Shown here: one piece after another, positions 1 to 64,000 of the stretch | Position numbering within the stretch: position 1 is the stretch's first letter | Layout: each line of letters opens with the position of its first letter | NCBI GenBank assembly: GCA_011391495.1 | Contig: JAABQK010000002.1 | Span: 186,001-250,000 of the forward strand | Direction of reading: 5' to 3' | Length of the DNA: 64,000 nt | DNA from: Hydrogenophaga sp. | GTDB taxonomy: Bacteria > Pseudomonadota > Gammaproteobacteria > Burkholderiales > Burkholderiaceae_C | Notes under the pieces: model-generated | Database searches by the model: none | What the model was told of the DNA's origin: nothing | The model's input: the letters and a program-made list of their open reading frames with translations, nothing else | Translations under genes and position numbers: made by a program

Positions 1-477
1 CACTTCGAAGAAGACGAACAGGTTGAACAGGTCGCCCGTGAGAAAGGCACCGGCCAGCCCCATCAGCTGGAACTGGTAGATCGCATGAAAATAGCGGCCA
101 CGGCTGTCCCAGCCGCCGGTGGCGTACCAGAGCACCGGCGCAGCGACCAGATAGGTCAGCAGCACCATCAGGGCAGACAGCCGGTCCAGCACCAGCACGA
201 TGCCGAAGGGTGCCGGCCATTCACCGAGCCGGTAGACCATCAATTCGCCGCTGCTGGCCCGCAGCACCAGGCCCGCTGCCATCGCGGCGCCCAGCAGCAC
301 CGAGGCGAGGCTCAGGCGCCGGCGCCAGCGAAGCCGGGTGGCGTCGTGCTCCCCACCCTGTGCCGACAGGCCACCGGCATCACCCAGCAACAGCAGGGCC
401 ATGGCGGTGAACGACGGCAGCAGAACCGACAGCACCGGCGCGTGCTGCCACCAGAAGGCCAGGATCGCGTCCGACAT
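1..477 (-). CDS. mrpD: Mrp/Pha-type cation/H+ antiporter subunit D (3'-truncated by window edge)
   Basis: The first 159 codons of a membrane subunit of the multisubunit Na+(K+)/H+ antiporter (Mrp/Mnh/Pha), homologous to the proton-pumping subunits NuoM/NuoN. The reading frame begins MSDAILAFWW and contains hydrophobic helices separated by short loops; its last visible residues (LTGDLFNLFVFFEV) match the conserved stretch found in MrpD proteins. The start ATG overlaps the last base of the upstream mrpC stop codon (TGATG), which indicates translational coupling. The remainder, and the expected E, F and G subunits, lie beyond position 1. Complex membership rests on family knowledge and on the neighbouring A and C genes. 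Confidence 0.85.
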   Translation of the reverse strand, partial: MSDAILAFWWQHAPVLSVLLPSFTAMALLLLGDAGGLSAQGGEHDATRLRWRRRLSLASVLLGAAMAAGLVLRASSGELMVYRLGEWPAPFGIVLVLDRLSALMVLLTYLVAAPVLWYATGGWDSRGRYFHAIYQFQLMGLAGAFLTGDLFNLFVFFEV

Positions 478-863
478 CAGCTGCGCTCCTGGTTCTGGCC
501 GCCACTGGCCGCGGCACCGTAGCCAGGAGCATGCCCCGGCTCGTGGCCATCCACATGGTCACTGCCACTCTCGTGCCGGTTGCGCAATGCCAGCTCGATC
601 ACGAAGCCGGTGGTGGCAAAACCGATCACGATCGCGGTCAGCACCAGGGCCTGGGGCAAGGGATCGGCCACCGGCCCGTCACCGACCAGGATCGGCTGCG
701 CGTTGGACCACAGACGCCCCATCACGAAGATGAACACATTGACGGCGTAGCCGAACAGGGAGAGGCCCAGCACGACGGGGAACGTGCGCCCGCGCAGCAT
801 CAGGTAGATACCGCAGGCGGTGACGATGCCGATGCCAGTGGCCAGCAGAAATTCCATGCTCAT
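477..863 (-). CDS. mrpC: Mrp/Pha-type cation/H+ antiporter subunit C
   Basis: A 128-residue NuoK-like membrane subunit of the Mrp antiporter, with three hydrophobic helices (about residues 3-22, 28-48 and 70-95). Segments such as GIYLMLRGRTFPVVLGLSLF and PLPQALVLTAIVIGFATTGF are typical of MrpC. The C-terminal 30 residues are hydrophilic and His/Gly-rich, which is variable in the family. It lies between subunits A/B and D in the usual order. Two in-frame ATGs (MSM) exist; the first is taken. Confidence 0.9.
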   Translation of the reverse strand: MSMEFLLATGIGIVTACGIYLMLRGRTFPVVLGLSLFGYAVNVFIFVMGRLWSNAQPILVGDGPVADPLPQALVLTAIVIGFATTGFVIELALRNRHESGSDHVDGHEPGHAPGYGAAASGGQNQERS

Positions 864-924
864 GTAACGGTCTCCATGGGGCGCAGCGCGGCGCGCGCTG
901 ACTGGGGTCGGACGGGCGCAGCAG

Positions 925-3768
925 TCATGGCAGGCTCCCGGCAGCAGGCGTGGACCTCGCTGTGGACCCAGTGCCTTCGCGGCTCACCGAGCCCAGCACC
1001 GAGATGGTCAGCAGCGTCGAGCCCACCACGGTCAGGTAGACCCCGAGGTCGAACAGCGCCGCCGAGGCCAGCGGCAGCTCGCCCAGCCATGGAACATGGG
1101 GATGACCGTGGGCGCTGGTCATGAACGGCCGGCTCCAGACAAACGCACCGACCCCGGTCAGTCCGGCGATCGACAGCCCGCTGCCGATCCAGCGCACGAA
1201 ACGCCGCCCGCCCTGTGCGCGAAGCAGGGACTCCGCCCTCGCCTGACCCAGGGCCATGAACTGCAGCACCAGCGCCACCGCCGTGATCAGCCCGGCGATG
1301 AAACCGCCACCGGGCAGGTTGTGGCCGCGCATGAAGATGTAGAGCGTGAACACCAGCGCCAGCGGCAGCACCACCGACGCCGCCACGCGCAGCAGCAGTG
1401 GCTGATGGGCAAAGGTCCAGCCCAGCCCCTGCGGATCGGTGGCCGCGCGGCGGCTGCGCATGCCTTCCATGAGCGCCAGCACGCCGATGGCCGCGATGCC
1501 CAGCACGGTGATTTCGCCGAAGGTGTCGTAACCCCGGAAGTCCACCAGGATCACGTTGACCACGTTGGTGCCACCACCCGCCGGCAAGGACTTTTCCAGG
1601 AAGTACCAAGCGATCGAATCGTGGTCCCGTGTCAGCAGCACCCAGGCCACCCAGGCCACGCCCGCGCCACCGGCCACCGCCAGCACACCGTCACGCACAC
1701 GCCGTGCCACCGAGGATTCGCGCGGCGAGTGTTGCGGCAGCAGGGCCAGGCCCATCAGCAGCAGCACGGTGGACACCACCTCCACCGACAGCTGGGTCAA
1801 GGCCAGATCGGGGGCCGACAGGCTCACGAAGGTCAGCGCCGTCACCAGGCCCACCACGCCCACCAGCACCACTGACTGGAACCGCTGGTGGTGCGTGAGC
1901 ACCACCGCCAGGCAGGTCGAGGCCAGCAGCAGCCAGACCGCCAGCGCCAGCGGCGAAGCCGGCAACAGTTCGCGTGTGCCGGCACCGATGCCGCTGCCCG
2001 CCAGCTGCGTCGCGCCCACCGCGATCGCAGAGCCCAGCAGCCAGACCAGATACCGCTGCAGCGAACCGGTTTCCAGCCGCCCAGTGATGCGGCCGGCCAG
2101 CGCAAACAGGCCATCAATGAGCGCCTCGAAGATCCGGCGCCCGGTCGCTGGCCCGAACCAGGCTTCGGACTCGATGCGGTGCAGCCGCTTGCCGCGCGCC
2201 AGCCACAGGTAAAAACCGATGCCCGCCGCCAGTGCGATGGCGCTCATGAGCAGCGGCAGGTTGAAACCGTGCCAGATGGCCAGGTGGTATTCCGGCAAGG
2301 CCTTGCCGGCCAGGGCGGTCGCCGCCACGTGGACCAGCGGGCCGAAGGTGATGGCCGGCAGCAGACCGACGACGATGCACATCGTCACCAGCAGCATGGC
2401 CGGCAGCTTCATGCCCAGCGGTGGCTCGTGCGGATGCGTGTTCGGGACGTCGCCCAGCGGGCCGTTGAAATAGGTGTCGTGAACGAAGCGCAGCGAATAG
2501 GCCACGCTGCAGATGCCCGCCAGCGTCACCAGCGCCGGCACCACCCAGGTCCAGACACCGGTCGTACCCACCACCGCCTCGGTGAAGAACATCTCCTTGG
2601 ACAAAAAACCGTTGGTCAGCGGCACTCCGGCCATCGACGCCGCCGCCACCATGGACAGCGTGGCGGTCCACGGCATGAGCGACCACAGGCCGCCGAGCTG
2701 GCGCATGTCGCGCGAATGGGTTTCGTGGTCCACGATGCCCGCGATCATGAACAGCGAGGCCTTGAAGGTGGCGTGGTTGAGCACGTGAAACACCGCGGCC
2801 ACGGCGGCCAGCGGCGAGCCCAGACCGACCAGGAAAACGATCAGGCCCAGGTGACTGACCGTGGAGTACGCCAGCAGCCCCTTGAGGTCGTGCTTGAAGA
2901 TGGCGATGAAGGCGGCGAACAGCACCGTGACCAGACCCGCACCCGTCACGATGGCCTCGAAATGGCCGGTGCCCGCCAGCACCGGGTACATGCGCATCAG
3001 CAGGAACACGCCCGCCTTCACCATCGTGGCCGAGTGCAGGTAGGCCGACACCGGCGTCGGCGCTGCCATGGCATCGGGCAGCCAGAAGTGGAACGGAAAC
3101 TGTGCACTCTTGGTGAACGCGCCGAGCAGGATCAGCAGCAGCGCGGGCACGAACATCGGGTGCGACTGGATGGCGGCCACGTTGCCCAGCATGGCGCTCA
3201 GCTCGTAGGTGCCGGCCATCTGGCCCAGCAGCACGAAGCCACCGAGCATGGCCAGGCCACCACCGCCCGTGACCGCGAGCGCCTGGCGTGCACCGGCACG
3301 CGCATCGGCCCGGTGGCTCCAGAACCCGATCAGCAGGAAAGACGACAGACTGGTGAGCTCCCAGAAAACCACCAGCAGCAGCAGGTTGTCCGACAGCGCC
3401 ACACCGAGCATGGCGGCCATGAACAGCATCATCTCGCTGAAGAACTTGCCCGCCGAGTCTTTCGGACTCAGATAAAAGTGCGCGTACAGGATGATCAGCA
3501 GGCCGATGAAGAGGATCAGGCCTGCGAACAGCAGCGACAGGCCGTCCAGCCGGAAGGTCAGGTTCAGGCCGATCTCGGGCACCCAGGCCCAGGCGTTCAG
3601 GATCGTCTCGCCCGCCATGACGGCCGGGGCCAGGGACAACAGCAGACCCAGGCTGGCCGCCGTCACGCCAGCGGCGGCCCATGCGGTCAGCAGACGCGAC
3701 CTCGTTCCAAGCCAGAACGTGGCCGCGGTACCCAGCAAAAGAGGAAGCAAGACGATCAATGACAGCAC
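925..3768 (-). CDS. mrpA: Mrp/Pha-type cation/H+ antiporter, fused subunits A and B
   Basis: A 947-residue polytopic membrane protein. The N-terminal ~500 residues are the NuoL-like proton-translocating module, with conserved stretches such as FRLDGLSLLF, FHVLNHATFKASLF and GVPLTNGFLSKEMFF. A middle region (about 600-700) resembles the MrpA C-terminal/DUF4040 segment (LSAPDLALTQLSVE). The last ~150 residues (TLYIFMRGHNLPGGGFIAGL) are an MrpB domain, so A and B are one polypeptide, as in Pha systems. It exchanges monovalent cations for protons and supports pH and salt homeostasis. It is the first gene of the visible operon; a 61-bp gap separates it from mrpC. No separate mrpB follows, consistent with the fusion. 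Confidence 0.92.
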   Translation of the reverse strand: MLSLIVLLPLLLGTAATFWLGTRSRLLTAWAAAGVTAASLGLLLSLAPAVMAGETILNAWAWVPEIGLNLTFRLDGLSLLFAGLILFIGLLIILYAHFYLSPKDSAGKFFSEMMLFMAAMLGVALSDNLLLLVVFWELTSLSSFLLIGFWSHRADARAGARQALAVTGGGGLAMLGGFVLLGQMAGTYELSAMLGNVAAIQSHPMFVPALLLILLGAFTKSAQFPFHFWLPDAMAAPTPVSAYLHSATMVKAGVFLLMRMYPVLAGTGHFEAIVTGAGLVTVLFAAFIAIFKHDLKGLLAYSTVSHLGLIVFLVGLGSPLAAVAAVFHVLNHATFKASLFMIAGIVDHETHSRDMRQLGGLWSLMPWTATLSMVAAASMAGVPLTNGFLSKEMFFTEAVVGTTGVWTWVVPALVTLAGICSVAYSLRFVHDTYFNGPLGDVPNTHPHEPPLGMKLPAMLLVTMCIVVGLLPAITFGPLVHVAATALAGKALPEYHLAIWHGFNLPLLMSAIALAAGIGFYLWLARGKRLHRIESEAWFGPATGRRIFEALIDGLFALAGRITGRLETGSLQRYLVWLLGSAIAVGATQLAGSGIGAGTRELLPASPLALAVWLLLASTCLAVVLTHHQRFQSVVLVGVVGLVTALTFVSLSAPDLALTQLSVEVVSTVLLLMGLALLPQHSPRESSVARRVRDGVLAVAGGAGVAWVAWVLLTRDHDSIAWYFLEKSLPAGGGTNVVNVILVDFRGYDTFGEITVLGIAAIGVLALMEGMRSRRAATDPQGLGWTFAHQPLLLRVAASVVLPLALVFTLYIFMRGHNLPGGGFIAGLITAVALVLQFMALGQARAESLLRAQGGRRFVRWIGSGLSIAGLTGVGAFVWSRPFMTSAHGHPHVPWLGELPLASAALFDLGVYLTVVGSTLLTISVLGSVSREGTGSTARSTPAAGSLP

Positions 3769-3857
3769 GGCTTTTCTTTCAGGTTGGCCCCGGATTCTAA
3801 AAGCCGGGGAAAGACCTCCGGCCCGGCCGACGTGCCGCGCCTCTTGCTGCAGCCCGC

Positions 3858-5027
3858 TCAGGGGTCCTCGGGGCGCCCGCCAGGATGCAGGGTCCAGGCC
3901 AGCCGCGAGCCCAGGCCCACCAAAGCGCCCACCGACCAGAACACGCCGGACACCCCCACCACGACACCGGCCGAGCCGAACAGCAGCGGCATCGCCACGC
4001 TCGAGCCGTTGATGGCCATGGCACGGAGCCCGAGCGCCTCGCCATGCCGGTGCTTCGGCGTGATCTGGTGCAGCGTGCTCATGATCATGGGCTGCACCGA
4101 ACCCAGAGACACCCCCAGCAGGACAGACAGGAGGGCCATCGCCCAGGCCGCCTGCACCAGCGGGTACACCGCAAACAGCAGCGCCGTGGCCAGCATGGCC
4201 GAGCCGATCACCACCGGCTCGCGCAGATGGGCGGCGAGCCAGGGCATGGCCAGACGGATGGCCGTGGCCGCCAGCGCAAAGCCACCCAGGATGGCGCCGA
4301 TCACGGTGGCGCTCAGGCCGCGCTCATGGCCCAGCACCGGCACCAGGAAGGTGTGCACATCCCAGCAGGACGACAGCATCCAGTTGACCAGCATGAGCCG
4401 GCGAAAACCGGCATCGCGCAGCAGGTTCCACGAGGATCCGCTGCGCTGGCGCTCCTCGGGCGCCACAGGCTCCAGCTCGACCGTGCCCCGCACCCAGAAC
4501 CAGGCCAGCGAGGGCAGCAGCGCCAACAGCAGGTAGGCGGCGCGGAACCCGTGGGCATCGATCAGCAGGCCGGCCGCGAACGGTCCCAGGAAATTGGAGA
4601 TCGACGGACCGATGGCCATCCAGCTGAAGACCTGCTTGAGTTCGGTGGGATTGCTCGCCAGCCGGCCCACATGGCGCTGCAGCGCGATCATGGCGAGACC
4701 GGTGGCCGCACCGCAGGTCAATGCCGTCAGGCACAACACGCCAAAGACCGGAAATGCCGCGGCCAGCGCGGCACCCGACGTGGCGATGCCCACGGCCAGC
4801 ACCACCGGCTTGCGCAGTCCATGGCGGTCGGCGAACCGCCCTGCGGGCAGGGCGAGGAACACCTGGGCCAGCGCGAACAGCGCCAGCAACATGCCCACCG
4901 CCACCGGACTGTGGCCCTCGCGCAGCGCCATCAGCGGCGCGGCCATGCGAAAACCGGTCATGCAGGCGTGCAGTGATACCTGCGCTGCGATCAGGCGCGC
5001 CAGATCTGCGCGCAACGGGGATTTCAA
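3858..5027 (-). CDS. Major facilitator superfamily transporter
   Basis: A 389-residue membrane protein with about twelve hydrophobic helices and a typical MFS loop between helices 2 and 3 (GRFADRHGLRKPVV). The substrate cannot be told from the sequence; it resembles drug/metabolite efflux MFS proteins. The start is taken as TTG at 5027 because it gives a TTGA overlap with the rmuC stop codon and is preceded by a GGAG about 7 bases upstream. Longer in-frame extensions run into the rmuC coding region and are not credible. Confidence 0.82.
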   Translation of the reverse strand: MKSPLRADLARLIAAQVSLHACMTGFRMAAPLMALREGHSPVAVGMLLALFALAQVFLALPAGRFADRHGLRKPVVLAVGIATSGAALAAAFPVFGVLCLTALTCGAATGLAMIALQRHVGRLASNPTELKQVFSWMAIGPSISNFLGPFAAGLLIDAHGFRAAYLLLALLPSLAWFWVRGTVELEPVAPEERQRSGSSWNLLRDAGFRRLMLVNWMLSSCWDVHTFLVPVLGHERGLSATVIGAILGGFALAATAIRLAMPWLAAHLREPVVIGSAMLATALLFAVYPLVQAAWAMALLSVLLGVSLGSVQPMIMSTLHQITPKHRHGEALGLRAMAINGSSVAMPLLFGSAGVVVGVSGVFWSVGALVGLGSRLAWTLHPGGRPEDP

Positions 5028-6529
5028 GCGTCTCCGGGGTCGTTGGGGTCCAGCGGGAGCAGCGCGCTGGCCTGGTCCTGCGGCAGCGCCTCCACCGCCT
5101 TGAGCGCGCGGCCCATGGCGCGGCTGCGCGTCTCGGCGCTGTCGAGGGTGTTGAGCACGGTCTGGGTCTGGCTCTTGACCTTGGCGAGCACGTCGCCGAA
5201 CTTGCCGAATTCGGTCTTGACCGCGCCCAGCACCTGCCAGACCTCGCTGCTGCGCTTCTCCAGCGCCAGGGTGCGGAAGCCCATCTGCAGCGAATTGAGC
5301 ATGGCCATCAGCGTGGTCGGCCCGGCCAGCGTCACGCGGTACTCGCGCTGCAACACCTCCATCAGCCCCGGGCGGCGCAGCACCTCGGCGTACAGGCCTT
5401 CGGTGGGCAGGAACAGGATGGCGAAGTCGGTGGTGTGCGGCGGCTCCAGGTACTTGTCGGCCATGGACTTGGCTTCGAGCCTGATGCGCTGCTCCAGACC
5501 ACGCGCGGCCAGTTCGGCGCCCTCGGCATCGGCGCGCTGCTGCGCGTCGAGCAGGCGCTCGTAGTCTTCGTTGGGAAACTTGGCGTCGATCGGCAGCCAG
5601 CACGGCGCACCATCGTCGCTGCGACCCGGCAGCTTGATGGCGAAGTCGACCGTGAACCGGCTGCCCGGTTTGGTCATGACCTGCGTGGCGTACTGGTCGG
5701 GTGCGAACACCTGTTCGAGCAAGGCTGCGAGCTGCGCTTCGCCAAACATGCCGCGCGTCTTCACGTTGGTCAGCAGGTGCTTCAGATCGCCCACGCCCTG
5801 GGCCAGCGTCTGCATTTCACCCAGGCCCTTGTGCACCTGCTCCAGACGGTCGGCCACCTGCTTGAAGCTCTCGCCCAGACGCGCCTGCAGCGTGCTCTGC
5901 AGTTTTTCGTCCACCGTGGCGCGCATTTCGTCGAGCTTGGCGGCGTTGCTCTGCTGCAGCTGCGCGAGCTGGCCGTCGAGCGTGGTGCGGATCTCGGCCA
6001 GGCGACGGGCGTTGCCTTCGCTCATGTCCTGCAGCTGCTTGGTCAAGGTGTCGCCCAGGGTGCCGCGCAACTGCAGCAGCTGCTGGGCAAAGGCGTCGAT
6101 CTGCGCGTTCTGCGTGCGCGTGGCTTCCTGCGCCTGCTGCGTCATGCCCAGGCTGATCGCCTGCAGCTGCTGGGTCAGCGTGTCGCCCAGCGTGCCGCGC
6201 AGCTGCAACAACTGCTGGGCAAAGGCATCCAGCTGGGTGTTCTGCGTGCGCGTGGCCTCGGCATCCTGCCGGGTGATGGTTTCCTGGAAGGTGGCCAGGG
6301 TCTGCTGGATCTCCTGACGGCCAGCGCGGGAACTGTCGCCGATCTCGCGGCGCAGTTCACTTTCCACCCGCTCGATGCGCTGTTGCGCCTGCTGTCCCTG
6401 GCTCTGCAGCGTGGCCAGCAGTTGCTGGTGCTGGGCCACTTCGTCTGCGTTGACCGTCGGGCGGCGCAGCAGCAGCCAGACCAGCAGCAGCGCGTTGACC
6501 ACGCCCAGCACAAGCGTGATCAGGGACAT
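5024..6529 (-). CDS. rmuC: DNA recombination protein RmuC
   Basis: A 501-residue RmuC family protein, reported in E. coli to limit inversion recombination at short inverted repeats. It has an N-terminal membrane anchor (residues ~2-22), a long Gln-rich coiled coil (~30-220) and the conserved RmuC nuclease-like domain (~240-430; KTRGMFGEAQLAALLEQ, LPIDAKFPNEDY, FAILFLPTEGLYAEVLR). The coiled coil contains an almost exact tandem repeat of 44 residues (motif QLDAFAQQLLQLRGTLGDTL). A GTG at 6544, overlapping the upstream dehydrogenase stop codon and preceded by AGGTGA, is an equally plausible start and would add five residues. It sits between the hydroxyacid dehydrogenase and the MFS gene with overlapping ends. 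Confidence 0.9.
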   Translation of the reverse strand: MSLITLVLGVVNALLLVWLLLRRPTVNADEVAQHQQLLATLQSQGQQAQQRIERVESELRREIGDSSRAGRQEIQQTLATFQETITRQDAEATRTQNTQLDAFAQQLLQLRGTLGDTLTQQLQAISLGMTQQAQEATRTQNAQIDAFAQQLLQLRGTLGDTLTKQLQDMSEGNARRLAEIRTTLDGQLAQLQQSNAAKLDEMRATVDEKLQSTLQARLGESFKQVADRLEQVHKGLGEMQTLAQGVGDLKHLLTNVKTRGMFGEAQLAALLEQVFAPDQYATQVMTKPGSRFTVDFAIKLPGRSDDGAPCWLPIDAKFPNEDYERLLDAQQRADAEGAELAARGLEQRIRLEAKSMADKYLEPPHTTDFAILFLPTEGLYAEVLRRPGLMEVLQREYRVTLAGPTTLMAMLNSLQMGFRTLALEKRSSEVWQVLGAVKTEFGKFGDVLAKVKSQTQTVLNTLDSAETRSRAMGRALKAVEALPQDQASALLPLDPNDPGDA

Positions 6530-6540
6530 CGCCGCGTCGC

Positions 6541-7530
6541 TCACGGCGCGATCACCTGCGGGTTCAGCGGCGTCAGGGCGCGCCCTTCGGTCAGGTAGGC
6601 GATCAGGTTGTCGGCGGCCAGCATGGCCATGGCCGTGCGCGTGGGGATGGTGGCGCTGGCGATGTGCGGCGTGAGCACCACGTTGGGCACGCTCAGCAGT
6701 CCGGGGTTGACCTGCGGCTCGCCCTCGAACACATCCAGCCCGGCAGCGGCGATGCGCCGCTCGCGCAGCGCAGCGACCAGCGCGTCTTCGTCCACGATGC
6801 CGCCGCGCGCGATGTTGATCAGCGTGGCCGAGGGCTTCATGCGCGCGATCTCGGCCGCGCCCACCGTGTGGTATGCGGTCGGGGTGTAGGGCAGCACCAG
6901 CACCACGTGGTCGGCCTGCGCGAACAGCTCGTCCTTGCTCACGTAGCGGGCCTTGCACGCGGCTTCCTTGTCGGCGTCCAGCCGCGAGCGGTTGTGGTAG
7001 ATCACGTTCATGCCGAAGCCGTGGGCGCCACGCCGGGCAATCGCCTGGCCGATGCGGCCCATGCCCAGGATGCCCAGCGTGCTGCCATGCACCTCGACGC
7101 CGGCGAACAGGTCGAGTGACCATTCTTTCCACTGGCCGGCGCGCAAGAAGTGTTCGCTCTCGCTCACACGTCGCGCCGTGGCCATGAGCAGCGCAAAGCC
7201 GAAGTCGGCGGTGGTTTCGGTCAGCACATCGGGCGTGTTGGTGCCCAGCACGCCGGCGGCGGTCATGGCCGGCAGATCGAAGTTGTTGTAGCCCACCGCG
7301 ATGTTCGCCGCGATCTTGAGCTGCGGGCAGGCGGCCAGCAGGGCGGCATCCACGCGCTCGCCGCCGGTGGTCATGGCACCGGTCTTGCCCTGCAGCTTCT
7401 CGGCCAGCTGGGCCGGGCTCCAAAACACGCCGGGCGGCGTGCTCTCGACCTCGAAGTGCTGGCGGAGCTTGTGCTCCACCTCGGGGAAAACGGCGCGGGC
7501 GATCAGGATGGCGGGGCGTGGGGTGGTCAT
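6541..7530 (-). CDS. NAD(P)-dependent 2-hydroxyacid dehydrogenase (glyoxylate/hydroxypyruvate or 2-ketogluconate reductase type)
   Basis: A 329-residue D-isomer-specific 2-hydroxyacid dehydrogenase. The Rossmann motif GILGMGRIGQAIA lies near residue 155. The catalytic Arg (NIARGGIVDED), Glu (VFEGEP) and His (TPHIAS) are all present. The family reduces 2-keto acids such as glyoxylate, hydroxypyruvate or 2-ketogluconate in the cytoplasm; the overall pattern is closest to GhrB-like enzymes, but substrate choice is inference. The ATG at 7530 follows a short intergenic region. Its stop overlaps the possible GTG start of rmuC. Confidence 0.9.
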   Translation of the reverse strand: MTTPRPAILIARAVFPEVEHKLRQHFEVESTPPGVFWSPAQLAEKLQGKTGAMTTGGERVDAALLAACPQLKIAANIAVGYNNFDLPAMTAAGVLGTNTPDVLTETTADFGFALLMATARRVSESEHFLRAGQWKEWSLDLFAGVEVHGSTLGILGMGRIGQAIARRGAHGFGMNVIYHNRSRLDADKEAACKARYVSKDELFAQADHVVLVLPYTPTAYHTVGAAEIARMKPSATLINIARGGIVDEDALVAALRERRIAAAGLDVFEGEPQVNPGLLSVPNVVLTPHIASATIPTRTAMAMLAADNLIAYLTEGRALTPLNPQVIAP

Positions 7531-7570
7531 GGGCAGATGGTAAGGGTCAGGGGGGTGGGCCGAGATCGCG

Positions 7571-8986
7571 TCAGACGAAGAACAGCCAGGTCATGAGGGC
7601 AAACAGCGGCACCAGAATGCCGAACGACCAGGCCATGTAGCCGAAAAAGCTGGGCATCTTCACGCCCCGGTCCTCGGCAATCGCCTTGACCATGAGGTTG
7701 GGCGCGTTGCCGATGTAGCTGTTGGCCCCCATGAAGACCGCACCGGCCGAAATGGCCACCAGCGTGGGGGCCAGCGTGGTCATGAGCACCTGCGCGTCGC
7801 CACCGGCGGTGTTGAAGAACACCAGGTAGGTGGGGGCGTTGTCCAGGAAGGAACTGAGGATGCCCGTGGCCCAGAAGTACATGGCCGGATTCGGTGTGCC
7901 GTCGGCGTTGGTCACCGCGCGCACGATGGCTCCGAACGGACCGTCCACACCGGACCGGAGCATGGCGATGACCGGGATGATGGTCAGGAAAATGCCGGCG
8001 AACAGCTTGGCCACCTCCTGCATCGGCCCCCAGGCGAACTGGTTGTCGGCGTGCACGCCCGAAGGCGTGAGCTGCAGCGACGCCACGGTGATGAGGATCA
8101 GGCCGACATCGCGCACGATGCCGGGCAGCCCCACCTCGGTGCCGGCGATGTTGAACACCACGTCGGATTTCCACAACCCGCTCATGAGAACGAGGCCCAC
8201 CACGCCCGCCAGCAGCAGGAAGTTGACGCCACCGTCAAAACCGAACTTGCGGTCGTCCGGCGTCGGGTCCAGGCGGCGCGTTTCTTCCCTGCGGTGGTAG
8301 TACCACCAGTCAATGGCGTAGAACAGCGCCAGCAGCACACCCACCAGGAAAGCCGTTTCGGGCAGGATGTGGATCAGCGTCCAGCTGAACTCCACGCCCT
8401 TGAGGAAGCCGAGGAAGAGCGGCGGGTCACCCAGCGGCGTGAGCGAGCCCCCCGCGTTGGAGACGATGAAGATGAAGAACACCACCACGTGCACCACGTG
8501 CTTGCGGTTGTCGTTGGCGCGGATCAGCGGACGGATCAGCAGCATCGACGCGCCCGTGGTGCCCATGAGGCTGGCCAGCACCGCACCGATGGCCAGGATG
8601 CCGGTGTTCAGCGCCGGGCTGCCGTGCAGGTTGCCCCTGATGTAGATGCCACCGGCCACGGTGAACAGCGCCGTGAGCAGGATGATGAACGGGATGTATT
8701 CCGCCAGCATGGCATGTGCGACGCCCGCGCCCGCTGCGGCCGGCCCGAACACGATGGCAAAAGGCAGCAGAAAGGCCAGCGCCCACGCGGCCGAGACCTT
8801 GCCGAAATGGTGGTGCCAGAAGATGGGCGCCAGCAGCGGGATGAGGGCAATGGACAGCAGGATGCCCGCAAACGGTACGCCCCAGAGCACGGAGAGCTGG
8901 GTACCGTCGAGGTCTGCCGCGCGGGACAGCACCGGTGACATGCCGACCGCGAGGGCAGCCAGGCGAGGCAATACGGACAGGTTCAA
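7571..8986 (-). CDS. NhaD-like Na+/H+ antiporter (ion transporter superfamily)
   Basis: A 471-residue integral membrane protein with an N-terminal signal-like helix and about 12 further hydrophobic segments. Conserved elements such as SNAGGSLTPLGDPPLFLGFL and FLDNAPTYLVFFN match the NhaD branch of the ion transporter superfamily (Na+/H+ antiporters, related to ArsB and CitM carriers). It probably expels Na+ or Li+. The start is a TTG at 8986 preceded by AGGAGA about 7 bases upstream; no in-frame ATG gives a better N-terminus. It stands alone between the FKBP and dehydrogenase genes. Confidence 0.85.
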   Translation of the reverse strand: MNLSVLPRLAALAVGMSPVLSRAADLDGTQLSVLWGVPFAGILLSIALIPLLAPIFWHHHFGKVSAAWALAFLLPFAIVFGPAAAGAGVAHAMLAEYIPFIILLTALFTVAGGIYIRGNLHGSPALNTGILAIGAVLASLMGTTGASMLLIRPLIRANDNRKHVVHVVVFFIFIVSNAGGSLTPLGDPPLFLGFLKGVEFSWTLIHILPETAFLVGVLLALFYAIDWWYYHRREETRRLDPTPDDRKFGFDGGVNFLLLAGVVGLVLMSGLWKSDVVFNIAGTEVGLPGIVRDVGLILITVASLQLTPSGVHADNQFAWGPMQEVAKLFAGIFLTIIPVIAMLRSGVDGPFGAIVRAVTNADGTPNPAMYFWATGILSSFLDNAPTYLVFFNTAGGDAQVLMTTLAPTLVAISAGAVFMGANSYIGNAPNLMVKAIAEDRGVKMPSFFGYMAWSFGILVPLFALMTWLFFV

Positions 8987-9085
8987 GGCGTGTCTCCTAG
9001 ATGCGGCTCAACCGGCCGCTTGGGTTCGTTCAAGATCCTGCCGTGCGGCACGGATCGGGGCTGCTGTGGTGGGCAGCCCAGTGGC

Positions 9086-9433
9086 TCAGACAGCCAGCAG
9101 GTCCACTTCGAACAGCAGCGTGGCGTTGGGCGGGATCACGCCGCCGGCACCGCGTGCGCCGTAGCCGAGCGCCGCCGGGATCACCAGGCGGCGCGTGCCG
9201 CCCACGGCCATGCCCTGCACGCCTTCGTCCCAGCCCTTGATGACCTGGCCACCGCCGAGGTGGAATTCGAACGGCTGGCCGCGGTCCTTGCTCGAATCGA
9301 ACTTGGCGCCCTGCACGCCGTCGTTGTAGAGCCAGCCGGTGTAGTGCACCTGCACGGGACGGCCGGCCTGGGCCACTTCGCCGTTGCCGACCACGGTGTC
9401 TTCGTACTGCAGGCCGCTGGGGGTGGTGATCAT
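9086..9433 (-). CDS. FKBP-type peptidyl-prolyl cis-trans isomerase
   Basis: A 115-residue single-domain FKBP that accelerates proline isomerisation during protein folding. It starts MITTPSGLQYED and covers the whole FKBP fold: VQVHYTGWL, FDSS, FEFHLGGGQVIKGWDEGVQGM, RRLVIPAALGYG and IPPNATLLFEVDLL. There is no signal peptide and no additional domain, so it should be cytoplasmic. The ATG at 9433 is chosen because upstream codons overlap intergenic DNA and the nitroreductase 3' end. A 92-bp gap separates it from the upstream nitroreductase. Confidence 0.93.
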   Translation of the reverse strand: MITTPSGLQYEDTVVGNGEVAQAGRPVQVHYTGWLYNDGVQGAKFDSSKDRGQPFEFHLGGGQVIKGWDEGVQGMAVGGTRRLVIPAALGYGARGAGGVIPPNATLLFEVDLLAV

Positions 9434-9525
9434 GATGTGTCCTTGAGAGTGAATGAGGAAAAACCTGTCGATTATGGCAACGCTGGACGAGTCCCCGCGT
9501 TCTCGGAGGCCCGTCCAGCCGTGCC

Positions 9526-10254
9526 TCATTCCAGCCAATGGGTGAAGCTCGCCACCGGCTCGCGCGGCGTGTGGAAACCGTTCACCGGGTCGGCCGGATC
9601 GGCGTAGCCCAGCGCCATGCCGCAGACCAGCATTTCGTCCTCGCCCGCAGCGATGTGCGGCAGGATGATCCTGGCAAAACCGTTCCAGGCCGCCTGCGGG
9701 CAGGTGTGCAGGCCATGGCCGCGTGCGGCGACCATGATGTTCTGCAGGAACATGCCGTAGTCCACCAGCGAGCCGCGGCCCATGACCCTGTCGAGCGTGA
9801 ACATCAGGCCCACCGGTGCGTCGAAGAAGCGGAAATTGCGCTGGTGCTGCTGGTGCATCTTGTCCTTGTCGCCCTTGGTGATGCCGAGCAGCCCGTAGAG
9901 GCTCCAGCCGTTCTCGCGCCGGCGGTCGATGTAGGGACTGACCCATTTTTCCGGGTAGTAGTCGTACTCCTCGCGGTACTGTTCGGCCAGCGACGGGTCG
10001 GCGCGCAGGGCATCGTGCGCCGAGCAGCATTTGTCCACCAGCGCGTCGCGGCTGCGCCCCTGCAGCACATACACCTTCCAGGGCTGGGTGTTCGTGCCCG
10101 AGGGCGCGCGACTCGCCACCTGCAGGATGTGTTCCAGCGTGGTGCGTGGCACCGGCGTGGGCAGGAAAGCACGGGCCGACATGCGGGTGGTGATGGCCGC
10201 ATCCACGCTGGCGGCATCGATCACGGGCGGGTTGGCGGCAGGGTTGGTGGTCAT
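9526..10254 (-). CDS. FMN-dependent nitroreductase family protein
   Basis: A 242-residue nitroreductase-fold flavoprotein. The N-terminal [13 protein letters not shown] and [16 protein letters not shown] are the FMN-binding signature; a C-terminal MALGYADP motif closes the fold. These enzymes reduce nitroaromatics, quinones or related acceptors with NAD(P)H; the natural substrate is unknown. The start ATG overlaps the upstream thioesterase stop by four bases (ATGA), so the two are translationally coupled and may work on related compounds, which is inference. Confidence 0.88.
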
Positions 10255-10709
10255 CGGATCGTCTCCAGGGTGTGTTTGAGTTGATCGGGCAGCGGCACGG
10301 GCCGGCGGGTTTCGCGGTCCACGTAGACATGGATGAAGTGTCCGCAGGCGGCAGCCATTTCATCACCTGCGGAGAACAGGCCGACTTCGTAACGCACGCT
10401 GGACGATCCCATGTGCGCCACGCGCAGGCCGGCGTGTACGGTTTGCGGAAAGGCCAGCGGGGCGAAGTAGTTGCACTGGGTCTCGATCACGAGGCCGATC
10501 ACGGCGCCGGCGTGGATGTCCAGCGCGCCCTGCTCGATCAGCCAGCCGTTGACCGCGGTGTCGAACCAGCTGTAGTACACCACGTTGTTCACGTGGCCGT
10601 AGACATCGTTGTCCATCCAGCGGGTGCCGATGGTGCGGAAGACGCGGTAGTCGCTGCGGGGTCTGGGCTGGGGACGTGGGGCTGCGTGGTGGACCTTCGG
10701 TGTGCTCAT
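10251..10709 (-). CDS. Hot-dog fold acyl-CoA thioesterase (4HBT family)
   Basis: A 152-residue hot-dog thioesterase. The motif [20 protein letters not shown] carries the catalytic Asp and the GHVNN signature of the 4-hydroxybenzoyl-CoA thioesterase/YbgC group. It should hydrolyse an acyl-CoA or aryl-CoA in the cytoplasm; chain length is unknown. A basic, Pro-rich N-terminal tail of about 20 residues precedes the domain. It is coupled by a 4-bp overlap to the nitroreductase, and its start overlaps the 3' end of the HDAC-like gene by four bases. Confidence 0.88.
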
Positions 10710-11737
10710 GGCGCGGCATTGTGCCAGCGCGGGTTCTGGCCGCCTGTCGCGTCGCCGTCAGACACGCGGAGGTCGGGTGGAACGTCCGCCTCGACGACAC
10801 AAGATCGCAAGGCCGCCCAGCGCGCGTGGTACTGCAGCGCCACACGGTAGGTGTTCACCTGCACCTGTACCGTGGTCTCCAGGTCGTGGCCATAGCCACC
10901 CGCCATGGCGAAGGCCAGGGGCACGCGGCGCTGCCAGGCCCAGTCCATCACGCGCCGGTCACGCGCCTCCAGGCCGTCGAACGTGAGCTTGAGGCGCCCG
11001 AGCCGGTCGCCCTCGTGCGGATCGGCGCCGGCCAGGTAAATCACCAGTCCAGGCTCAAACTGCCGGGCGAGCCCATCCAGCGCCGTTTCCAGCGCTTCCA
11101 TGTAAGCCGCATCGCTGCAGCCATCCGTCAGTTCCACGTCCAGGTCACTGGGCTCCTTGCGGAAGGGGAAGTTCTTGGCCCCGTGCAGCGACAGGGTGAA
11201 CACCGAAGGGTCGCGCGCAAAAATGCGAGCGGTGCCGTTGCCCTGGTGCACGTCCAGGTCAATGATGGCCACGCGCAGCGGTCCGCCCGCCCGGTGCCGG
11301 CGCGCGTGTTCGGCCTGCATCAGACGCGCCGCCACCGCCGCGTCGTTGAAGACGCAGAAGCCGCTGCCCTTGTCGGCGTAAGCGTGGTGGGTTCCACCGG
11401 CCAGGTTGGCCGCGACGCCTTCACCCGACAGCGCCGTCCTGCAGGCCTGGATGGTGGCGCCCACCGAGCGCCGCGCGCGCTCGGCCATGGCAGGACTCCA
11501 GGGAAAGCCGATCTCGCGTTGTGCCGCAGCGCTAAGGTGACCCTCGGCAATCGCGGCAATGTAGTCGGGCGCGTGGGCCAAGGCCAGTTCGCCGTCACTG
11601 GCCGGCAAGGCCTGCCCCAGCTGAACCTGCGGCAGCTCGGCGGCCAGTCGCTGGCGCAAGCGTCCGTACTTCGCCATGGGAAAACGGTGACCACTGGGCA
11701 GCGGCAGGATGAAATGATCGGCGTAGAAAGCGTGCAC
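10706..11737 (-). CDS. Histone deacetylase-like zinc amidohydrolase
   Basis: A 343-residue member of the histone deacetylase/acetoin utilisation/acetylpolyamine amidohydrolase superfamily. Active-site elements are visible: [19 protein letters not shown], the zinc-binding [11 protein letters not shown] and [18 protein letters not shown]. Bacterial members deacetylate small molecules or proteins; the target is unknown. The start is taken as GTG at 11737 ([17 protein letters not shown]), which fits the family N-terminus. Longer in-frame starts at 11761 or 11863 are possible, but the latter runs into the phasin promoter. The 4-bp overlap with the thioesterase points to one transcript. Confidence 0.85.
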
Positions 11738-11831
11738 GGGAGGCCTAGGATCATCGAACACCGCTCCATTGTGTCCGTCGCATGAAACCAGACGCCCTTT
11801 GCCGGGATTTAGGAGAGCACGCCTAGAATGT

Positions 11832-11846
11832 TGCAATGCAGCAAAA
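11832..11846 (+). promoter_or_regulatory. Candidate PhaR operator 1 (upstream of phasin -35)
   Basis: TTGCAATGCAGCAAA, a 15-base sequence repeated with one mismatch 58 bases downstream. It contains the TGCAnTGCA core described for PhaR/PHA-regulator targets. It lies 7 bases upstream of the phasin -35 box. Confidence 0.6.
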
Positions 11847-11852
11847 ACCGCT

Positions 11853-11880
11853 TGCACCGTCACGGGTTATCCCTATAATC
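11853..11880 (+). promoter_or_regulatory. Sigma-70 promoter of the phasin gene
   Basis: TTGCAC at 11853-11858 and a perfect TATAAT at 11875-11880, separated by 16 bases. Transcription should begin near 11887, giving a leader of about 110 bases before the phasin ATG. It is bracketed by two copies of the TTGCARTGCAGCAAA repeat. Confidence 0.75.
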
Positions 11881-11889
11881 CGCTCCATG

Positions 11890-11904
11890 TTGCAGTGCAG
11901 CAAA
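11890..11904 (+). promoter_or_regulatory. Candidate PhaR operator 2 (over the transcription start)
   Basis: TTGCAGTGCAGCAAA, the second copy of the 15-base repeat, placed just after the -10 box, where a bound repressor would block initiation or escape. Confidence 0.6.
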
Positions 11905-11998
11905 GCGAACGAGAACAACAGCGTCGAGACAGCGCGGTGTTCGGGAGCAGCTCTCAACTAAGCCTCTTGCCCATTCATTTCCTATTGGAGTATCCACC

Positions 11999-12541
11999 AT
12001 GCTGACCGCTGAACAAATCGTCGCCGCCCAGAAAGCCAACATCGAGACCATCTTTGGTCTGACCCAGAAAGCCTTCGAAGGCGTGGAAAAGCTGGTCGAA
12101 CTGAACGTGCAAGCCACCAAGGCCGCCATGTCGGAAACCGCCAACAACACCCAGGCCATGCTGAGCGTCAAGGACGCCCAGGAACTGCTGACGCTGCAAG
12201 CCAGCCTGATGCAGCCCCTGGCCGAAAAAACCGTGGCCTACAGCCGTCACCTGTACGACATCGCTTCGGGCACCAGCGCCGAATTCGGCAAAGCCGCTGA
12301 AGCCCAGGCCACCGACGCACAGAAGAAATTCATGTCTGTCGTTGACAACGCCGCCAAGAACGCTCCGGCCGGCTCCGAAACCGCCGTTGCCGTGATGAAG
12401 AGCGCCGTGTCGGCCGCCAACAACGCCATGGAATCGGTGCAAAAGGCCGTCAAGCAAGCCACTGAAATGGCTGAAACCAACTTCGCCACCGTGACCGCAC
12501 AAGCCGTCAACGCCGCCAAGGCTCCCGCCAAGAAGCGTTGA
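11999..12541 (+). CDS. phaP: Phasin family protein (PHA granule-associated)
   Basis: A 180-residue, Ala-rich, almost wholly helical phasin. The N-terminus [19 protein letters not shown] is typical of PhaP of Burkholderiales, followed by the phasin_2 domain (~6-105) and a Lys/Ala-rich C-terminal tail ending AKAPAKKR. It coats polyhydroxybutyrate granules, controlling their size and number. GGAG stands eight bases before the ATG. A strong sigma-70 promoter flanked by two candidate PhaR sites lies upstream, and a rho-independent terminator lies 170 bases downstream, so it is monocistronic. Its candidate repressor PhaR is encoded at 62044-62586. Confidence 0.93.
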
Positions 12542-12711
12542 ACTGAACTCGAAACGGAGCGTTGATCGAGGTCTTGATTTCCATCAAGGCGTTCACAATT
12601 GAATCAATGCAGACTAGCACCTGACCTGCAAAGGCGGTGCTTGTCACCAAGTCCGTTTTTTCTGGTTGTCTCCTCGGGTCCTTTTCGAAATTCGATTTCA
12701 TCGGACCCCTT

Positions 12712-12742
12712 AAGCCCTCACTGCAAGGTGAGGGCTTTTTTT
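12712..12742 (+). terminator. Rho-independent terminator of phasin gene
   Basis: Perfect 10-bp stem AAGCCCTCAC / GTGAGGGCTT with loop TGCAAG, followed by seven Ts (12736-12742). It abuts the 3' end of the convergent patatin gene. Confidence 0.9.
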
Positions 12743-13691
12743 ATGGCTGAACGTTCGCCACCAGCCGAAGCTTGGACAGTTCGGTGCGCAGCCGGGGCAA
12801 GGCCGCCTGCATCGCGACCCGGCCCGCTTCGATGGAACGCTGTCGCGCAGCGAAGTCGGCACTGCCCACACCGGTGAGTGCAGGACGCAGCACGATATCG
12901 GCACCCACCAGCTCATGCCGGTTGATGCTCTGGCCCATGATGGCGGTGGTCTGCAGCAGGACGCCCAGCATGCCGCTGGCGTTGTTGCCCCGCGGATCGC
13001 TGGAGACGTCCACCGCCAGCACCAGTTCGGCCCCCATGGCCCGTGCATGGCTCACCGGAACCGGCGCCACCAGGCCACCGTCCACGTAATCGCGACCGTT
13101 GATGCTCACCGGCGCGAACACGCCGGGAACGGCGCTGGATGCACGGACGGCCAGAGCCGTGTCGCCACGGCGGAACACGATCCCCTGCCCCGTTCCCAGG
13201 TCGGTCGCCAGCACGCCCAGTGGGAGCACCATGTTTTCCAGCAGGCGGCCCTCCACCACGCGACGCACATAGCGCGCCAGCGCCTCTCCGCGCAGCATGC
13301 CACGGCCCAGGATGGGCAGCGTCCAGTCGGTCAGCGTGGCCTCGTCCATGGTGAGCGCGGCCTGTTCCAGCTGGTCCGCCGTCATGCCGCTGGCGTACAG
13401 CGCCGCGACCAGGCTGCCAGCGGAGGTCCCCAAGACCAGATCAGGGCGGATGCCGTTGCGCTCCAGCACCTGGATCACACCCACATGCGCAAAGCCCCGT
13501 GCGGCGCCGCCGCCGAGCACCAGGCCCAGACGCGGCGGGCGGCGCGCGGGCTCGACCACCGGCGCTGGCTGCTGCCCGGGTGGCACGGCGGGTGGGACTT
13601 CAGGCGCCTGGGGCGAGAGGCTGGTGCAGCCGGCCAGGACGGCCAGGAGCAGACCGTGAGCGCCGGCCACCCATATTTTATTGAGAACCAT
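12741..13691 (-). CDS. Patatin-like phospholipase, predicted lipoprotein
   Basis: A 316-residue patatin/RssA-like acyl hydrolase. It begins with a lipoprotein signal (hydrophobic residues 10-20, lipobox LAGC with Cys22) and a Pro-rich linker (~25-50). The glycine-rich oxyanion loop is GGGAARGFAHVG (~60-71). The nucleophile Ser90 is in GTSAG and the catalytic Asp204 in DYVDGG. It should cleave phospholipids or other acyl esters at the inner face of the outer membrane, or in the periplasm. Start choice: ATG at 13691 gives the cleanest signal peptide; in-frame codons further upstream (for example 13709) overlap the promoter region of the iron-binding protein gene. It is convergent with the phasin gene and divergent from the iron gene. 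Confidence 0.87.
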   Translation of the reverse strand: MVLNKIWVAGAHGLLLAVLAGCTSLSPQAPEVPPAVPPGQQPAPVVEPARRPPRLGLVLGGGAARGFAHVGVIQVLERNGIRPDLVLGTSAGSLVAALYASGMTADQLEQAALTMDEATLTDWTLPILGRGMLRGEALARYVRRVVEGRLLENMVLPLGVLATDLGTGQGIVFRRGDTALAVRASSAVPGVFAPVSINGRDYVDGGLVAPVPVSHARAMGAELVLAVDVSSDPRGNNASGMLGVLLQTTAIMGQSINRHELVGADIVLRPALTGVGSADFAARQRSIEAGRVAMQAALPRLRTELSKLRLVANVQP

Positions 13692-13698
13692 TCGTGTT
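13680..13698. promoter_or_regulatory. Candidate Fur box between patatin and iron-binding protein genes
   Basis: The sequence ATTGAGAACCATTCGTGTT matches 14 of 19 positions of a Fur-box form AATGAGAATCATTCTCATT. It overlaps a possible plus-strand promoter, TTGAGA (13681-13686) - 17 bases - TAGCAT (13704-13709), and also the start codon of the patatin gene. Repression by Fe-Fur of the downstream iron-binding protein is inference. Confidence 0.5.
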
Positions 13699-13788
13699 TG
13701 TGTTAGCATCATGCCCAATGTCGTTTGACCCATCCGGCGGGCTCGCATCCAGCAGCTCACCGACCTTCTCCACCCCGGAAACTCTCCC

Positions 13789-14832
13789 ATGCGAAACCTC
13801 ATCAAGTATTCGATTGTCGTATCCGCCGCCTTGGCGGCCCTGGGTGCCCAGGCTCAGGACAAGGTGCTCAACCTCTACTCCGCCCGCCACTATCAGACCG
13901 ATGAGGTGATGTACGACACCTTCACGAAGACCACCGGCATCAGGATCAACCGTGTCGACGCAGACGATGCCGGCATTGTGGCCCGGCTGCGCGCCGAAGG
14001 TGCCGCCTCCCCGGCCGACGTGATCCTGCTGGTGGATGCGGCCCGCATGGCCTCGGCCGACAGCCAGGGTCTGTTCCAGCCCATCAAGTCGGCCAAACTG
14101 GACGCCGCCATTCCTGCCAACCTGCGTGCGGACGCGTCGAAGGACGGCGTGACCTGGACCGGTTTCTCGACCCGCGCCCGCGTGATCATTTACGACCCGC
14201 TGCGCGTGAAGGCCGCCGACGTGGCCACCTACGAACAACTGGCCGACCCCAAGCTCAAGGGCCTGGTCTGCACCCGCTCGGGCTCGCACCCCTACAACCT
14301 GTCGCTGTTCGCCACCGTGGTCGAACGCCTGGGCGATGCCAAGGGCGAAGAATGGCTCAAGGGCGTGGTCGCCAACATGGCGCGCGCGCCCAAAGGCGGT
14401 GACACCGACCAGATCAAGGCCGTGGCCTCGGGCGAATGCGGTGTGGCACTGACCAACACCTACTACGTGGCCCGCATGATCAAGTCCAACAAACCCGAAG
14501 ACCGTGCCGTGATGGAAAAAGTGCGCGTGGTGTTCCCCAACCAGGGCACCAGCGGCACGCACGTCAATATCGCTGGTGCGGCCGTGGCCAAACACGCCAA
14601 GAACAAGGACAACGCTCTCGCCTTCATGGAGTTTCTGGCCAGCCCCTTCGCTCAGGACTACTTTGCCAACGGCAACAACGAGTTCCCGGCGGTCAAGGGC
14701 CTCAAGATCGCCAACCCGGCCATCAAGGCCATGGGTGGCGAGAACTTCAAGGCCGAGCAGATCCCGCTGGGTGTGGTGGCCAAGAACATGACCAAGGTGC
14801 AGCAGATGCTGGACCGGGTCGGGTACAAGTAA
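13789..14832 (+). CDS. Fe(3+) ABC transporter periplasmic substrate-binding protein (FbpA/AfuA type)
   Basis: A 347-residue periplasmic ferric-iron binding protein. A signal peptide (~1-22, cleavage after AQA) precedes the mature start QDKVLNLYSARHYQTDE, which resembles the iron-coordinating N-terminus of FbpA. Typical stretches VCTRSGSHPYNLS and GVALTNTYYVARM (paired Tyr ligands) follow. It would deliver Fe3+ to an inner-membrane ABC permease. No permease or ATPase gene is next to it, so it is an orphan component here. A candidate Fur box and promoter lie 90-110 bases upstream. A palindromic repeat begins directly after its stop codon. Confidence 0.9.
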   Translation: MRNLIKYSIVVSAALAALGAQAQDKVLNLYSARHYQTDEVMYDTFTKTTGIRINRVDADDAGIVARLRAEGAASPADVILLVDAARMASADSQGLFQPIKSAKLDAAIPANLRADASKDGVTWTGFSTRARVIIYDPLRVKAADVATYEQLADPKLKGLVCTRSGSHPYNLSLFATVVERLGDAKGEEWLKGVVANMARAPKGGDTDQIKAVASGECGVALTNTYYVARMIKSNKPEDRAVMEKVRVVFPNQGTSGTHVNIAGAAVAKHAKNKDNALAFMEFLASPFAQDYFANGNNEFPAVKGLKIANPAIKAMGGENFKAEQIPLGVVAKNMTKVQQMLDRVGYK

Positions 14833-14918
14833 CTCCCCCTGCGCCGCTGTGCGGCTTCCACCAGAGGGGGACAACGCGAGTGGCCCGGCAGAGCCGGTTC
14901 CACCGCGTTCCCGGTTCA
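14830..14918 (+). repeat. GC-rich REP-like palindromic element, copy 1
   Basis: Directly after the stop codon (AAGTAAC junction) there is a nested palindrome: CCCCCTGCGCCGC...AGAGGGGG enclosing GCCGC/GCGGC, followed by a second hairpin GGCCCGGCAGAGCCGG. The reverse complement closely matches the repeat at 33114-33196, including GGAACCGGCTyTGCCGGGCC. Such elements are familiar at gene ends in Comamonadaceae genomes. It may act as a transcription terminator or mRNA stabiliser. Confidence 0.7.
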
Positions 14919-14952
14919 AGTGCAAATTCCCGCTTCCTCGGGCCAGTGTCTT

Positions 14953-15870
14953 TCAGTACACCTGAGGTACGTAGATCTCGCCCGGCACCTGGTGCCGGCG
15001 GTAGTCTTCATGGCGCATGCGTTCGGGCAGTTCGATGCCAGGGCGCTCGATCTCGTGGTACGGCATCTGTGACAGCAGGTGGTGGATGCAATTGAGCCGC
15101 GCCTTCTTCTTGTCGTCGGCCGGGACCACCCACCACGGCGACTCGGGAATGTGGGTGCGCTCGAGCATCACTTCCTTGGCCTTGGTGTAGAGCTCCCAGC
15201 GGCGGCGGCTCTCCAGGTCCATGGGACTGAGCTTCCACTGCTTGAGCGGGTCGTGGATACGGCCCAGGAAGCGCAGTTCCTGTTCCGCATCAGATACCGA
15301 AAACCAGTACTTGATCAGCTGGACGCCCGAGCGCGCGATCATCTTCTCGAACTCCGGCACGTCGCGGAAAAACGCTTCGTACTGCTCATCGGTGCAGAAC
15401 CCCATCACCTTCTCCACGCCGGCGCGGTTGTACCAGCTGCGGTCGAACAGCACGATCTCGCCGCCGGCCGGCAGGTGCGGCACATAGCGCTGGAAATACC
15501 ACTGCGTGCGCTCGCGGTCGTTCGGTGCGGGCAGCGCCACCACCCGGCACACCCGCGGGTTCAGGCGCTGGGTGATGCGCTTGATCACGCCGCCCTTGCC
15601 TGCGGCATCCCGCCCCTCGAACACGATCACCACCTTGTGCCCGGTGGCCTGCACCCAGTCCTGCAGCTTCACCAGCTCGGCCTGCAGGCGGAACAGCTCG
15701 CGGAAGTACACCCGGCGGCCTTCTTTCTGAAGGAGAAGGGCTTCCGGGCTGAGATCGCCACCAAGGCCATCGACGTGGCGGTCCTCGATCTCCATTTCGA
15801 GTTCCTCGTCATAGCCGTCCATCAGGTCGGCGTGGATGCGGTTCAGCAGGTCGTCGTGGTTGTCAAACAT
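14953..15870 (-). CDS. ppk2: Polyphosphate kinase 2
   Basis: A 305-residue PPK2 family kinase, which transfers phosphate between polyphosphate and nucleotides (GDP/ADP to GTP/ATP or the reverse). The Walker A loop GRDAAGKGG is at residues 86-94, the Walker B/lid region DRSWYNRAGVEKVMGF near 147-162, followed by WKLSPMDLESRRRWELYTKAK and the family C-terminus. The N-terminal ~50 residues are acidic. The start is ATG at 15870 (MFDNHDDLLNRIH), as upstream in-frame codons lie in the promoter region. It is divergent from the SDR gene. Polyphosphate and PHA are both storage polymers in this group, but no direct link is visible. Confidence 0.93.
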   Translation of the reverse strand: MFDNHDDLLNRIHADLMDGYDEELEMEIEDRHVDGLGGDLSPEALLLQKEGRRVYFRELFRLQAELVKLQDWVQATGHKVVIVFEGRDAAGKGGVIKRITQRLNPRVCRVVALPAPNDRERTQWYFQRYVPHLPAGGEIVLFDRSWYNRAGVEKVMGFCTDEQYEAFFRDVPEFEKMIARSGVQLIKYWFSVSDAEQELRFLGRIHDPLKQWKLSPMDLESRRRWELYTKAKEVMLERTHIPESPWWVVPADDKKKARLNCIHHLLSQMPYHEIERPGIELPERMRHEDYRRHQVPGEIYVPQVY

Positions 15871-15977
15871 GTCGCGATTCCGGTGCGGTCTGGAACCGTT
15901 CAGCGTAGGCGCGGCACATGACAAACGTGTGAACTCAGGATGACACACACAAGGCAAAACCCGCTGGTCACCCCCGG

Positions 15978-16015
15978 TTGACGTCGGCCATAATTGACGT
16001 TTACGTCAACGTCAA
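15978..16015. promoter_or_regulatory. Cluster of four TTGACGT half-sites (candidate LiuR/MerR-type operator)
   Basis: TTGACGT occurs at 15978-15984 and 15994-16000, and its complement ACGTCAA at 16003-16009 and 16009-16015. The central pair forms a perfect inverted repeat with a 2-base spacer. A CATAAT (15989-15994) could be the -10 box of the downstream gene, with the operator over the start point. The pattern recalls operators of MerR-family regulators of acyl-CoA/branched-chain catabolism (LiuR-like); that assignment is inference. Confidence 0.5.
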
Positions 16016-16035
16016 TCCAGCAACAGGAGCCACAC

Positions 16036-16794
16036 ATGGACATAGCAGGCAAGGTATTCATCGTCACCGGAGGCGCATCCGGGCTGGGCGAAGGCACGGC
16101 ACGCATGCTGGCCGCCAACGGCGGCACCGTCGTCATCGCCGACATGCAGGTCGAAAAAGGCGAAGCCGTGGCCAGGGAGATTGGCGGCGCGTTCGTGAAA
16201 TGCGACGTCAGCAACGAGGCCGACGGCCAGGCCGTGGTGGCCAAGGCCGTGTCCATGGGCAAGCTCATGGGCCTGGTCAACTGCGCCGGCATCGCCCCGG
16301 CTGAAAAGACCGTGGGCAAGAACGGACCGCACAACCTCGGCGTCTACACCAAAACCATCATGGTCAACCTGGTGGGCAGTTTCAACATGATCCGCCTGGC
16401 CGCCGACGCCATGTGCAAGAACGAACCCGAAGCCACCGGCGAGCGCGGCGTGATGATCAGCACCGCCAGTGTGGCGGCCTATGACGGCCAGATCGGCCAG
16501 GCCGCCTACGCTGCGTCCAAGGGCGGCGTGGTCGGCATGACGCTGCCGATCGCGCGCGACCTGGCGCGCAACGGCATCCGCAACATGACCATCGCCCCCG
16601 GCATCTTCGGCACCCCCATGCTGTTCGGCATGCCGCAGGACGTGCAGGACGCCCTGGCCGCCAGCGTGCCCTTCCCCAGCCGCCTGGGCACGCCCGCCGA
16701 CTACGCCAGACTGGCCCAACACATCTTTGAAAACGACATGCTCAACGGCGAGGTGATCCGGCTCGACGGCGCCATCCGGCTGGCGCCGCGCTGA
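16036..16794 (+). CDS. Short-chain dehydrogenase, 3-hydroxyacyl-CoA dehydrogenase type II-like
   Basis: A 252-residue SDR enzyme. The NAD-binding motif TGGASGLG is at 11-18, NCAG near 82-85, and the catalytic triad Ser145, Tyr158 and Lys162 (YAASK) is intact. The C-terminus ([34 protein letters not shown]) resembles type II 3-hydroxyacyl-CoA / 2-methyl-3-hydroxybutyryl-CoA dehydrogenases, suggesting a role in fatty acid or isoleucine breakdown. AGGAG lies eight bases before the ATG at 16036. It stands alone, directly behind the TTGACGT half-site cluster, and so is probably induced by its pathway substrate. Confidence 0.88.
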
Positions 16795-17084
16795 TCGCCT
16801 GCCGCTTCATCCGGCTGGCGGCTTGTCCGGTCGTTGGTGGCCCGCGTGGAGGGGGATCGCAGATCGTCATGCAAGAGCAGCGCGGGATGTGCATGGCCAG
16901 GGTGCCGTGACGATGAGCCAACGGTTGCAGGCCATGGCACCAGGTCCGTCATGCCATCTTCGCCCCTGCCGGGCCCCTCTTCCCATGGGGTGCCGCCTGC
17001 GGCACACTTGACCAAGCTGGTTGATGACCGGCTTGCGGCCCAGGCCAACAGCACTCTCGCTACAACCCATTTCCAGGAGAAGTC
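16795..17084. other. Intergenic, no gene recognised
   Basis: About 290 bases between the SDR stop and the DUF2853 gene. No open frame with credible composition or start signal was found. Only the AGGAG ribosome-binding site of the downstream gene is clear near 17074. Confidence 0.5.
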
Positions 17085-17396
17085 ATGTCCGATTACCTCG
17101 CCGATGTACGCCAGCACGCACCCCAGGCCAGCGAAGCCGCGGTCAATGCCATCGTCAAGTACTGTGGCATTGCCTTGCGCAACCCCGATTCGTCGCTGGT
17201 TTCGGGCACCGATCCCAATGAACTGGCCACCGTGCGTGATGGCTATGCCGCGAAGAAGCTGGGCCTGTCGCCCGAGGCTGCCGATGCCGGCATCGCCCGT
17301 GTGCTGGAGCAGCTCAAGGGCGTCCATCGCAAGAGCCGCGTGACCTTCTACTACCTGCTGGCCGACGTCACGGGCACGCTGGACAAGCTGGCCTGA
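17085..17396 (+). CDS. DUF2853 family protein
   Basis: A 103-residue soluble protein matching the DUF2853 family: MSDYLADVRQHAP at the N-terminus, then KYCGIALRNPDSSLVSGTDPNEL and a helical C-terminus ending VTGTLDKLA. The molecular function is unknown; the length equals the family norm. CAGGAGAAG precedes the ATG by five bases. It is monocistronic, with a strong terminator after it. Confidence 0.85.
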   Translation: MSDYLADVRQHAPQASEAAVNAIVKYCGIALRNPDSSLVSGTDPNELATVRDGYAAKKLGLSPEAADAGIARVLEQLKGVHRKSRVTFYYLLADVTGTLDKLA

Positions 17397-17462
17397 GGAA
17401 GCGGCCACCGGCTGGCCTTGCAGGCCAGCGCCGCGCCAGACGCTCCATCGGTGCTCTCGAAG

Positions 17463-17499
17463 GATGCCCGCGACCCGTGTCGCGGGCATCGCTGTTTTT
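17463..17499 (+). terminator. Rho-independent terminator after DUF2853 gene
   Basis: A perfect 12-bp stem GATGCCCGCGAC / GTCGCGGGCATC around a CCGT loop, followed by GCTGTTTTT. It sits between convergent genes and serves the plus-strand transcript. Confidence 0.92.
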
Positions 17500-17550
17500 G
17501 GACCTGGGCCATGGAGGCGCGGGCTGGTCGATCGGACTCCAGCGCCCCGC

Positions 17551-18570
17551 TCAGGCCCGTTTCACGCGCCCGGAAGGCACCCGCTCCATCAGGTAACACA
17601 GGCAATCCTGGCGGACCACCCGTTCATCCAGCGTCAGCATGGCCGGCATGGCGGCGCGCCGGAGCCGCAGCACCCCGCCTTCGGTACTGAAAAACTCACT
17701 GGCGACATTCCTGCCCTCTTCATCGCGAACATCCAGCGGCATGTCGTGCCGGGTGCGACCGAAGACCGCACCGGCATCCAGCTCCCTGAAATTCATGTGA
17801 TCCAGCCGGGGATCGAAGCACACCTGGGCACCCTCATCCGCGAAGCTGAAACTCAGCTCCGGGCGCACGCGGACGATGCCCACGGAGTGGTACAGGTCCA
17901 GATCCTGCGCAGGCACCCCGTGGACGGGGAACTCGGCCAGTTCAAGTGCCGCGGTGATGAAACGGGCCGCTGCCTCGGCATTGGCGGGATGCCCGGGCTT
18001 GCCGCACTCCAGTGCCACCGCCGGCACGCGCGGCGCAAAAGACGCCGTCTGTGTGCCGGCCAGCCCGCGGAACCACACCACCGTGCGGGAAAACAGCCGA
18101 GCCAGATGCAGAGAGGCTGCATCCAGGCTGCAGACCACCCCATAGTGCGGGTTCAGTCCGGTGTTGTTGTGCAGATCGATCGCGGCGAACAGGTCGGATG
18201 CCATCACCAGCCGGTGCACTTGCGCCATCGCAGCGGCCTCGGGCGTCTGCGCATGTTCCACCGTGCCCGGCCAGACACGGTTGTAATCGGGCTGAGCGTC
18301 CAGCCGGCGCAGGCCGGCACGTGCTGCCTGCACATTGCCGACCAGCACCGTCATGGCGCGCGGCAGCGTCCTGCCGGCGTGTTCCCGCAGCACCTGCTGC
18401 AACCCGACCCAGCCCGAATCCTCGTTGCCATGCAGCAGCACCGAGACGAAAAGCGCCGGCACGCGGCGCCCGGGCAAGCGGATCAGGGTGGGACCGGGCA
18501 GGATCTGGTGCAGATCGCGGGCTGGCGTGTTCAGGAAGCCATCGGGCAAAGCGTCAAGTAACGTCAGCAT
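17551..18570 (-). CDS. Succinylglutamate desuccinylase/aspartoacylase-like zinc hydrolase (M14 family)
   Basis: A 339-residue AstE/AspA superfamily protein. Zinc ligands are visible as His47 and Glu50 (LLHGNED) and His134 (IDLHNN). These enzymes remove an acyl group from an amino acid or cleave a carboxy-terminal residue. Residues ~195-200 (ALECGKPG) match the conserved Glu-containing stretch. No other arginine-succinyltransferase genes are near, so AST-pathway function is unlikely. It lies 18 bases downstream of a GCS2-type ligase gene on the same strand and probably acts with it, for example making and unmaking an amide; this is inference. Confidence 0.82.
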   Translation of the reverse strand: MLTLLDALPDGFLNTPARDLHQILPGPTLIRLPGRRVPALFVSVLLHGNEDSGWVGLQQVLREHAGRTLPRAMTVLVGNVQAARAGLRRLDAQPDYNRVWPGTVEHAQTPEAAAMAQVHRLVMASDLFAAIDLHNNTGLNPHYGVVCSLDAASLHLARLFSRTVVWFRGLAGTQTASFAPRVPAVALECGKPGHPANAEAAARFITAALELAEFPVHGVPAQDLDLYHSVGIVRVRPELSFSFADEGAQVCFDPRLDHMNFRELDAGAVFGRTRHDMPLDVRDEEGRNVASEFFSTEGGVLRLRRAAMPAMLTLDERVVRQDCLCYLMERVPSGRVKRA

Positions 18571-18588
18571 GAAGAATGGCTGGGTGAA

Positions 18589-20019
18589 TCAGAGTGGCCA
18601 CTCGTGCACCGGCATGCCGCTGCGCTGGTGTTCGAGGTAATCGGCGGTGAGCCGGAACAGATCGGCGTGGCGCGCGTGGTGGGCGAGTTGCCAGGCGGCG
18701 CCATTGCGCCCGGTGCGCAGCCGCACGGCGATCACGTCGAGATAACGGTCGATGTCGTCCTCGTCGATGTCCTGCAGCCGCAAGCCCTCGCGCGCCAGAG
18801 GCAGCAGCGCTTCCAGCACGGCGGTGACCGGAAGCGTTCGCCCATCGAGCCAGGTGATGCGCGCGCCCAGCCCGTCGCGAGCCGCGCGGTAGAAGTTCTC
18901 CCGCACCTGCTCGAACGTGATGGCAGCCTCGGGAGCTTGCGCCCGTGTGGCCAGCAGGTGGACGACACCATAGTAGAAGGCTGCGTTGGCCATCATGTCG
19001 ATGATGCTCGGACCGGCTGGCATGACACGCTGTTCGATGCGCAAGTGGGGTTCTCCCCTCGCCTCGAAACCGATCAGCAGCCGGTTCCACCGCCACACAG
19101 TGCCGTTCTGCAGGCGCAGGTGAGCGTAGGCATCGGCAGGGGTGTCGCTCAACACGGGCAACAACACCGGAAAACGGGTGAGGTTGTCGGCGAAGATCTC
19201 GGTGGGGTCATCGCCCAGATAAGCGCGACCGAAAGTGACCCGCCGCCCGCCCGGTTGTGCACCATCACCACACTCCACCGCCTGCTCGAACAGCGGAATG
19301 CGCGTCTCGTGCCAGAGCCGGTGTCCGAACAGAAAAGGCGAGTTGGCCGACAGCGCCACGAGGGGCGCACTGAGCACCATCGACGCGTTGAGGTGACGCG
19401 CGATCTGCGACGCACCCACCTGCAGGTGCAGCTGAAAGGACGTCGTGGCTGCCTCCAGCATCACGTCGGCGTGCGTCGTGGCCAGATGATCCGTCGAACC
19501 GGTCATACCGTGGATGTCCAGCACGATCGGCCGCCCAGCGCGGGCGCGCAGGACCTCCCGGTTCAGCGCGACGTAGCGGTTCGATGGCGTCATGCTGCCC
19601 AGGTCGAGATCGCTCTCGCGCAGGGTCGGCAAGGTGCCGATGGCCATCACGGTGACCTCTTCGGCGTGCGCGGCAGCCATGCAGCGCGCCCAGGTACCGG
19701 ACAGCTCGGCCTCCATCCGCGAAAGCGCCTTGCCCTCGATGCGCTGCGGCGTGCTGTTGAGCTCGATGTTGAAGCGCGAGAGTTCCGGCACCACCAGGGG
19801 GTCTGCCAGGCGCTCCAGAAAACGCTGGTTGCAGGGCGCCGGAAAGTGGTGGCGGTCGATCAGCCAGGCCTCGAGCTCAAAACCCGCCACACGGCCACCA
19901 GAGACGAAGCCACCCTGCGCAAAGCGCTGCTGCGCAAGCCGGGTCTCTTCCTCCAGGCGCTGACGAAAGCGCCCAACGTCGTCGGGCGAAAAGCGCGTAG
20001 CGGAAATTTCCTGGCCCAT
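18589..20019 (-). CDS. Glutamate-cysteine ligase family protein (GCS2 / carboxylate-amine ligase type)
   Basis: A 476-residue protein of the GCS2 family. Conserved elements include GFELEAWLID (metal-binding Glu), the ELSRFNIELNSTP segment, a His-rich TFQLHLQVG-like strand (SFQLHLQVGAS) and RIEQRVMPAGPS. The family forms amide or gamma-glutamyl bonds using ATP. Whether this member makes gamma-glutamylcysteine or another product is unknown; the paired zinc hydrolase suggests a dedicated small pathway. The ATG at 20019 gives a normal N-terminus. Confidence 0.8.
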   Translation of the reverse strand: MGQEISATRFSPDDVGRFRQRLEEETRLAQQRFAQGGFVSGGRVAGFELEAWLIDRHHFPAPCNQRFLERLADPLVVPELSRFNIELNSTPQRIEGKALSRMEAELSGTWARCMAAAHAEEVTVMAIGTLPTLRESDLDLGSMTPSNRYVALNREVLRARAGRPIVLDIHGMTGSTDHLATTHADVMLEAATTSFQLHLQVGASQIARHLNASMVLSAPLVALSANSPFLFGHRLWHETRIPLFEQAVECGDGAQPGGRRVTFGRAYLGDDPTEIFADNLTRFPVLLPVLSDTPADAYAHLRLQNGTVWRWNRLLIGFEARGEPHLRIEQRVMPAGPSIIDMMANAAFYYGVVHLLATRAQAPEAAITFEQVRENFYRAARDGLGARITWLDGRTLPVTAVLEALLPLAREGLRLQDIDEDDIDRYLDVIAVRLRTGRNGAAWQLAHHARHADLFRLTADYLEHQRSGMPVHEWPL

Positions 20020-20307
20020 AAGCGTGGTGAAGGCGTCCCCGGCATCCTCAACGATGCTGCGCGACGACTATATCGGAATCCGACCTATGGACTTCTGCGC
20101 CAATTGCACGGTCGACACCCAGAATTAGAAGGTGCTTGGTCACATCTTTGCGGTGCATTGCTTTCAAGGATTCGACCTCGCGACGATCGCAAAACCTGTC
20201 TGGCAGGAGACTCGCCAGTGAACTGGGGTGACCGCCATTCCCTGGATTGCCAGGAAAACAAGCCACCAACACTCAGAGATGAACCACTGCTTTGATCAAA
20301 GCAACAG
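20020..20307. other. Intergenic, no gene recognised
   Basis: About 290 bases between the exosortase stop and the GCS2 gene start. The composition appears less GC-rich than the neighbouring housekeeping DNA. A 74-codon minus-strand frame (20048-20272) lacks any recognisable feature and is not called. Confidence 0.5.
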
Positions 20308-21921
20308 CTACCACAGTGACCAGCTTCCGGTCGTCAAGACGTAGACCGAGAGCAGCCCGTTGGTCGTCGCATGTGCAACGAATGCATCGGCAACATTGTT
20401 GCGATAGAGTCGAACCAGTCCGTATGCGATTCCTGCGAGCAGACCCGCTATCCACGCGCTGTGAAGCAGGCCAAACAGGATTGACGACACGGCAAACGCG
20501 AGCCACGGGAAGCGCGTCCATCCGTTCACGCTTCGGTCAGTGCCCAGCCATTCGAACAGATAGCCTCTAAAGGCAAGCTCCTCGGCAAGTGGCACGGTGA
20601 GCACAGCACCCATGGTTCTGAACACCAACCAAGCGATCAGCAAGCCGGAAGGTATCTCATGCAGGTGCTCGTCTGTCATGGCACTTGCAACGGGATCGTC
20701 TGGAACCATCAGCAACCAGAGCAGGAATACCAACACACCAACTGCTACCGCAAACCCGGTGACGCGGAATGGAATGGTGCGAAAGTGCCGCCAGAGAAGG
20801 GCCAAAGCGCACGCGGTGAGAACCACCCGTAGCGGATACCACCAGTCAACCTTGACTGTCATGGCTGAGGTGATGAGTGTTGCCGACAGCAGCACAACCA
20901 GCGGGATCAGCAGCGCCATTCTGAAGTTGATCGGTTGTGCGCTCGATGTTTGAGAAGAGCGGCTGAACATCGCGCTGCTGTGCGCCAGAAGCAAGATGCA
21001 GGCTGTGACCAGAACGAAACTGATCCAGCCGGCCATACTGTGAAACCCGCCCAGTGCCAGTTCTGGCGAAATCTCGGTACCGATACCAATCAACGCTGCG
21101 ATCCGGAAGATGTTGAAAACCCAGATCGCGGCCACGCCCAACGGCAACAAAAGCAAAGCCTGTGGAAAGCGGAAATCCTGCCAGAAGATGATCAGGTAGA
21201 ACCCGGTGAATATCAGCACCAGGCCAATGCCTTCGTAGCCGGAGCACACGGCTGCAATCTCAACCACGAAGTCGCCCACCCCGAGAATGCGTTGCTGCGG
21301 GTCGACAACGATATCGGCGTAAAACAGTTGAAGCAACGAGGTCGCCGCGTTGAAAGTGCCTCCGCTCAATGGATCCCATAGACCTTGAGTAACCAGCGTG
21401 AAGCTCCAGGTCAGCACGGCAACAGCGCAGGCAAAACCAATGGTGATTGCCTCTTCCCGCGCAAATCGGAGCCACCATCCGATCGGTGCGATCGTGTGCA
21501 GCCAAAGTACGGCGACAAACGCCAGCGAGGCCAACCAGAACAAGGGCAGAGGAAATGCAGGCCCATCCCAACGGCTGGCTGCCGTCGAAAAGATCAGGTA
21601 GGTCAGGACAAAGAACAGCAGGTAGGTACTGAGTTGCAGCGAGAGCCACAAACGGTAACGATGCCCATCAGCGGCCTGATGCAGCTGCAGGCTCCAGTGC
21701 TTCAGTCTCGGGCCCAGCGCCACCAGCAAGGCGACGGCCCAGATGAACAAGATTTTTGATGCAGCACCTGCTTGCCCCAGCCACGCGTAACCGCTGGCAG
21801 CGTGCGGTTCTGGCAATGTCGAGGCGTCAAATGCGACAGAGATTGTCAATGCCTGGACAACAATCAGCAAAACCAGCAGGCAAAGGCGGGCGGTGGTGGT
21901 TCGTATCGGCGAAGCATCCAT
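20308..21921 (-). CDS. xrtE: Exosortase E / CPBP-protease fusion (VPEID-CTERM system)
   Basis: A 537-residue polytopic membrane protein with two enzyme modules. The N-terminal half (~1-315) is an exosortase with the candidate catalytic triad Cys226 (AAVCSGYEG), Arg273 (NIFRIAALI) and His294 (FHSMAGW). The C-terminal half (~335-537) is a CPBP/CAAX-like intramembrane protease with Glu447-Glu448 and Arg452 (EELAFRG), His487 (FGLLHS) and His517/Asn521 (HATTN). This architecture is the exosortase E/protease fusion of the VPEID-CTERM system. The expected job is to cleave, and perhaps transfer, a C-terminally tagged exported protein. ATG at 21921 is preferred over a TTG at 21972. The putative substrate gene lies 91 bases upstream on the same strand. 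Confidence 0.9.
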   Translation of the reverse strand: MDASPIRTTTARLCLLVLLIVVQALTISVAFDASTLPEPHAASGYAWLGQAGAASKILFIWAVALLVALGPRLKHWSLQLHQAADGHRYRLWLSLQLSTYLLFFVLTYLIFSTAASRWDGPAFPLPLFWLASLAFVAVLWLHTIAPIGWWLRFAREEAITIGFACAVAVLTWSFTLVTQGLWDPLSGGTFNAATSLLQLFYADIVVDPQQRILGVGDFVVEIAAVCSGYEGIGLVLIFTGFYLIIFWQDFRFPQALLLLPLGVAAIWVFNIFRIAALIGIGTEISPELALGGFHSMAGWISFVLVTACILLLAHSSAMFSRSSQTSSAQPINFRMALLIPLVVLLSATLITSAMTVKVDWWYPLRVVLTACALALLWRHFRTIPFRVTGFAVAVGVLVFLLWLLMVPDDPVASAMTDEHLHEIPSGLLIAWLVFRTMGAVLTVPLAEELAFRGYLFEWLGTDRSVNGWTRFPWLAFAVSSILFGLLHSAWIAGLLAGIAYGLVRLYRNNVADAFVAHATTNGLLSVYVLTTGSWSLW

Positions 21922-22012
21922 CTCAGAGAGGCCCGTTGCAAAACGGATGCCGGATTGGGAATGTCTGCTCAACCGGCCGAGGGAAACGGCCAGTTGGCAA
22001 AGGGAGACCGAA

Positions 22013-22285
22013 TCAGCGCGTGCGGCGCTTTTCGCGAATCAGGCCGCCCACGGCGAGGGTCAGCCCGAGTGCCATCACTGCCATGCTGCCGTCGAGTTCC
22101 GGAACTGCACGCACAGATGTCGAAGGAGACGGGCTCTGGGGGTGCTGAGAGGCGTGATAGGTCTGAAACCATTGGATCAACTGGGTAAACCAGCTACCAG
22201 ACTGCTCCCTGGATCCGCTTTGAGCCAATGCATTTCCGGACAGAAGCAGCGCGAATACCAGTGCCGTAAGAGTTTTGCGTGCCAT
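22013..22285 (-). CDS. VPEID-CTERM sorting-signal protein (putative exosortase E substrate)
   Basis: A 90-residue exported protein. The signal peptide is residues 1-21 (ALA cleavage before Gln22). The mature part is short, Ser/Gln/Pro-rich and low in complexity (~22-59). The C-terminus has the tripartite sorting signal: VPELD at 61-65, a hydrophobic helix ~67-83 and a basic tail EKRRTR. The motif differs from VPEID only by Ile to Leu. AGAGGAT stands seven bases before the ATG at 22285. It is adjacent to and upstream of the exosortase fusion, on the same strand, as expected for a dedicated enzyme-substrate pair. The cellular role of the protein is unknown. Confidence 0.85.
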   Translation of the reverse strand: MARKTLTALVFALLLSGNALAQSGSREQSGSWFTQLIQWFQTYHASQHPQSPSPSTSVRAVPELDGSMAVMALGLTLAVGGLIREKRRTR

Positions 22286-22478
22286 GGATGATCCTCTTGG
22301 GAAATGTGAAAGTTCAGACAAGCACCCGGTCTGTATCGAGTTGTTACATTATGCCCCCAACGGGTTTACGATATGGATCAAAAGCTCGACCTCGTTACAA
22401 GTTTTTGAGTTTTCGTGACGCTTGACTCGGAGCCGATTGAAATGGGTCGTGTGCTCACACCAGTGCGGGGGGAACAAA

Positions 22479-22519
22479 AAATCAACAAGTGCGACGACAG
22501 CAGGTCATTGCACCTGCTG
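22479..22519 (-). terminator. Possible terminator after lpdA
   Basis: On the minus strand an 8-bp perfect stem CAGCAGGT / ACCTGCTG (22498-22519) with a 6-base loop is followed about 17 bases later by a run of six Ts. The gap makes it a non-classical terminator. Confidence 0.35.
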
Positions 22520-22557
22520 ACCTCCTGCTCGGTGACTCGACCCAATTCGCGTAACCA

Positions 22558-24387
22558 CTATTTCCGGGCCGGTGGCAGGTCGGTACAAGACCCGTGCGCC
22601 ACCTCCGCCGCCATGCCAATGCTCTCGCCCAGTGTCGGGTGCGGATGGATGGTCTTGCCGATGTCCACCGCGTCGGCGCCCATCTCGATCGCCAGCGCGA
22701 TCTCGCCAATCATGTCGCCCGCGTGGGTGCCGACCATGCCGCCGCCCAGGATCTTGCCGTGGCCGTGCGCTTCCGGGCTGTCGTCGAACAGCAGCTTGGT
22801 CACGCCTTCGTCGCGGCCATTCGCAATCGCGCGGCCGGAAGCCGTCCAGGGGAACAGGCCCTTCTTGACCTTGATGCCTTGCGCCTTGGCCTGGTCTTCG
22901 GTGAGGCCCACCCAGGCCACCTCGGGGTCGGTGTAGGCCACGCTGGGGATCACGCGTGCGTTGAAGGCGGCCGCGGCCAGCTCCTTGTTGCCCTGCAGTT
23001 CGCCGGCGATGACTTCCGCCGCCACGTGCGCCTCGTGCACCGCCTTGTGCGCCAGCATGGGCTGGCCCACGATGTCGCCGATGGCGAAGATGTGCGGCAC
23101 GTTGGTGCGCATCTGGATATCGACGTTGATGAAGCCCCGGTCGGTCACGGCCACGCCAGCCTTGTCGGCGGCGATCTTCTTGCCGTTGGGCGTGCGGCCC
23201 ACGGCTTGCAGCACCAGGTCGTACACCTGCGGCGCCGGGGCGGTACCGCCCTCTTCCGCTGGCGCAAACGTCACCTCAATGCCTTCGGGTGTGGCCCTGG
23301 CCCCCACCGTCTTGGTCTTGAGCATGATGTTGTCGAAGCGCTTGGCGTTCATCTTCTGCCAGATCTTGACCAAGTCGCGGTCGGCTCCCTGCATCAGGCC
23401 GTCGAGCATTTCCACCACGTCCAGGCGGGCGCCCAGCGTGCTGTAGACGGTGCCCATTTCCAGACCGATGATGCCGCCGCCCAGGATCAGCATGCGCTTG
23501 GGCACTTCTTTCAAGGCCAGAGCGCCGGTGCTGTCCACCACGCGCGGATCGTCGGGCATGAAGGGCAGGCGCACCGCCTGCGAGCCGGCGGCGATGATGC
23601 ACTTCTTGAACACCACGACCTTCTTGCTGCCGGTCTTCTCCTGGCCAGTGCCGGTGGTCTCTTCCACTTCCACATGGTTGGGACCGACAAAGGCGCCGTA
23701 GCCGCGCACGGTGGTGACCTTGCGCATCTTGGCCATCGCTGCCAGGCCGCCGGTGAGCTTGTTGATGACCTTTTCCTTGTGGCCACGCAGCTTGTCCACG
23801 TTGACCGAGGGCGCGCCAAAGTCCACGCCCAGATCGGCCATGTGGCTGACTTCGTCCATCACCGCCGCCACGTGCAGCAGCGCCTTGGACGGGATGCAAC
23901 CCACGTTCAGGCACACGCCACCCAACTGGGCGTAACGCTCGACCAGCACAACCTTCAGGCCGAGGTCGGCCGCGCGGAACGCGGCCGAGTAGCCACCCGG
24001 GCCGGCACCGAGCACAAGCAGGTCGCACTCAAGATCAGCGTTGCCGCCGAAGCTGACAGCGGTGGGAGCCACGACCGGAGCGGCAGCAGCGGGTGCCGGC
24101 GCAGCAGCTGCGGGCGCTGCGGCTGGAGCGGCAGGAGTACCGACAGCGCCCTCACCTTCCAGGACCAGCACCACCGAGCCCTGCTTGACCTTGTCGCCCA
24201 GCTTGACCTTGAGCTCCTTCACCACGCCGGCGTGCGACGAGGGAATTTCCATCGAGGCCTTGTCGGACTCCACGGTGATCAGGCTTTGCTCAGCCTTGAC
24301 GGTGTCGCCGGGTTTGACCAGCAACTCGATGACCGCGACCTCGTCGAAGTCGCCAATGTCGGGAACCTGGATATCAATGACTGCCAT
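22558..24387 (-). CDS. lpdA: Dihydrolipoyl dehydrogenase (PDH E3) with N-terminal lipoyl domain
   Basis: A 609-residue E3 of pyruvate dehydrogenase, re-oxidising dihydrolipoamide with NAD+. Residues 1-80 form a lipoyl domain (lipoyl-lysine Lys43 in ESDKASME), then an Ala/Pro linker (~85-112), then the flavoprotein: FAD motif GAGPGG (~128), redox disulfide Cys159/Cys164 (GGVCLNVGC), an NAD-binding [10 protein letters not shown] motif and the C-terminal active-site HPHPTLGES. It lies 12 bases downstream of aceF. The fused lipoyl domain is known in several betaproteobacteria and Neisseria. Confidence 0.96.
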
Positions 24388-24399
24388 GGTCCGGTTCCT

Positions 24400-26052
24400 T
24401 TAGAGCAGCACCCGGCGGAAGTCGCCGAGGATCTGGCCGAGGTAGGCGTTGAAGCGGGCCGCAGCGGCGCCGTCGATCACGCGGTGGTCCCAGGTCAGGC
24501 TGAGAGGCAGCATCAGGCGCGGCACGAACTGCTTGCCGTCCCACACCGGTTCCATGTTGCTCTTGCAGACACCGAGGATGGCCACTTCGGGCGCGTTGAT
24601 GATGGGCGTGAAATACCGGCCACCGATGCCCCCCAGCGACGAGATGGTGAAGGTGGCACCGCTCATTTCGGCCGGGCTCAACTTGCCGTCGCGCGCCTTC
24701 TTGGCGAGCTCACCCATTTCCTGGCTGATCTGCAGCACGCCCTTTTTGTCGGCGTCCTTGATCACGGGGACCATCAGGCCGTTGGGCGTGTCGGCGGCGA
24801 AGCCGATGTGCCAGTACTGCTTGTAGACCAGCGTGTCGCCGTCGATCGAGCTGTTGAACTCGGGGAATTTCTTGAGCGCGGCCACCGATGCCTTGATCAG
24901 GAAAGCCAGCATCGTGACCTTGACGCCGCTCTTCTCGTTTTCCTTGTTGGTGGAGACGCGGAAAGCTTCGAGGTCGGTGATGTCGGCGTCGTCGTGGTTG
25001 GTGACGGCCGGGATCATGACCGCGTTGCGCAACAGGTTGGCACCGCTGATCTTCTTGATGCGGCCCATCTCCTTGCGCTCGATGGGGCCGAACTTGGCGA
25101 AGTCGACCTTGGGCCAGGGAATCAGGCCCAGCTCGGAGCCGCCACCACCGGTGGAGGCCGGCGCTTTGGCGGCCTGAGCCCTGGTCTGCACCGCACCGGC
25201 CATGACCGACTTGGTGAAGCCCTGCACGTCGTCCAGCGTGATGCGGCCCTTGGGGCCTTTGCCCTGCACTTCTTCCAGCGGCACGCCGAGTTCGCGGGCG
25301 AACTTGCGCACCGAGGGCGAGGCGTGCGGCAGGCCGAGAGGGCCAGCGGTCGGGTTGTGCGCAGGTGCGGCTGTCGCGGACACCGTGGCGGCCGCCGGAG
25401 CAGCCACGGCTGCAGCGGCGGCTGGTGCTGCCACCGGTGCAGCGGTAGCAAGCGTCGGAGCGGTAGCACCAGCGGCGCCTTCCAGGATCGCCAGCAGGTC
25501 ACCGATGTTGACCGTGTCGCCGACCTTGACCGTGAGTTCCTTGAGCACGCCAGCGTGCGACGAAGGGATCTCCATCGAGGCCTTGTCGGACTCGACCGTG
25601 ATCAGGCTCTGTTCGACCTTGATGGTGTCGCCGGGTTTGACGAACACCTCAATGACGGCGACGTCCTTGAAGTCCCCGATGTCGGGCACGAAGACCTGCA
25701 CCGGACCCGAAGCCGCGGGTGCGGCTGCAGCCACCGGAGCAGCGGCAGGAGCCGCCACCGGTGCGGGTGCAGCGGCAGCCGGAGCGGCCGCGGGTGCCGG
25801 GACAGCGGCATCACCAGCAGCTTCCACCACCAGCACGACCGAACCTTCTTTCACCTTGTCGCCCAGGGCGACGCGCAGCTCCTTCACCACGCCAGCGGTG
25901 CTGGAGGGGATTTCCATCGAGGCCTTGTCGGACTCGACCGTGATCAGCGACTGCTCGGCCTTCACCGTGTCGCCGGGTTTGACCAGCAGTTCAATGACCG
26001 CCACCTCATCAAAGTCACCGATGTCCGGGACCTTCACTTCAACCAGTGCCAT
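24400..26052 (-). CDS. aceF: Pyruvate dehydrogenase E2, dihydrolipoyllysine-residue acetyltransferase
   Basis: A 550-residue E2 core of pyruvate dehydrogenase. Two lipoyl domains (lipoyl-lysines Lys43 and Lys157, both ESDKASM) are joined by Ala/Pro-rich linkers. The peripheral subunit-binding domain follows (~240-280; HASPSVRKFAREL). The catalytic domain ends with the active-site motif SLTWDHRVIDGA. It transfers acetyl from lipoamide to CoA. It lies 18 bases downstream of aceE and 12 upstream of lpdA. Confidence 0.97.
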   Translation of the reverse strand: MALVEVKVPDIGDFDEVAVIELLVKPGDTVKAEQSLITVESDKASMEIPSSTAGVVKELRVALGDKVKEGSVVLVVEAAGDAAVPAPAAAPAAAAPAPVAAPAAAPVAAAAPAASGPVQVFVPDIGDFKDVAVIEVFVKPGDTIKVEQSLITVESDKASMEIPSSHAGVLKELTVKVGDTVNIGDLLAILEGAAGATAPTLATAAPVAAPAAAAAVAAPAAATVSATAAPAHNPTAGPLGLPHASPSVRKFARELGVPLEEVQGKGPKGRITLDDVQGFTKSVMAGAVQTRAQAAKAPASTGGGGSELGLIPWPKVDFAKFGPIERKEMGRIKKISGANLLRNAVMIPAVTNHDDADITDLEAFRVSTNKENEKSGVKVTMLAFLIKASVAALKKFPEFNSSIDGDTLVYKQYWHIGFAADTPNGLMVPVIKDADKKGVLQISQEMGELAKKARDGKLSPAEMSGATFTISSLGGIGGRYFTPIINAPEVAILGVCKSNMEPVWDGKQFVPRLMLPLSLTWDHRVIDGAAAARFNAYLGQILGDFRRVLL

Positions 26053-26070
26053 GTTCTTGTCTCCGGAAAT

Positions 26071-28773
26071 TTATGCGTACAAGGGGTTGATCTTGTCGGC
26101 CTTGATGCCGTACTTGGCAATCGCCTCAGCCACCTTGGCCACCGGTACCGTGCCCTCTTCGCTCAGCGCCTTGAGCGCGGCCACCACGATGTAGTGACGG
26201 TTGATCTCGAAGTGCTCGCGCAGCTTGCTGCGGAAGTCGCTGCGGCCAAAACCGTCGGTGCCCAGCACCTTGTAGGTGCGGCCCTTCGGGATGAAGGGAC
26301 GGATCTGTTCGGCGTAGTTCTTCATGTAGTCCGTCGATGCCACCACCGGACCCATGTGCTTCTCCAGCTGCTGCGCCACAAACGGGACGCGCTGCGTCTC
26401 GGTCGGGTGCAGCATGTTGGAGCGCTCGGCATCCTGGCCGTCACGGGTCAGTTCGTTGAAGCTCGGGCAGCTCCACACGTTGGCGGCCACACCCCATTCC
26501 TTCTCCAGCAGTTCCTGAGCGGCAATCGACTCGCGCAGGATGGTGCCCGAGCCGAGTAGCTGCACCCGGGGGGTCAGCTTGGCGCCTTCCTTGCACAGGT
26601 ACATGCCCTTGATGATCTGCTCTTCGGTGCCCGGCGTGAGACCCGGCATAGCGTAGTTTTCGTTCAGCAAGGTCAGGTAATAGAACACGTTGTCCTGTTT
26701 CTCCACCATGCGCTTCAAGCCATGGTGCAGGATCACCCCGACCTCGTGTGCGAAGGTCGGGTCGTAGCTGATGCAGTTGGGGATGGTGCTGGCCAGGATG
26801 TGGCTGTGGCCGTCTTCGTGCTGCAGGCCCTCGCCGTTGAGCGTGGTGCGCCCCGAGGTGCCACCCAGCAGGAAGCCGCGGGCCTGCATGTCTCCCGCCG
26901 CCCAGGCCAGGTCACCGATGCGCTGGAAACCGAACATCGAGTAATAGACATAAAACGGCACCATGATGCGGTTGCTGGTGCTGTAGGAAGTGGCCGCTGC
27001 TATCCAGCTGCTCATGCCGCCGGCCTCGTTGATGCCCTCCTGCAGGATCTGGCCAGCCTTGTCTTCCTTGTAGTACATGACCTGGTCTTTGTCGACCGGG
27101 GTGTACTGCTGCCCGGCCGGGTTGTAGATGCCGATCTGGCGGAACAGGCCTTCCATGCCAAAGGTACGGGCCTCGTCCACCAGGATGGGCACCACGCGCG
27201 GGCCGAGGGCCTGGTCGCGCAGCAACTGGGTCAGGAAACGCACATAGGCTTGCGTGGTGCTGATCTCGCGGCCTTCGGCGGTCGGTTCCATCACGCTCTT
27301 GAAGGTGTCGATCGAGGGCACGGTGAAACTTTCGTCGGCCTTGGTTCTGCGGTGCGGCAAATAGCCGCCCAAGGCCTTGCGCCGCTCGTGCAGGTAGCGC
27401 ATCTCCGGCGTGTCGTCGGCCGGCTTGTAGAAGGGAATCTTCGGCAGCTCGCTGTCGGGAATGGGCAGGTTGAAGCGGTCGCGGAAGATCTTGATGTCTT
27501 CGTCGGTAAGCTTCTTGGTCTGGTGCACGTTGTTCTTGCCCTCTCCCGACTTGCCCATGCCAAAACCCTTGACGGTCTTGATCAGCAGCACGGTGGGCTG
27601 GCCCTTGTGGTTGACCGCCTTGTGGTACGCGGCGTAGACCTTTTGCGGGTCATGGCCGCCACGGCGCAGGTTCCAGATGTCGTCGTCGCTCATCTTGGAT
27701 ACCAGCTCCAGCGCCTTAGGATCGCGACCGAAGAAGTGCTTGCGCACGTAGGCACCATCGTTGGCCTTGAAAGCCTGGTAATCGCCGTCCAGCGTCTCCA
27801 TCATGATCTTGCGCAGGGCACCGTCCTTGTCGCGCGCCAGCAGCGGGTCCCAGTTGGAACCCCAGAGCAGCTTGATGACGTTCCAGCCGGAACCGCGGAA
27901 CTCGCCTTCGAGTTCCTGGATGATCTTGCCGTTGCCTCGCACCGGGCCATCCAGACGCTGCAGGTTGCAGTTGACGACAAAGATCAGGTTGTCCAGGTTT
28001 TCGCGCGCGGCCAGGCTGATGGCGCCCAGCGATTCAACTTCGTCCATCTCGCCGTCGCCGCAGAACACCCAGACCTTGCGGTTCTCGGTGTTGGCAATGC
28101 CACGGGCGTGCAGGTATTTCAGGAACCGCGCCTGGTAGATCGCCATCAAAGGACCCAGACCCATGGACACCGTCGGGAACTGCCAGAACTCGGGCATAAG
28201 CTTGGGGTGCGGGTAGCTCGACAGACCCTTGCCATCGACTTCCTGGCGAAAGTGCAGCAGCTGCTCTTCGGTCAGGCGGCCTTCCAGGTAAGCGCGGGCG
28301 TACACGCCGGGCGACACATGCCCCTGTATATAGAGGCAGTCGCCGCCGTGGCTTTCGCTCTCGGCGTGCCAGAAATGGTTGAAGCCGGCGCCAAACATGT
28401 GGGCCAGCGAGGCGAACGAACCGATGTGACCGCCCAGGTCGCCCCCGTCTTCGGGGTTGTGGCGGTTGGCCTTGACCACCATCGCCATCGCGTTCCAGCG
28501 CATGTAGGCGCGAAGACGCTCCTCGATCTCGATATTGCCGGGACAGCGTTCTTCTTGGTCGGTCTCGATCGTGTTCACGTAACCCGTATTGGCCGAGAAC
28601 GGAAGGTCGATGCTGTTCTGACGCGCTTCCTCAAGCAACTGCTCCAGCAGGAAGTGCGCCCGCTCGGGGCCCTCGCGCTGAATCACGGCGCCCAGCGCCT
28701 CCATCCATTCGCGGGTTTCCTGGGAATCCACATCCCCCACACCACGGTCATTGAGAGCGTCTGACGCTGACAT
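26071..28773 (-). CDS. aceE: Pyruvate dehydrogenase E1 component (homodimeric)
   Basis: A 900-residue thiamine-diphosphate-dependent pyruvate decarboxylase of the homodimeric AceE type. The TPP-binding motif GDGEMDE begins near residue 231. Other family landmarks are DLGGHIGSFAS, VKGFGMGKSGEGKNN, and GFGRSDFRSKLREHFE at the C-terminus. It feeds acetyl-CoA to the TCA cycle and to PHA synthesis. It is the first gene of aceE-aceF-lpdA. AGGAGACA precedes the ATG, and a candidate promoter lies at 28832-28860. Confidence 0.97.
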   Translation of the reverse strand: MSASDALNDRGVGDVDSQETREWMEALGAVIQREGPERAHFLLEQLLEEARQNSIDLPFSANTGYVNTIETDQEERCPGNIEIEERLRAYMRWNAMAMVVKANRHNPEDGGDLGGHIGSFASLAHMFGAGFNHFWHAESESHGGDCLYIQGHVSPGVYARAYLEGRLTEEQLLHFRQEVDGKGLSSYPHPKLMPEFWQFPTVSMGLGPLMAIYQARFLKYLHARGIANTENRKVWVFCGDGEMDEVESLGAISLAARENLDNLIFVVNCNLQRLDGPVRGNGKIIQELEGEFRGSGWNVIKLLWGSNWDPLLARDKDGALRKIMMETLDGDYQAFKANDGAYVRKHFFGRDPKALELVSKMSDDDIWNLRRGGHDPQKVYAAYHKAVNHKGQPTVLLIKTVKGFGMGKSGEGKNNVHQTKKLTDEDIKIFRDRFNLPIPDSELPKIPFYKPADDTPEMRYLHERRKALGGYLPHRRTKADESFTVPSIDTFKSVMEPTAEGREISTTQAYVRFLTQLLRDQALGPRVVPILVDEARTFGMEGLFRQIGIYNPAGQQYTPVDKDQVMYYKEDKAGQILQEGINEAGGMSSWIAAATSYSTSNRIMVPFYVYYSMFGFQRIGDLAWAAGDMQARGFLLGGTSGRTTLNGEGLQHEDGHSHILASTIPNCISYDPTFAHEVGVILHHGLKRMVEKQDNVFYYLTLLNENYAMPGLTPGTEEQIIKGMYLCKEGAKLTPRVQLLGSGTILRESIAAQELLEKEWGVAANVWSCPSFNELTRDGQDAERSNMLHPTETQRVPFVAQQLEKHMGPVVASTDYMKNYAEQIRPFIPKGRTYKVLGTDGFGRSDFRSKLREHFEINRHYIVVAALKALSEEGTVPVAKVAEAIAKYGIKADKINPLYA

Positions 28774-28831
28774 TGTCTGTCTCCTGTTGATTTGAAAATG
28801 AGCTTACGGTGGTCATCCGGTGCTGTCACGA

Positions 28832-28860
28832 ATTTTCCCACAAAAGTTTTCTCATTTCAA
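28832..28860 (-). promoter_or_regulatory. Candidate aceE promoter
   Basis: On the minus strand TTGAAA (28860-28855), a 17-base spacer and GAAAAT (28837-28832). It lies about 60 bases upstream of the aceE ATG. Its -35 box is the same six bases used by the candidate divergent promoter. Confidence 0.45.
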
Positions 28861-28883
28861 TATGTGCTTTTTGTTTCTATATA
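28855..28883 (+). promoter_or_regulatory. Candidate divergent promoter of the histidine kinase gene
   Basis: On the plus strand TTTCAA (28855-28860), a 17-base spacer and TATATA (28878-28883), about 100 bases before the kinase ATG. Confidence 0.4.
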
Positions 28884-28980
28884 GTGAAATTTAAGCCGAT
28901 GAAGTACCACGCCCGATCCAAGCAGACTTGCCACAAGCGGGCGTCAGCCCACAACGGCTCTCACGTAGACTCAAGCAGGC

Positions 28981-31539
28981 ATGAATCCCGTCTCCAGCCC
29001 CCCTCCAAAATCCACCCACAAAGCCAGCAAGACAGCCTGGTGGAAACGCTGGTGGCGCCGCTTGCCTCCCTCGCGCCAGGACCGTTTCGCGACCCTGGCC
29101 CCGCTGCTGGCCGTGCTGCTGTTTCTGGCCGCCATCGTGGTCGCCATCACCTATCTGCGCTACGAGGAACTCGAACGGGAGCAGGAAGCTGTGACACGGG
29201 ACGTGGAATACGCCCAGCAGCGGCTGCGCCTGCGCCTGCTGGAGCGCCAGGAACAGCTGATGCGCCTGGCTCGCGTCATCGACAACAAGGAAATCTCCAT
29301 CGAGGAGTTTGAGTTCCAGGCGGAATCCCTGATCAGCCAGTTTCCGGAACTGCTGGCGATCAGCTGGGTGAACGACAGGCGCACGGTACTGGCCACCTAC
29401 GCGTCGCCCAGCACACCGCCGACCCTGATCCGCCCGGCGGGAACCGTGCTCGCCCCCAATGAAACCGACGGCTCTTTCGACCTCGCGCGCGATCTGCGCC
29501 AGCCCATCTACTCCCGACCCTTGGGCGAGGAGCCACGCCACGCCACCCTGATGCTTCAGGTTCCCTTGACCGAGCAGGGCCGCTTTGCGGGCACGGTGAT
29601 GGGCGAATACTCGATCGACGGCCTGATGCGCTTTGGCATGCCACCGGAAATCATGTCGCGCTACGCGGTGGCGCTGCTGGACGACCGGGGCCGGGTGCTG
29701 GCAGGCAGTCTCCAGTCGCCCAACACGGTGTTGCGCCTGTTGCCCTGGTCGTCCCAGGCGCTGGAGCATGAAGTCCCGGTCTCGCCCGTGGGCAATGGGC
29801 TGATCCTGAAGGCCCAGGGTTACCGCACCTCGCAGGACATCGTAGGCAGTGGCTTTTTCTGGGTGATCGGTGCGCTCAGTGCGCTCACGGTCTGGATGCT
29901 GCTCGGCACCTGGCGCCACACCCGCCGACGGGTTCAGGCGCAGCAGGCGCTGGTGGCTGAAACCAATTTCCGCCGCGCCATGGAAAACTCGATGCTCACC
30001 GGCATGCGCGCACTCGACATGCAGGGCCGCATCACCTATGTGAACCAGGCCTTCTGTTCCATGACCGGATGGACCGAAGGCGAGCTGGTGGGCCGCACTG
30101 CACCCTTCCCCTACTGGCCCGATGAGGACCACGACCAGCTGGCGGCACGCCTGGACGACGAACTCAGCGGTCGCTCCACCCCGGGCGGTTTTGAAGTTCG
30201 TGTACGGCGCCGGGACGGCCACCTGTTCGACGCCCGCATGTATGTTTCACCACTGATCGATGCCAAGGGCCACCAGAGTGGCTGGATGACGTCGATGACG
30301 GACATCACCGAACCCAAGCGCATCCGCGAAGAGTTGTCTGCGTCCTACGAGCGCTTCACCACCGTGCTGGAGAGTCTGGATTCGGCCGTGTCTGTGGCAC
30401 CGCTGGGCAGCGACGAGATGCTGTTTGCGAACAAGATGTACCGTCTGTGGTTCGGCACCCGTGGCCAGGGACACCGCCATCTGGTGGATCTGGCGGGCAA
30501 CCAGCCCACGCCCAGTCCGGACAACGGTGACGCAGTGGACGCCTTCGCCGGCATGCCCACCGAAACGCTGACCGACGCCGGCTCGGAAAACGCCGAGGTC
30601 TTCGTGGAAGAACTCGACCGCTGGCTGGAAGTGCGCACGCGTTACCTGACTTGGGTGGACGGGCGGCTCGCGCAGATGGTGATCGCCAGCGACATCACAC
30701 CCCGCCGCAACGCCGAGGCGCTGGCCGCGCGCCAGGCTGAACGCGCCCAGACCGCCAGCCGTCTGATCACGATGGGCGAAATGGCGTCGAGCGTGGCGCA
30801 CGAACTCAACCAGCCACTGACCGCCATCAGCAACTACTGCAACGGCATGATCTCCCGCCTGCAGGAACAGCGCATCAGCCAGGACGAACTGCTCGGCGCA
30901 CTGGAGAAAACCGCCCGCCAGGCACAGCGGGCGGGCCAGATCATCCAGCGCATCAAGGCATTCGTGAAACGCAGCGAACCCAACCCCATGCCCTCGGACG
31001 TGGCACAGATGGTGAGCAATGCGATCGAGCTGGCCGACATCGAACTGCGCCGCCATCAGGTGAGGCTCACGCCCTACGTGGCCGCCCGCCTGCCCAGCCT
31101 GATGGTCGATCCGATCCTGATCGAACAGGTGCTCATCAACCTGCTCAAAAACGCTGGTGAGGCGATCGTCCAGGCAGGCAGGCCGCCCGGTGAGCGTTAC
31201 GTGGAACTGCGCGTAGGTCCGAGTCGCAAGGACGATCTCGACGTGATCGAGTTCTCGGTGCGCGACACCGGCAACGGCGTGCCCGACGAGATGATCGAAC
31301 GCATCTATGAAGCCTTCTACAGCACCAAGAGCGAAGGCATGGGCATTGGCCTGAAACTGTGCCGCAGCATCGTTGAATCGCACCACGGCCGGATGCAGGT
31401 ACGGAACATCTACAATGGCAACGAGGTGGCAGGTTGCTGTTTCAGTTTCTGGATCCCCGTGATCTCCCGCCTGCAACCGGAGGCTGGCGCACCCAGTCCC
31501 AACACGGCGTCGTTGTCGGACACAGAAAGAGCGAGATGA
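28981..31539 (+). CDS. Membrane-bound PAS-domain sensor histidine kinase
   Basis: An 852-residue kinase. TM1 (~36-61) and TM2 (~288-311) bracket a periplasmic sensor region of about 225 residues. A PAS domain (~328-450; YVNQAFCSMTGWTEGELVG) and a second PAS-like segment (~455-580) follow. The HisKA box contains His607 (SSVAHELNQPL). ATPase motifs are Asn724 (LINLLKNAGEA), DTGNGVP and STKSEGMGIGLKL. The HELNQPLTAI form and the FixJ-type partner suggest a FixL/DctB-like class that may sense small organic acids or redox state. The stop overlaps the regulator start (ATGA). It is divergent from aceE. Confidence 0.9.
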   Translation: MNPVSSPPPKSTHKASKTAWWKRWWRRLPPSRQDRFATLAPLLAVLLFLAAIVVAITYLRYEELEREQEAVTRDVEYAQQRLRLRLLERQEQLMRLARVIDNKEISIEEFEFQAESLISQFPELLAISWVNDRRTVLATYASPSTPPTLIRPAGTVLAPNETDGSFDLARDLRQPIYSRPLGEEPRHATLMLQVPLTEQGRFAGTVMGEYSIDGLMRFGMPPEIMSRYAVALLDDRGRVLAGSLQSPNTVLRLLPWSSQALEHEVPVSPVGNGLILKAQGYRTSQDIVGSGFFWVIGALSALTVWMLLGTWRHTRRRVQAQQALVAETNFRRAMENSMLTGMRALDMQGRITYVNQAFCSMTGWTEGELVGRTAPFPYWPDEDHDQLAARLDDELSGRSTPGGFEVRVRRRDGHLFDARMYVSPLIDAKGHQSGWMTSMTDITEPKRIREELSASYERFTTVLESLDSAVSVAPLGSDEMLFANKMYRLWFGTRGQGHRHLVDLAGNQPTPSPDNGDAVDAFAGMPTETLTDAGSENAEVFVEELDRWLEVRTRYLTWVDGRLAQMVIASDITPRRNAEALAARQAERAQTASRLITMGEMASSVAHELNQPLTAISNYCNGMISRLQEQRISQDELLGALEKTARQAQRAGQIIQRIKAFVKRSEPNPMPSDVAQMVSNAIELADIELRRHQVRLTPYVAARLPSLMVDPILIEQVLINLLKNAGEAIVQAGRPPGERYVELRVGPSRKDDLDVIEFSVRDTGNGVPDEMIERIYEAFYSTKSEGMGIGLKLCRSIVESHHGRMQVRNIYNGNEVAGCCFSFWIPVISRLQPEAGAPSPNTASLSDTERAR

Positions 31540-32162
31540 GTTTGATCCCCAAAAAAGGCAGCGTCTACGTCGTTGATGACGACGAAGCCGTGCGCGACTC
31601 CCTCCAGTGGTTGCTCGAAGGCAAGGACTACCGGGTTCGCTGTTTTGAATCGGCCGAAGCTTTTCTCAGCCGCTACGATGCTCGCGAAGTGGCCTGCCTG
31701 ATCGCCGACATCCGCATGGGCGGCATGACCGGCATGGAGTTGCAGGAGCGGCTGCTCGAACGCCAGTCTCCACTGCCCATCGTGTTCATCACCGGCCATG
31801 GCGATGTGCCCATGGCGGTCGAGTCCATGAAGAAAGGTGCACTGGACTTCATCCAGAAGCCGTTCAAGGAAGACCAGCTGGTGACCCTGGTTGAACGCAT
31901 GCTGGAGCGCGCCAAGGATGCGTTCGCCACGCACCAGCAAGCCGCCAGCCGCGATGCCCTGCTCTCGAAATTGACCGGGCGCGAGGCCCAGGTGCTGGAG
32001 CGGATCGTGGCCGGTCGACTGAACAAGCAGATCGCCGACGACCTGGGCATCAGCATCAAGACGGTGGAAGCCCATCGCGCCAACATCATGGAGAAGCTCG
32101 GCGCCAACACCGTGGCCGATCTGCTCAAGATCGCACTCGGACAGACACCCGCGAAGGCCTGA
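31536..32162 (+). CDS. Two-component response regulator, FixJ family
   Basis: A 208-residue transcription factor. The receiver domain (~8-122) has the acidic pocket VVDDDEA and phospho-acceptor Asp58 (LIADIRM), with Lys in QKPF. A LuxR/FixJ helix-turn-helix lies at ~140-200 ([34 protein letters not shown]). ATG at 31536 overlaps the kinase stop by four bases. It is the partner of the kinase upstream. Targets are unknown; the divergent PDH operon is a natural candidate. Confidence 0.92.
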
Positions 32163-32181
32163 TCGCCGACACCCTTGCCCG

Positions 32182-32208
32182 ACGCCCGCCGGCCAACTCG
32201 GCGGGCGT
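32182..32208 (+). terminator. Possible terminator between regulator and folD
   Basis: A perfect 9-bp stem ACGCCCGCC / GGCGGGCGT with a 9-base loop, followed by a weak T tract (TTTCCATTT). It probably reduces read-through into folD. Confidence 0.55.
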
Positions 32209-32239
32209 TTCCATTTCAACCGCAGCACCGACACCCGCC

Positions 32240-33088
32240 ATGACCGCCCAACTGATCGACGGCAACGCCCTCTCCCGCCAACTGCGCGCCGACGTCGCCG
32301 CGCGCGTGGCCAAGCTCAAGGCCAAAGGCATCACGCCCGGCCTGGCGGTGATTCTGGTGGGCGACAACCAGGCCTCGCAGGTGTATGTACGCAACAAGGT
32401 CAAGGCCTGCGAGGACACCGGTATGCACTCGGTGCTGGAGACATGGCCTGCGAGCATGAGTGAGGCCGAGTTGCTGGCCCGTGTGGACGCGCTGAACCGC
32501 GACGCCACCATCCACGGCATCCTGGTGCAACTGCCGCTGCCGGCGCACATCGACGCGCAGAAGGTGATCGAGGCCATCTCGCCGGCCAAGGACGTGGATG
32601 GCTTTCACATTGCCAGCGCCGGTGCACTCATGACCGGGCTGCCCGGCTTCTGGCCCTGCACGCCCTACGGCTGCATGAAGATGCTGGAATCCATCGGCTA
32701 CGACCTGCGCGGCAAGCACGCGGTGGTGATCGGGCGCAGCAACATCGTGGGCAAGCCCATGGCGCTCATGCTGCTGCAGCAGAACGCCACCGTCACCATC
32801 TGCCACAGCGGAACGAAAGACCTGAAAGCCATGACGCTGCAGGCCGACGTGATCGTGGCCGCTGTGGGCAAGCGCAACGTGTTGACCGCCGACATGGTCA
32901 AGCCCGGCGCCGTGGTGCTCGACGTGGGCATGAATCGCAACGACGAGGGCAAGCTGTGCGGTGACGTGGACTTCGCGGGCGTGAAGGAAGTGGCGGGCTA
33001 CATCACCCCGGTGCCCGGCGGCGTCGGTCCCATGACTATCACCATGCTGATGGTGAATACATTGGAGTCGGCCGAACGCGCGAAGTGA
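32240..33088 (+). CDS. folD: Bifunctional methylenetetrahydrofolate dehydrogenase / methenyltetrahydrofolate cyclohydrolase
   Basis: A 282-residue FolD, interconverting 5,10-methylene-, 5,10-methenyl- and 10-formyl-tetrahydrofolate with NADP. The catalytic Tyr/Lys are in [15 protein letters not shown]. The signature [10 protein letters not shown] and the C-terminal [14 protein letters not shown] loop are present, along with [14 protein letters not shown] for NADP binding. Length and domains are standard. It is followed by a palindromic repeat and convergent DUF4149. Confidence 0.97.
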
Positions 33089-33113
33089 CTCTCTAGCCGG
33101 CGCGAGGGGCTTT

Positions 33114-33196
33114 ATATCCAGGGCACCGCGGAACCGGCTTTGCCGGGCCGCCAGTGCCGCCCCCTTTGGGGGTGACGCCGCAGGCGGCGCGGGGGG
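33114..33196. repeat. GC-rich REP-like palindromic element, copy 2
   Basis: Contains GGAACCGGCTTTGCCGGGCC, then GCCCCCTTTGGGGGTGACGCCGCAGGCGGCGCGGGG. It ends directly at the DUF4149 stop codon (AAGTAAC on the minus strand), the same junction as copy 1 at 14830-14918. Several nested hairpins are evident. It lies between convergent folD and DUF4149 genes and could terminate both. Confidence 0.7.
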
Positions 33197-33655
33197 TTAC
33201 TTCGATACGCGCCAGAGCACGGCTCCCACGCACAGCCACTGCCCCAGCACCATCACACTGCCCATGCTGTGCCACAGGCGCAGATCGCCGCCGGTGGCGC
33301 GGGCGGTGACGATCTTTTGCGCCACACCGAACTCCTGCAGCAGCGCCAGCAGCATGGCCGCCAGCACAAAACCCATGGTGGCCAGCACGCGCTGCATGGC
33401 TTGCAGACGCGTTGGGTCCACAGCTTCCCCTGCCAGCGGAAACTGTCCGACCGAGCGCTGACGGCGCAGGATCAGAAGCAGCACCAAGCCGAGCCCCAGA
33501 CCGGCCCAGCACTGCAGGGAAAACAGCCTGGCCGCCACAGGACCCGCCACGGCAGGGCTCCCCAGGCTGGCGAAGAGCGTGGGCACGGCGACAAAGCTCA
33601 AGGCCGAGATACCGCCCCACCAGAGCGCTGTGACGAACACCGCCAACCGCTGCAT
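33197..33655 (-). CDS. DUF4149 family membrane protein
   Basis: A 152-residue protein with four hydrophobic helices (~5-28, ~45-65, ~93-110, ~130-148). The pattern MQRLAVFVTALWWGGISALSF with a conserved WWGG and a later LWHSMGSVMV matches DUF4149. The function is unknown. It starts 10 bases after greA on the same strand and is probably co-transcribed, an arrangement I recall from other Burkholderiales. Confidence 0.8.
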   Translation of the reverse strand: MQRLAVFVTALWWGGISALSFVAVPTLFASLGSPAVAGPVAARLFSLQCWAGLGLGLVLLLILRRQRSVGQFPLAGEAVDPTRLQAMQRVLATMGFVLAAMLLALLQEFGVAQKIVTARATGGDLRLWHSMGSVMVLGQWLCVGAVLWRVSK

Positions 33656-33665
33656 CAGAACACCC

Positions 33666-34142
33666 TCACGCGTAGCGCACGGCCACGATCTCGTAGCGGC
33701 GCGTGCCGCCGGGTGCCTGCACCTCGGCGGTGTCGCCCTCTTCCTTGCCGATCAGTGCGCGCGCGATCGGGCTGCTGATGTTGACCAGGCCTTGCTTGAT
33801 ATCGGCCTCGTCCTCGCCCACGATCTGGTAGGTCACGGCAGCCCCGCTGTCCGCGTCTTCAAGCTCAACGGTGGCGCCAAACACCACGCGGCCACCGGCA
33901 TCCAGGGAGGCCGGGTCGATGATTTGGGCGGCCGACAGTTTGCCCTCGATTTCGGCAATGCGGCCTTCGATGAAGCCCTGGCGCTCCTTGGCGGCGTCAT
34001 AGTCGGCGTTCTCGCTCAGGTCACCCTGGGCGCGCGCCTCGGCAATCGCGTTGATCACCGAGGGACGCTCGACGGTCTTGAGCTTGTGCAATTCGGCCTT
34101 GAGCATTTCTGCGCCGCGCTTGGTGATGGGGAAAGTGGACAT
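33666..34142 (-). CDS. greA: Transcription elongation factor GreA
   Basis: A 158-residue GreA, which rescues backtracked RNA polymerase by stimulating transcript cleavage. The N-terminal coiled coil carries the tip motif [16 protein letters not shown] with acidic residues for Mg2+. The C-terminal FKBP-like domain has [19 protein letters not shown] at 34142 gives the standard [10 protein letters not shown] start. It lies downstream of carB with a 152-bp gap that contains its own leader. Confidence 0.97.
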
Positions 34143-34215
34143 GGTGGGAACGCTCCAGGGATCTCGCGTGGCGAAAGCCGAACCAACGGCTTCTGCCGGA
34201 ACCAAAAGGAAACCG

Positions 34216-34256
34216 CCGATCGTTGCCGGTCGGCGGTGTGTCTGAGGCGGATTATG
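34216..34256 (-). promoter_or_regulatory. greA leader: candidate -10 box and hairpin
   Basis: On the minus strand CATAAT (34256-34251) is a candidate -10 box without a convincing -35. Next comes a hairpin built on CCGCCGA / TCGGCGG (around 34216-34236), about 75 bases before the greA ATG. It may be an independent greA promoter with a structured leader, or part of the carB 3' end. Confidence 0.35.
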
Positions 34257-34294
34257 CCCCGGTCGGGCAACGACTGGACGGGGACAGACCCTGA

Positions 34295-37570
<3,276 letters not shown>

Positions 37571-37601
37571 GGATTCGCTTCAATCGTTGCGCGCAGACCG
37601 A

Positions 37602-37964
37602 TCAGGCCTGGCGCTGGGTTTCCAGTTTTTTCAGCAGCGCCTGCACGCGTTCGGCAGGCACGTTTTTCTGCATCAGCTGCAGCAGGCCGTCGCCTTCGAT
37701 CAGGGGGCGCAGCACCTCGACTTCGGCCGGGTAGAACAGCGCATCCCAGGCAGCCAGCTCGGTGTTGAAGGTCTCGTCATCCCAGGTCTTGCCCTTGGCC
37801 AGCAGCGTCACCAGCGGGGAAGCCTTGTTTTCGACAAAGGCCTTGCGGTAGGGCTTTTGCGCCCAGCGCTGGGCAAACCATTCCTTGTGCGGCGACTCCA
37901 ACGTCAGCATGCGCTTGGCGATGGCTTTTTCGATGGCAAAAACCGGGAAACCGAAGAGCTTCAT
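37602..37964 (-). CDS. Uncharacterised 120-residue protein inside the car operon
   Basis: A soluble, helix-rich protein (MKLFGFPVFAIEKAIAKRML...; Trp/Phe/Lys-rich N-half, EVLRPLIEGDGLLQLMQKN C-half). No domain is recognised. Its ATG begins one base after the carA stop codon (TGA-C-ATG), so it should be translationally coupled to carA; carB starts 31 bases after it. The position suggests a role linked to carbamoyl-phosphate synthase (assembly, ammonia handling or regulation), but that is inference only. Confidence 0.75.
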   Translation of the reverse strand: MKLFGFPVFAIEKAIAKRMLTLESPHKEWFAQRWAQKPYRKAFVENKASPLVTLLAKGKTWDDETFNTELAAWDALFYPAEVEVLRPLIEGDGLLQLMQKNVPAERVQALLKKLETQRQA

Positions 37965-37965
37965 G

Positions 37966-39126
37966 TCAGGCTTTCAGGTGGGCTTGCATCAGTTGCGTGA
38001 AGCGCTCGAACAGGTAGCCGATGTCGTGCGGGCCGGGCGAGGCTTCCGGGTGGCCCTGGAAACAGAACGCCGGCTTGTCGGTGCGGGCCAGGCCCTGCAA
38101 GGTGCCGTCAAACAGGCTCACGTGGGTGGCGCGCAGGTTGGCCGGCAGGTTCTTCTCGTCCACCGCAAAACCGTGGTTCTGGCTGGTGATGCTCACGCGG
38201 CCACTGTCCAGGTCCTTCACCGGGTGGTTGGCACCGTGGTGGCCGAACTTCATCTTGAAGGTCCTGGCGCCACTGGCCAGCGCCATGATCTGGTGGCCCA
38301 GGCAGATGCCGAATGTGGGCACGCCGCTGTCAATGATCTCGCGTGCGGCGGCAATGGCGTAGTCACACGGCTGCGGGTCGCCGGGGCCGTTGGACAGGAA
38401 CACACCGCTGGGCTTGAGCTTGAACACGTCGGAAGCGGGTGTTTGCGCCGGCACCACGGTGATCTTGCAGCCGCGTTGCGCCAACATGCGCAGGATGTTG
38501 TGCTTGACGCCGAAGTCGTAGGCCACCACGTGGAATTTCGGCGCGATCTGCTCGCCGTAGCCGAAGCCGAGTTGCCACTCGGTCTGGGTCCATGCGTAAG
38601 GCTCCTTGGCGGACACCACCTTGGCCAGATCCTGACCGGCCATGCTGGGCGCAGCCTTTGCGGCAGCAATGGCCTGGGCGCGGTGCGCTTCGGTTATGGC
38701 CTCGCCGGCCGGTAGCGCGACGATGCAGCCGTTCTGCGCGCCGTGGGTGCGCAGGCGGCGCGTGAGCGCACGCGTGTCCAGGTCGGCGATGGCGACGGTG
38801 CCTTCGCGCTGCAGGTACTGGGACAGGGTCTCGCTGCTGCGGAAGTTGGACGCGAGCAGGGGCAGGTCTTTGATGATCAGTCCAGCGGCGTGGATGCGCG
38901 AGGCCTCCACGTCTTCACGGTTCACACCGGTGTTACCGATGTGCGGGTAGGTCAGCGTGACGATTTGCTGGCAGTAGCTCGGATCGGTGAGGATTTCCTG
39001 GTAGCCGGTGAGCGAGGTGTTGAACACCACCTCGCCCGTGGTCTGGCCGGTCGCACCAATGGAAATGCCTGTAAAGACCGTGCCGTCGGCGAGCGCGAGA
39101 AGGGCTTTCGGATGGACGGGAAGCAC
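37966..39126 (-). CDS. carA: Carbamoyl-phosphate synthase small (glutaminase) subunit
   Basis: A 386-residue CarA, which hydrolyses glutamine and passes ammonia to CarB. The class I glutamine amidotransferase domain has the nucleophile Cys in FGICLGHQ and the His/Glu pair in [15 protein letters not shown]. The start is GTG at 39126 ([14 protein letters not shown]) because GGAG lies 10 bases upstream. An ATG at 39168 would add 14 unlikely residues. It is the first gene of the carA-unknown-carB unit. Confidence 0.95.
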
Positions 39127-39391
39127 GGTTTTCTCCAGAGGTTTTTCAGACGCACCCGCACCCGCCATGGGGAACAACCGGGAGGATTCGCGCCCGCCCC
39201 CGCAGGGCCGCACCAAGGGCGCGGCAAGGGGGAAAAGGACGGGGAACCTGGGCAGGAAGCCGGGGCGGACGCAGGGGCTTGCGTCGATTGCGGGTAAACC
39301 CCGGAATTATAGCCGTTCGCTCCCATCGATCCGGCGGCCCACGCCCTGCACCGGAGCCTGTTTGGGGCTCGCGTGGGCCGGTCCCCCGGTT
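39127..39391 (-). promoter_or_regulatory. carA promoter region and long leader
   Basis: On the minus strand a perfect TATAAT lies at 39311-39306 (no clear -35). It would give a leader of about 170 bases before the carA start, containing strong GC stems (for example CCGCGCCC...GGGCGGGCGCG near 39185-39230). Leader-based pyrimidine or arginine control is possible but not shown. Confidence 0.4.
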
Positions 39392-40159
39392 TCAACGTCC
39401 GGCCGCGCTGGCGTGCAGGCAGATCGCTGCGGCAGCCGCCACGTTGAGCGATTCTTCGCCACCTGGCTGGACGATGCGCACCGAGCGCGCTGCCAGACTT
39501 TCAAGCGCCGGGCTGACACCCTGCCCTTCGTGCCCCAGCACCCAGGCACAGGGCCAGGGCAGCTGCGTCTGGTGAAGGAAATCGCCGTGGTGCGAGCTGG
39601 TCACCAGCAGCGGCACGCCCAGATCGCTCAGGTCGTCTGCCGACAGGCCTTCAACCAGGTGCAGCGCAAAGTGAGCACCCATACCGGCGCGCAGCACCTT
39701 GGGTGACCACAGGCCCGCCGTGCCCTTGAGCGCCAGCACCTGTGCGAAGCCCATGGCCGAGGCACTGCGCAGGATGGAACCCACGTTGCCGGCGTCCTGC
39801 AGCCGGTCCAGCACCACCGCCGCCAGCCCTGCCTGCAATCCGGCGGCCACCGGCAGATCCCATACAAAACCGACGCCCGCAGGCGATTCGAGGCCGCTGA
39901 TGCCCGCCATCAAGGCATCGGACACGGTGACGAGGTGGTCGGCAGCGTCGCGCAGGTCGTGCGGCGCCTGGGGCCAGAAACTCTCGGTGAACACCGCCGT
40001 GGATGGCCGCAGGCCGCGCGCCAGCAATGCCCGGCACAGGTGGTCACCCTCCAGCCAGACCTGCCCCTGCTTGCGATAGGCCGTGTTGTCCTGCGCGAGC
40101 AGCCGCAGGCGCTTGAGCAAGGGGTTGTCGCGCGAGGTGATGGCGGTCGGTGCGTTCAC
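39392..40159 (-). CDS. TrmH/RlmB-family RNA 2'-O-methyltransferase
   Basis: A 255-residue SPOUT methyltransferase. It has an N-terminal substrate-binding segment (TSRDNPLLKRLRLLAQ) and the knotted SAM domain with motif 1 DRLQDAGNVGSILRSA, motif 2 WVLGHEGQGVSP and motif 3 GGEESLNVAAAAAICL. It methylates the ribose of a tRNA or rRNA base; the exact site is unknown. The start is GTG at 40159, preceded by AAGG. It is the last gene of the long lpx run, downstream of rnhB. Confidence 0.88.
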   Translation of the reverse strand: MNAPTAITSRDNPLLKRLRLLAQDNTAYRKQGQVWLEGDHLCRALLARGLRPSTAVFTESFWPQAPHDLRDAADHLVTVSDALMAGISGLESPAGVGFVWDLPVAAGLQAGLAAVVLDRLQDAGNVGSILRSASAMGFAQVLALKGTAGLWSPKVLRAGMGAHFALHLVEGLSADDLSDLGVPLLVTSSHHGDFLHQTQLPWPCAWVLGHEGQGVSPALESLAARSVRIVQPGGEESLNVAAAAAICLHASAAGR

Positions 40160-40220
40160 AGAAGTACCTTCGTGCTGCGCACCTTGGTGCGAGCTTGTTT
40201 GGGGCGGCCCGGCGCGGTGT

Positions 40221-40862
40221 TCACGTGGGCGCTTTGTCGGGTGGCGAGGCCAGCGCGCGGGCCACGGGCGCAAAGCTGCGCCGGTGCTCGGCCAGCGCGC
40301 CATGGGTCTGCAGCGCCCGCAGGTGCTCGGCCGTGCCGTAGCCTTTGTGGCGGTCAAAACCGTAGGCCGGGTGCTGCTGGTGCAGTTCATCCAGCAAACG
40401 GTCGCGCGTGACCTTGGCCAGGATGGATGCGGCCGAAATCGCCGGCACCAGCGCGTCGCCCGAGACGATGGCCTCGGCCAGCACGTCCAGAGCCGGCAGG
40501 CGGTTGCCGTCCACCAGCACCTTGGCGGGCTTCAGGCGCAGGCCCTGCACCGCGCGCTGCATGGCCAGCATGGTGGCCTGCAGGATGTTGAGGCGGTCGA
40601 TTTCTTCCACCGAGGCCTGCGCGATGCTGCAGCACAGGGCCTTGGCGCGGATTTCGTCGTAGAGCTTTTCGCGCCGTCTGGCGGTGAGCTGCTTGGAGTC
40701 GGCCAGACCCTTGATCGGCTTGAGCTCGTCCAGAATCACCGCCGCGGCGACCACCGGACCGGCCAGCGGCCCGCGCCCGGCCTCGTCCACGCCAGCCATC
40801 AGGCCGGGGACGTCCCAGACCAGCGCGGCCTGTTCAGCTTGCAAGAACTTTTTCGATCGCAT
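40221..40862 (-). CDS. rnhB: Ribonuclease HII
   Basis: A 213-residue RNase HII, which removes ribonucleotides misincorporated in DNA. The active-site motif [19 protein letters not shown], plus [17 protein letters not shown] and the [10 protein letters not shown]-type stretch (here [14 protein letters not shown]) are diagnostic. Start at ATG 40862 overlaps lpxB by 29 bases; a TTG at 40844 (six codons later) would also fit the family N-terminus. It follows lpxB, as in many Proteobacteria. Confidence 0.94.
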
Positions 40863-41979
40863 CGGTGGCGAGTTGGGCGGTGTCGCGCTGGAGGGTGTGG
40901 TGCAGTTCGGTGAAGCGCCGCTGCAAAGCACTGATTCTCTCAGGCGCGTCGAGCCAGGCCAGGATTTCGCGCGCCATGGCTTCCGGTGTGGCGGCATCCT
41001 GCAGGAGCTCGGGCACCACAAACGCGCCGCTCAAAATGTTGGGCAGCCCCACCCACGGCTGCAGCTGCTTGCGCCGCATGATCTGCCACGACAGCCAGTT
41101 CATGTTGTAGGCGATCACCATGGGGCGCTTGAACAGCGCGGCCTCCAGCGTGGCCGTGCCGCTGGCGATCAGCGTCGCGTCGCAGGCGGTCAGCGCGGTG
41201 TGGGACTGCCCGTCCAGCACCATCAGCGCATCGCCCAGGCCACTGGCCGCGGCCAGCTGGGTGATGCGCTCGCGCAGGGCGGGCACGGCAGGCACCACAA
41301 AGCGGATGCCGGGACGGGCCTTCTTCATGAGTGCGGCCGCGTCGAAAAAGCGCCGGGCCAGGTACTGGACTTCAGAAGCGCGGCTGCCCGGCAGGATGGC
41401 CACCACGGTGTCCTCGTCGCGCAAGCCGAGTTTTTGCCGGGCAGCGAAACGGTCCGGCTCCATCGGAATGACGCTGGCGAGCGGATGACCCACGTAGGTG
41501 GAGGCAATGCCATGCCGGGCCAGCAGTTCGGGCTCGAACGGAAAAATGCACAGAACATGGTCCGCGCTGCGGCGAATCTTTTCCACCCGCTCCGCGCGCC
41601 AGGCCCAGATGGACGGGCAGACGAAATGCACCGTGCGGATGCCTTGTGCTTTCAGGCCGGCTTCGAGATCGAGGTTGAAGTCCGGCGCATCCACCCCGAT
41701 GAACAGATCGGGGCGCTCGGCCTGCAGCAGACGCTGGCGCAGGCGATCACGGATGCCGACGATCTCGCGGTAGTGACGCAGAACCTCGATGTAGCCACGC
41801 ACCGCCAGCTTCTCGCTCGGCCACCAGGCATCGAATCCCTGCTCGACCATGCGCGGACCGCCGATTCCGGCGGCCTGCAGGTCGGGCCAGCGCTGGCGCA
41901 TGCCCTTGAGCAGCAGACCCGCTAGCAGATCGCCCGACGTTTCGCCGGCGACCAGCGCAAAACGCCTGGGCTGTGTCAT
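40834..41979 (-). CDS. lpxB: Lipid-A-disaccharide synthase
   Basis: A 381-residue GT19 glycosyltransferase that joins 2,3-diacylglucosamine-1-phosphate to UDP-diacylglucosamine in lipid A synthesis. The N-terminal [11 protein letters not shown], the central [24 protein letters not shown] and the nucleotide-binding [10 protein letters not shown] are all typical. ATG at 41979 lies five bases after the lpxA stop. The unit is fabZ-lpxA-lpxB-rnhB. Confidence 0.97.
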
Positions 41980-41984
41980 GGGTG

Positions 41985-42779
41985 TCAGCGAACGATGCCG
42001 CGCTGGGGCGATGCCTGGCGCAGGAAGTCCAGCATCAAGCTCACATCGGGTGCGGCTTCGGGTGTCTTGTCGGTCAGGCTGCCGATGCGCTGCATGGCCT
42101 GGTCCAGCGTGAGCTGGTCGCGGTAGAGGGCCTTGTGCATGGCCTTCACCACGGAAATGCGCTCGGGTGAAAAACCACGGCGGCGCAAGCCCTCGAAATT
42201 CATCGACCGCGCAGCAGCGGGTTGCCCCTGACACATCACGAACGGCGGCAGGTCGGCAAACAGCAGCGAGCACATGGCGGTCATGGCGTGGTCACCGATG
42301 CGCACGAACTGGTGTACCACGGTGAAGCCGCCGAGGATGACCCAGTCGCCCACTGTCACGTGGCCAGCCAGCTGCGAGTTGTTGGCGAATATGGTTTTGT
42401 TGCCCACCAGGCAATCGTGCGCCAGGTGAACATAGGCCATGATCCAGTTGTCATCGCCGATACGGGTCACGGCGCCACCCGATGGGGATCCGATGTTGAA
42501 GGTGCAGAACTCGCGCACCGTGTTGCGGTCGCCGATGATCAGCTCGCACGGTTCACCCGCGTATTTCTTGTCCTGAGGAACCGCCCCGAGGGAGTTGAAC
42601 TGGAAGATGCGGTTGTCACGACCGATGGTGGTGTGCCCCTCGATCACGCAGTGCGCACCGATCGTGGTGCCCGCCCCCACCTTCACATGGGGACCGATGA
42701 CGGTGTAGGGGCCGACGCTGACCGTGGAGTCCAGCTCGGCGGCCGGGTCCACCAGCGCGGTGGCATGGATGAGCGACAC
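41985..42779 (-). CDS. lpxA: UDP-N-acetylglucosamine O-acyltransferase
   Basis: A 264-residue left-handed beta-helix acyltransferase built of hexapeptide repeats, performing the first step of lipid A synthesis. Conserved elements are [14 protein letters not shown], the catalytic His region ([12 protein letters not shown]) and the C-terminal helical part with [13 protein letters not shown]. The start is GTG (MSLIHATAL). It lies 18 bases after fabZ. Confidence 0.97.
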
Positions 42780-42797
42780 GTATCGACTCCGGCCAGA

Positions 42798-43238
42798 TCA
42801 GGCAATGGTGCGCATGGTGCACATGAGCTCGGCCTCGCAGGCCACCTCGTCACCCACCTTGGCCACGGCCTTGAACTTGAAGATGCCTGCCTTCATGCGC
42901 TCGAGCGACACGTCCATGATCAGCTGATCGCCCGGCTCCACCGGGCGCTTGAAACGCGCAGCGTCAATGCCGGCAAAGTAATAAACCGTCTTGTCGTCCG
43001 GCGTCGTGCCGACCGTGTCAAAGGCCAGCAAGGCCGCGGCCTGGGCCATGGCTTCAAGCATGAAGACACCCGGAAAGACCGGGCGGTGGGGGAAGTGACC
43101 CGTGAACTGCGGCTCGTTGATCGAGACGTTCTTCAGCGCCTTGATGCGCTTGCCCTTCTCCAGTTCCAGCACGCGGTCCACCAGCAGGAACGGGTAGCGG
43201 TGCGGCAACTGCTTGAGAATTTCGTGGATGTCCATCAT
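42798..43238 (-). CDS. fabZ: 3-hydroxyacyl-[acyl-carrier-protein] dehydratase
   Basis: A 146-residue hot-dog dehydratase of fatty acid synthesis. The catalytic His is in [11 protein letters not shown] / [12 protein letters not shown] and the catalytic Glu in [14 protein letters not shown]. It competes with LpxA and LpxD for the same hydroxyacyl-ACP pool, which explains its place between them. The start overlaps the lpxD stop by four bases. Confidence 0.97.
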
Positions 43239-44287
43239 GGCTCGGTCTTCTTGTGGGTGGCTTGTGCGATGGCCTGCTCGACGGCCTTGAGGCGTTCGCG
43301 CAGGCGGTTGAGTTGCTTGAGAGAAGCGGCGTTCTTTTCCCAGGTCGCATTGTCGTCGATGGGAAACATGCCGGTGTAGTGGCCGGGCTTGCCAATCGAG
43401 CGTGTCACCACCGATGCGGCCGAGATGTTCACGCCGTCAGCCAGCGTCAGATGCCCGAGCACCACCGCGCCGCCGCCGACCGTGCAATGGGCACCAATGG
43501 TGGCACTGCCGGCGACACCCACACAACCCGCCATCGCGGTGTGGGCACCGATGTGCACGTTGTGGCCGATCTGGATCAGGTTGTCGAGCTTGACGCCATC
43601 CTCAATGACGGTGTCGTCCAGAGCACCACGGTCGATGCAGGTGTTGGCGCCGATCTCGACGTCGTCACCGATGCGCACCGCTCCCAGCTGTTCGATCTTG
43701 ATCCACTGCCCTTGGTGCAGCGCGAAGCCGAAACCATCGGCACCGACCACCACCCCCGGGTGCAGCGTGCAGCGCTCCCCTATGGAGCAGCGCTCACCAA
43801 TGGTGACTCGAGCGTGCAGCTGGGTGTGGGCGCCGATGGACGCAAAGGAACCCACGACCGAATGTGCACCAATACGGGCACCTGCGGCCACCTGCGCGTG
43901 AGCGCCAATCACGGCAAAGGCAGCCACCTCGACACCATCTTCGATCCGGGCCGTCGGGTGGATACTGGCCAGCCGGTCAATCGCCGGGACGGCACGGGCT
44001 TCATGCTCCCGTCGCCACCACTGGGTCAAACGGGCGAAATAGAGGTAGGGGTCGTCGGTGACGATACAGGCACCGCGACGGGATGCGGCCGCCTGCAAGT
44101 CAGGCGAGACGATGAGTGCTCCAGCCCGTGTGGCGTCGATCTGGCTGGCGTACCGCGCCTGCGCGACAAACGCCAACTCATCCGGCTGCGCACTGGCCAG
44201 CGGAGCCAGACGCTGGATCAGTGAACCGGCATCGCCGAGCAACTGCCCACCGAGGGCCTCGACTATGGAGCCCAGCGATGTGGACAC
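43235..44287 (-). CDS. lpxD: UDP-3-O-(3-hydroxyacyl)glucosamine N-acyltransferase
   Basis: A 350-residue LpxD adding the second acyl chain in lipid A synthesis. An N-terminal uridine-binding domain (~1-100) precedes the hexapeptide beta-helix, with the catalytic His in the [12 protein letters not shown] stretch and a C-terminal helix. The start is GTG ([10 protein letters not shown]). It lies 15 bases downstream of ompH and overlaps fabZ. Confidence 0.96.
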
Positions 44288-44302
44288 ACGATGCCCCGCG
44301 CC

Positions 44303-44821
44303 TTACTTGGCGCTGTTCAAGCCACTGAGCACCTTGTCGGTGATGTCGTGCTTGGGGTTGATGTACACCGCTTCCTGGATCACCAGGTCGTACTTTTCAG
44401 ATTCGGCCACCTGCTTGATGACGCGGTTGGCACGCTCCAGCACCTGCTGCAACTCCTCGTTCTTGCGCAGGTTCAGGTCTTCCTGAAACTCACGCTGCTT
44501 GCGCTGGAAATCGCGGTCCTGGTCGACCAGCTGGCGCTGACGGATCACGCGCTGGGTCTCTGGAAGCGTGGGGGCCTCCCGCTCGAACCTCTCGGACGCC
44601 TGCTTGAGTTGAGCCGCCAGGGCCTGGACCTCTTTCTCGCGACGTGAGAACTCCTGCTCCAGCTTGACCTGGGCCGCTTTCGCCAGATTGGCTTCCCGGA
44701 ATATGCGATCGGTGTTCACGAACCCGATGCGAAAATCCTGAGCAGCCGCAGTCAGGGCCACCAGGCCAACAGCGACGGCAACGATGATCTGGCGGCTGAA
44801 AAAACGGGAAATGGTCTGCAT
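44303..44821 (-). CDS. skp: OmpH/Skp family periplasmic chaperone
   Basis: A 172-residue chaperone that escorts unfolded outer-membrane proteins. A signal peptide (~1-28) precedes the conserved start DFRIGFVNTDRIFREA and a long charged coiled coil (~50-140), which forms the tentacles. The start ATG overlaps the bamA stop codon (TAATG). It lies between bamA and lpxD, the canonical position. Confidence 0.95.
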   Translation of the reverse strand: MQTISRFFSRQIIVAVAVGLVALTAAAQDFRIGFVNTDRIFREANLAKAAQVKLEQEFSRREKEVQALAAQLKQASERFEREAPTLPETQRVIRQRQLVDQDRDFQRKQREFQEDLNLRKNEELQQVLERANRVIKQVAESEKYDLVIQEAVYINPKHDITDKVLSGLNSAK

Positions 44822-47118
44822 TAGAAAGACGTTCCGATCTGAAACTGGAATTTCTGGATTCTATCGCCTGCGAACTCGCGAACAGGGGTTGCGTAAGCAA
44901 AGCGCAAGGGGCCGATGGGCGATATCCAGCTCAGGCCCACGCCGACCGAGGAACGCATGTCGGCGAGGGAGACCTTGTCGTTTTCGCCATAGACGTTACC
45001 CACATCGAAGAAGCCGAAAACCCGCAAGGTCCTGTCGTTTCCGGCCCCCGGGAACGGGGCAATGATCTCCGCATTCAGCCCCAGCTTGCGGGAGCCACCG
45101 ATGAACGAGCCCGTGATGTCACGCGGACCCAAGGTACCCTGTTCGAAACCCCGCACAGAGCCCAGTCCACCAGCGTAAAAGTTCTTGAACACCGGGAAAG
45201 GGCGTCCGCCCAGGCCAGCGCCCCAACCCAGTTCACCATTGAAGGCCAGCGTGTATTGCTTGTTGAGTGGAATGTACTGCTGGTACTGGTAACTCAACTT
45301 GGCGTAGCGGGTGTCCCCGGCAACACCGACCTCGCTGTTGAAGCGCTGCAGACGGCCGTCGTTGGGAACCAGCGCGCTGTCCCGTGTGTCCCGGCTCCAG
45401 CCGACCGTCAGCGGGATCGATGTGCTGGTATAGCCGAATTCATTGGCGTAGGCGAGGTACGCGGCGGGAATGCTGGTACCGGGCTCAATCCGGGTCTGCT
45501 CGGCACCGATACCGAAAAACACCGTGTCCTTTTCAGTGAAAGGCACGCCAAAACGCACACTGACCCCGGGTGTCACCAGACGGTAGTCGCCACCTTGTTC
45601 GTTGTAAGGCGTGGTGGTTTTGTAATAGAGGTCAAAGGTCCGGGAAATGCCATCGGTCGTGTAGTACGGATCGGTGGTACTTAACACGAACTGGCGATTG
45701 AACTTGCTGGTGTTGACATCGACACCCAGGTAGTTGCCTGAACCGAAGACATTTTCCTGTTTGATGCCCGCCACCACGGATAAGCCTTCCGCCTGGGAAT
45801 AGCCAGCGCCCAGTGTGAGGTTGCCCGTGGGCTTTTCCGCCACGGAGAGCGTCAGGTCCACCTGGTCGGGTGAGCCGGGCACCGGCTGGGTGTCAATCCC
45901 GACTTCAGTGAAGTAGCCCAGTCGGTCGACACGGTCGCGTGAGAGCCTGATGCGGTCGCTGTCGTACCAGGCCGATTCGAGCTGGCGGAACTCCCGGCGA
46001 ATGACTTCGTCGCGCGTCCGGTTGTTGCCTTCGATGTTGATGCGCCGCACATACACCCGGCGCGCGGGTTGTGCCCGCAAGACAAAGGCCACACGGTTGT
46101 TGACCCGGTCGATCTCGGGCGTGGCCTCGACCTGCGCGAAGGCGTATCCAAAAGCGCCGAAATAGTCTGTGAAAGCCTTGACGGTGGTGGTCACATCTTC
46201 GGCGTTGTAGGGCTCACCAGCGCGCAGGCTCACCAGCGTCTTGAACTCCGCCTCCTTGCCGAGGTACTCGCCTTCGAGTTCCACCTTCGACACCACATAG
46301 CGAGCACCTTCGCTGATGTTGATCGTGATGGACATGTCGTCCTTCTCGGGCGCAATCGCCACCTGTGTCGAGTCGATGCGGAACTCCAGGAAGCCCCGCG
46401 TGAGGTAGTAGGAGCGCAGGTTTTCCAGATCTGCATTGAGCTTGGTGCGCGAATACCGGTTGGACTTCGTGTACCAGCTCAGCCAGCCACCAGTGTCGAG
46501 ATCAAACAACCCGCGCAACGTCGCCTCGGAGAAGGCCTGGTTGCCGACTATCCGGATATCCCGGATCTTCGCGACATCACCTTCGGTGACGCTGAAGTTG
46601 AGGTTGACACGGTTGCGCTCACCCGGCGTCACGGTGGTCACGACCTGGGCTGCGTACATGCTGCGGTTGATGTACTGGCGCTTGAGCTCCTGCTCGGCCC
46701 GATCAGCCAGCGCCTTGTCAAACGGACGGCCTTCCGTCAGCCCGATGTCGCGCAGGGACTTTTTCAGCAACTCGGCGTCAAACTCCTTGATGCCGGAGAA
46801 CGTCACGTCCGCCACGGTGGGACGCTCCTCCAGTATCACCACCAGCACGTCGCCAATAACCTGCAGGCGCACATCACTGAAGAGGCCCAGGCCAAACAGC
46901 GAGCGGATGGCGGTCGAGCCTTTGTCGTCGTTGTACTGGTCCCCGATCCGGAAAGGCAAGGAGGCAAACACCGTGCCCGGCTCCACGCGCTGGAGCCCTT
47001 CCACGCGGATGTCACGCAGTGTGAAGGGATCCACGGCCCAGGCCGGCAAAGCCGTCAACAGCGAAGCCGCGAGCGCCGAGAGGGTCAGGCCTCGCAGACC
47101 ATTTTTGTTTATTTTCAT
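44821..47118 (-). CDS. bamA: Outer membrane protein assembly factor BamA
   Basis: A 765-residue Omp85 protein, the core of the BAM complex. A signal peptide (~1-26, ending PAWA) is followed by five POTRA domains (~27-420; the first starts FTLRDIRVEGLQRVEPGTVF) and a C-terminal 16-strand barrel with the VRGF motif (GGLGSVRGFEQG) and terminal Phe (FQFQIGTSF). ATG at 47118 lies 14 bases after the rseP stop; the usual Shine-Dalgarno sequence is not evident, so initiation may depend on coupling to rseP. Confidence 0.97.
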   Translation of the reverse strand: MKINKNGLRGLTLSALAASLLTALPAWAVDPFTLRDIRVEGLQRVEPGTVFASLPFRIGDQYNDDKGSTAIRSLFGLGLFSDVRLQVIGDVLVVILEERPTVADVTFSGIKEFDAELLKKSLRDIGLTEGRPFDKALADRAEQELKRQYINRSMYAAQVVTTVTPGERNRVNLNFSVTEGDVAKIRDIRIVGNQAFSEATLRGLFDLDTGGWLSWYTKSNRYSRTKLNADLENLRSYYLTRGFLEFRIDSTQVAIAPEKDDMSITINISEGARYVVSKVELEGEYLGKEAEFKTLVSLRAGEPYNAEDVTTTVKAFTDYFGAFGYAFAQVEATPEIDRVNNRVAFVLRAQPARRVYVRRINIEGNNRTRDEVIRREFRQLESAWYDSDRIRLSRDRVDRLGYFTEVGIDTQPVPGSPDQVDLTLSVAEKPTGNLTLGAGYSQAEGLSVVAGIKQENVFGSGNYLGVDVNTSKFNRQFVLSTTDPYYTTDGISRTFDLYYKTTTPYNEQGGDYRLVTPGVSVRFGVPFTEKDTVFFGIGAEQTRIEPGTSIPAAYLAYANEFGYTSTSIPLTVGWSRDTRDSALVPNDGRLQRFNSEVGVAGDTRYAKLSYQYQQYIPLNKQYTLAFNGELGWGAGLGGRPFPVFKNFYAGGLGSVRGFEQGTLGPRDITGSFIGGSRKLGLNAEIIAPFPGAGNDRTLRVFGFFDVGNVYGENDKVSLADMRSSVGVGLSWISPIGPLRFAYATPVREFAGDRIQKFQFQIGTSF

Positions 47119-47131
47119 GAGAAGGAAGTGT

Positions 47132-48496
47132 TCAACCCAGCAAGCGGGCCACATCATTGAACAAGGCAACGGACATCAATGCCATCAGGATCACGACACC
47201 TCCGCGCTGCAGGCGCTCCATCCAGACGTCTGTCACACTGCGTCCGGTCACACCTTCCCAAAGATAATACATCAGGTGGCCCCCATCGAGGACCGGCAGC
47301 GGCAGCAGGTTCAGCACGCCCAGACTGACGCTGATCAGGGCCAGAAACAACAGGTAGGACGTGAGTCCGAGGCTGGCCGATTTGCCGGCGTAGTCGGCGA
47401 TCGTGAGCGGTCCGCTGAGGTTTTTCACCGAGGCCTCGCCGATCAGCATGCGGCCCATCATCTTGAGCGTGAGCCATGACACTTCGCCGGTGCGCGACAC
47501 CCCCCGAAGCAAGCCATCGATGAGCCCGAAACGCACCGTCATCATCTCCGGCGCAGCGCCGATGTAGGCGCCCACGCGGCCCGTCCAGATCCCCGACTGT
47601 TGCTCGGGCGCAGGCTTCACGGTCAGCGTCAGCGTCTGCCCACTGCGATCAATCTCCCAGCGCTGTTCGACCCCCTGGCCTGCGGGTCCCACAGCGGCTC
47701 GAATCAGGGTGCGCAGAGCCTGCCCGTCGCCGACCCGTTGTCCATCCACCCGGCGAACGACGTCGCCCGCCTGCAAGCCGGCAGTTGCCGCCGCACCGTC
47801 GGCCATCACCTCTCCGACCACGGGCGCGGTCCAGGGACTGGTGATGCCGATGCGATGGAACAGGCTGGCGTCGGCTTCACGCACATCGAGCTCGCCCAGG
47901 CTCATGCGCACAGCGCGTGGGCTTGCACCCTCGGCGTCCATGACCCAGAGCGTCATGTCCTCGCCTGAGAGTGCCGCCTGGGTCAGCCGCCAGCGCAAGT
48001 CCTCAAACGAACCGACTTCGCTGGGCTCTGCATCGGACACCGACGTCTGTGCCACCCATTCCCCGCCCCGAAGGCCCGCGCGTTCCGCCAGCGAGGCTGC
48101 AACCGGGCTGCTCAAGATCGGCTTGGGTTCTTCCACGCCGCTCCAGTTGACGAGGGTGTACAGGGCCACTGCGAGCAACAGGTTGGCCATGGGGCCGGCC
48201 AGGACGATCGCGGCGCGTGCACGCAAGGGCTGCGTATTGAAGGCCAGATGCCGCTCCGCGGCATCCACAGGCGCTTCACGCTCATCGAGCATGCGCACAT
48301 AGCCGCCTATCGGCAGCGCGCACAGCACAAATTCGGTGGGACTCCCTTTGGGATGCCAGGTCAGCAATGGCTTGCCAAATCCGATCGAGAAGCGCAGCAC
48401 CTTCACGCCGCACGCAACGGCCATGCGGTAGTGGCCGTATTCATGCACGGCAATCAAGAGGCCCAGGGCAAGCACAAAGGCAACGAGTGTGAGCAT
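47132..48496 (-). CDS. rseP: Site-2 intramembrane metalloprotease RseP
   Basis: A 454-residue zinc protease that cleaves the anti-sigma factor RseA during the envelope stress response. The zinc site HEYGH is at residues 18-22, two PDZ domains lie at ~110-290, and the second metal-binding motif (LPVLDGGHLMYYL) lies in the penultimate membrane region. It sits between dxr and bamA as in most Proteobacteria. Confidence 0.96.
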   Translation of the reverse strand: MLTLVAFVLALGLLIAVHEYGHYRMAVACGVKVLRFSIGFGKPLLTWHPKGSPTEFVLCALPIGGYVRMLDEREAPVDAAERHLAFNTQPLRARAAIVLAGPMANLLLAVALYTLVNWSGVEEPKPILSSPVAASLAERAGLRGGEWVAQTSVSDAEPSEVGSFEDLRWRLTQAALSGEDMTLWVMDAEGASPRAVRMSLGELDVREADASLFHRIGITSPWTAPVVGEVMADGAAATAGLQAGDVVRRVDGQRVGDGQALRTLIRAAVGPAGQGVEQRWEIDRSGQTLTLTVKPAPEQQSGIWTGRVGAYIGAAPEMMTVRFGLIDGLLRGVSRTGEVSWLTLKMMGRMLIGEASVKNLSGPLTIADYAGKSASLGLTSYLLFLALISVSLGVLNLLPLPVLDGGHLMYYLWEGVTGRSVTDVWMERLQRGGVVILMALMSVALFNDVARLLG

Positions 48497-48559
48497 GGTC
48501 GACTGGGGAGGGAAATTCGGTGGTAGGGATGTGCATCGGGTCGTCCACCCGGACCCACC

Positions 48560-49753
48560 TTAGGCGGCGAACCGGTCGACCTGTGCCTTGGCCAAGGCAC
48601 GGGCTTCGTGGTCGATCGCCAGCAGATCGTCAAGTGACATCGGTTTGGAGGGATTCAAGGCCGTCAAAGTTGCATGGTTGACGGCATGGATCTGGTCAAA
48701 CCGCAAACGCTGGTCCAGGAAGGCGGCCACGGCCACCTCATTGGCCGCATTCAGCACGGCGGTGGTCCCGGTGGGACCGGCAAGGGACTCCCACGCCAGC
48801 TTCAGGCCGGGAAAGCGCAGATCGTCGGGTTTTTCAAACGTCAGCGCACCCAGCCTGCCAAAATCCAGCGCTGCGGCACCCGAGGCCATACGCTCCGGCC
48901 ATGACAGGCCATAGGCAATCGGGACCCGCATGTCGGGGGTCCCGAGTTGGGCCACCACAGAACGGTCCAGGTACTGCACCATGGAATGGATCACGCTCTG
49001 CGGGTGTATGACGACTTCGATCTGTGACGGTGACAGGCCAAACAGATAGTGCGCCTCGATGACCTCCAGCGCCTTGTTCATCATGGTGGCCGAATCCACC
49101 GAAATCTTGCGCCCCATCACCCAGTTCGGGTGCGCACAGGCTTCCTCGGGTGTCACCGCCGCCAGACTGACCGGATCACGCGTGCGGAAAGGTCCACCTG
49201 ACGCCGTCAGCACGATCTTTTCGACCCGCTTGGTCCAGGCGGTCGGGTCCTCCGGCAGCGACTGGAAAATCGCCGAGTGCTCGCTGTCGATGGGCAGCAG
49301 CGTGGCCCCCCCCTCGCGCACCGCGTCCATGAACAGGTCACCTCCCACGACGAGGGCTTCCTTGTTGGCAAGCAACAGCTTCTTGCCGGCCCGGGCAGCC
49401 GCCAGTGCCGGTGCCAGGCCCGCCGCTCCAACGATGGCGGCCATGACGGCGTCGACCGAGGGGTCTGAGCTGACATCACAAAGGGCCTGCGGACCAGCCA
49501 GGACTTCGACCGACAAGCCCAATTCGCGCACACGCTTCGCCAGCTGCTGCGCATGCTCAGGATTCGCCATCACCGCGTAGCGAGGCACAAACTGCTGGCA
49601 CTGGGCCAACAGCAATTCGACCTGGGTGGCGGCCGTCAGCGCAAACACCCGGTAACGGTCTGGGTGCCGTGCGATCACATCCAGCGTGCTGGTGCCAATG
49701 GAACCCGTAGAGCCGAGAATGGTGACAGATTGAGAAGCCATCATGGAATTCAT
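48560..49753 (-). CDS. dxr: 1-deoxy-D-xylulose 5-phosphate reductoisomerase
   Basis: A 397-residue Dxr (IspC), the committed step of the MEP isoprenoid pathway. The NADPH motif GSTGSIG is near residues 13-19. The LLANKEALV segment and the metal/substrate region LPIDSEHSAIFQ and PNWVMGRKISVDSATMMNK are intact. ATG at 49753 overlaps the cdsA stop (ATGA); MMASQ starts a few codons later are possible. Confidence 0.97.
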   Translation of the reverse strand: MNSMMASQSVTILGSTGSIGTSTLDVIARHPDRYRVFALTAATQVELLLAQCQQFVPRYAVMANPEHAQQLAKRVRELGLSVEVLAGPQALCDVSSDPSVDAVMAAIVGAAGLAPALAAARAGKKLLLANKEALVVGGDLFMDAVREGGATLLPIDSEHSAIFQSLPEDPTAWTKRVEKIVLTASGGPFRTRDPVSLAAVTPEEACAHPNWVMGRKISVDSATMMNKALEVIEAHYLFGLSPSQIEVVIHPQSVIHSMVQYLDRSVVAQLGTPDMRVPIAYGLSWPERMASGAAALDFGRLGALTFEKPDDLRFPGLKLAWESLAGPTGTTAVLNAANEVAVAAFLDQRLRFDQIHAVNHATLTALNPSKPMSLDDLLAIDHEARALAKAQVDRFAA

Positions 49754-50583
49754 AGAGTGGCCAGCATCATGGCCAGCGGCAATACGGGCAGCAGCGCGTC
49801 AACACGGTCCAGCACGCCGCCATGGCCCGGCAGCAAGTGGCTGGAATCCTTCACGTTGGCACTGCGCTTGACCAGCGACTCCACCAGGTCGCCCATGACG
49901 CTCATGGCCGATAGAAACAGCAAGGCCAGCACGGCGAGCACCGGTCCCAGCGCCCACAGACGGGCATACAGGCTGTTGTGATCCCCCCATCCCCTGGCAT
50001 CCGCCCAGAGCCAGCCCGCGGCCAGAAGAAAGACGCCCACCGCTCCACTGATGGCTCCTTCCCAGCTCTTGCCAGGACTCACGGTGGGTGCCAGCTTGCG
50101 GCGCCCGAAGCTCTTGCCCCCCGCGTAGGCGGCAATATCCGCCATCCAGACCAGCATCAGCACCGAAAGCAGGAAACTCAAACCCATCAGGCGCGCCTGC
50201 ACCAGCGCCAGCCAGGCACAGGCGATCAGGCCCATTCCGACCCAGAGACGAGGCGCTGCAGGCCAGGCGGCCCAACCCGGTACGCCGCGCGCGAGCATGC
50301 TGACCGACAGCACCACCCACAGAGCCCCCACCACCAGCCAAAGCAGCCGCCACGACTGGGTCAGGCCACCCGAGAACCAGAACACGGCCAGCGCGCTACC
50401 CAGCGCGACGCCCAGTATGAGCGAGCGCTGGGCGCTGCATCCATTCAGACGGGCCCACTCCCAGCCCCCCGCCACAATCAGCAACAGGGTCAGCGCGCCA
50501 AAGGGTTCGATGGAGGGGTAAAACAGTGCCGGCAACAGCACGGCCAGTAACAACAAGGCCGTGATGATCCGTTGCTTAAGCAT
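49750..50583 (-). CDS. cdsA: Phosphatidate cytidylyltransferase
   Basis: A 277-residue membrane enzyme that makes CDP-diacylglycerol, the precursor of phospholipids. About eight hydrophobic helices are visible. The C-terminal signature is SLVKRSANVKDSSHLLPGHG followed by GVLDRVD. The start is ATG at 50583 (MLKQRIITALLLL), overlapping the uppS 3' end by eight bases. Confidence 0.95.
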   Translation of the reverse strand: MLKQRIITALLLLAVLLPALFYPSIEPFGALTLLLIVAGGWEWARLNGCSAQRSLILGVALGSALAVFWFSGGLTQSWRLLWLVVGALWVVLSVSMLARGVPGWAAWPAAPRLWVGMGLIACAWLALVQARLMGLSFLLSVLMLVWMADIAAYAGGKSFGRRKLAPTVSPGKSWEGAISGAVGVFLLAAGWLWADARGWGDHNSLYARLWALGPVLAVLALLFLSAMSVMGDLVESLVKRSANVKDSSHLLPGHGGVLDRVDALLPVLPLAMMLATL

Positions 50584-51337
50584 ATTGCGGCCCGGCAGGC
50601 GCGACCGGCTTGGGGAGTTGGCCCGAGGTCTGCCCGAACCGCCGCTCCCGGCCAGCGTACGCGTCCAGCGCACGGCCCAGTTCGGCCGCGTCGAAGTCAG
50701 GCCACAGGCAGGGCGAAAAATACAGTTCCGTGTAGGCCGACTGCCAGAGCAGAAAATTGCTGATGCGCATCTCGCCGCCGGTGCGGATCAGCAGGTCGGG
50801 ATCTCCAACGTGGGCCAATGCTGTCGCTTCCGACAAGTTTTGTTCGGTGATCTCTCGACCCTCTGCCACCAGGCGACGAGCCGCCTGCGTGATATCCCAG
50901 CGCCCGCCATAGTTGAAACAGACATTCAGCACCAGTCGCCGGTTGTGCGCGGTCTGGGCCTGCGCCGCCTCGAAACCCCGCACTACCCGGGGGGACAAAC
51001 CGCTGCGATCGCCCGGAAAGTGCAGTTGCACCCCGTGTCTCGACAGGTTCGGCACCTCGCGTGAGAGCGCCATCACCAGCAACTCCATCAAACCTGAAAC
51101 CTCCTCCACGGGACGGCTCCAGTTTTCGGAAGAGAACGCAAACACCGTCAAGACTGCGACGCCCTGGTCCATGCAAGCCTTCACGGTTCGCCGCAAGGCG
51201 TCCACCCCGTGCTTGTGTCCGGCCACCCGAGGCAAGTGCCGCTTCTCGGCCCAGCGACCATTGCCATCCATCACGATGGCCACATGGCCAGGCACGCCCG
51301 GAAGAGACGAAGCCTGCGGTGGCGTCTGCTTCTTCAT
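50576..51337 (-). CDS. uppS: Undecaprenyl diphosphate synthase
   Basis: A 253-residue cis-prenyltransferase that makes the C55 lipid carrier for cell wall and LPS synthesis. Conserved regions are VAIVMDGNGRWA, GHKHGVDALR, LTVFAFSSENWSRP, and DLLIRTGGEMRISNFLLWQ. The start is ATG at 51337 (MKKQTPP); the in-frame TTG at 51370 is less likely. It lies between frr and cdsA. Confidence 0.97.
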   Translation of the reverse strand: MKKQTPPQASSLPGVPGHVAIVMDGNGRWAEKRHLPRVAGHKHGVDALRRTVKACMDQGVAVLTVFAFSSENWSRPVEEVSGLMELLVMALSREVPNLSRHGVQLHFPGDRSGLSPRVVRGFEAAQAQTAHNRRLVLNVCFNYGGRWDITQAARRLVAEGREITEQNLSEATALAHVGDPDLLIRTGGEMRISNFLLWQSAYTELYFSPCLWPDFDAAELGRALDAYAGRERRFGQTSGQLPKPVAPAGPQYA

Positions 51338-51388
51338 GGTTTCTGCATAGGGTGGCGGACGAAGGGGCAAAGACTGTGACAGTCGTCC

Positions 51389-51949
51389 TCAGACGGCCAT
51401 GATGTCCTGCTCCTTGGAAGCCACCAAACGGTCCACTTCCGAGATCATGCGGTCGGTCAGCTTCTGAATGTCTTCCTGCGAACGGCGATCGTCGTCCTCA
51501 GAGGCCAGTTTGTCCTTCACCAGTTTCTTCACCGATTCGTTGGCGTCCCGGCGCAGATTGCGTATCGCGATCTTGGCGGCTTCGCCCTCTCCACGCACCA
51601 CCTTCGTCAACTCCTTACGACGCTCCTCGGTCATGGGAGGCATCGGCACGCGGATCAGATCCCCCTGGCTGGATGGATTCAGACCCAGGTCAGATTCGCG
51701 GATCGCCTTCTCGATCTTGGCGCCCATGCCCTTTTCCCATGGCGCCACGCCAATCGTGCGGGCATCCAGCAAGGTGAGGTTCGCGACCTGGGACAGCGGC
51801 AGCATGGATCCGTAATAGTCCACATGGACCGTATCCAGCAATTGCGGGTTGGGGCGACCCGTACGAACCTTGGACAGACTACCCTTCAGCGACTCCAGCG
51901 ACTGCTGCATCTTGTGCTCAGCGGTCTGTCGTATCTCGGTGGTGCTCAT
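51389..51949 (-). CDS. frr: Ribosome recycling factor
   Basis: A 186-residue RRF that splits post-termination ribosomes with EF-G. It is a three-helix bundle with landmarks [31 protein letters not shown] and the C-terminal [14 protein letters not shown]. It lies 42 bases downstream of pyrH. Confidence 0.97.
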
Positions 51950-51991
51950 GAAAACTCCTCTGTACGTTTTGTAAGTGCAACCCCTCGGGCG

Positions 51992-52702
51992 TCAGACGTG
52001 GACCAGCGTCCCCTCGTCCCCGCCCAGTACCACGTTGCGCAGAGCACCTGGCTTGAAGATGGAAAACACCTTCACCGGCAGCTTCTGGTCTCTGCACAAC
52101 GCAAAAGCGGTGGCGTCCATCACCTGCAGATTCTTGCCCATGGCCTCGTCGAAGGTCAGGGACGAGTAGCGCGTGGCACTGGCGTCCTTGTTGGGATCGG
52201 CAGAGTAGACACCATCCACTTTCGTGGCCTTCAGCACGATCTCGGCGCCGATCTCGGCACCACGCAGCGCCGCCGCCGTATCGGTGGTGAAGAACGGATT
52301 GCCGGTTCCTGCTGCGAAGACGACCACCTTCCCCTCTTCCAGATATTGAAGCGCCTTGGGACGCACATATGGCTCCACCACCTGCTCAATGGCGATGGCA
52401 GACATGACACGAGCGACGAGGCCCGCCTTTTCCATCGTGTCGGCCAGCGCCAGCGCATTCATCACCGTGGCTAGCATGCCCATGTAGTCGGCAGTGGCGC
52501 GATCCATGCCCACAGAACCTCCCGCAACACCCCGGAAGATGTTCCCCCCGCCAATGACAATCGCCACCTGCACGCCGAGGCGCGTGACTTCCGCGATTTC
52601 CTCCACCATGCGCACGATGGTGGCCCGGTTGATACCGAATGCGTCGTCGCCCATCAGGGCTTCACCCGACAGTTTCAGCAGGATCCGTTTGTAGGCTGGC
52701 AT
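51992..52702 (-). CDS. pyrH: UMP kinase
   Basis: A 236-residue hexameric bacterial UMP kinase of the amino acid kinase fold. Motifs [37 protein letters not shown] and [10 protein letters not shown] are present. The start is ATG at 52702 (MPAYKRILL). It is separated from tsf by a 179-base region with two stacked hairpins that may attenuate transcription. Confidence 0.97.
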
Positions 52703-52790
52703 AGGCAACTTTCTGGAAATCAAGGGGGTCAGGAATCGCAACCGGCAAGTGTAGCGAGGTGCAGCGCCGCATCGGAAGCACCTGCCCGGC

Positions 52791-52847
52791 AAGCCGGCAA
52801 AAAACCGGCTTCGCACGAGACAACGGGCCTTGCGGCCCGTTGTCTCG
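52791..52847 (-). terminator. Tandem hairpins between tsf and pyrH
   Basis: A perfect 14-bp stem CGAGACAACGGGCC / GGCCCGTTGTCTCG (52816-52847, loop of 4) is followed on the minus strand by a second stem AAGCCGG / CCGGCTT (52791-52811) whose loop is T-rich. A T tract directly after the first stem is missing, so this is probably partial termination or an RNA processing site. Confidence 0.6.
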
Positions 52848-52881
52848 GTCAACCAGGGAGTCCATCGCTCCCCGTCAGGAC

Positions 52882-53799
52882 TCAGGCGCCCTTGGCTGCG
52901 GCCACCTGGGCGGCCACTTCGGCAGCGAAGTCATCGACCTTTTTCTCGATGCCCTCGCCCACCACGAAGAGCGTGAACCCCTTGACGGTGGTGCTGGCGG
53001 CCTTGAGCATCTGCTCGACGGTCTGCTTGTCGTTCTTCACGAAAGGCTGGTTGAACAGCGACACTTCCTTGAGGTACTTCTGAACGGCGCCGTCGATGCG
53101 CTTGGCAACGATCTCGGCGCTTTGGGCGGGCTTGCCTGCGGCCACGAGTTCCTTGTTGGCCTCGTCGGCCTTGGCCGTGGCCACCGAGCGCTCCCGCTCA
53201 ATGAACTCGGCGGGCACGTCGTTGCTGGTCAGGGCGACCGGCTTCATGGCGGCCACGTGCATGGCGACATCCTTGGCGGCGGACTCTTCGCCGTCAAACT
53301 CCACCAGCACGCCGATGCGGGTGCCGTGCAGGTAGCTGGCCAGTCTGGAGCCGCCGCTGTATTGCTTGAAGCGACGGAAGCTCATGTTCTCGCCGATCTT
53401 GCCAATCAGGCCCTTGCGCACGTCTTCCAGCGTGGGGCCAAAGCTGTCCTGGCTGTAGGGCAACGCACCCAGGGCGGCCACATCGGCCGGGTTGTGCTTG
53501 GCGACCAGTTCGGCAGCGGCCTGGGCGAGCGCCAGGAAGCTGTCGTTCTTGGTCACGAAGTCGGTTTCGCAGTTGACTTCGATCAGGGCACCGGTGGTGC
53601 CATCGATATAGCTGGCGACCACGCCTTCGGCCGTGACACGGCTGGCGGCTTTGCCAGCCTTGGTGCCCAGCTTGACACGCAGCAACTCTTCGGCCTTGAC
53701 CATGTCGCCATCGGCTTCGGTCAGGGCTTTCTTGCATTCCATCATGGGGGCGTCGGTCTTGGCGCGCAGTTCGGCGACCATGCTTGCGGTAATTGCCAT
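52882..53799 (-). CDS. tsf: Elongation factor Ts
   Basis: A 305-residue EF-Ts, the nucleotide exchange factor of EF-Tu. The N-terminal UBA-like domain ([20 protein letters not shown]) leads to the conserved TDFVTKND core and the coiled-coil insert. It lies downstream of rpsB, separated by an attenuator-like hairpin. Confidence 0.97.
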
Positions 53800-53871
53800 C
53801 TTCGGTTCTCCGTTGGCCGCACCACCCCTGTGGGTGGACGCGGGCTTGTCAAATGATCGGTTTTTCTTGTG

Positions 53872-53894
53872 AAAAAGGGGCTACTGGAGCCCCT
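53872..53894 (-). terminator. Attenuator hairpin between rpsB and tsf
   Basis: On the minus strand AGGGGCT / AGCCCCT (loop CCAGT) is followed by TTTTTC. It is a typical intrinsic terminator inside the operon; partial termination between rpsB and tsf has been described in E. coli, which fits. Confidence 0.75.
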
Positions 53895-53914
53895 CTTTCG
53901 CGCGGAAACGAGGC

Positions 53915-54670
53915 TCAGGCAGCCGCGTCTTCCTTGACTTCCACGAATTCGTCAGTGCTCTCTGGAGCCACCGCCTTGACGACATCGTTCACGGCGTTGT
54001 TGCGACCTTCGAGAATCGCGTCAGCGATACCACGGGCGTACAGCGCCACGGCACGGGCCGAATCGTCGTTGCCGGGAATCACGTAGTCGATGCCCACGGG
54101 CGAGTGGTTGGTGTCGACCACACCCACCAGCGGGATACCCAGCTTCTGGGCTTCCAAAATGGCAATCTTGTGGAAGCCCACATCCACCACGAAGATGGCG
54201 TCGGGCAGCGCAGTCATGTCCTGGATGCCGCCGATGTCCTTTTCCAGCTTCTCCATCTCGCGAGCAAACATCAGCTGCTCCTTCTTGGACATGCTGTCCA
54301 GGCCGGCCTCTTTCTGGGCCTGCATGTCCTTCAGACGCTTGATGGACGTCTTCACGGTTTTGAAGTTGGTCAACATGCCGCCCAGCCAGCGCTGGTCAAC
54401 AAACGGAACGCCGGCACGACGGGCTTCCTGGGCAACGATATCGCGCGACTGGCGCTTGGTCCCGACCATCAGGATGGTGCCGCGGTTCGCGGAGAGTTGC
54501 CGCACGAATTTGGCAGCCTCTTCAAACAGGGGCAACGTCTTTTCGAGGTTGACAATGTGAATTTTGTTGCGGTGACCAAAGATGTACGGAGCCATCTTGG
54601 GGTTCCAGAAGCGGGTCTGGTGACCAAAGTGGACACCGGCTTCCAGCATTTCGCGCATAGAGATAGACAT
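53915..54670 (-). CDS. rpsB: 30S ribosomal protein S2
   Basis: A 251-residue S2. It has the standard start [20 protein letters not shown], then [24 protein letters not shown] and the C-terminal [22 protein letters not shown] at 54670 follows GGAAAGAAACCTC. It is the first gene of the long operon; a long leader precedes it. Confidence 0.98.
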
Positions 54671-55222
54671 GAGGTTTCTTTCCAGAGGTTGAGACTTAAA
54701 TCCAGCCCCGATCACCCGGCAAGAGCAGCGCTTGACGCGCCGGCAGCATACAAAGTGACACCCGGTTGGGCTGGTTTGCGATTTGCCTTGCGTGATGCGG
54801 CAGAGAACGAAATCTCCCTGCCACCCGCAAAGCCTATCAATTATAGCGCCACACGCCAGCTTCTCTGGTTGGCGCTGCCGTGACGCCGGCGGCAGAGCCG
54901 CATCGGGCAGGTCCGAGATGCGGGATGGCCTCAAGCAAGGCTCACCTACTTTCGCCAAGCCCATACGCTTCCCCCCATCATTGCAAGGTCGTGACTGCAT
55001 TTTCAGCAGCGAGGCGCAGCGCGTGATGCCAAGCCGCAAAACTGCATGTGCGAGCTCTCTGTCCCTCACGCGAAAGGTGGTGAAATGGTTTTCCCATCGC
55101 GCGTCGCGAACACGGAGAACGGCCAGACTCCGTCAGACTAATCCGCTGCCTTGACAGTTCCAACCCGGGCGCCGAGGATTCGAAGCACACATTGCACGAC
55201 CCACCCATTCAGGAGAAGAACC
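54671..55222. promoter_or_regulatory. Intergenic region with the rpsB promoter and leader
   Basis: 552 bases between divergent rpsB and the BON-LysM gene. On the minus strand a perfect TATAAT lies at 54845-54840, which would give an rpsB leader of about 160 bases, long enough for S2 autoregulation. No convincing -35 was found. No gene is recognised; short open frames (for example 54978-55208 minus) have no family features. The BON-LysM gene has AGGAGAAG before its ATG. Confidence 0.5.
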
Positions 55223-55726
55223 ATGAGCATCATCAGTTTCATCAAGGAAGCCGGCGAGAAACTGTTCGGCATCGGCAAAGCGCAGGCAGCCCAACCCGCC
55301 GCCGTGGAAGCACCCAGCGCGGAGCAGGTCGCAGGGCTGAACGAGACCGCCGCTCAGGCCATTGCCTCGTACATCACCAGCATGGGGCTGAAGGTCGAGG
55401 CACTCGATGTACGCTTTGACGCCGGCAGTGAAACCGTGACCGTGGGGGGTATCGCACCCGACCAGGCAACGAAGGAGAAGGTGGTGCTCTGTTGCGGCAA
55501 CGTGGCCCATGTCGCCAAGGTCAACGACCTGCTGACCGTGTCGGCACCCGAGCCGGAATCGCAGTGGTACACCGTGGTGAAAGGCGACAACCTATCCAAA
55601 ATCAGCAAGCAGTTCTACGGCACGCCCAACAAATACCCGCAGATTTTTGAAGCAAACAAACCCATGCTGACCCACCCGGACAAGATTTATCCAGGTCAGG
55701 TGCTGCGCATCCCGGCTGAGGGATAA
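55223..55726 (+). CDS. lysM: BON-LysM protein (Kbp/YgaU-like)
   Basis: A 167-residue protein with no signal peptide. It has an N-terminal amphipathic stretch, a BON domain (~40-105; VEALDVRFDAGSETVTVGG) and a C-terminal LysM domain (~114-165; WYTVVKGDNLSKISKQFYG, ANKPMLTHPDKIYPGQVLRI). E. coli Kbp with the same architecture is a cytoplasmic K+-binding protein. AGGAGAAG precedes the ATG at 55223. The stop is two bases before the NAD(P)HX repair gene. Confidence 0.88.
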   Translation: MSIISFIKEAGEKLFGIGKAQAAQPAAVEAPSAEQVAGLNETAAQAIASYITSMGLKVEALDVRFDAGSETVTVGGIAPDQATKEKVVLCCGNVAHVAKVNDLLTVSAPEPESQWYTVVKGDNLSKISKQFYGTPNKYPQIFEANKPMLTHPDKIYPGQVLRIPAEG

Positions 55727-55728
55727 AC

Positions 55729-57339
55729 ATGGCCCTGCGGCGAGTGACAGCCGGTCAGCGCGAAGCGCTCTATGGCGCCGAATCCACCCGCCGCCTAGAA
55801 CAGGCCTCCGCTGCGGCACTGCCTCCACACACCCTGATGGCCCGGGCTGGCCTCTCGGTGGCGCGCTTGGCGCAAGCGCTGCAACCGCATGCGGAATGCA
55901 TCTGGGTGGCCTGCGGACCTGGCAACAACGGCGGTGACGGACTGGTCGCAGCCACTCATCTGCACTGCTGGAATCAGGCACGGGGGAGCAGCACGCAGGT
56001 CGTGGTGACCCATGTCCTCGGGACGCCCCCCGATGGATCCCGCCTGCCATCAGATGCCCGACATGCGTTAGACCAGGCATGTGCAGCAGGCGTGAGATTC
56101 AGCGCCAAACCACCCGCACGATGGGATCTCGCCATCGACGCCTTGCTGGGCATTGGCATGACCCGACCGCCCGAAGGCACGCTGGCAGGCTGGATCGCTC
56201 ACCTGAATCGGTCTGGTGCGACGACCTTGTGTGTGGACGTGCCCAGCGGACTCGACGCCGACACGGGCGCGTGGACTCAGCAACCAGCGCAACCCGAAGA
56301 ACAAGCTGCCCGCGCACCCGCTGGCCCCCGCCACACACTGTCTCTGCTCACCCTCAAGCCTGGGCTCTTCACAGCGGCGGGCCGTGATGCCGCCGGCGAG
56401 GTCTGGATCGATGACCTGGAAACCATGCCTGCCGCTGAGATTCCCGTGACGGGATGGCTTGCCGGGCGCCAGGAACCAGGGTGCTCCACCCCGCCGCGAC
56501 TGCACAGCAGCCACAAAGGCAGCCGCGGCGATGTGGTCGTCATTGGCGGGCAGGATCTCAAGATCGCGGGTTCGGGCATGACCGGTGCTGCCCTGCTTGC
56601 GGCGCGCGCTGCATTGCATGCCGGCGCTGGTCGCGTCTTCGTGGCGCTGCTCGCCGCGACAGATGAGGCCGCACCGGTAAGCTGGGATCCGGGCTGCCCT
56701 GACTTGATGTTCCGTCGCCTGTCCACTCTGCTGGAGGGTGTGCTGTTGGACACATCTGCTGTCGTCTGTGGCTGCGGGGGCGGCACGACCATCGCGTCTG
56801 TTCTGCCGCAGGTGTTGTCCCACGCCCCAAGACTGGTGCTGGACGCCGATGCACTCAACGCCGTGGCACAGGATCAGGGGCTACATGTGCTGATCCAGCA
56901 ACGCCGCGCGCGCGGCTGGATCACGGTTTTGACCCCGCATCCTCTGGAAGCTGCACGCCTGCTGGGCAGTACAACGGCCACCGTCATGGCGGACCGCCTG
57001 CTGGCAGCCCAGACTTTGTCAGAACGCTATGGGGCTGTGTGTGCGCTCAAAGGCTCGGGCACCGTGATCAGTGCGCCTGGACAGGTCCCGTTGATCAATC
57101 CCACCGGCAACCCAAGGCTGGCTGCGGCCGGCACAGGCGACGTGCTGGCCGGCATGATTGGCAGCGCCTTGGCTATGCCAGGGTGCACGAACGGACAATC
57201 GCAAGAGCGGGTGGCACACGCGGTTTTCCTGCATGGCTGGCTGGCCGATCACTGGGAAACGCAGGATGCCTGCGCCCACTCTGCGGCGCCTGCGCTCAGT
57301 GCCAGCCGTCTGGCCGAGCGGGTGCGACCTGTAGCCTGA
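55729..57339 (+). CDS. nnr: Bifunctional NAD(P)HX epimerase / ADP-dependent dehydratase
   Basis: A 536-residue NAD(P)HX repair enzyme, restoring hydrated NAD(P)H. The N-terminal epimerase domain (~1-240) has VACGPGNNGGDGLVAA and CVDVPSGLDADTG. The C-terminal ribokinase-like dehydratase domain (~255-530) has GSRGDVVVIGGQ, LTPHPLEAARLL and AAAGTGDVLAGMIG. It begins two bases after the BON-LysM stop, with GAGGGAT as ribosome-binding site, so the two are coupled. Confidence 0.95.
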   Translation: MALRRVTAGQREALYGAESTRRLEQASAAALPPHTLMARAGLSVARLAQALQPHAECIWVACGPGNNGGDGLVAATHLHCWNQARGSSTQVVVTHVLGTPPDGSRLPSDARHALDQACAAGVRFSAKPPARWDLAIDALLGIGMTRPPEGTLAGWIAHLNRSGATTLCVDVPSGLDADTGAWTQQPAQPEEQAARAPAGPRHTLSLLTLKPGLFTAAGRDAAGEVWIDDLETMPAAEIPVTGWLAGRQEPGCSTPPRLHSSHKGSRGDVVVIGGQDLKIAGSGMTGAALLAARAALHAGAGRVFVALLAATDEAAPVSWDPGCPDLMFRRLSTLLEGVLLDTSAVVCGCGGGTTIASVLPQVLSHAPRLVLDADALNAVAQDQGLHVLIQQRRARGWITVLTPHPLEAARLLGSTTATVMADRLLAAQTLSERYGAVCALKGSGTVISAPGQVPLINPTGNPRLAAAGTGDVLAGMIGSALAMPGCTNGQSQERVAHAVFLHGWLADHWETQDACAHSAAPALSASRLAERVRPVA

Positions 57340-57356
57340 ACCCCGACTGTGGGACG

Positions 57357-57908
57357 TCAGCCCAGCAGCATCAATCCCACCTGCAGCAGGATGATGAGCA
57401 GGAGCACCGAGAGATCGACACCGCCGACCATCGGTACGATCCGGCGGACCGGACGCAGCAGGGGCCCGCAAAGTCGATCGAGGGTCACCAGCAACGGTGC
57501 GTGTGGCTGCACCCACGAAAGAACAGCATAGGCCAGCAAGAGCAACATCAGTCCTTGCAGCATCGTACGCACGATCAACTTGAAGGCCAGCGTCGGAACG
57601 GCCAGAAACATCGCTGCGGACGACACGTCCGAGGGGGACACCACAACCGCCAGCATCAGCCAGATGCCCCCATACGCCAAAGCCAGCAGCAAGGCAGCCA
57701 TCAGGCTTCCCCAGTCGAGGCGACTCTGCACCAGGGCGCGCGGCAGAATGCGCCGCACGGGAGCCACCAGCCAATCGGTCACTGCGATGGCCAGGCGCCC
57801 AGGCTGCGCCGACATGTGAATTCGCTGCTGGTTCATCCAGGCACGCAAGAGTGCTGCTGCCACCAGGAAAAAGAAGAAGGTATCCAGCAGAAAGAAGAGG
57901 ACGCTCAT
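57357..57908 (-). CDS. YggT family membrane protein
   Basis: A 183-residue protein with two YGGT repeats, each a pair of helices (~5-25 plus ~65-95, and ~100-125 plus ~160-183). Typical motifs are TDWLVAPVRRILP and DRLCGPLLRPVRRIVPMVGG. The family is implicated in osmotic tolerance or membrane-linked division/secretion roles, but the function is unsettled. It is convergent with the NAD(P)HX gene. Confidence 0.88.
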   Translation of the reverse strand: MSVLFFLLDTFFFFLVAAALLRAWMNQQRIHMSAQPGRLAIAVTDWLVAPVRRILPRALVQSRLDWGSLMAALLLALAYGGIWLMLAVVVSPSDVSSAAMFLAVPTLAFKLIVRTMLQGLMLLLLAYAVLSWVQPHAPLLVTLDRLCGPLLRPVRRIVPMVGGVDLSVLLLIILLQVGLMLLG

Positions 57909-58039
57909 AGAAACGGACCTGGAAAGATGTGGGGAAAATAGCCGGTGCCTGAGTCCCTATGCCGTACAACTGCACTGCTGGCGAACCCACAGGCGGGGTT
58001 CGCGGTACCCTTGTAAGGCAGGGAAAATTCAGTGTCACA

Positions 58040-60331
58040 CTATCGGCGGCTCTTGCGCGCTTTGCCACCCGCACTGCGATCACCACTTCGGTCGGCCTTC
58101 TTGCCTGCCGTCTTGCGCACCGCCGGTTTGCCCTCCGGCGCGGGGAGCAGTGGCCTGCCCCTCGCACGCTCCTGGGACGGCATCTCGCTGCCACGTTCAC
58201 GCCGAGGTTTGCCACCGTGGCCGGGGGGCGATGCGCCACCGTCGGACTGTCCAGTCTTGTCCCGCATGGCCCGGAGCAACAGTTCGTCCTCGCCAGTGAC
58301 CAAACGGAAGTCGATGCGTCGACCATCCAGATCGACGCGGCTGACCTGCACCTGCACCCGGGTGCCCAGTGCGTAACGGATGCCCGTGCGCTCGCCACGC
58401 AATTCCTGCCGAGCCTCGTCAAAACGGAAATACTCGCCTCCCAGTTCGGTGATGTGAACCAAGCCTTCGACGTACATGGCGTCCAGCGTCACGAAAAGGC
58501 CGAAGCTGGTGACCGAGCTGACCACGCCACTGAACTCCTCACCCAGGTGCTCGCGCATGTACTTGCATTTGAGCCAGGCCTCCACATCGCGACTGGCTTC
58601 GTCCGCACGGCGCTCGTTGGCGCTGCAGTGCAAGCCTGCGGCCTGCCAGGCCAGGGTGTCGACCGAAGGCTTTTTCGCCGGCTGGTCGGTCGGGACCTTG
58701 GCGCGACTGGCCAGGCGCTTGCTGAGCTTGGCATGGGCTTCTCCTGGTGTCGGGAGGGCCGGCAACTGATAGCGCTGCTGCGCAAGGATCGCCTTGATGA
58801 CACGATGCACCAGCAGATCGGGGTACCGGCGGATCGGACTGGTGAAGTGGGTGTAGGCCTCAAATGCCAGTCCGAAATGGCCCTCGTTGACCGGCGTGTA
58901 GATAGCCTGCTGCATGGAACGCAGCAGCATGGTGTGGATCTGCTGCGCCTCTGGACGGTCCTTGGTGGCCGCGGCAATTTGCTGGAACTCTGACGGCTGC
59001 GGGTTGTCGCTGATCGTCTGCGTGACGCCCATCGCCTTGAGGTAGTTGCGCAGGATGTCCTGCTTTTCTGGCGTCGGACCCTCGTGCACACGGAACAGGC
59101 CCACGTGCTTGCCCTGACTGATGAAATCGGCCGAACACACGTTGGCCGCCAGCATGGCTTCCTCGATCAGTTTGTGCGCGTCGTTGCGGGTCCGTGGCAC
59201 GATCTTCTCGATGCGTCCGGATTCGTCGCAGACGATCTGGGTTTCGGTGGTCTCGAAGTCCACTGCGCCGCGCGCCTGGCGAGCCAACAGCAGCGCGCGG
59301 TACACGTCGTGAAGGTTCACCAGGTACGGCACCAGACCCTTGCGCTGTGCCGCTTCGGGCCCCCGCGTGTTCTGCAGGATCGCGGCCACCTCGGTATAGG
59401 TAAACCTGGCGTGACTGAACATCACCGCGGGATAAAACTGGTACGCATGTACCTCACCCTTGGCGTTGATCAGCATGTCGCACACCATGCACAGCCGCTC
59501 GACCCCGGGATTCAGGGAACACAGTCCGTTGGACAGCTTCTCCGGCAGCATGGGAATGACGCGGCGAGGGAAGTAGACCGAGGTCGCGCGCTCATAGGCG
59601 TCCACGTCGATCGGCGAGCCGGTCTGCACGTAGTGACTCACATCGGCAATTGCCACCAGCAGGCGCCACCCTCGGCCTCGCCCCACCTTGGCAGGCTCGC
59701 AGTACACCGCATCGTCAAAGTCTCGGGCATCTTCACCGTCGATCGTCACCAGCGGCACATCCCGCAGGTCGACACGGCCCTTGTGATCGGCCGCTCGCAC
59801 GTGGTCGGGGAGCACGCGGGCCTGGGCCATGGCGGCATCGGAGAACTCGTGAGGCACGCCATACTTGCGCACCGCAATTTCTATCTCCATGCCAGGGTCA
59901 TCGATCTCGCCCAACACCTCCTTGACACGACCCACCGGCTGGCCATAGAGGGCCGGCGGCTCGGTCAGTTCGACCACCACCACCTGGCCCGGCTTGGCCA
60001 GACCGGTAGCGCCCTTGGGGATCAGCACATCCTGCCCATAGCGCTTGTCCTCAGGCGCGACCAGCCAGACACCACTCTCCTGGAGCAGCCGTCCGATGAT
60101 GGGCGCATCAGACCGCTCGATGATTTCCGTCACCCGCCCCTCTGGACGGCCCTTGCGGTCCTGCCGGACGATACGCGCCTTGACGCGGTCCTTGTGCAGC
60201 ACGGCACGCATCTCGTTGGAAGGCAGGTAAATATCGGCCTGCCCGTCATCGCGAATCACAAATCCGTGTCCATCCCGATGTCCGGACACGACCCCTTCAA
60301 ACTCGGCCAACAGGCTGTTTTTTTCGTTCAT
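58040..60331 (-). CDS. rnr: Ribonuclease R
   Basis: A 763-residue 3'-5' exoribonuclease. A cold-shock OB domain (~10-90; GHRDGHGFVIRDD) comes first, then the RNB catalytic domain with the acidic cluster TIDGEDARDFDDAVY, HYVQTGSPIDVDA and the SPIRRYPDLLVHR motif, an S1 domain (~600-690; FSGVVSSVTSFGLFVTLD), and a basic Lys/Arg-rich tail for structured RNA. The start is ATG at 60331. Its start codon borders the tRNA-Leu promoter on the opposite strand. Confidence 0.96.
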   Translation of the reverse strand: MNEKNSLLAEFEGVVSGHRDGHGFVIRDDGQADIYLPSNEMRAVLHKDRVKARIVRQDRKGRPEGRVTEIIERSDAPIIGRLLQESGVWLVAPEDKRYGQDVLIPKGATGLAKPGQVVVVELTEPPALYGQPVGRVKEVLGEIDDPGMEIEIAVRKYGVPHEFSDAAMAQARVLPDHVRAADHKGRVDLRDVPLVTIDGEDARDFDDAVYCEPAKVGRGRGWRLLVAIADVSHYVQTGSPIDVDAYERATSVYFPRRVIPMLPEKLSNGLCSLNPGVERLCMVCDMLINAKGEVHAYQFYPAVMFSHARFTYTEVAAILQNTRGPEAAQRKGLVPYLVNLHDVYRALLLARQARGAVDFETTETQIVCDESGRIEKIVPRTRNDAHKLIEEAMLAANVCSADFISQGKHVGLFRVHEGPTPEKQDILRNYLKAMGVTQTISDNPQPSEFQQIAAATKDRPEAQQIHTMLLRSMQQAIYTPVNEGHFGLAFEAYTHFTSPIRRYPDLLVHRVIKAILAQQRYQLPALPTPGEAHAKLSKRLASRAKVPTDQPAKKPSVDTLAWQAAGLHCSANERRADEASRDVEAWLKCKYMREHLGEEFSGVVSSVTSFGLFVTLDAMYVEGLVHITELGGEYFRFDEARQELRGERTGIRYALGTRVQVQVSRVDLDGRRIDFRLVTGEDELLLRAMRDKTGQSDGGASPPGHGGKPRRERGSEMPSQERARGRPLLPAPEGKPAVRKTAGKKADRSGDRSAGGKARKSRR

Positions 60332-60337
60332 TTTTTC

Positions 60338-60346
60338 TGCTATACT
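60338..60346 (+). promoter_or_regulatory. Extended -10 promoter of tRNA-Leu
   Basis: TGCTATACT, an extended -10 element (TGnTATACT), ends 17 bases before the tRNA. A poor -35 is replaced by T-rich DNA. It lies directly against the divergent rnr start codon. Confidence 0.65.
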
Positions 60347-60363
60347 TGCGTTTTTCCTGAGAT

Positions 60364-60448
<85 letters not shown>

Positions 60449-60453
60449 ATCAT

Positions 60454-60492
60454 AAGGGCTTGCAAACATGATGTTTGCAAGCCCTTTTTTGT
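60454..60492 (+). terminator. Rho-independent terminator of tRNA-Leu
   Basis: A 16-bp stem AAGGGCTTGCAAACAT / ATGTTTGCAAGCCCTT (tight turn at G60470) is followed by TTTTTTGTTTTT. Confidence 0.92.
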
Positions 60493-60507
60493 TTTTCCCA
60501 CAGGGGG

Positions 60508-60545
60508 AAAAACGAGAGCCAGCATGCACACAGCGCGCCGGCTCT
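60508..60545 (-). terminator. Rho-independent terminator of rimO
   Basis: On the minus strand AGAGCCGGC / GCTGGCTCT (one G-T pair, 13-base loop) is followed by CGTTTTT, about 70 bases after the rimO stop. Confidence 0.7.
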
Positions 60546-60614
60546 GCTCATTTTTCAGTGAATTTCTGACATGCACGCTCCAGCGGACTGTGGTGCGTGC
60601 ACGCATGCGCAAGA

Positions 60615-62000
60615 TCAAAATGGCACCGCCAGCAGGTCGTGCCCTTCAGCGGCCACGATGCGTGCCTTGGTGAACTCACCCACCTTGAGCGTCTTGCTAA
60701 TCTTTTCGGGTGGCAGCAGCCGCACCACGCCGTCGATCTCGGGCGCATCGGCATAGCTGCGCCCAACGCCACCCTTCTTGCCCATACCCGGCGCCGAATC
60801 CACCAGCACCTGCATGGTTGCACCCACGCGCTCGCGCAGCTTGGCGGCAGACACCGCCTCGGCCATGGCCATGAAACGTGCACGACGCTCCTCCCGCACA
60901 GCGTCGGGCACCGCCCCAGCCAGCGCATTCGCAGCGGCACCCGTCACTGGCGAGTAGGCAAAGCAACCAGCCCGGTCGATACGGGCCTCCTGCACAAATT
61001 CCAGCAGATGCTGGAATTCGGCCTCGCTCTCGCCGGGAAAGCCGGCGATGAACGTGCTGCGCACCACGATCTCCGGACAGAGCTCGCGCCAGCGCGCAAT
61101 ACGCTCCAGGTTTTTCTCGCCACTGGCAGGCCGCTTCATGCGCTTGAGCACATCCGGGTGACTGTGCTGCAGGGGAACGTCCAGATACGGCAAACAGAGA
61201 CCCTCGACCATCAAGGGAATGATGTCGTCCACATGCGGATACGGATATACATAGTGCAGGCGAACCCAGGCACCAAACCCCTTGGCGAGTTCACCCAGCG
61301 CCCGCACGAGGTCGAACATGCGTGTCTTGACCGGCTTGCCATCCCAGAAACCGGTGCGGTACTGTACGTCCACACCATAGGCCGAGGTGTCTTGGCTCAC
61401 GACCAGCAGTTCTTTCACACCCGACTCAAACAGCTTGCGGGCCTCGGTCAGCACATCGCCGATCGGCCTGCTGACCAGATCCCCACGCATGGAAGGAATG
61501 ATGCAGAACGTGCAACGGTGGTTGCAACCTTCGCTGATCTTGAGGTAAGCGTAGTGGCGCGGGGTGAGCTTGATACCCTGCGCAGGCACCAGATCGACAA
61601 ACGGATCGTGTGGTTTGGGCAGGTGAAGGTGCACCGCCTCCATCACCTCGTGCGTGGCGTGTGGACCTGTGACAGCCAGCACGCTGGGGTGCATCTTCCG
61701 CACCATGTTGCCGCCATCCTCGCCAGCGCGAGCTCCCAGACAGCCCGTGACAATCACCTTTCCGTTCTCGGCCAGGGCCTCGCCGATCGTGTCCAGGCTT
61801 TCCTTTACTGCGTCGTCGATGAAGCCGCAGGTGTTGACGATCACCAGATCGGCGCCCGCAAAGGTTTTTGAGGTCTGATATCCCTCGGCGCTGAGTTGCG
61901 TGAGGATGAGTTCTGAGTCGGTCAGCGCCTTGGGACAACCCAGGCTCACAAATCCGACCTTGGGCGCCGCAGCACCCGGGGTGGCAAGAGGTTCAATCAT
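60615..62000 (-). CDS. rimO: Ribosomal protein S12 methylthiotransferase RimO
   Basis: A 461-residue radical-SAM methylthiotransferase that modifies the conserved Asp of ribosomal protein S12. The N-terminal UPF0004 domain binds a [4Fe-4S] cluster with Cys22, Cys58 and Cys87. The radical SAM motif is Cys159, Cys163, Cys166 (GCNHRCTFC). A C-terminal TRAM domain (~390-461) completes it. [12 protein letters not shown] distinguishes RimO from MiaB. It lies 43 bases downstream of phaR. Confidence 0.96.
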
Positions 62001-62043
62001 GGCCCGATTGTCTCAGACCACCGCACGAAGCGCTTGAGTTCGC

Positions 62044-62586
62044 TCAGCGCTTCAAGCCCAAAGCAGCCAGCATCTGCTCGCTGTTCTTCTGCATCTGCTC
62101 CTGCATCTGAGTGAAGGCGCTGCGCGACTGCTCCAGATAAGTCCCCATCATCCCCTGCATCATCGGGGACTGCACGTTGGTGAACTGTTTCCAGACTTCG
62201 GGATTGAGGCCCTGGGACTGCTCGGTCATCTTGTGCTGCAGGTCCATGAAGATCTGCACGTTCTTCTCAAGATAGGAACCCATGAAGTCCTGCATGGCAT
62301 GACCGTAGAAACGGATGATGTTCGCCAGCACCTGTTCCGTGAAGATGGGGACGCCCGCGGTTTCTTCCTCAAGAATGATCTGCAGCAGGATGCTGCGGGT
62401 GAGGTCGTCGTTGGTCTTGGCGTCGCGAACCACAAAACGTTCGTTGTCCATCACCAGCGTCTTGACTTCTGCCAGCGTGATGTAGGACGAGGTGTCGGTG
62501 TCGTACAGACGACGGTTCGGGTATTTCTTGATTACCCGAACGGCGCCTGGATTGGCGTTGCTGGCGTCGGCCTTGCTTTTTTGCAC
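62044..62586 (-). CDS. phaR: Polyhydroxyalkanoate synthesis repressor PhaR
   Basis: A 180-residue PhaR. The N-terminal DNA-binding domain (RVIKKYPNRRLYDTDTSSYI, ~17-36, and TLAEVKTLVM) is highly typical. The PHB-accumulation domains follow (FMGSYLEKNVQIFMDLQ) and a Met/Gln-rich C-terminus ends the protein. PhaR binds both PHA granules and phasin promoters, releasing phasin transcription as granules form. The start is GTG at 62586. The likely target promoter in this window is at 11832-11904. Confidence 0.94.
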   Translation of the reverse strand: MQKSKADASNANPGAVRVIKKYPNRRLYDTDTSSYITLAEVKTLVMDNERFVVRDAKTNDDLTRSILLQIILEEETAGVPIFTEQVLANIIRFYGHAMQDFMGSYLEKNVQIFMDLQHKMTEQSQGLNPEVWKQFTNVQSPMMQGMMGTYLEQSRSAFTQMQEQMQKNSEQMLAALGLKR

Positions 62587-62750
62587 TACTGGACTTTCAG
62601 AATGGAAAACGGCGCGTCAACCTGAGCGGAACCAAGCCGGAGCCTACACCGCATTCTAGAAAGCCGGACCGATGGATGTCAGCATGGGTTTACCCTGTGC
62701 GCGTCCGGGAATCACCCGCCTGGGTTGCAGACCCCGCGCGCAGAACCAAC

Positions 62751-62781
62751 AAAAAAGGGCCTGACTTGAGGTCTGGCCCTT
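62751..62781 (-). terminator. Rho-independent terminator after tRNA-Val
   Basis: On the minus strand AAGGGCC-A-GAC / GTC-A-GGCCCTT is followed by TTTTTTG. It is placed 18 bases after the tRNA-Val 3' end. Confidence 0.88.
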
Positions 62782-62798
62782 GGTGTATCGAAAAGGTT

Positions 62799-62875
62799 TG
62801 GTAGGCGCGATTGGACTCGAACCAACGACCCCCACCATGTCAAGGTGGTGCTCTAACCAGCTGAGCTACGCGCCT
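62799..62875 (-). tRNA. tRNA-Val (GAC)
   Basis: 77 nt including an encoded CCA. Acceptor AGGCGCG pairs with CGCGCCT, and the D stem begins GCTC. The anticodon stem CCACC/GGTGG holds loop TTGACAT with anticodon GAC. The T arm is TTGGTTCGAGTCCAA. It lies downstream of relA on the same strand and has its own promoter. Confidence 0.96.
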
Positions 62876-62896
62876 ACAAACTGTTCGAAGCCTTGG

Positions 62897-62905
62897 AGTA
62901 TAGCA
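62897..62905 (-). promoter_or_regulatory. Extended -10 promoter of tRNA-Val
   Basis: TGCTATACT on the minus strand (62905-62897), identical to the tRNA-Leu extended -10. It lies in the 60-base gap between relA and the tRNA. Confidence 0.65.
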
Positions 62906-62935
62906 GCATCAGAAGCGGCGTTCTTGTGCACCGTA

Positions 62936-64000
62936 TCACTTGCGCCGCACGACGCGCACGCCTGGCACATCTCCCACCACCGCCATCGCGCGCGCCACCT
63001 GTCGCGCATCGCTCACCTCGATGGTGAACGTCATCCAGGCGACGCCCTTCACCGACTGCGTCTGCACACCAATGACATTCATTTTTTCACGGGCGAATAC
63101 ATCAGAAATGTCGCGCAGCAAGCCCTGGCGATCCTGAGCCTCCACTGCCACGTCCACCGGGTAGACCGCCGGTGCCGAAGCGCCCCCGCCTCGCCCACCC
63201 CACTGCACCTCGATCACCCGGTCGGGATTCTTGCGCCGCAGGTGGGCAAAATCGCTGCAGTCGCTGCGGTGAATGCTGACGCCCTTGCCGCGGGTAATGA
63301 AGCCGGCGATGTCGTCTGGCGGCGCGGGCTTGCAGCATCTGGCGAGCTGGGTCATGAGCGAATCGACCCCCACCACCAGCACATTGCCACCGCCCGAGCT
63401 GGCCGGCTTGCGCGGTTTTTTCAGCCAGGCGGGCGTTTCGTCCGCCACGGCAGCCGCTTCAGCGGGTCGCAGGTAGGTTTCAATCGCACGCAGAGACAGC
63501 TCGTCCTTGCCGACCTGCTCAAACAGATCCTGCGCAGAGGACAGGCCCATGCCTGCGGCGAGGTCCTCCAGCTTGAGTGCTGTACGACCTTCCCGCTGCA
63601 GCAGCTTTTCAACCGCCTCGCGCCCGCGCGCCACAGTTTCCTGCAGGGCCTGCGCGTTGAACCAGGCGCGCACCTTGCTTTTGGCACGGTGACTGACGAG
63701 GTACCCAAGGTCGGGATTGAGCCAGTCGCGCGACGGCCCGCCCTCCTTCGCGGCGACGATCTCCACCGTCTGCCCGTTTTGCAGCGGTGTGTTGAGCGTG
63801 ACCATCGCACCGTCCACCCGCGCGCCCCGGCAGCGATTCCCGAGACTGGTGTGCACGCTGTAGGCGAAGTCCAATGCGGTAGCACCCTGGGGCAACTCCA
63901 CGATGGCGGCGTCGGGTGTGAGCACGTAGATGCGGTCATCAAACAACCCCTGGGCACTGCCGCTGAGATCGCGCTCCCAGGCGAGCAGCTGGCGCAACAC
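62936..64000 (-). CDS. relA: RelA-type (p)ppGpp synthetase, C-terminal part (5' end outside window)
   Basis: The last 354 residues of a RelA/SpoT-homologue stringent-response enzyme. The TGS domain (~22-82; YVLTPDAAIVELPQGATALD) is followed by a helical domain with PSRDWLNPDLGYL, which is RelA-like, a CC/zinc-finger segment (LARCCKPAPPDDIAGFITRG) and the C-terminal ACT domain (~280-354). The synthetase and hydrolase domains are beyond the edge, so activity cannot be judged. The GTG at the edge is an internal codon. Confidence 0.92.
   Translation of the reverse strand: MLRQLLAWERDLSGSAQGLFDDRIYVLTPDAAIVELPQGATALDFAYSVHTSLGNRCRGARVDGAMVTLNTPLQNGQTVEIVAAKEGGPSRDWLNPDLGYLVSHRAKSKVRAWFNAQALQETVARGREAVEKLLQREGRTALKLEDLAAGMGLSSAQDLFEQVGKDELSLRAIETYLRPAEAAAVADETPAWLKKPRKPASSGGGNVLVVGVDSLMTQLARCCKPAPPDDIAGFITRGKGVSIHRSDCSDFAHLRRKNPDRVIEVQWGGRGGGASAPAVYPVDVAVEAQDRQGLLRDISDVFAREKMNVIGVQTQSVKGVAWMTFTIEVSDARQVARAMAVVGDVPGVRVVRRK

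Follow-up and report, generated by a model that had tools for sequence, protein, structure and literature searches.

What does an exosortase that is fused to a second protease do for one small neighbouring protein? The question is raised by a locus of Hydrogenophaga sp., situated in a stretch of 64,000 nucleotides that was analysed as a whole (the window), where xrtE, the gene for such a fusion, lies next to a gene for a 90-aa protein. According to the available part of PMC12188702, exosortases are tied to extracellular polysaccharide (EPS) and biofilm, and four EpsH-like/CAAX-protease-like fusions had already been noted in 2006 (available part of PMC1569441). Judging from sequence comparisons, the module is probably a dedicated two-gene precursor-processing device for short, exchangeable peptides.

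Layout of the exosortase E locus

The features discussed below are listed by their positions in the window.

20308..21921, minus strand: xrtE, exosortase E / CPBP (CAAX-type) protease fusion, 537 aa (open reading frame with NCBIfam and Pfam matches)
20566..20583, minus strand: Glu447-Arg452 codons, EExxxR motif of the CPBP half (conservation in 81 homologs)
21040-21042, minus strand: His294 codon, conserved exosortase set (invariant in 81 homologs)
21103-21105, minus strand: Arg273 codon, conserved exosortase set (invariant in 81 homologs)
21244..21246, minus strand: Cys226 codon, predicted exosortase nucleophile (invariant in 81 homologs)
22013..22285, minus strand: tag-bearing small protein, 90 aa, presumed substrate (open reading frame and tail profile)
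22016..22105, minus strand: VPELD-helix-basic C-terminal tag, 30 aa (identity, nonsynonymous/synonymous changes, leave-out profile)
22106..22222, minus strand: middle (cargo) segment, 39 aa (type differs between Hydrogenophaga species)
22223..22285, minus strand: predicted signal peptide, 21 aa, with ALA at its end (site split between ALA and AMA; home-made rule)
22286..22557, minus strand: intergenic region from lpdA to the substrate gene (lies within the unalike stretch; between-type identity mostly 25-50%)
22558..24387, minus strand: lpdA, lipoyl domain plus dihydrolipoyl dehydrogenase (TIGR01350, 457.7 bits, cut-off 408.8)

The first-pass annotation had described a 537-aa fusion and a 90-aa protein side by side on one strand, and both open reading frames are indeed present at these positions, with the presumed substrate gene 91 bp upstream of xrtE and the sequence AAGAGGA, seen by eye, shortly upstream of its ATG. 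The module starts 272 bp past lpdA, which is its left neighbour and not a functional part of it, and a glutamate-cysteine-ligase-like (GCS-like) gene comes after the module. A scan of the region past lpdA revealed neither a sigma-70 promoter nor a transcription terminator.

The fused enzyme

The exosortase-protease fusion read at first pass was borne out by the exosortase E model TIGR04162 (exo_VPEID): the match spans positions 2-515 of the model's 516 and scores 236.4 bits, the cut-off being 150; the no-match outcome was not encountered. The 537-aa protein also passed the cut-offs of TIGR04178 (exosortase/archaeosortase; 50.7 bits, cut-off 23), Pfam Exosortase_EpsH (29.7 bits, cut-off 25.7), TIGR03008 (CAAX-type protease; 140.5 bits, cut-off 81.05) and Pfam Rce1-like (55.5 bits, cut-off 22.4). 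By these matches the family name exosortase E fits the enzyme. The window XrtE lies far from the core of the TIGR04162 model, for which two other members score 747 and 590 bits.

In an alignment of 81 homologs from Pseudomonadota, Acidobacteriota, Planctomycetota, Myxococcota and Thermodesulfobacteriota, together with four not grouped (L048 and L089 were dropped, as no intact XrtE frame was recognized in them by pattern), Cys226, Arg273 and His294, which we take to be the Cys-Arg-His catalytic triad of exosortases, are invariant (81/81). The same holds for Glu447, Glu448, Arg452, Phe483 and His487 (81/81), residues 483-487 forming FxxxH, and His517 and Asn521 are nearly invariant. EEXXXR and FXXXH are named as CPBP motifs in the available part of PMC10482373. 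TIGR04162, TIGR03008 and TIGR04178 each match all 81 homologs at E<=1e-5. The AlphaFold2 model of XrtE (pLDDT 90.7, pTM 0.84) is mostly helical; no relative with a solved structure was found by sequence, and fold comparison of the 537-residue model gave nothing above common helical arrangements. The host family also has lone TIGR03008-type proteases; a connection between these and exosortases was considered and rejected, as none of the 29 loci read (0/29) has an exosortase within the 1.5 kb flanks.

The small protein and its tag

The 90-aa protein starts like a signal peptide, continues with 39 middle residues and ends in a VPELD tail of 30 residues; it gave no NCBIfam or Pfam match above cut-off. 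An adjacent small protein with a VPExD-helix-basic tail next to the same fused enzyme likens the locus to the exosortase E/VPEID-CTERM system (TIGR04162/TIGR04161). The VPEID-CTERM name given at first pass holds for the enzyme but was not recovered for its neighbour: TIGR04161 (cut-off 33 bits) did not match the 90-aa protein at E<=10 and, when run against the own genome, gave nothing at the place of its gene at E<=1. Run on 15 XrtE genomes, this model placed a tail above its cut-off in 4. The locus differs from the named system also in its cargo type, which varies between close species.

A tail profile of 30 positions was built from 55 tails collected beside XrtE homologs. Searched against the own genome, it returned the 90-aa protein at 8.3e-11 and the next match at 0.089, the window tail being itself contained in the profile. 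A leave-out profile of 52 of the 55 rows, from which tails more than 55% identical to the window tail had been removed, still gave the window tail an E-value of 6.5e-9 (next best 0.034) among 1046 stop-to-stop frames of the window, and the tail is therefore more than a chance resemblance. In the control, 150 host-family genomes yielded a full-length tail match only in the own genome and one other match that was partial and weak. The new profile picks up substrates that the current VPEID-CTERM model overlooks.

Purifying selection is stronger on the tag than on XrtE: dN/dS is at most 0.03 for the tag, with 0-1 nonsynonymous against 6-10 synonymous changes in four species comparisons (small-gene values being based on 21-39 codons), and 0.13-0.16 for XrtE. 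The available part of PMC11980579 gives an invariant Cys for the MYXO-CTERM tag, whereas the window tag contains no Cys.

Linkage of the tail to xrtE

A tail open reading frame was found in the fetched flanks of 65 of 82 XrtE loci (63 with the leave-out profile and per-locus E-values). Eighty-five of the 90 tail frames come from 60 loci in which xrtE was mapped. All 85 share the strand of xrtE (79 upstream of it, 5 downstream and 1 overlapping), and per locus the nearest one is a median of 82 nt away. Outside this count of 85, the substrate gene and xrtE are convergent in L031 and L032. The 17 loci without a nearby tail, some of which are contig ends, count against the processing proposal, but most of those whose genomes were searched have a tail somewhere in the genome. 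The genome of L068, with no tail, and that of L085, whose best match reaches only 8.3e-4, likewise speak against it.

Among 75 XrtE genomes, tails at E<=0.001 number exactly one in 42, more in 32 and none in one (19, 6 and 0 of the 25 genomes in a first set; 23, 26 and 1 of the 50 in a second), counts that incomplete assemblies would lower. The resulting tally of 74/75 is partly circular, as many of these genomes had also supplied tails to the profile. The leave-out profile answers this in part, and so do the 17 XrtE genomes of the second set whose own tail the profile does not contain: 16 of them gave a tail at E<=0.001. Near relatives of six of the 17 (L041, L067, L078, L090, L100 and L101) are in the profile. 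XrtE and the tag-bearing small protein form a unit. The search of the whole genome for other VPExD tails, which the first-pass annotation had named as a check, returned the 90-aa protein as the only strong match in the own 86%-complete genome, where the fusion is also the only exosortase found. The picture of one enzyme with one substrate thus stands for this genome and for three near Hydrogenophaga genomes with one strong tail match apiece, but it is not general, being seen in 42 of the 75.

Distribution and origin

The closest relatives of XrtE are found in Hydrogenophaga (83-86%). XrtE passes the TIGR04162 cut-off in 1 of 299 host-family genomes, namely the own one, and in 4 of 398 genomes of the phylum with the own one counted. 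In a quick tree of the 81 homologs, four Hydrogenophaga sequences fall within a set of 14 (support 96), the rest of which consists of nine gammaproteobacterial rows and Rhodoferax lacus. R. lacus belongs to this host family, and its partner in the tree is Mangrovimicrobium (support 88), not Hydrogenophaga. Because the Hydrogenophaga XrtE groups with gammaproteobacterial rows, gain by transfer is likely. In 26 of 30 lpdA loci (the best 30 of 52 matches, 49/60 genomes), no XrtE or substrate match lies within the 1.5 kb flank. A clean empty site was looked for and rejected, since the GCS-like gene is not beside lpdA in module-free loci either.

Change of cargo among Hydrogenophaga species

The module follows lpdA in four Hydrogenophaga species (the window, L034, L035 and L036). 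By eye, L145, L141 and L129 look identical to L034, L035 and L036. The window XrtE is 85.8% identical to that of L035 and 85.7% to that of L036; at this similar divergence of the enzyme, the middle segment of the window is 56% identical to L035 and 10-11% to L036/L034, while the tag is 100% identical to L035 and 97% to L036 (97-100% over the three relatives). The signal peptides of the two types are 48-52% identical, and the home-made rule puts the signal-peptide site alike in three orthologs. Between types, the identity in 40 columns is mostly 25-50% from just past the lpdA stop up to the tag, rising to as much as 62% near the signal peptide and to 82-90% across the tag.

Synonymous differences per site between the window and L036 amount to 0.37 in xrtE, 0.34 in lpdA, 0.40 in the tag and 0.64 in the middle, where nonsynonymous differences per site reach 0.71. 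As the synonymous divergence of xrtE keeps pace with that of lpdA in the four pairs computed, it appears that the enzyme descended with the chromosome and that the cargo part was replaced; alternatively, that stretch alone may have diverged very fast. Given the identity kept by the signal peptides, the replacement may fall short of a clean cut-and-paste of the entire 5′ part, and the replaced stretch may or may not include the signal peptide. Within a type, the middle is constrained, with dN/dS of 0.22 and 0.15 (39 codons).

A fifth, more distant copy (G772) is 59% identical and lies at a different place in its genome; transposase-like ORFs were seen by eye alongside it. Its middle is related to that of the window type (equalled by 0 of 500 shuffles), and no relation to the L034/L036 type was detectable (equalled by 248 and 129 of 500 shuffles). 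The L034/L036 cargo type is therefore probably the newcomer. A cargo length of 39 aa, equal in four species, was rejected as a rule, since it is 51 aa in G772. Of 28 pairs of loci whose XrtE sequences share at least 55% identity, 27 have a tag that is better conserved than the best-matching middle. These comparisons suggest a constant tag and enzyme that accommodate an exchangeable small cargo.

Size of the predicted cargo across the family

The signal-peptide cut was predicted by a home-made rule, which worked on 85 of 90 tail genes and failed on 5. In these 85 genes, the predicted stretch between the cut site and the tag has a median of 12 residues and comprises 3-15 residues in 45, so that for many members it is doubtful that a cargo is sorted at all. 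A predicted cargo of at most 15 residues is shared by all adjacent tail genes in 23 of 65 loci. As 19 of 150 tail-bearing frames are at most 60 aa from stop to stop, the smallness does not depend on start codons alone. The single strong tail match of Singulisphaera acidiphila, for example, is a 59-aa protein with five middle residues. The tandem arrays of the Marinicaulis group show 20 distinct middles among 21 genes with middles of at most 40 aa. Large cargo, which counts against the processing proposal, is found in G690 (L117), with proteins of 563 and 578 aa, and in G753, where 9 of 10 tails are on frames of 258-821 aa; L049 has three tail genes of 252-362 aa.

A proposed precursor-processing module

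In the working that we propose, the small protein would be exported via Sec and its signal peptide removed, after which the 39-residue peptide would remain anchored in the inner membrane by the helix of the VPELD tag, with the basic end inside. The exosortase half (Cys226, Arg273, His294) would then cut at the tag, and the cut peptide would be either released or passed on to an acceptor in the envelope. A second, intramembrane cut, which most likely clears or trims what is left of the helix, would be made by the CPBP half (Glu447/Glu448, His487, His517). Export, both cuts, their order, the acceptor and the destination are what we infer here, and the peptide may be destined for surface display, release or signalling.

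The proposal is based on the family matches and invariant residues in both halves of the enzyme, on the linkage and strand bias of the tail frames with the 16 of 17 non-profile genomes and the host-family control, and on the purifying selection on the tag together with a cargo type that differs while xrtE and lpdA keep pace. It draws further on the available part of PMC11980579, in which MrtX, a CPBP relative, cleaves the MYXO-CTERM tag in E. coli, and JDVT-CTERM is described as a two-gene, one-target neighbourhood. The myxosortase and MrtJ/JDVT-CTERM systems resemble the window module in that a CPBP protease acts on a C-terminal tag, but their protease has no exosortase half, whereas that of the window is fused to one. 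Against the proposal, no conserved acceptor-making enzyme was found, and the 90-aa protein escapes the VPEID-CTERM model. A third conserved module gene was also sought and rejected: the 709 neighbour ORFs of 77 loci, from crude calls, contain no family common to many lineages, and their two largest clusters are represented in 14 and 9 loci. Fatty-acid-hydroxylase genes (PF04116, shown for L038 and L091) hint at lipid chemistry but are too sparse to use: ORFs of their cluster occur in L091, in six Marinicaulis-group loci and, 22-26 nt downstream, in L038 and L039.

Alternative explanations

The strongest competitor, which we regard as possible though less likely, is ordinary surface sorting like that of PEP-CTERM/EPS systems, in which XrtE would bring the 90-aa protein, as one small envelope protein, to the cell surface or into the matrix, and its middle would be a variable low-complexity surface linker. 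The exosortase half and tripartite tag are indeed shared with PEP-CTERM/EpsH, large cargo occurs in some genomes, several members have Gly-rich or Pro-rich middles, and PEP-CTERM proteins are described as highly divergent except at their ends in the available part of PMC12188702. The surroundings of xrtE point both ways. At first pass, the pair had been thought to stand without other EPS machinery, which held in the own genome for the three families covered: there is no exosortase beyond XrtE, no Poly_export above cut-off and no PEP-CTERM match (PF07589, 0 at E<=1e-4, with some in 35 of 80 family genomes), absences that are provisional because this genome is 86% complete. The XrtE family overall, however, is not free of EPS genes as judged by eye: in 5 of 77 loci (four methanotrophs and one Noviherbaspirillum), xrtE has members of one cluster of export-protein-like ORFs at a distance of at most 5 kb. 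Length and selection argue against sorting. Tail frames have a median of 93.5 aa, with 86 of 150 at or below 100 aa, whereas the PEP-CTERM frames of the host family (the best 150 rows among the matches listed) have a median of 254.5 aa, with 2 of 150 at or below 100 aa; a predicted cargo of 3-15 residues leaves little to sort; and the within-type dN/dS of the middle is tighter than a free linker needs.

A rather improbable reading is the maturation of a peptide signal as in the agr system, the fused Cys and CPBP proteases making a species-varying, free or lipid-linked peptide that is read by neighbours. The short, variable middles between a more constant signal peptide and the tag, the Marinicaulis-group arrays and a Hydrogenophaga cargo type that differs up to the tag boundary and is constrained within a type are all consistent with it. 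According to the available part of PMC10482373, AgrD is matured by the Cys membrane protease AgrB and the CPBP protease MroQ, and EEXXXR/FXXXH is common to MroQ and XrtE. However, no receptor gene is conserved beside the pair: kinase-like ORFs were considered as receptor partners and rejected, their cluster (assigned by eye) being represented in 14 of 77 loci, at varying distances. Members with large cargo do not fit either. The precursor architecture differs, AgrD not being known to have a signal peptide or helix tag of the XrtE-substrate kind, and release would be drawn by analogy. Moreover, AgrB and MroQ are separate proteins whereas XrtE is one fusion, and we know of no relationship between the Cys protease AgrB and exosortases. 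The agr parallel, a Cys membrane protease and a CPBP protease serving a short precursor, is thus a likeness of working and not of kinship or membership. A literature search found no paper joining exosortase, small peptide and pheromone, and none mentioning VPEID-CTERM.

The small protein might also stay unprocessed, as a helper or regulator subunit of XrtE with the tag as its docking helix, which we consider still less probable. A near-fixed tag beside the enzyme, sometimes with almost nothing before it, would suit such a subunit, as would the 42-aa members of L065 and L066, which have no signal peptide. Tails in tandem, far from xrtE and on unrelated large proteins, nevertheless speak for a tag and not a subunit, and the motif, helix and basic end are arranged like known processing signals. 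That the module is a decaying acquisition without function, as its patchiness (5 of 67 Hydrogenophaga genomes) and low G+C (~57% versus 61-68% in the surroundings) could suggest, is hardly credible given the dN/dS of 0.13-0.16 for XrtE and at most 0.03 for the tag and the intact conserved residues of both halves.

Implications for the exosortase E family

Exosortase E is already named in databases. The window module is minimal, with two genes and the only exosortase found in its 86%-complete genome. It could therefore be moved into E. coli as a means of finding out how an exosortase acts on its tag and what the fused protease contributes. The change of cargo, together with its near-absence in many relatives, leads to the sharp prediction that the product would be a short peptide, in which case part of a family labelled as protein-sorting would work on another scale. 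We think it unlikely, yet worth stating, that exosortase E modules at large serve in essence to mature short, species-specific peptides and not to sort proteins. If this were true, a fused Cys and CPBP protease would free or lipid-link a peptide of a few to ~40 residues, the most constant part of the precursor would be its tag, and cargo types would be swapped up to the tag boundary, giving a convergent Gram-negative counterpart of AgrB/MroQ maturation. A cargo that may be swapped or nearly absent questions the view of such enzymes as mainly sorters of large surface proteins.

Proteases and tag-bearing proteins

Lone proteases of the CAAX-type model TIGR03008 look common in the host family (examples L002-L030), and no exosortase was found within 1.5 kb of such stand-alone proteases in the 29 loci examined (L002-L030). 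The fused exosortase E/protease model (TIGR04162) was matched in 67 of 266 good host-family genomes, chiefly across the protease half.

The smallest tag proteins among the fetched loci comprise 42 aa, with MGWA[SA]FAAAYCPP preceding a VPEFD tag:

L065, 5690-5833: 42-aa tag protein without signal peptide
L066, 56-199: 42-aa tag protein without signal peptide

In L117 (genome G690), the tag is carried by two proteins (563 and 578 aa), which are adjacent to each other and located away from xrtE; by eye, both appear repetitive and adhesin-like. Similar precursors form tandem arrays in the Marinicaulis-group loci L080, L087, L090, L100, L101, and L102, differing in the short middle between signal peptide and tag, which spans 4-11 residues in 18 of 21. 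Next to these arrays, one ORF resembling a kinase and another resembling a fatty-acid hydroxylase are found repeatedly.

Genomic neighbors of xrtE

Fatty-acid-hydroxylase-family genes are situated near xrtE in separate lineages:

L038, 7561-8385: PF04116 match shown
L039, 7577-8368
L091, 6017-6808: PF04116 match shown

In four planctomycetes (L062, L069, L094, and L111), the gene for a large protein begins 89-432 nt downstream of xrtE; a LEPR/FERR-like stretch was noted by eye at its N-terminus. A more distant Hydrogenophaga copy of the module (L157, genome G772) occupies a different genome place and is directly adjoined by:

L157, 8060-9210: transposase-like ORFs (by eye)

In the window, xrtE and the small-protein gene are separated by 91 bp (21922-22012), a well-conserved stretch that shares 76-84% identity with the three Hydrogenophaga relatives (L034-L036) and contains, by eye, an imperfect inverted repeat. 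The G+C content drops from 61-68% in the surroundings to approximately 57% at 20000-22500, which agrees with an acquired module.
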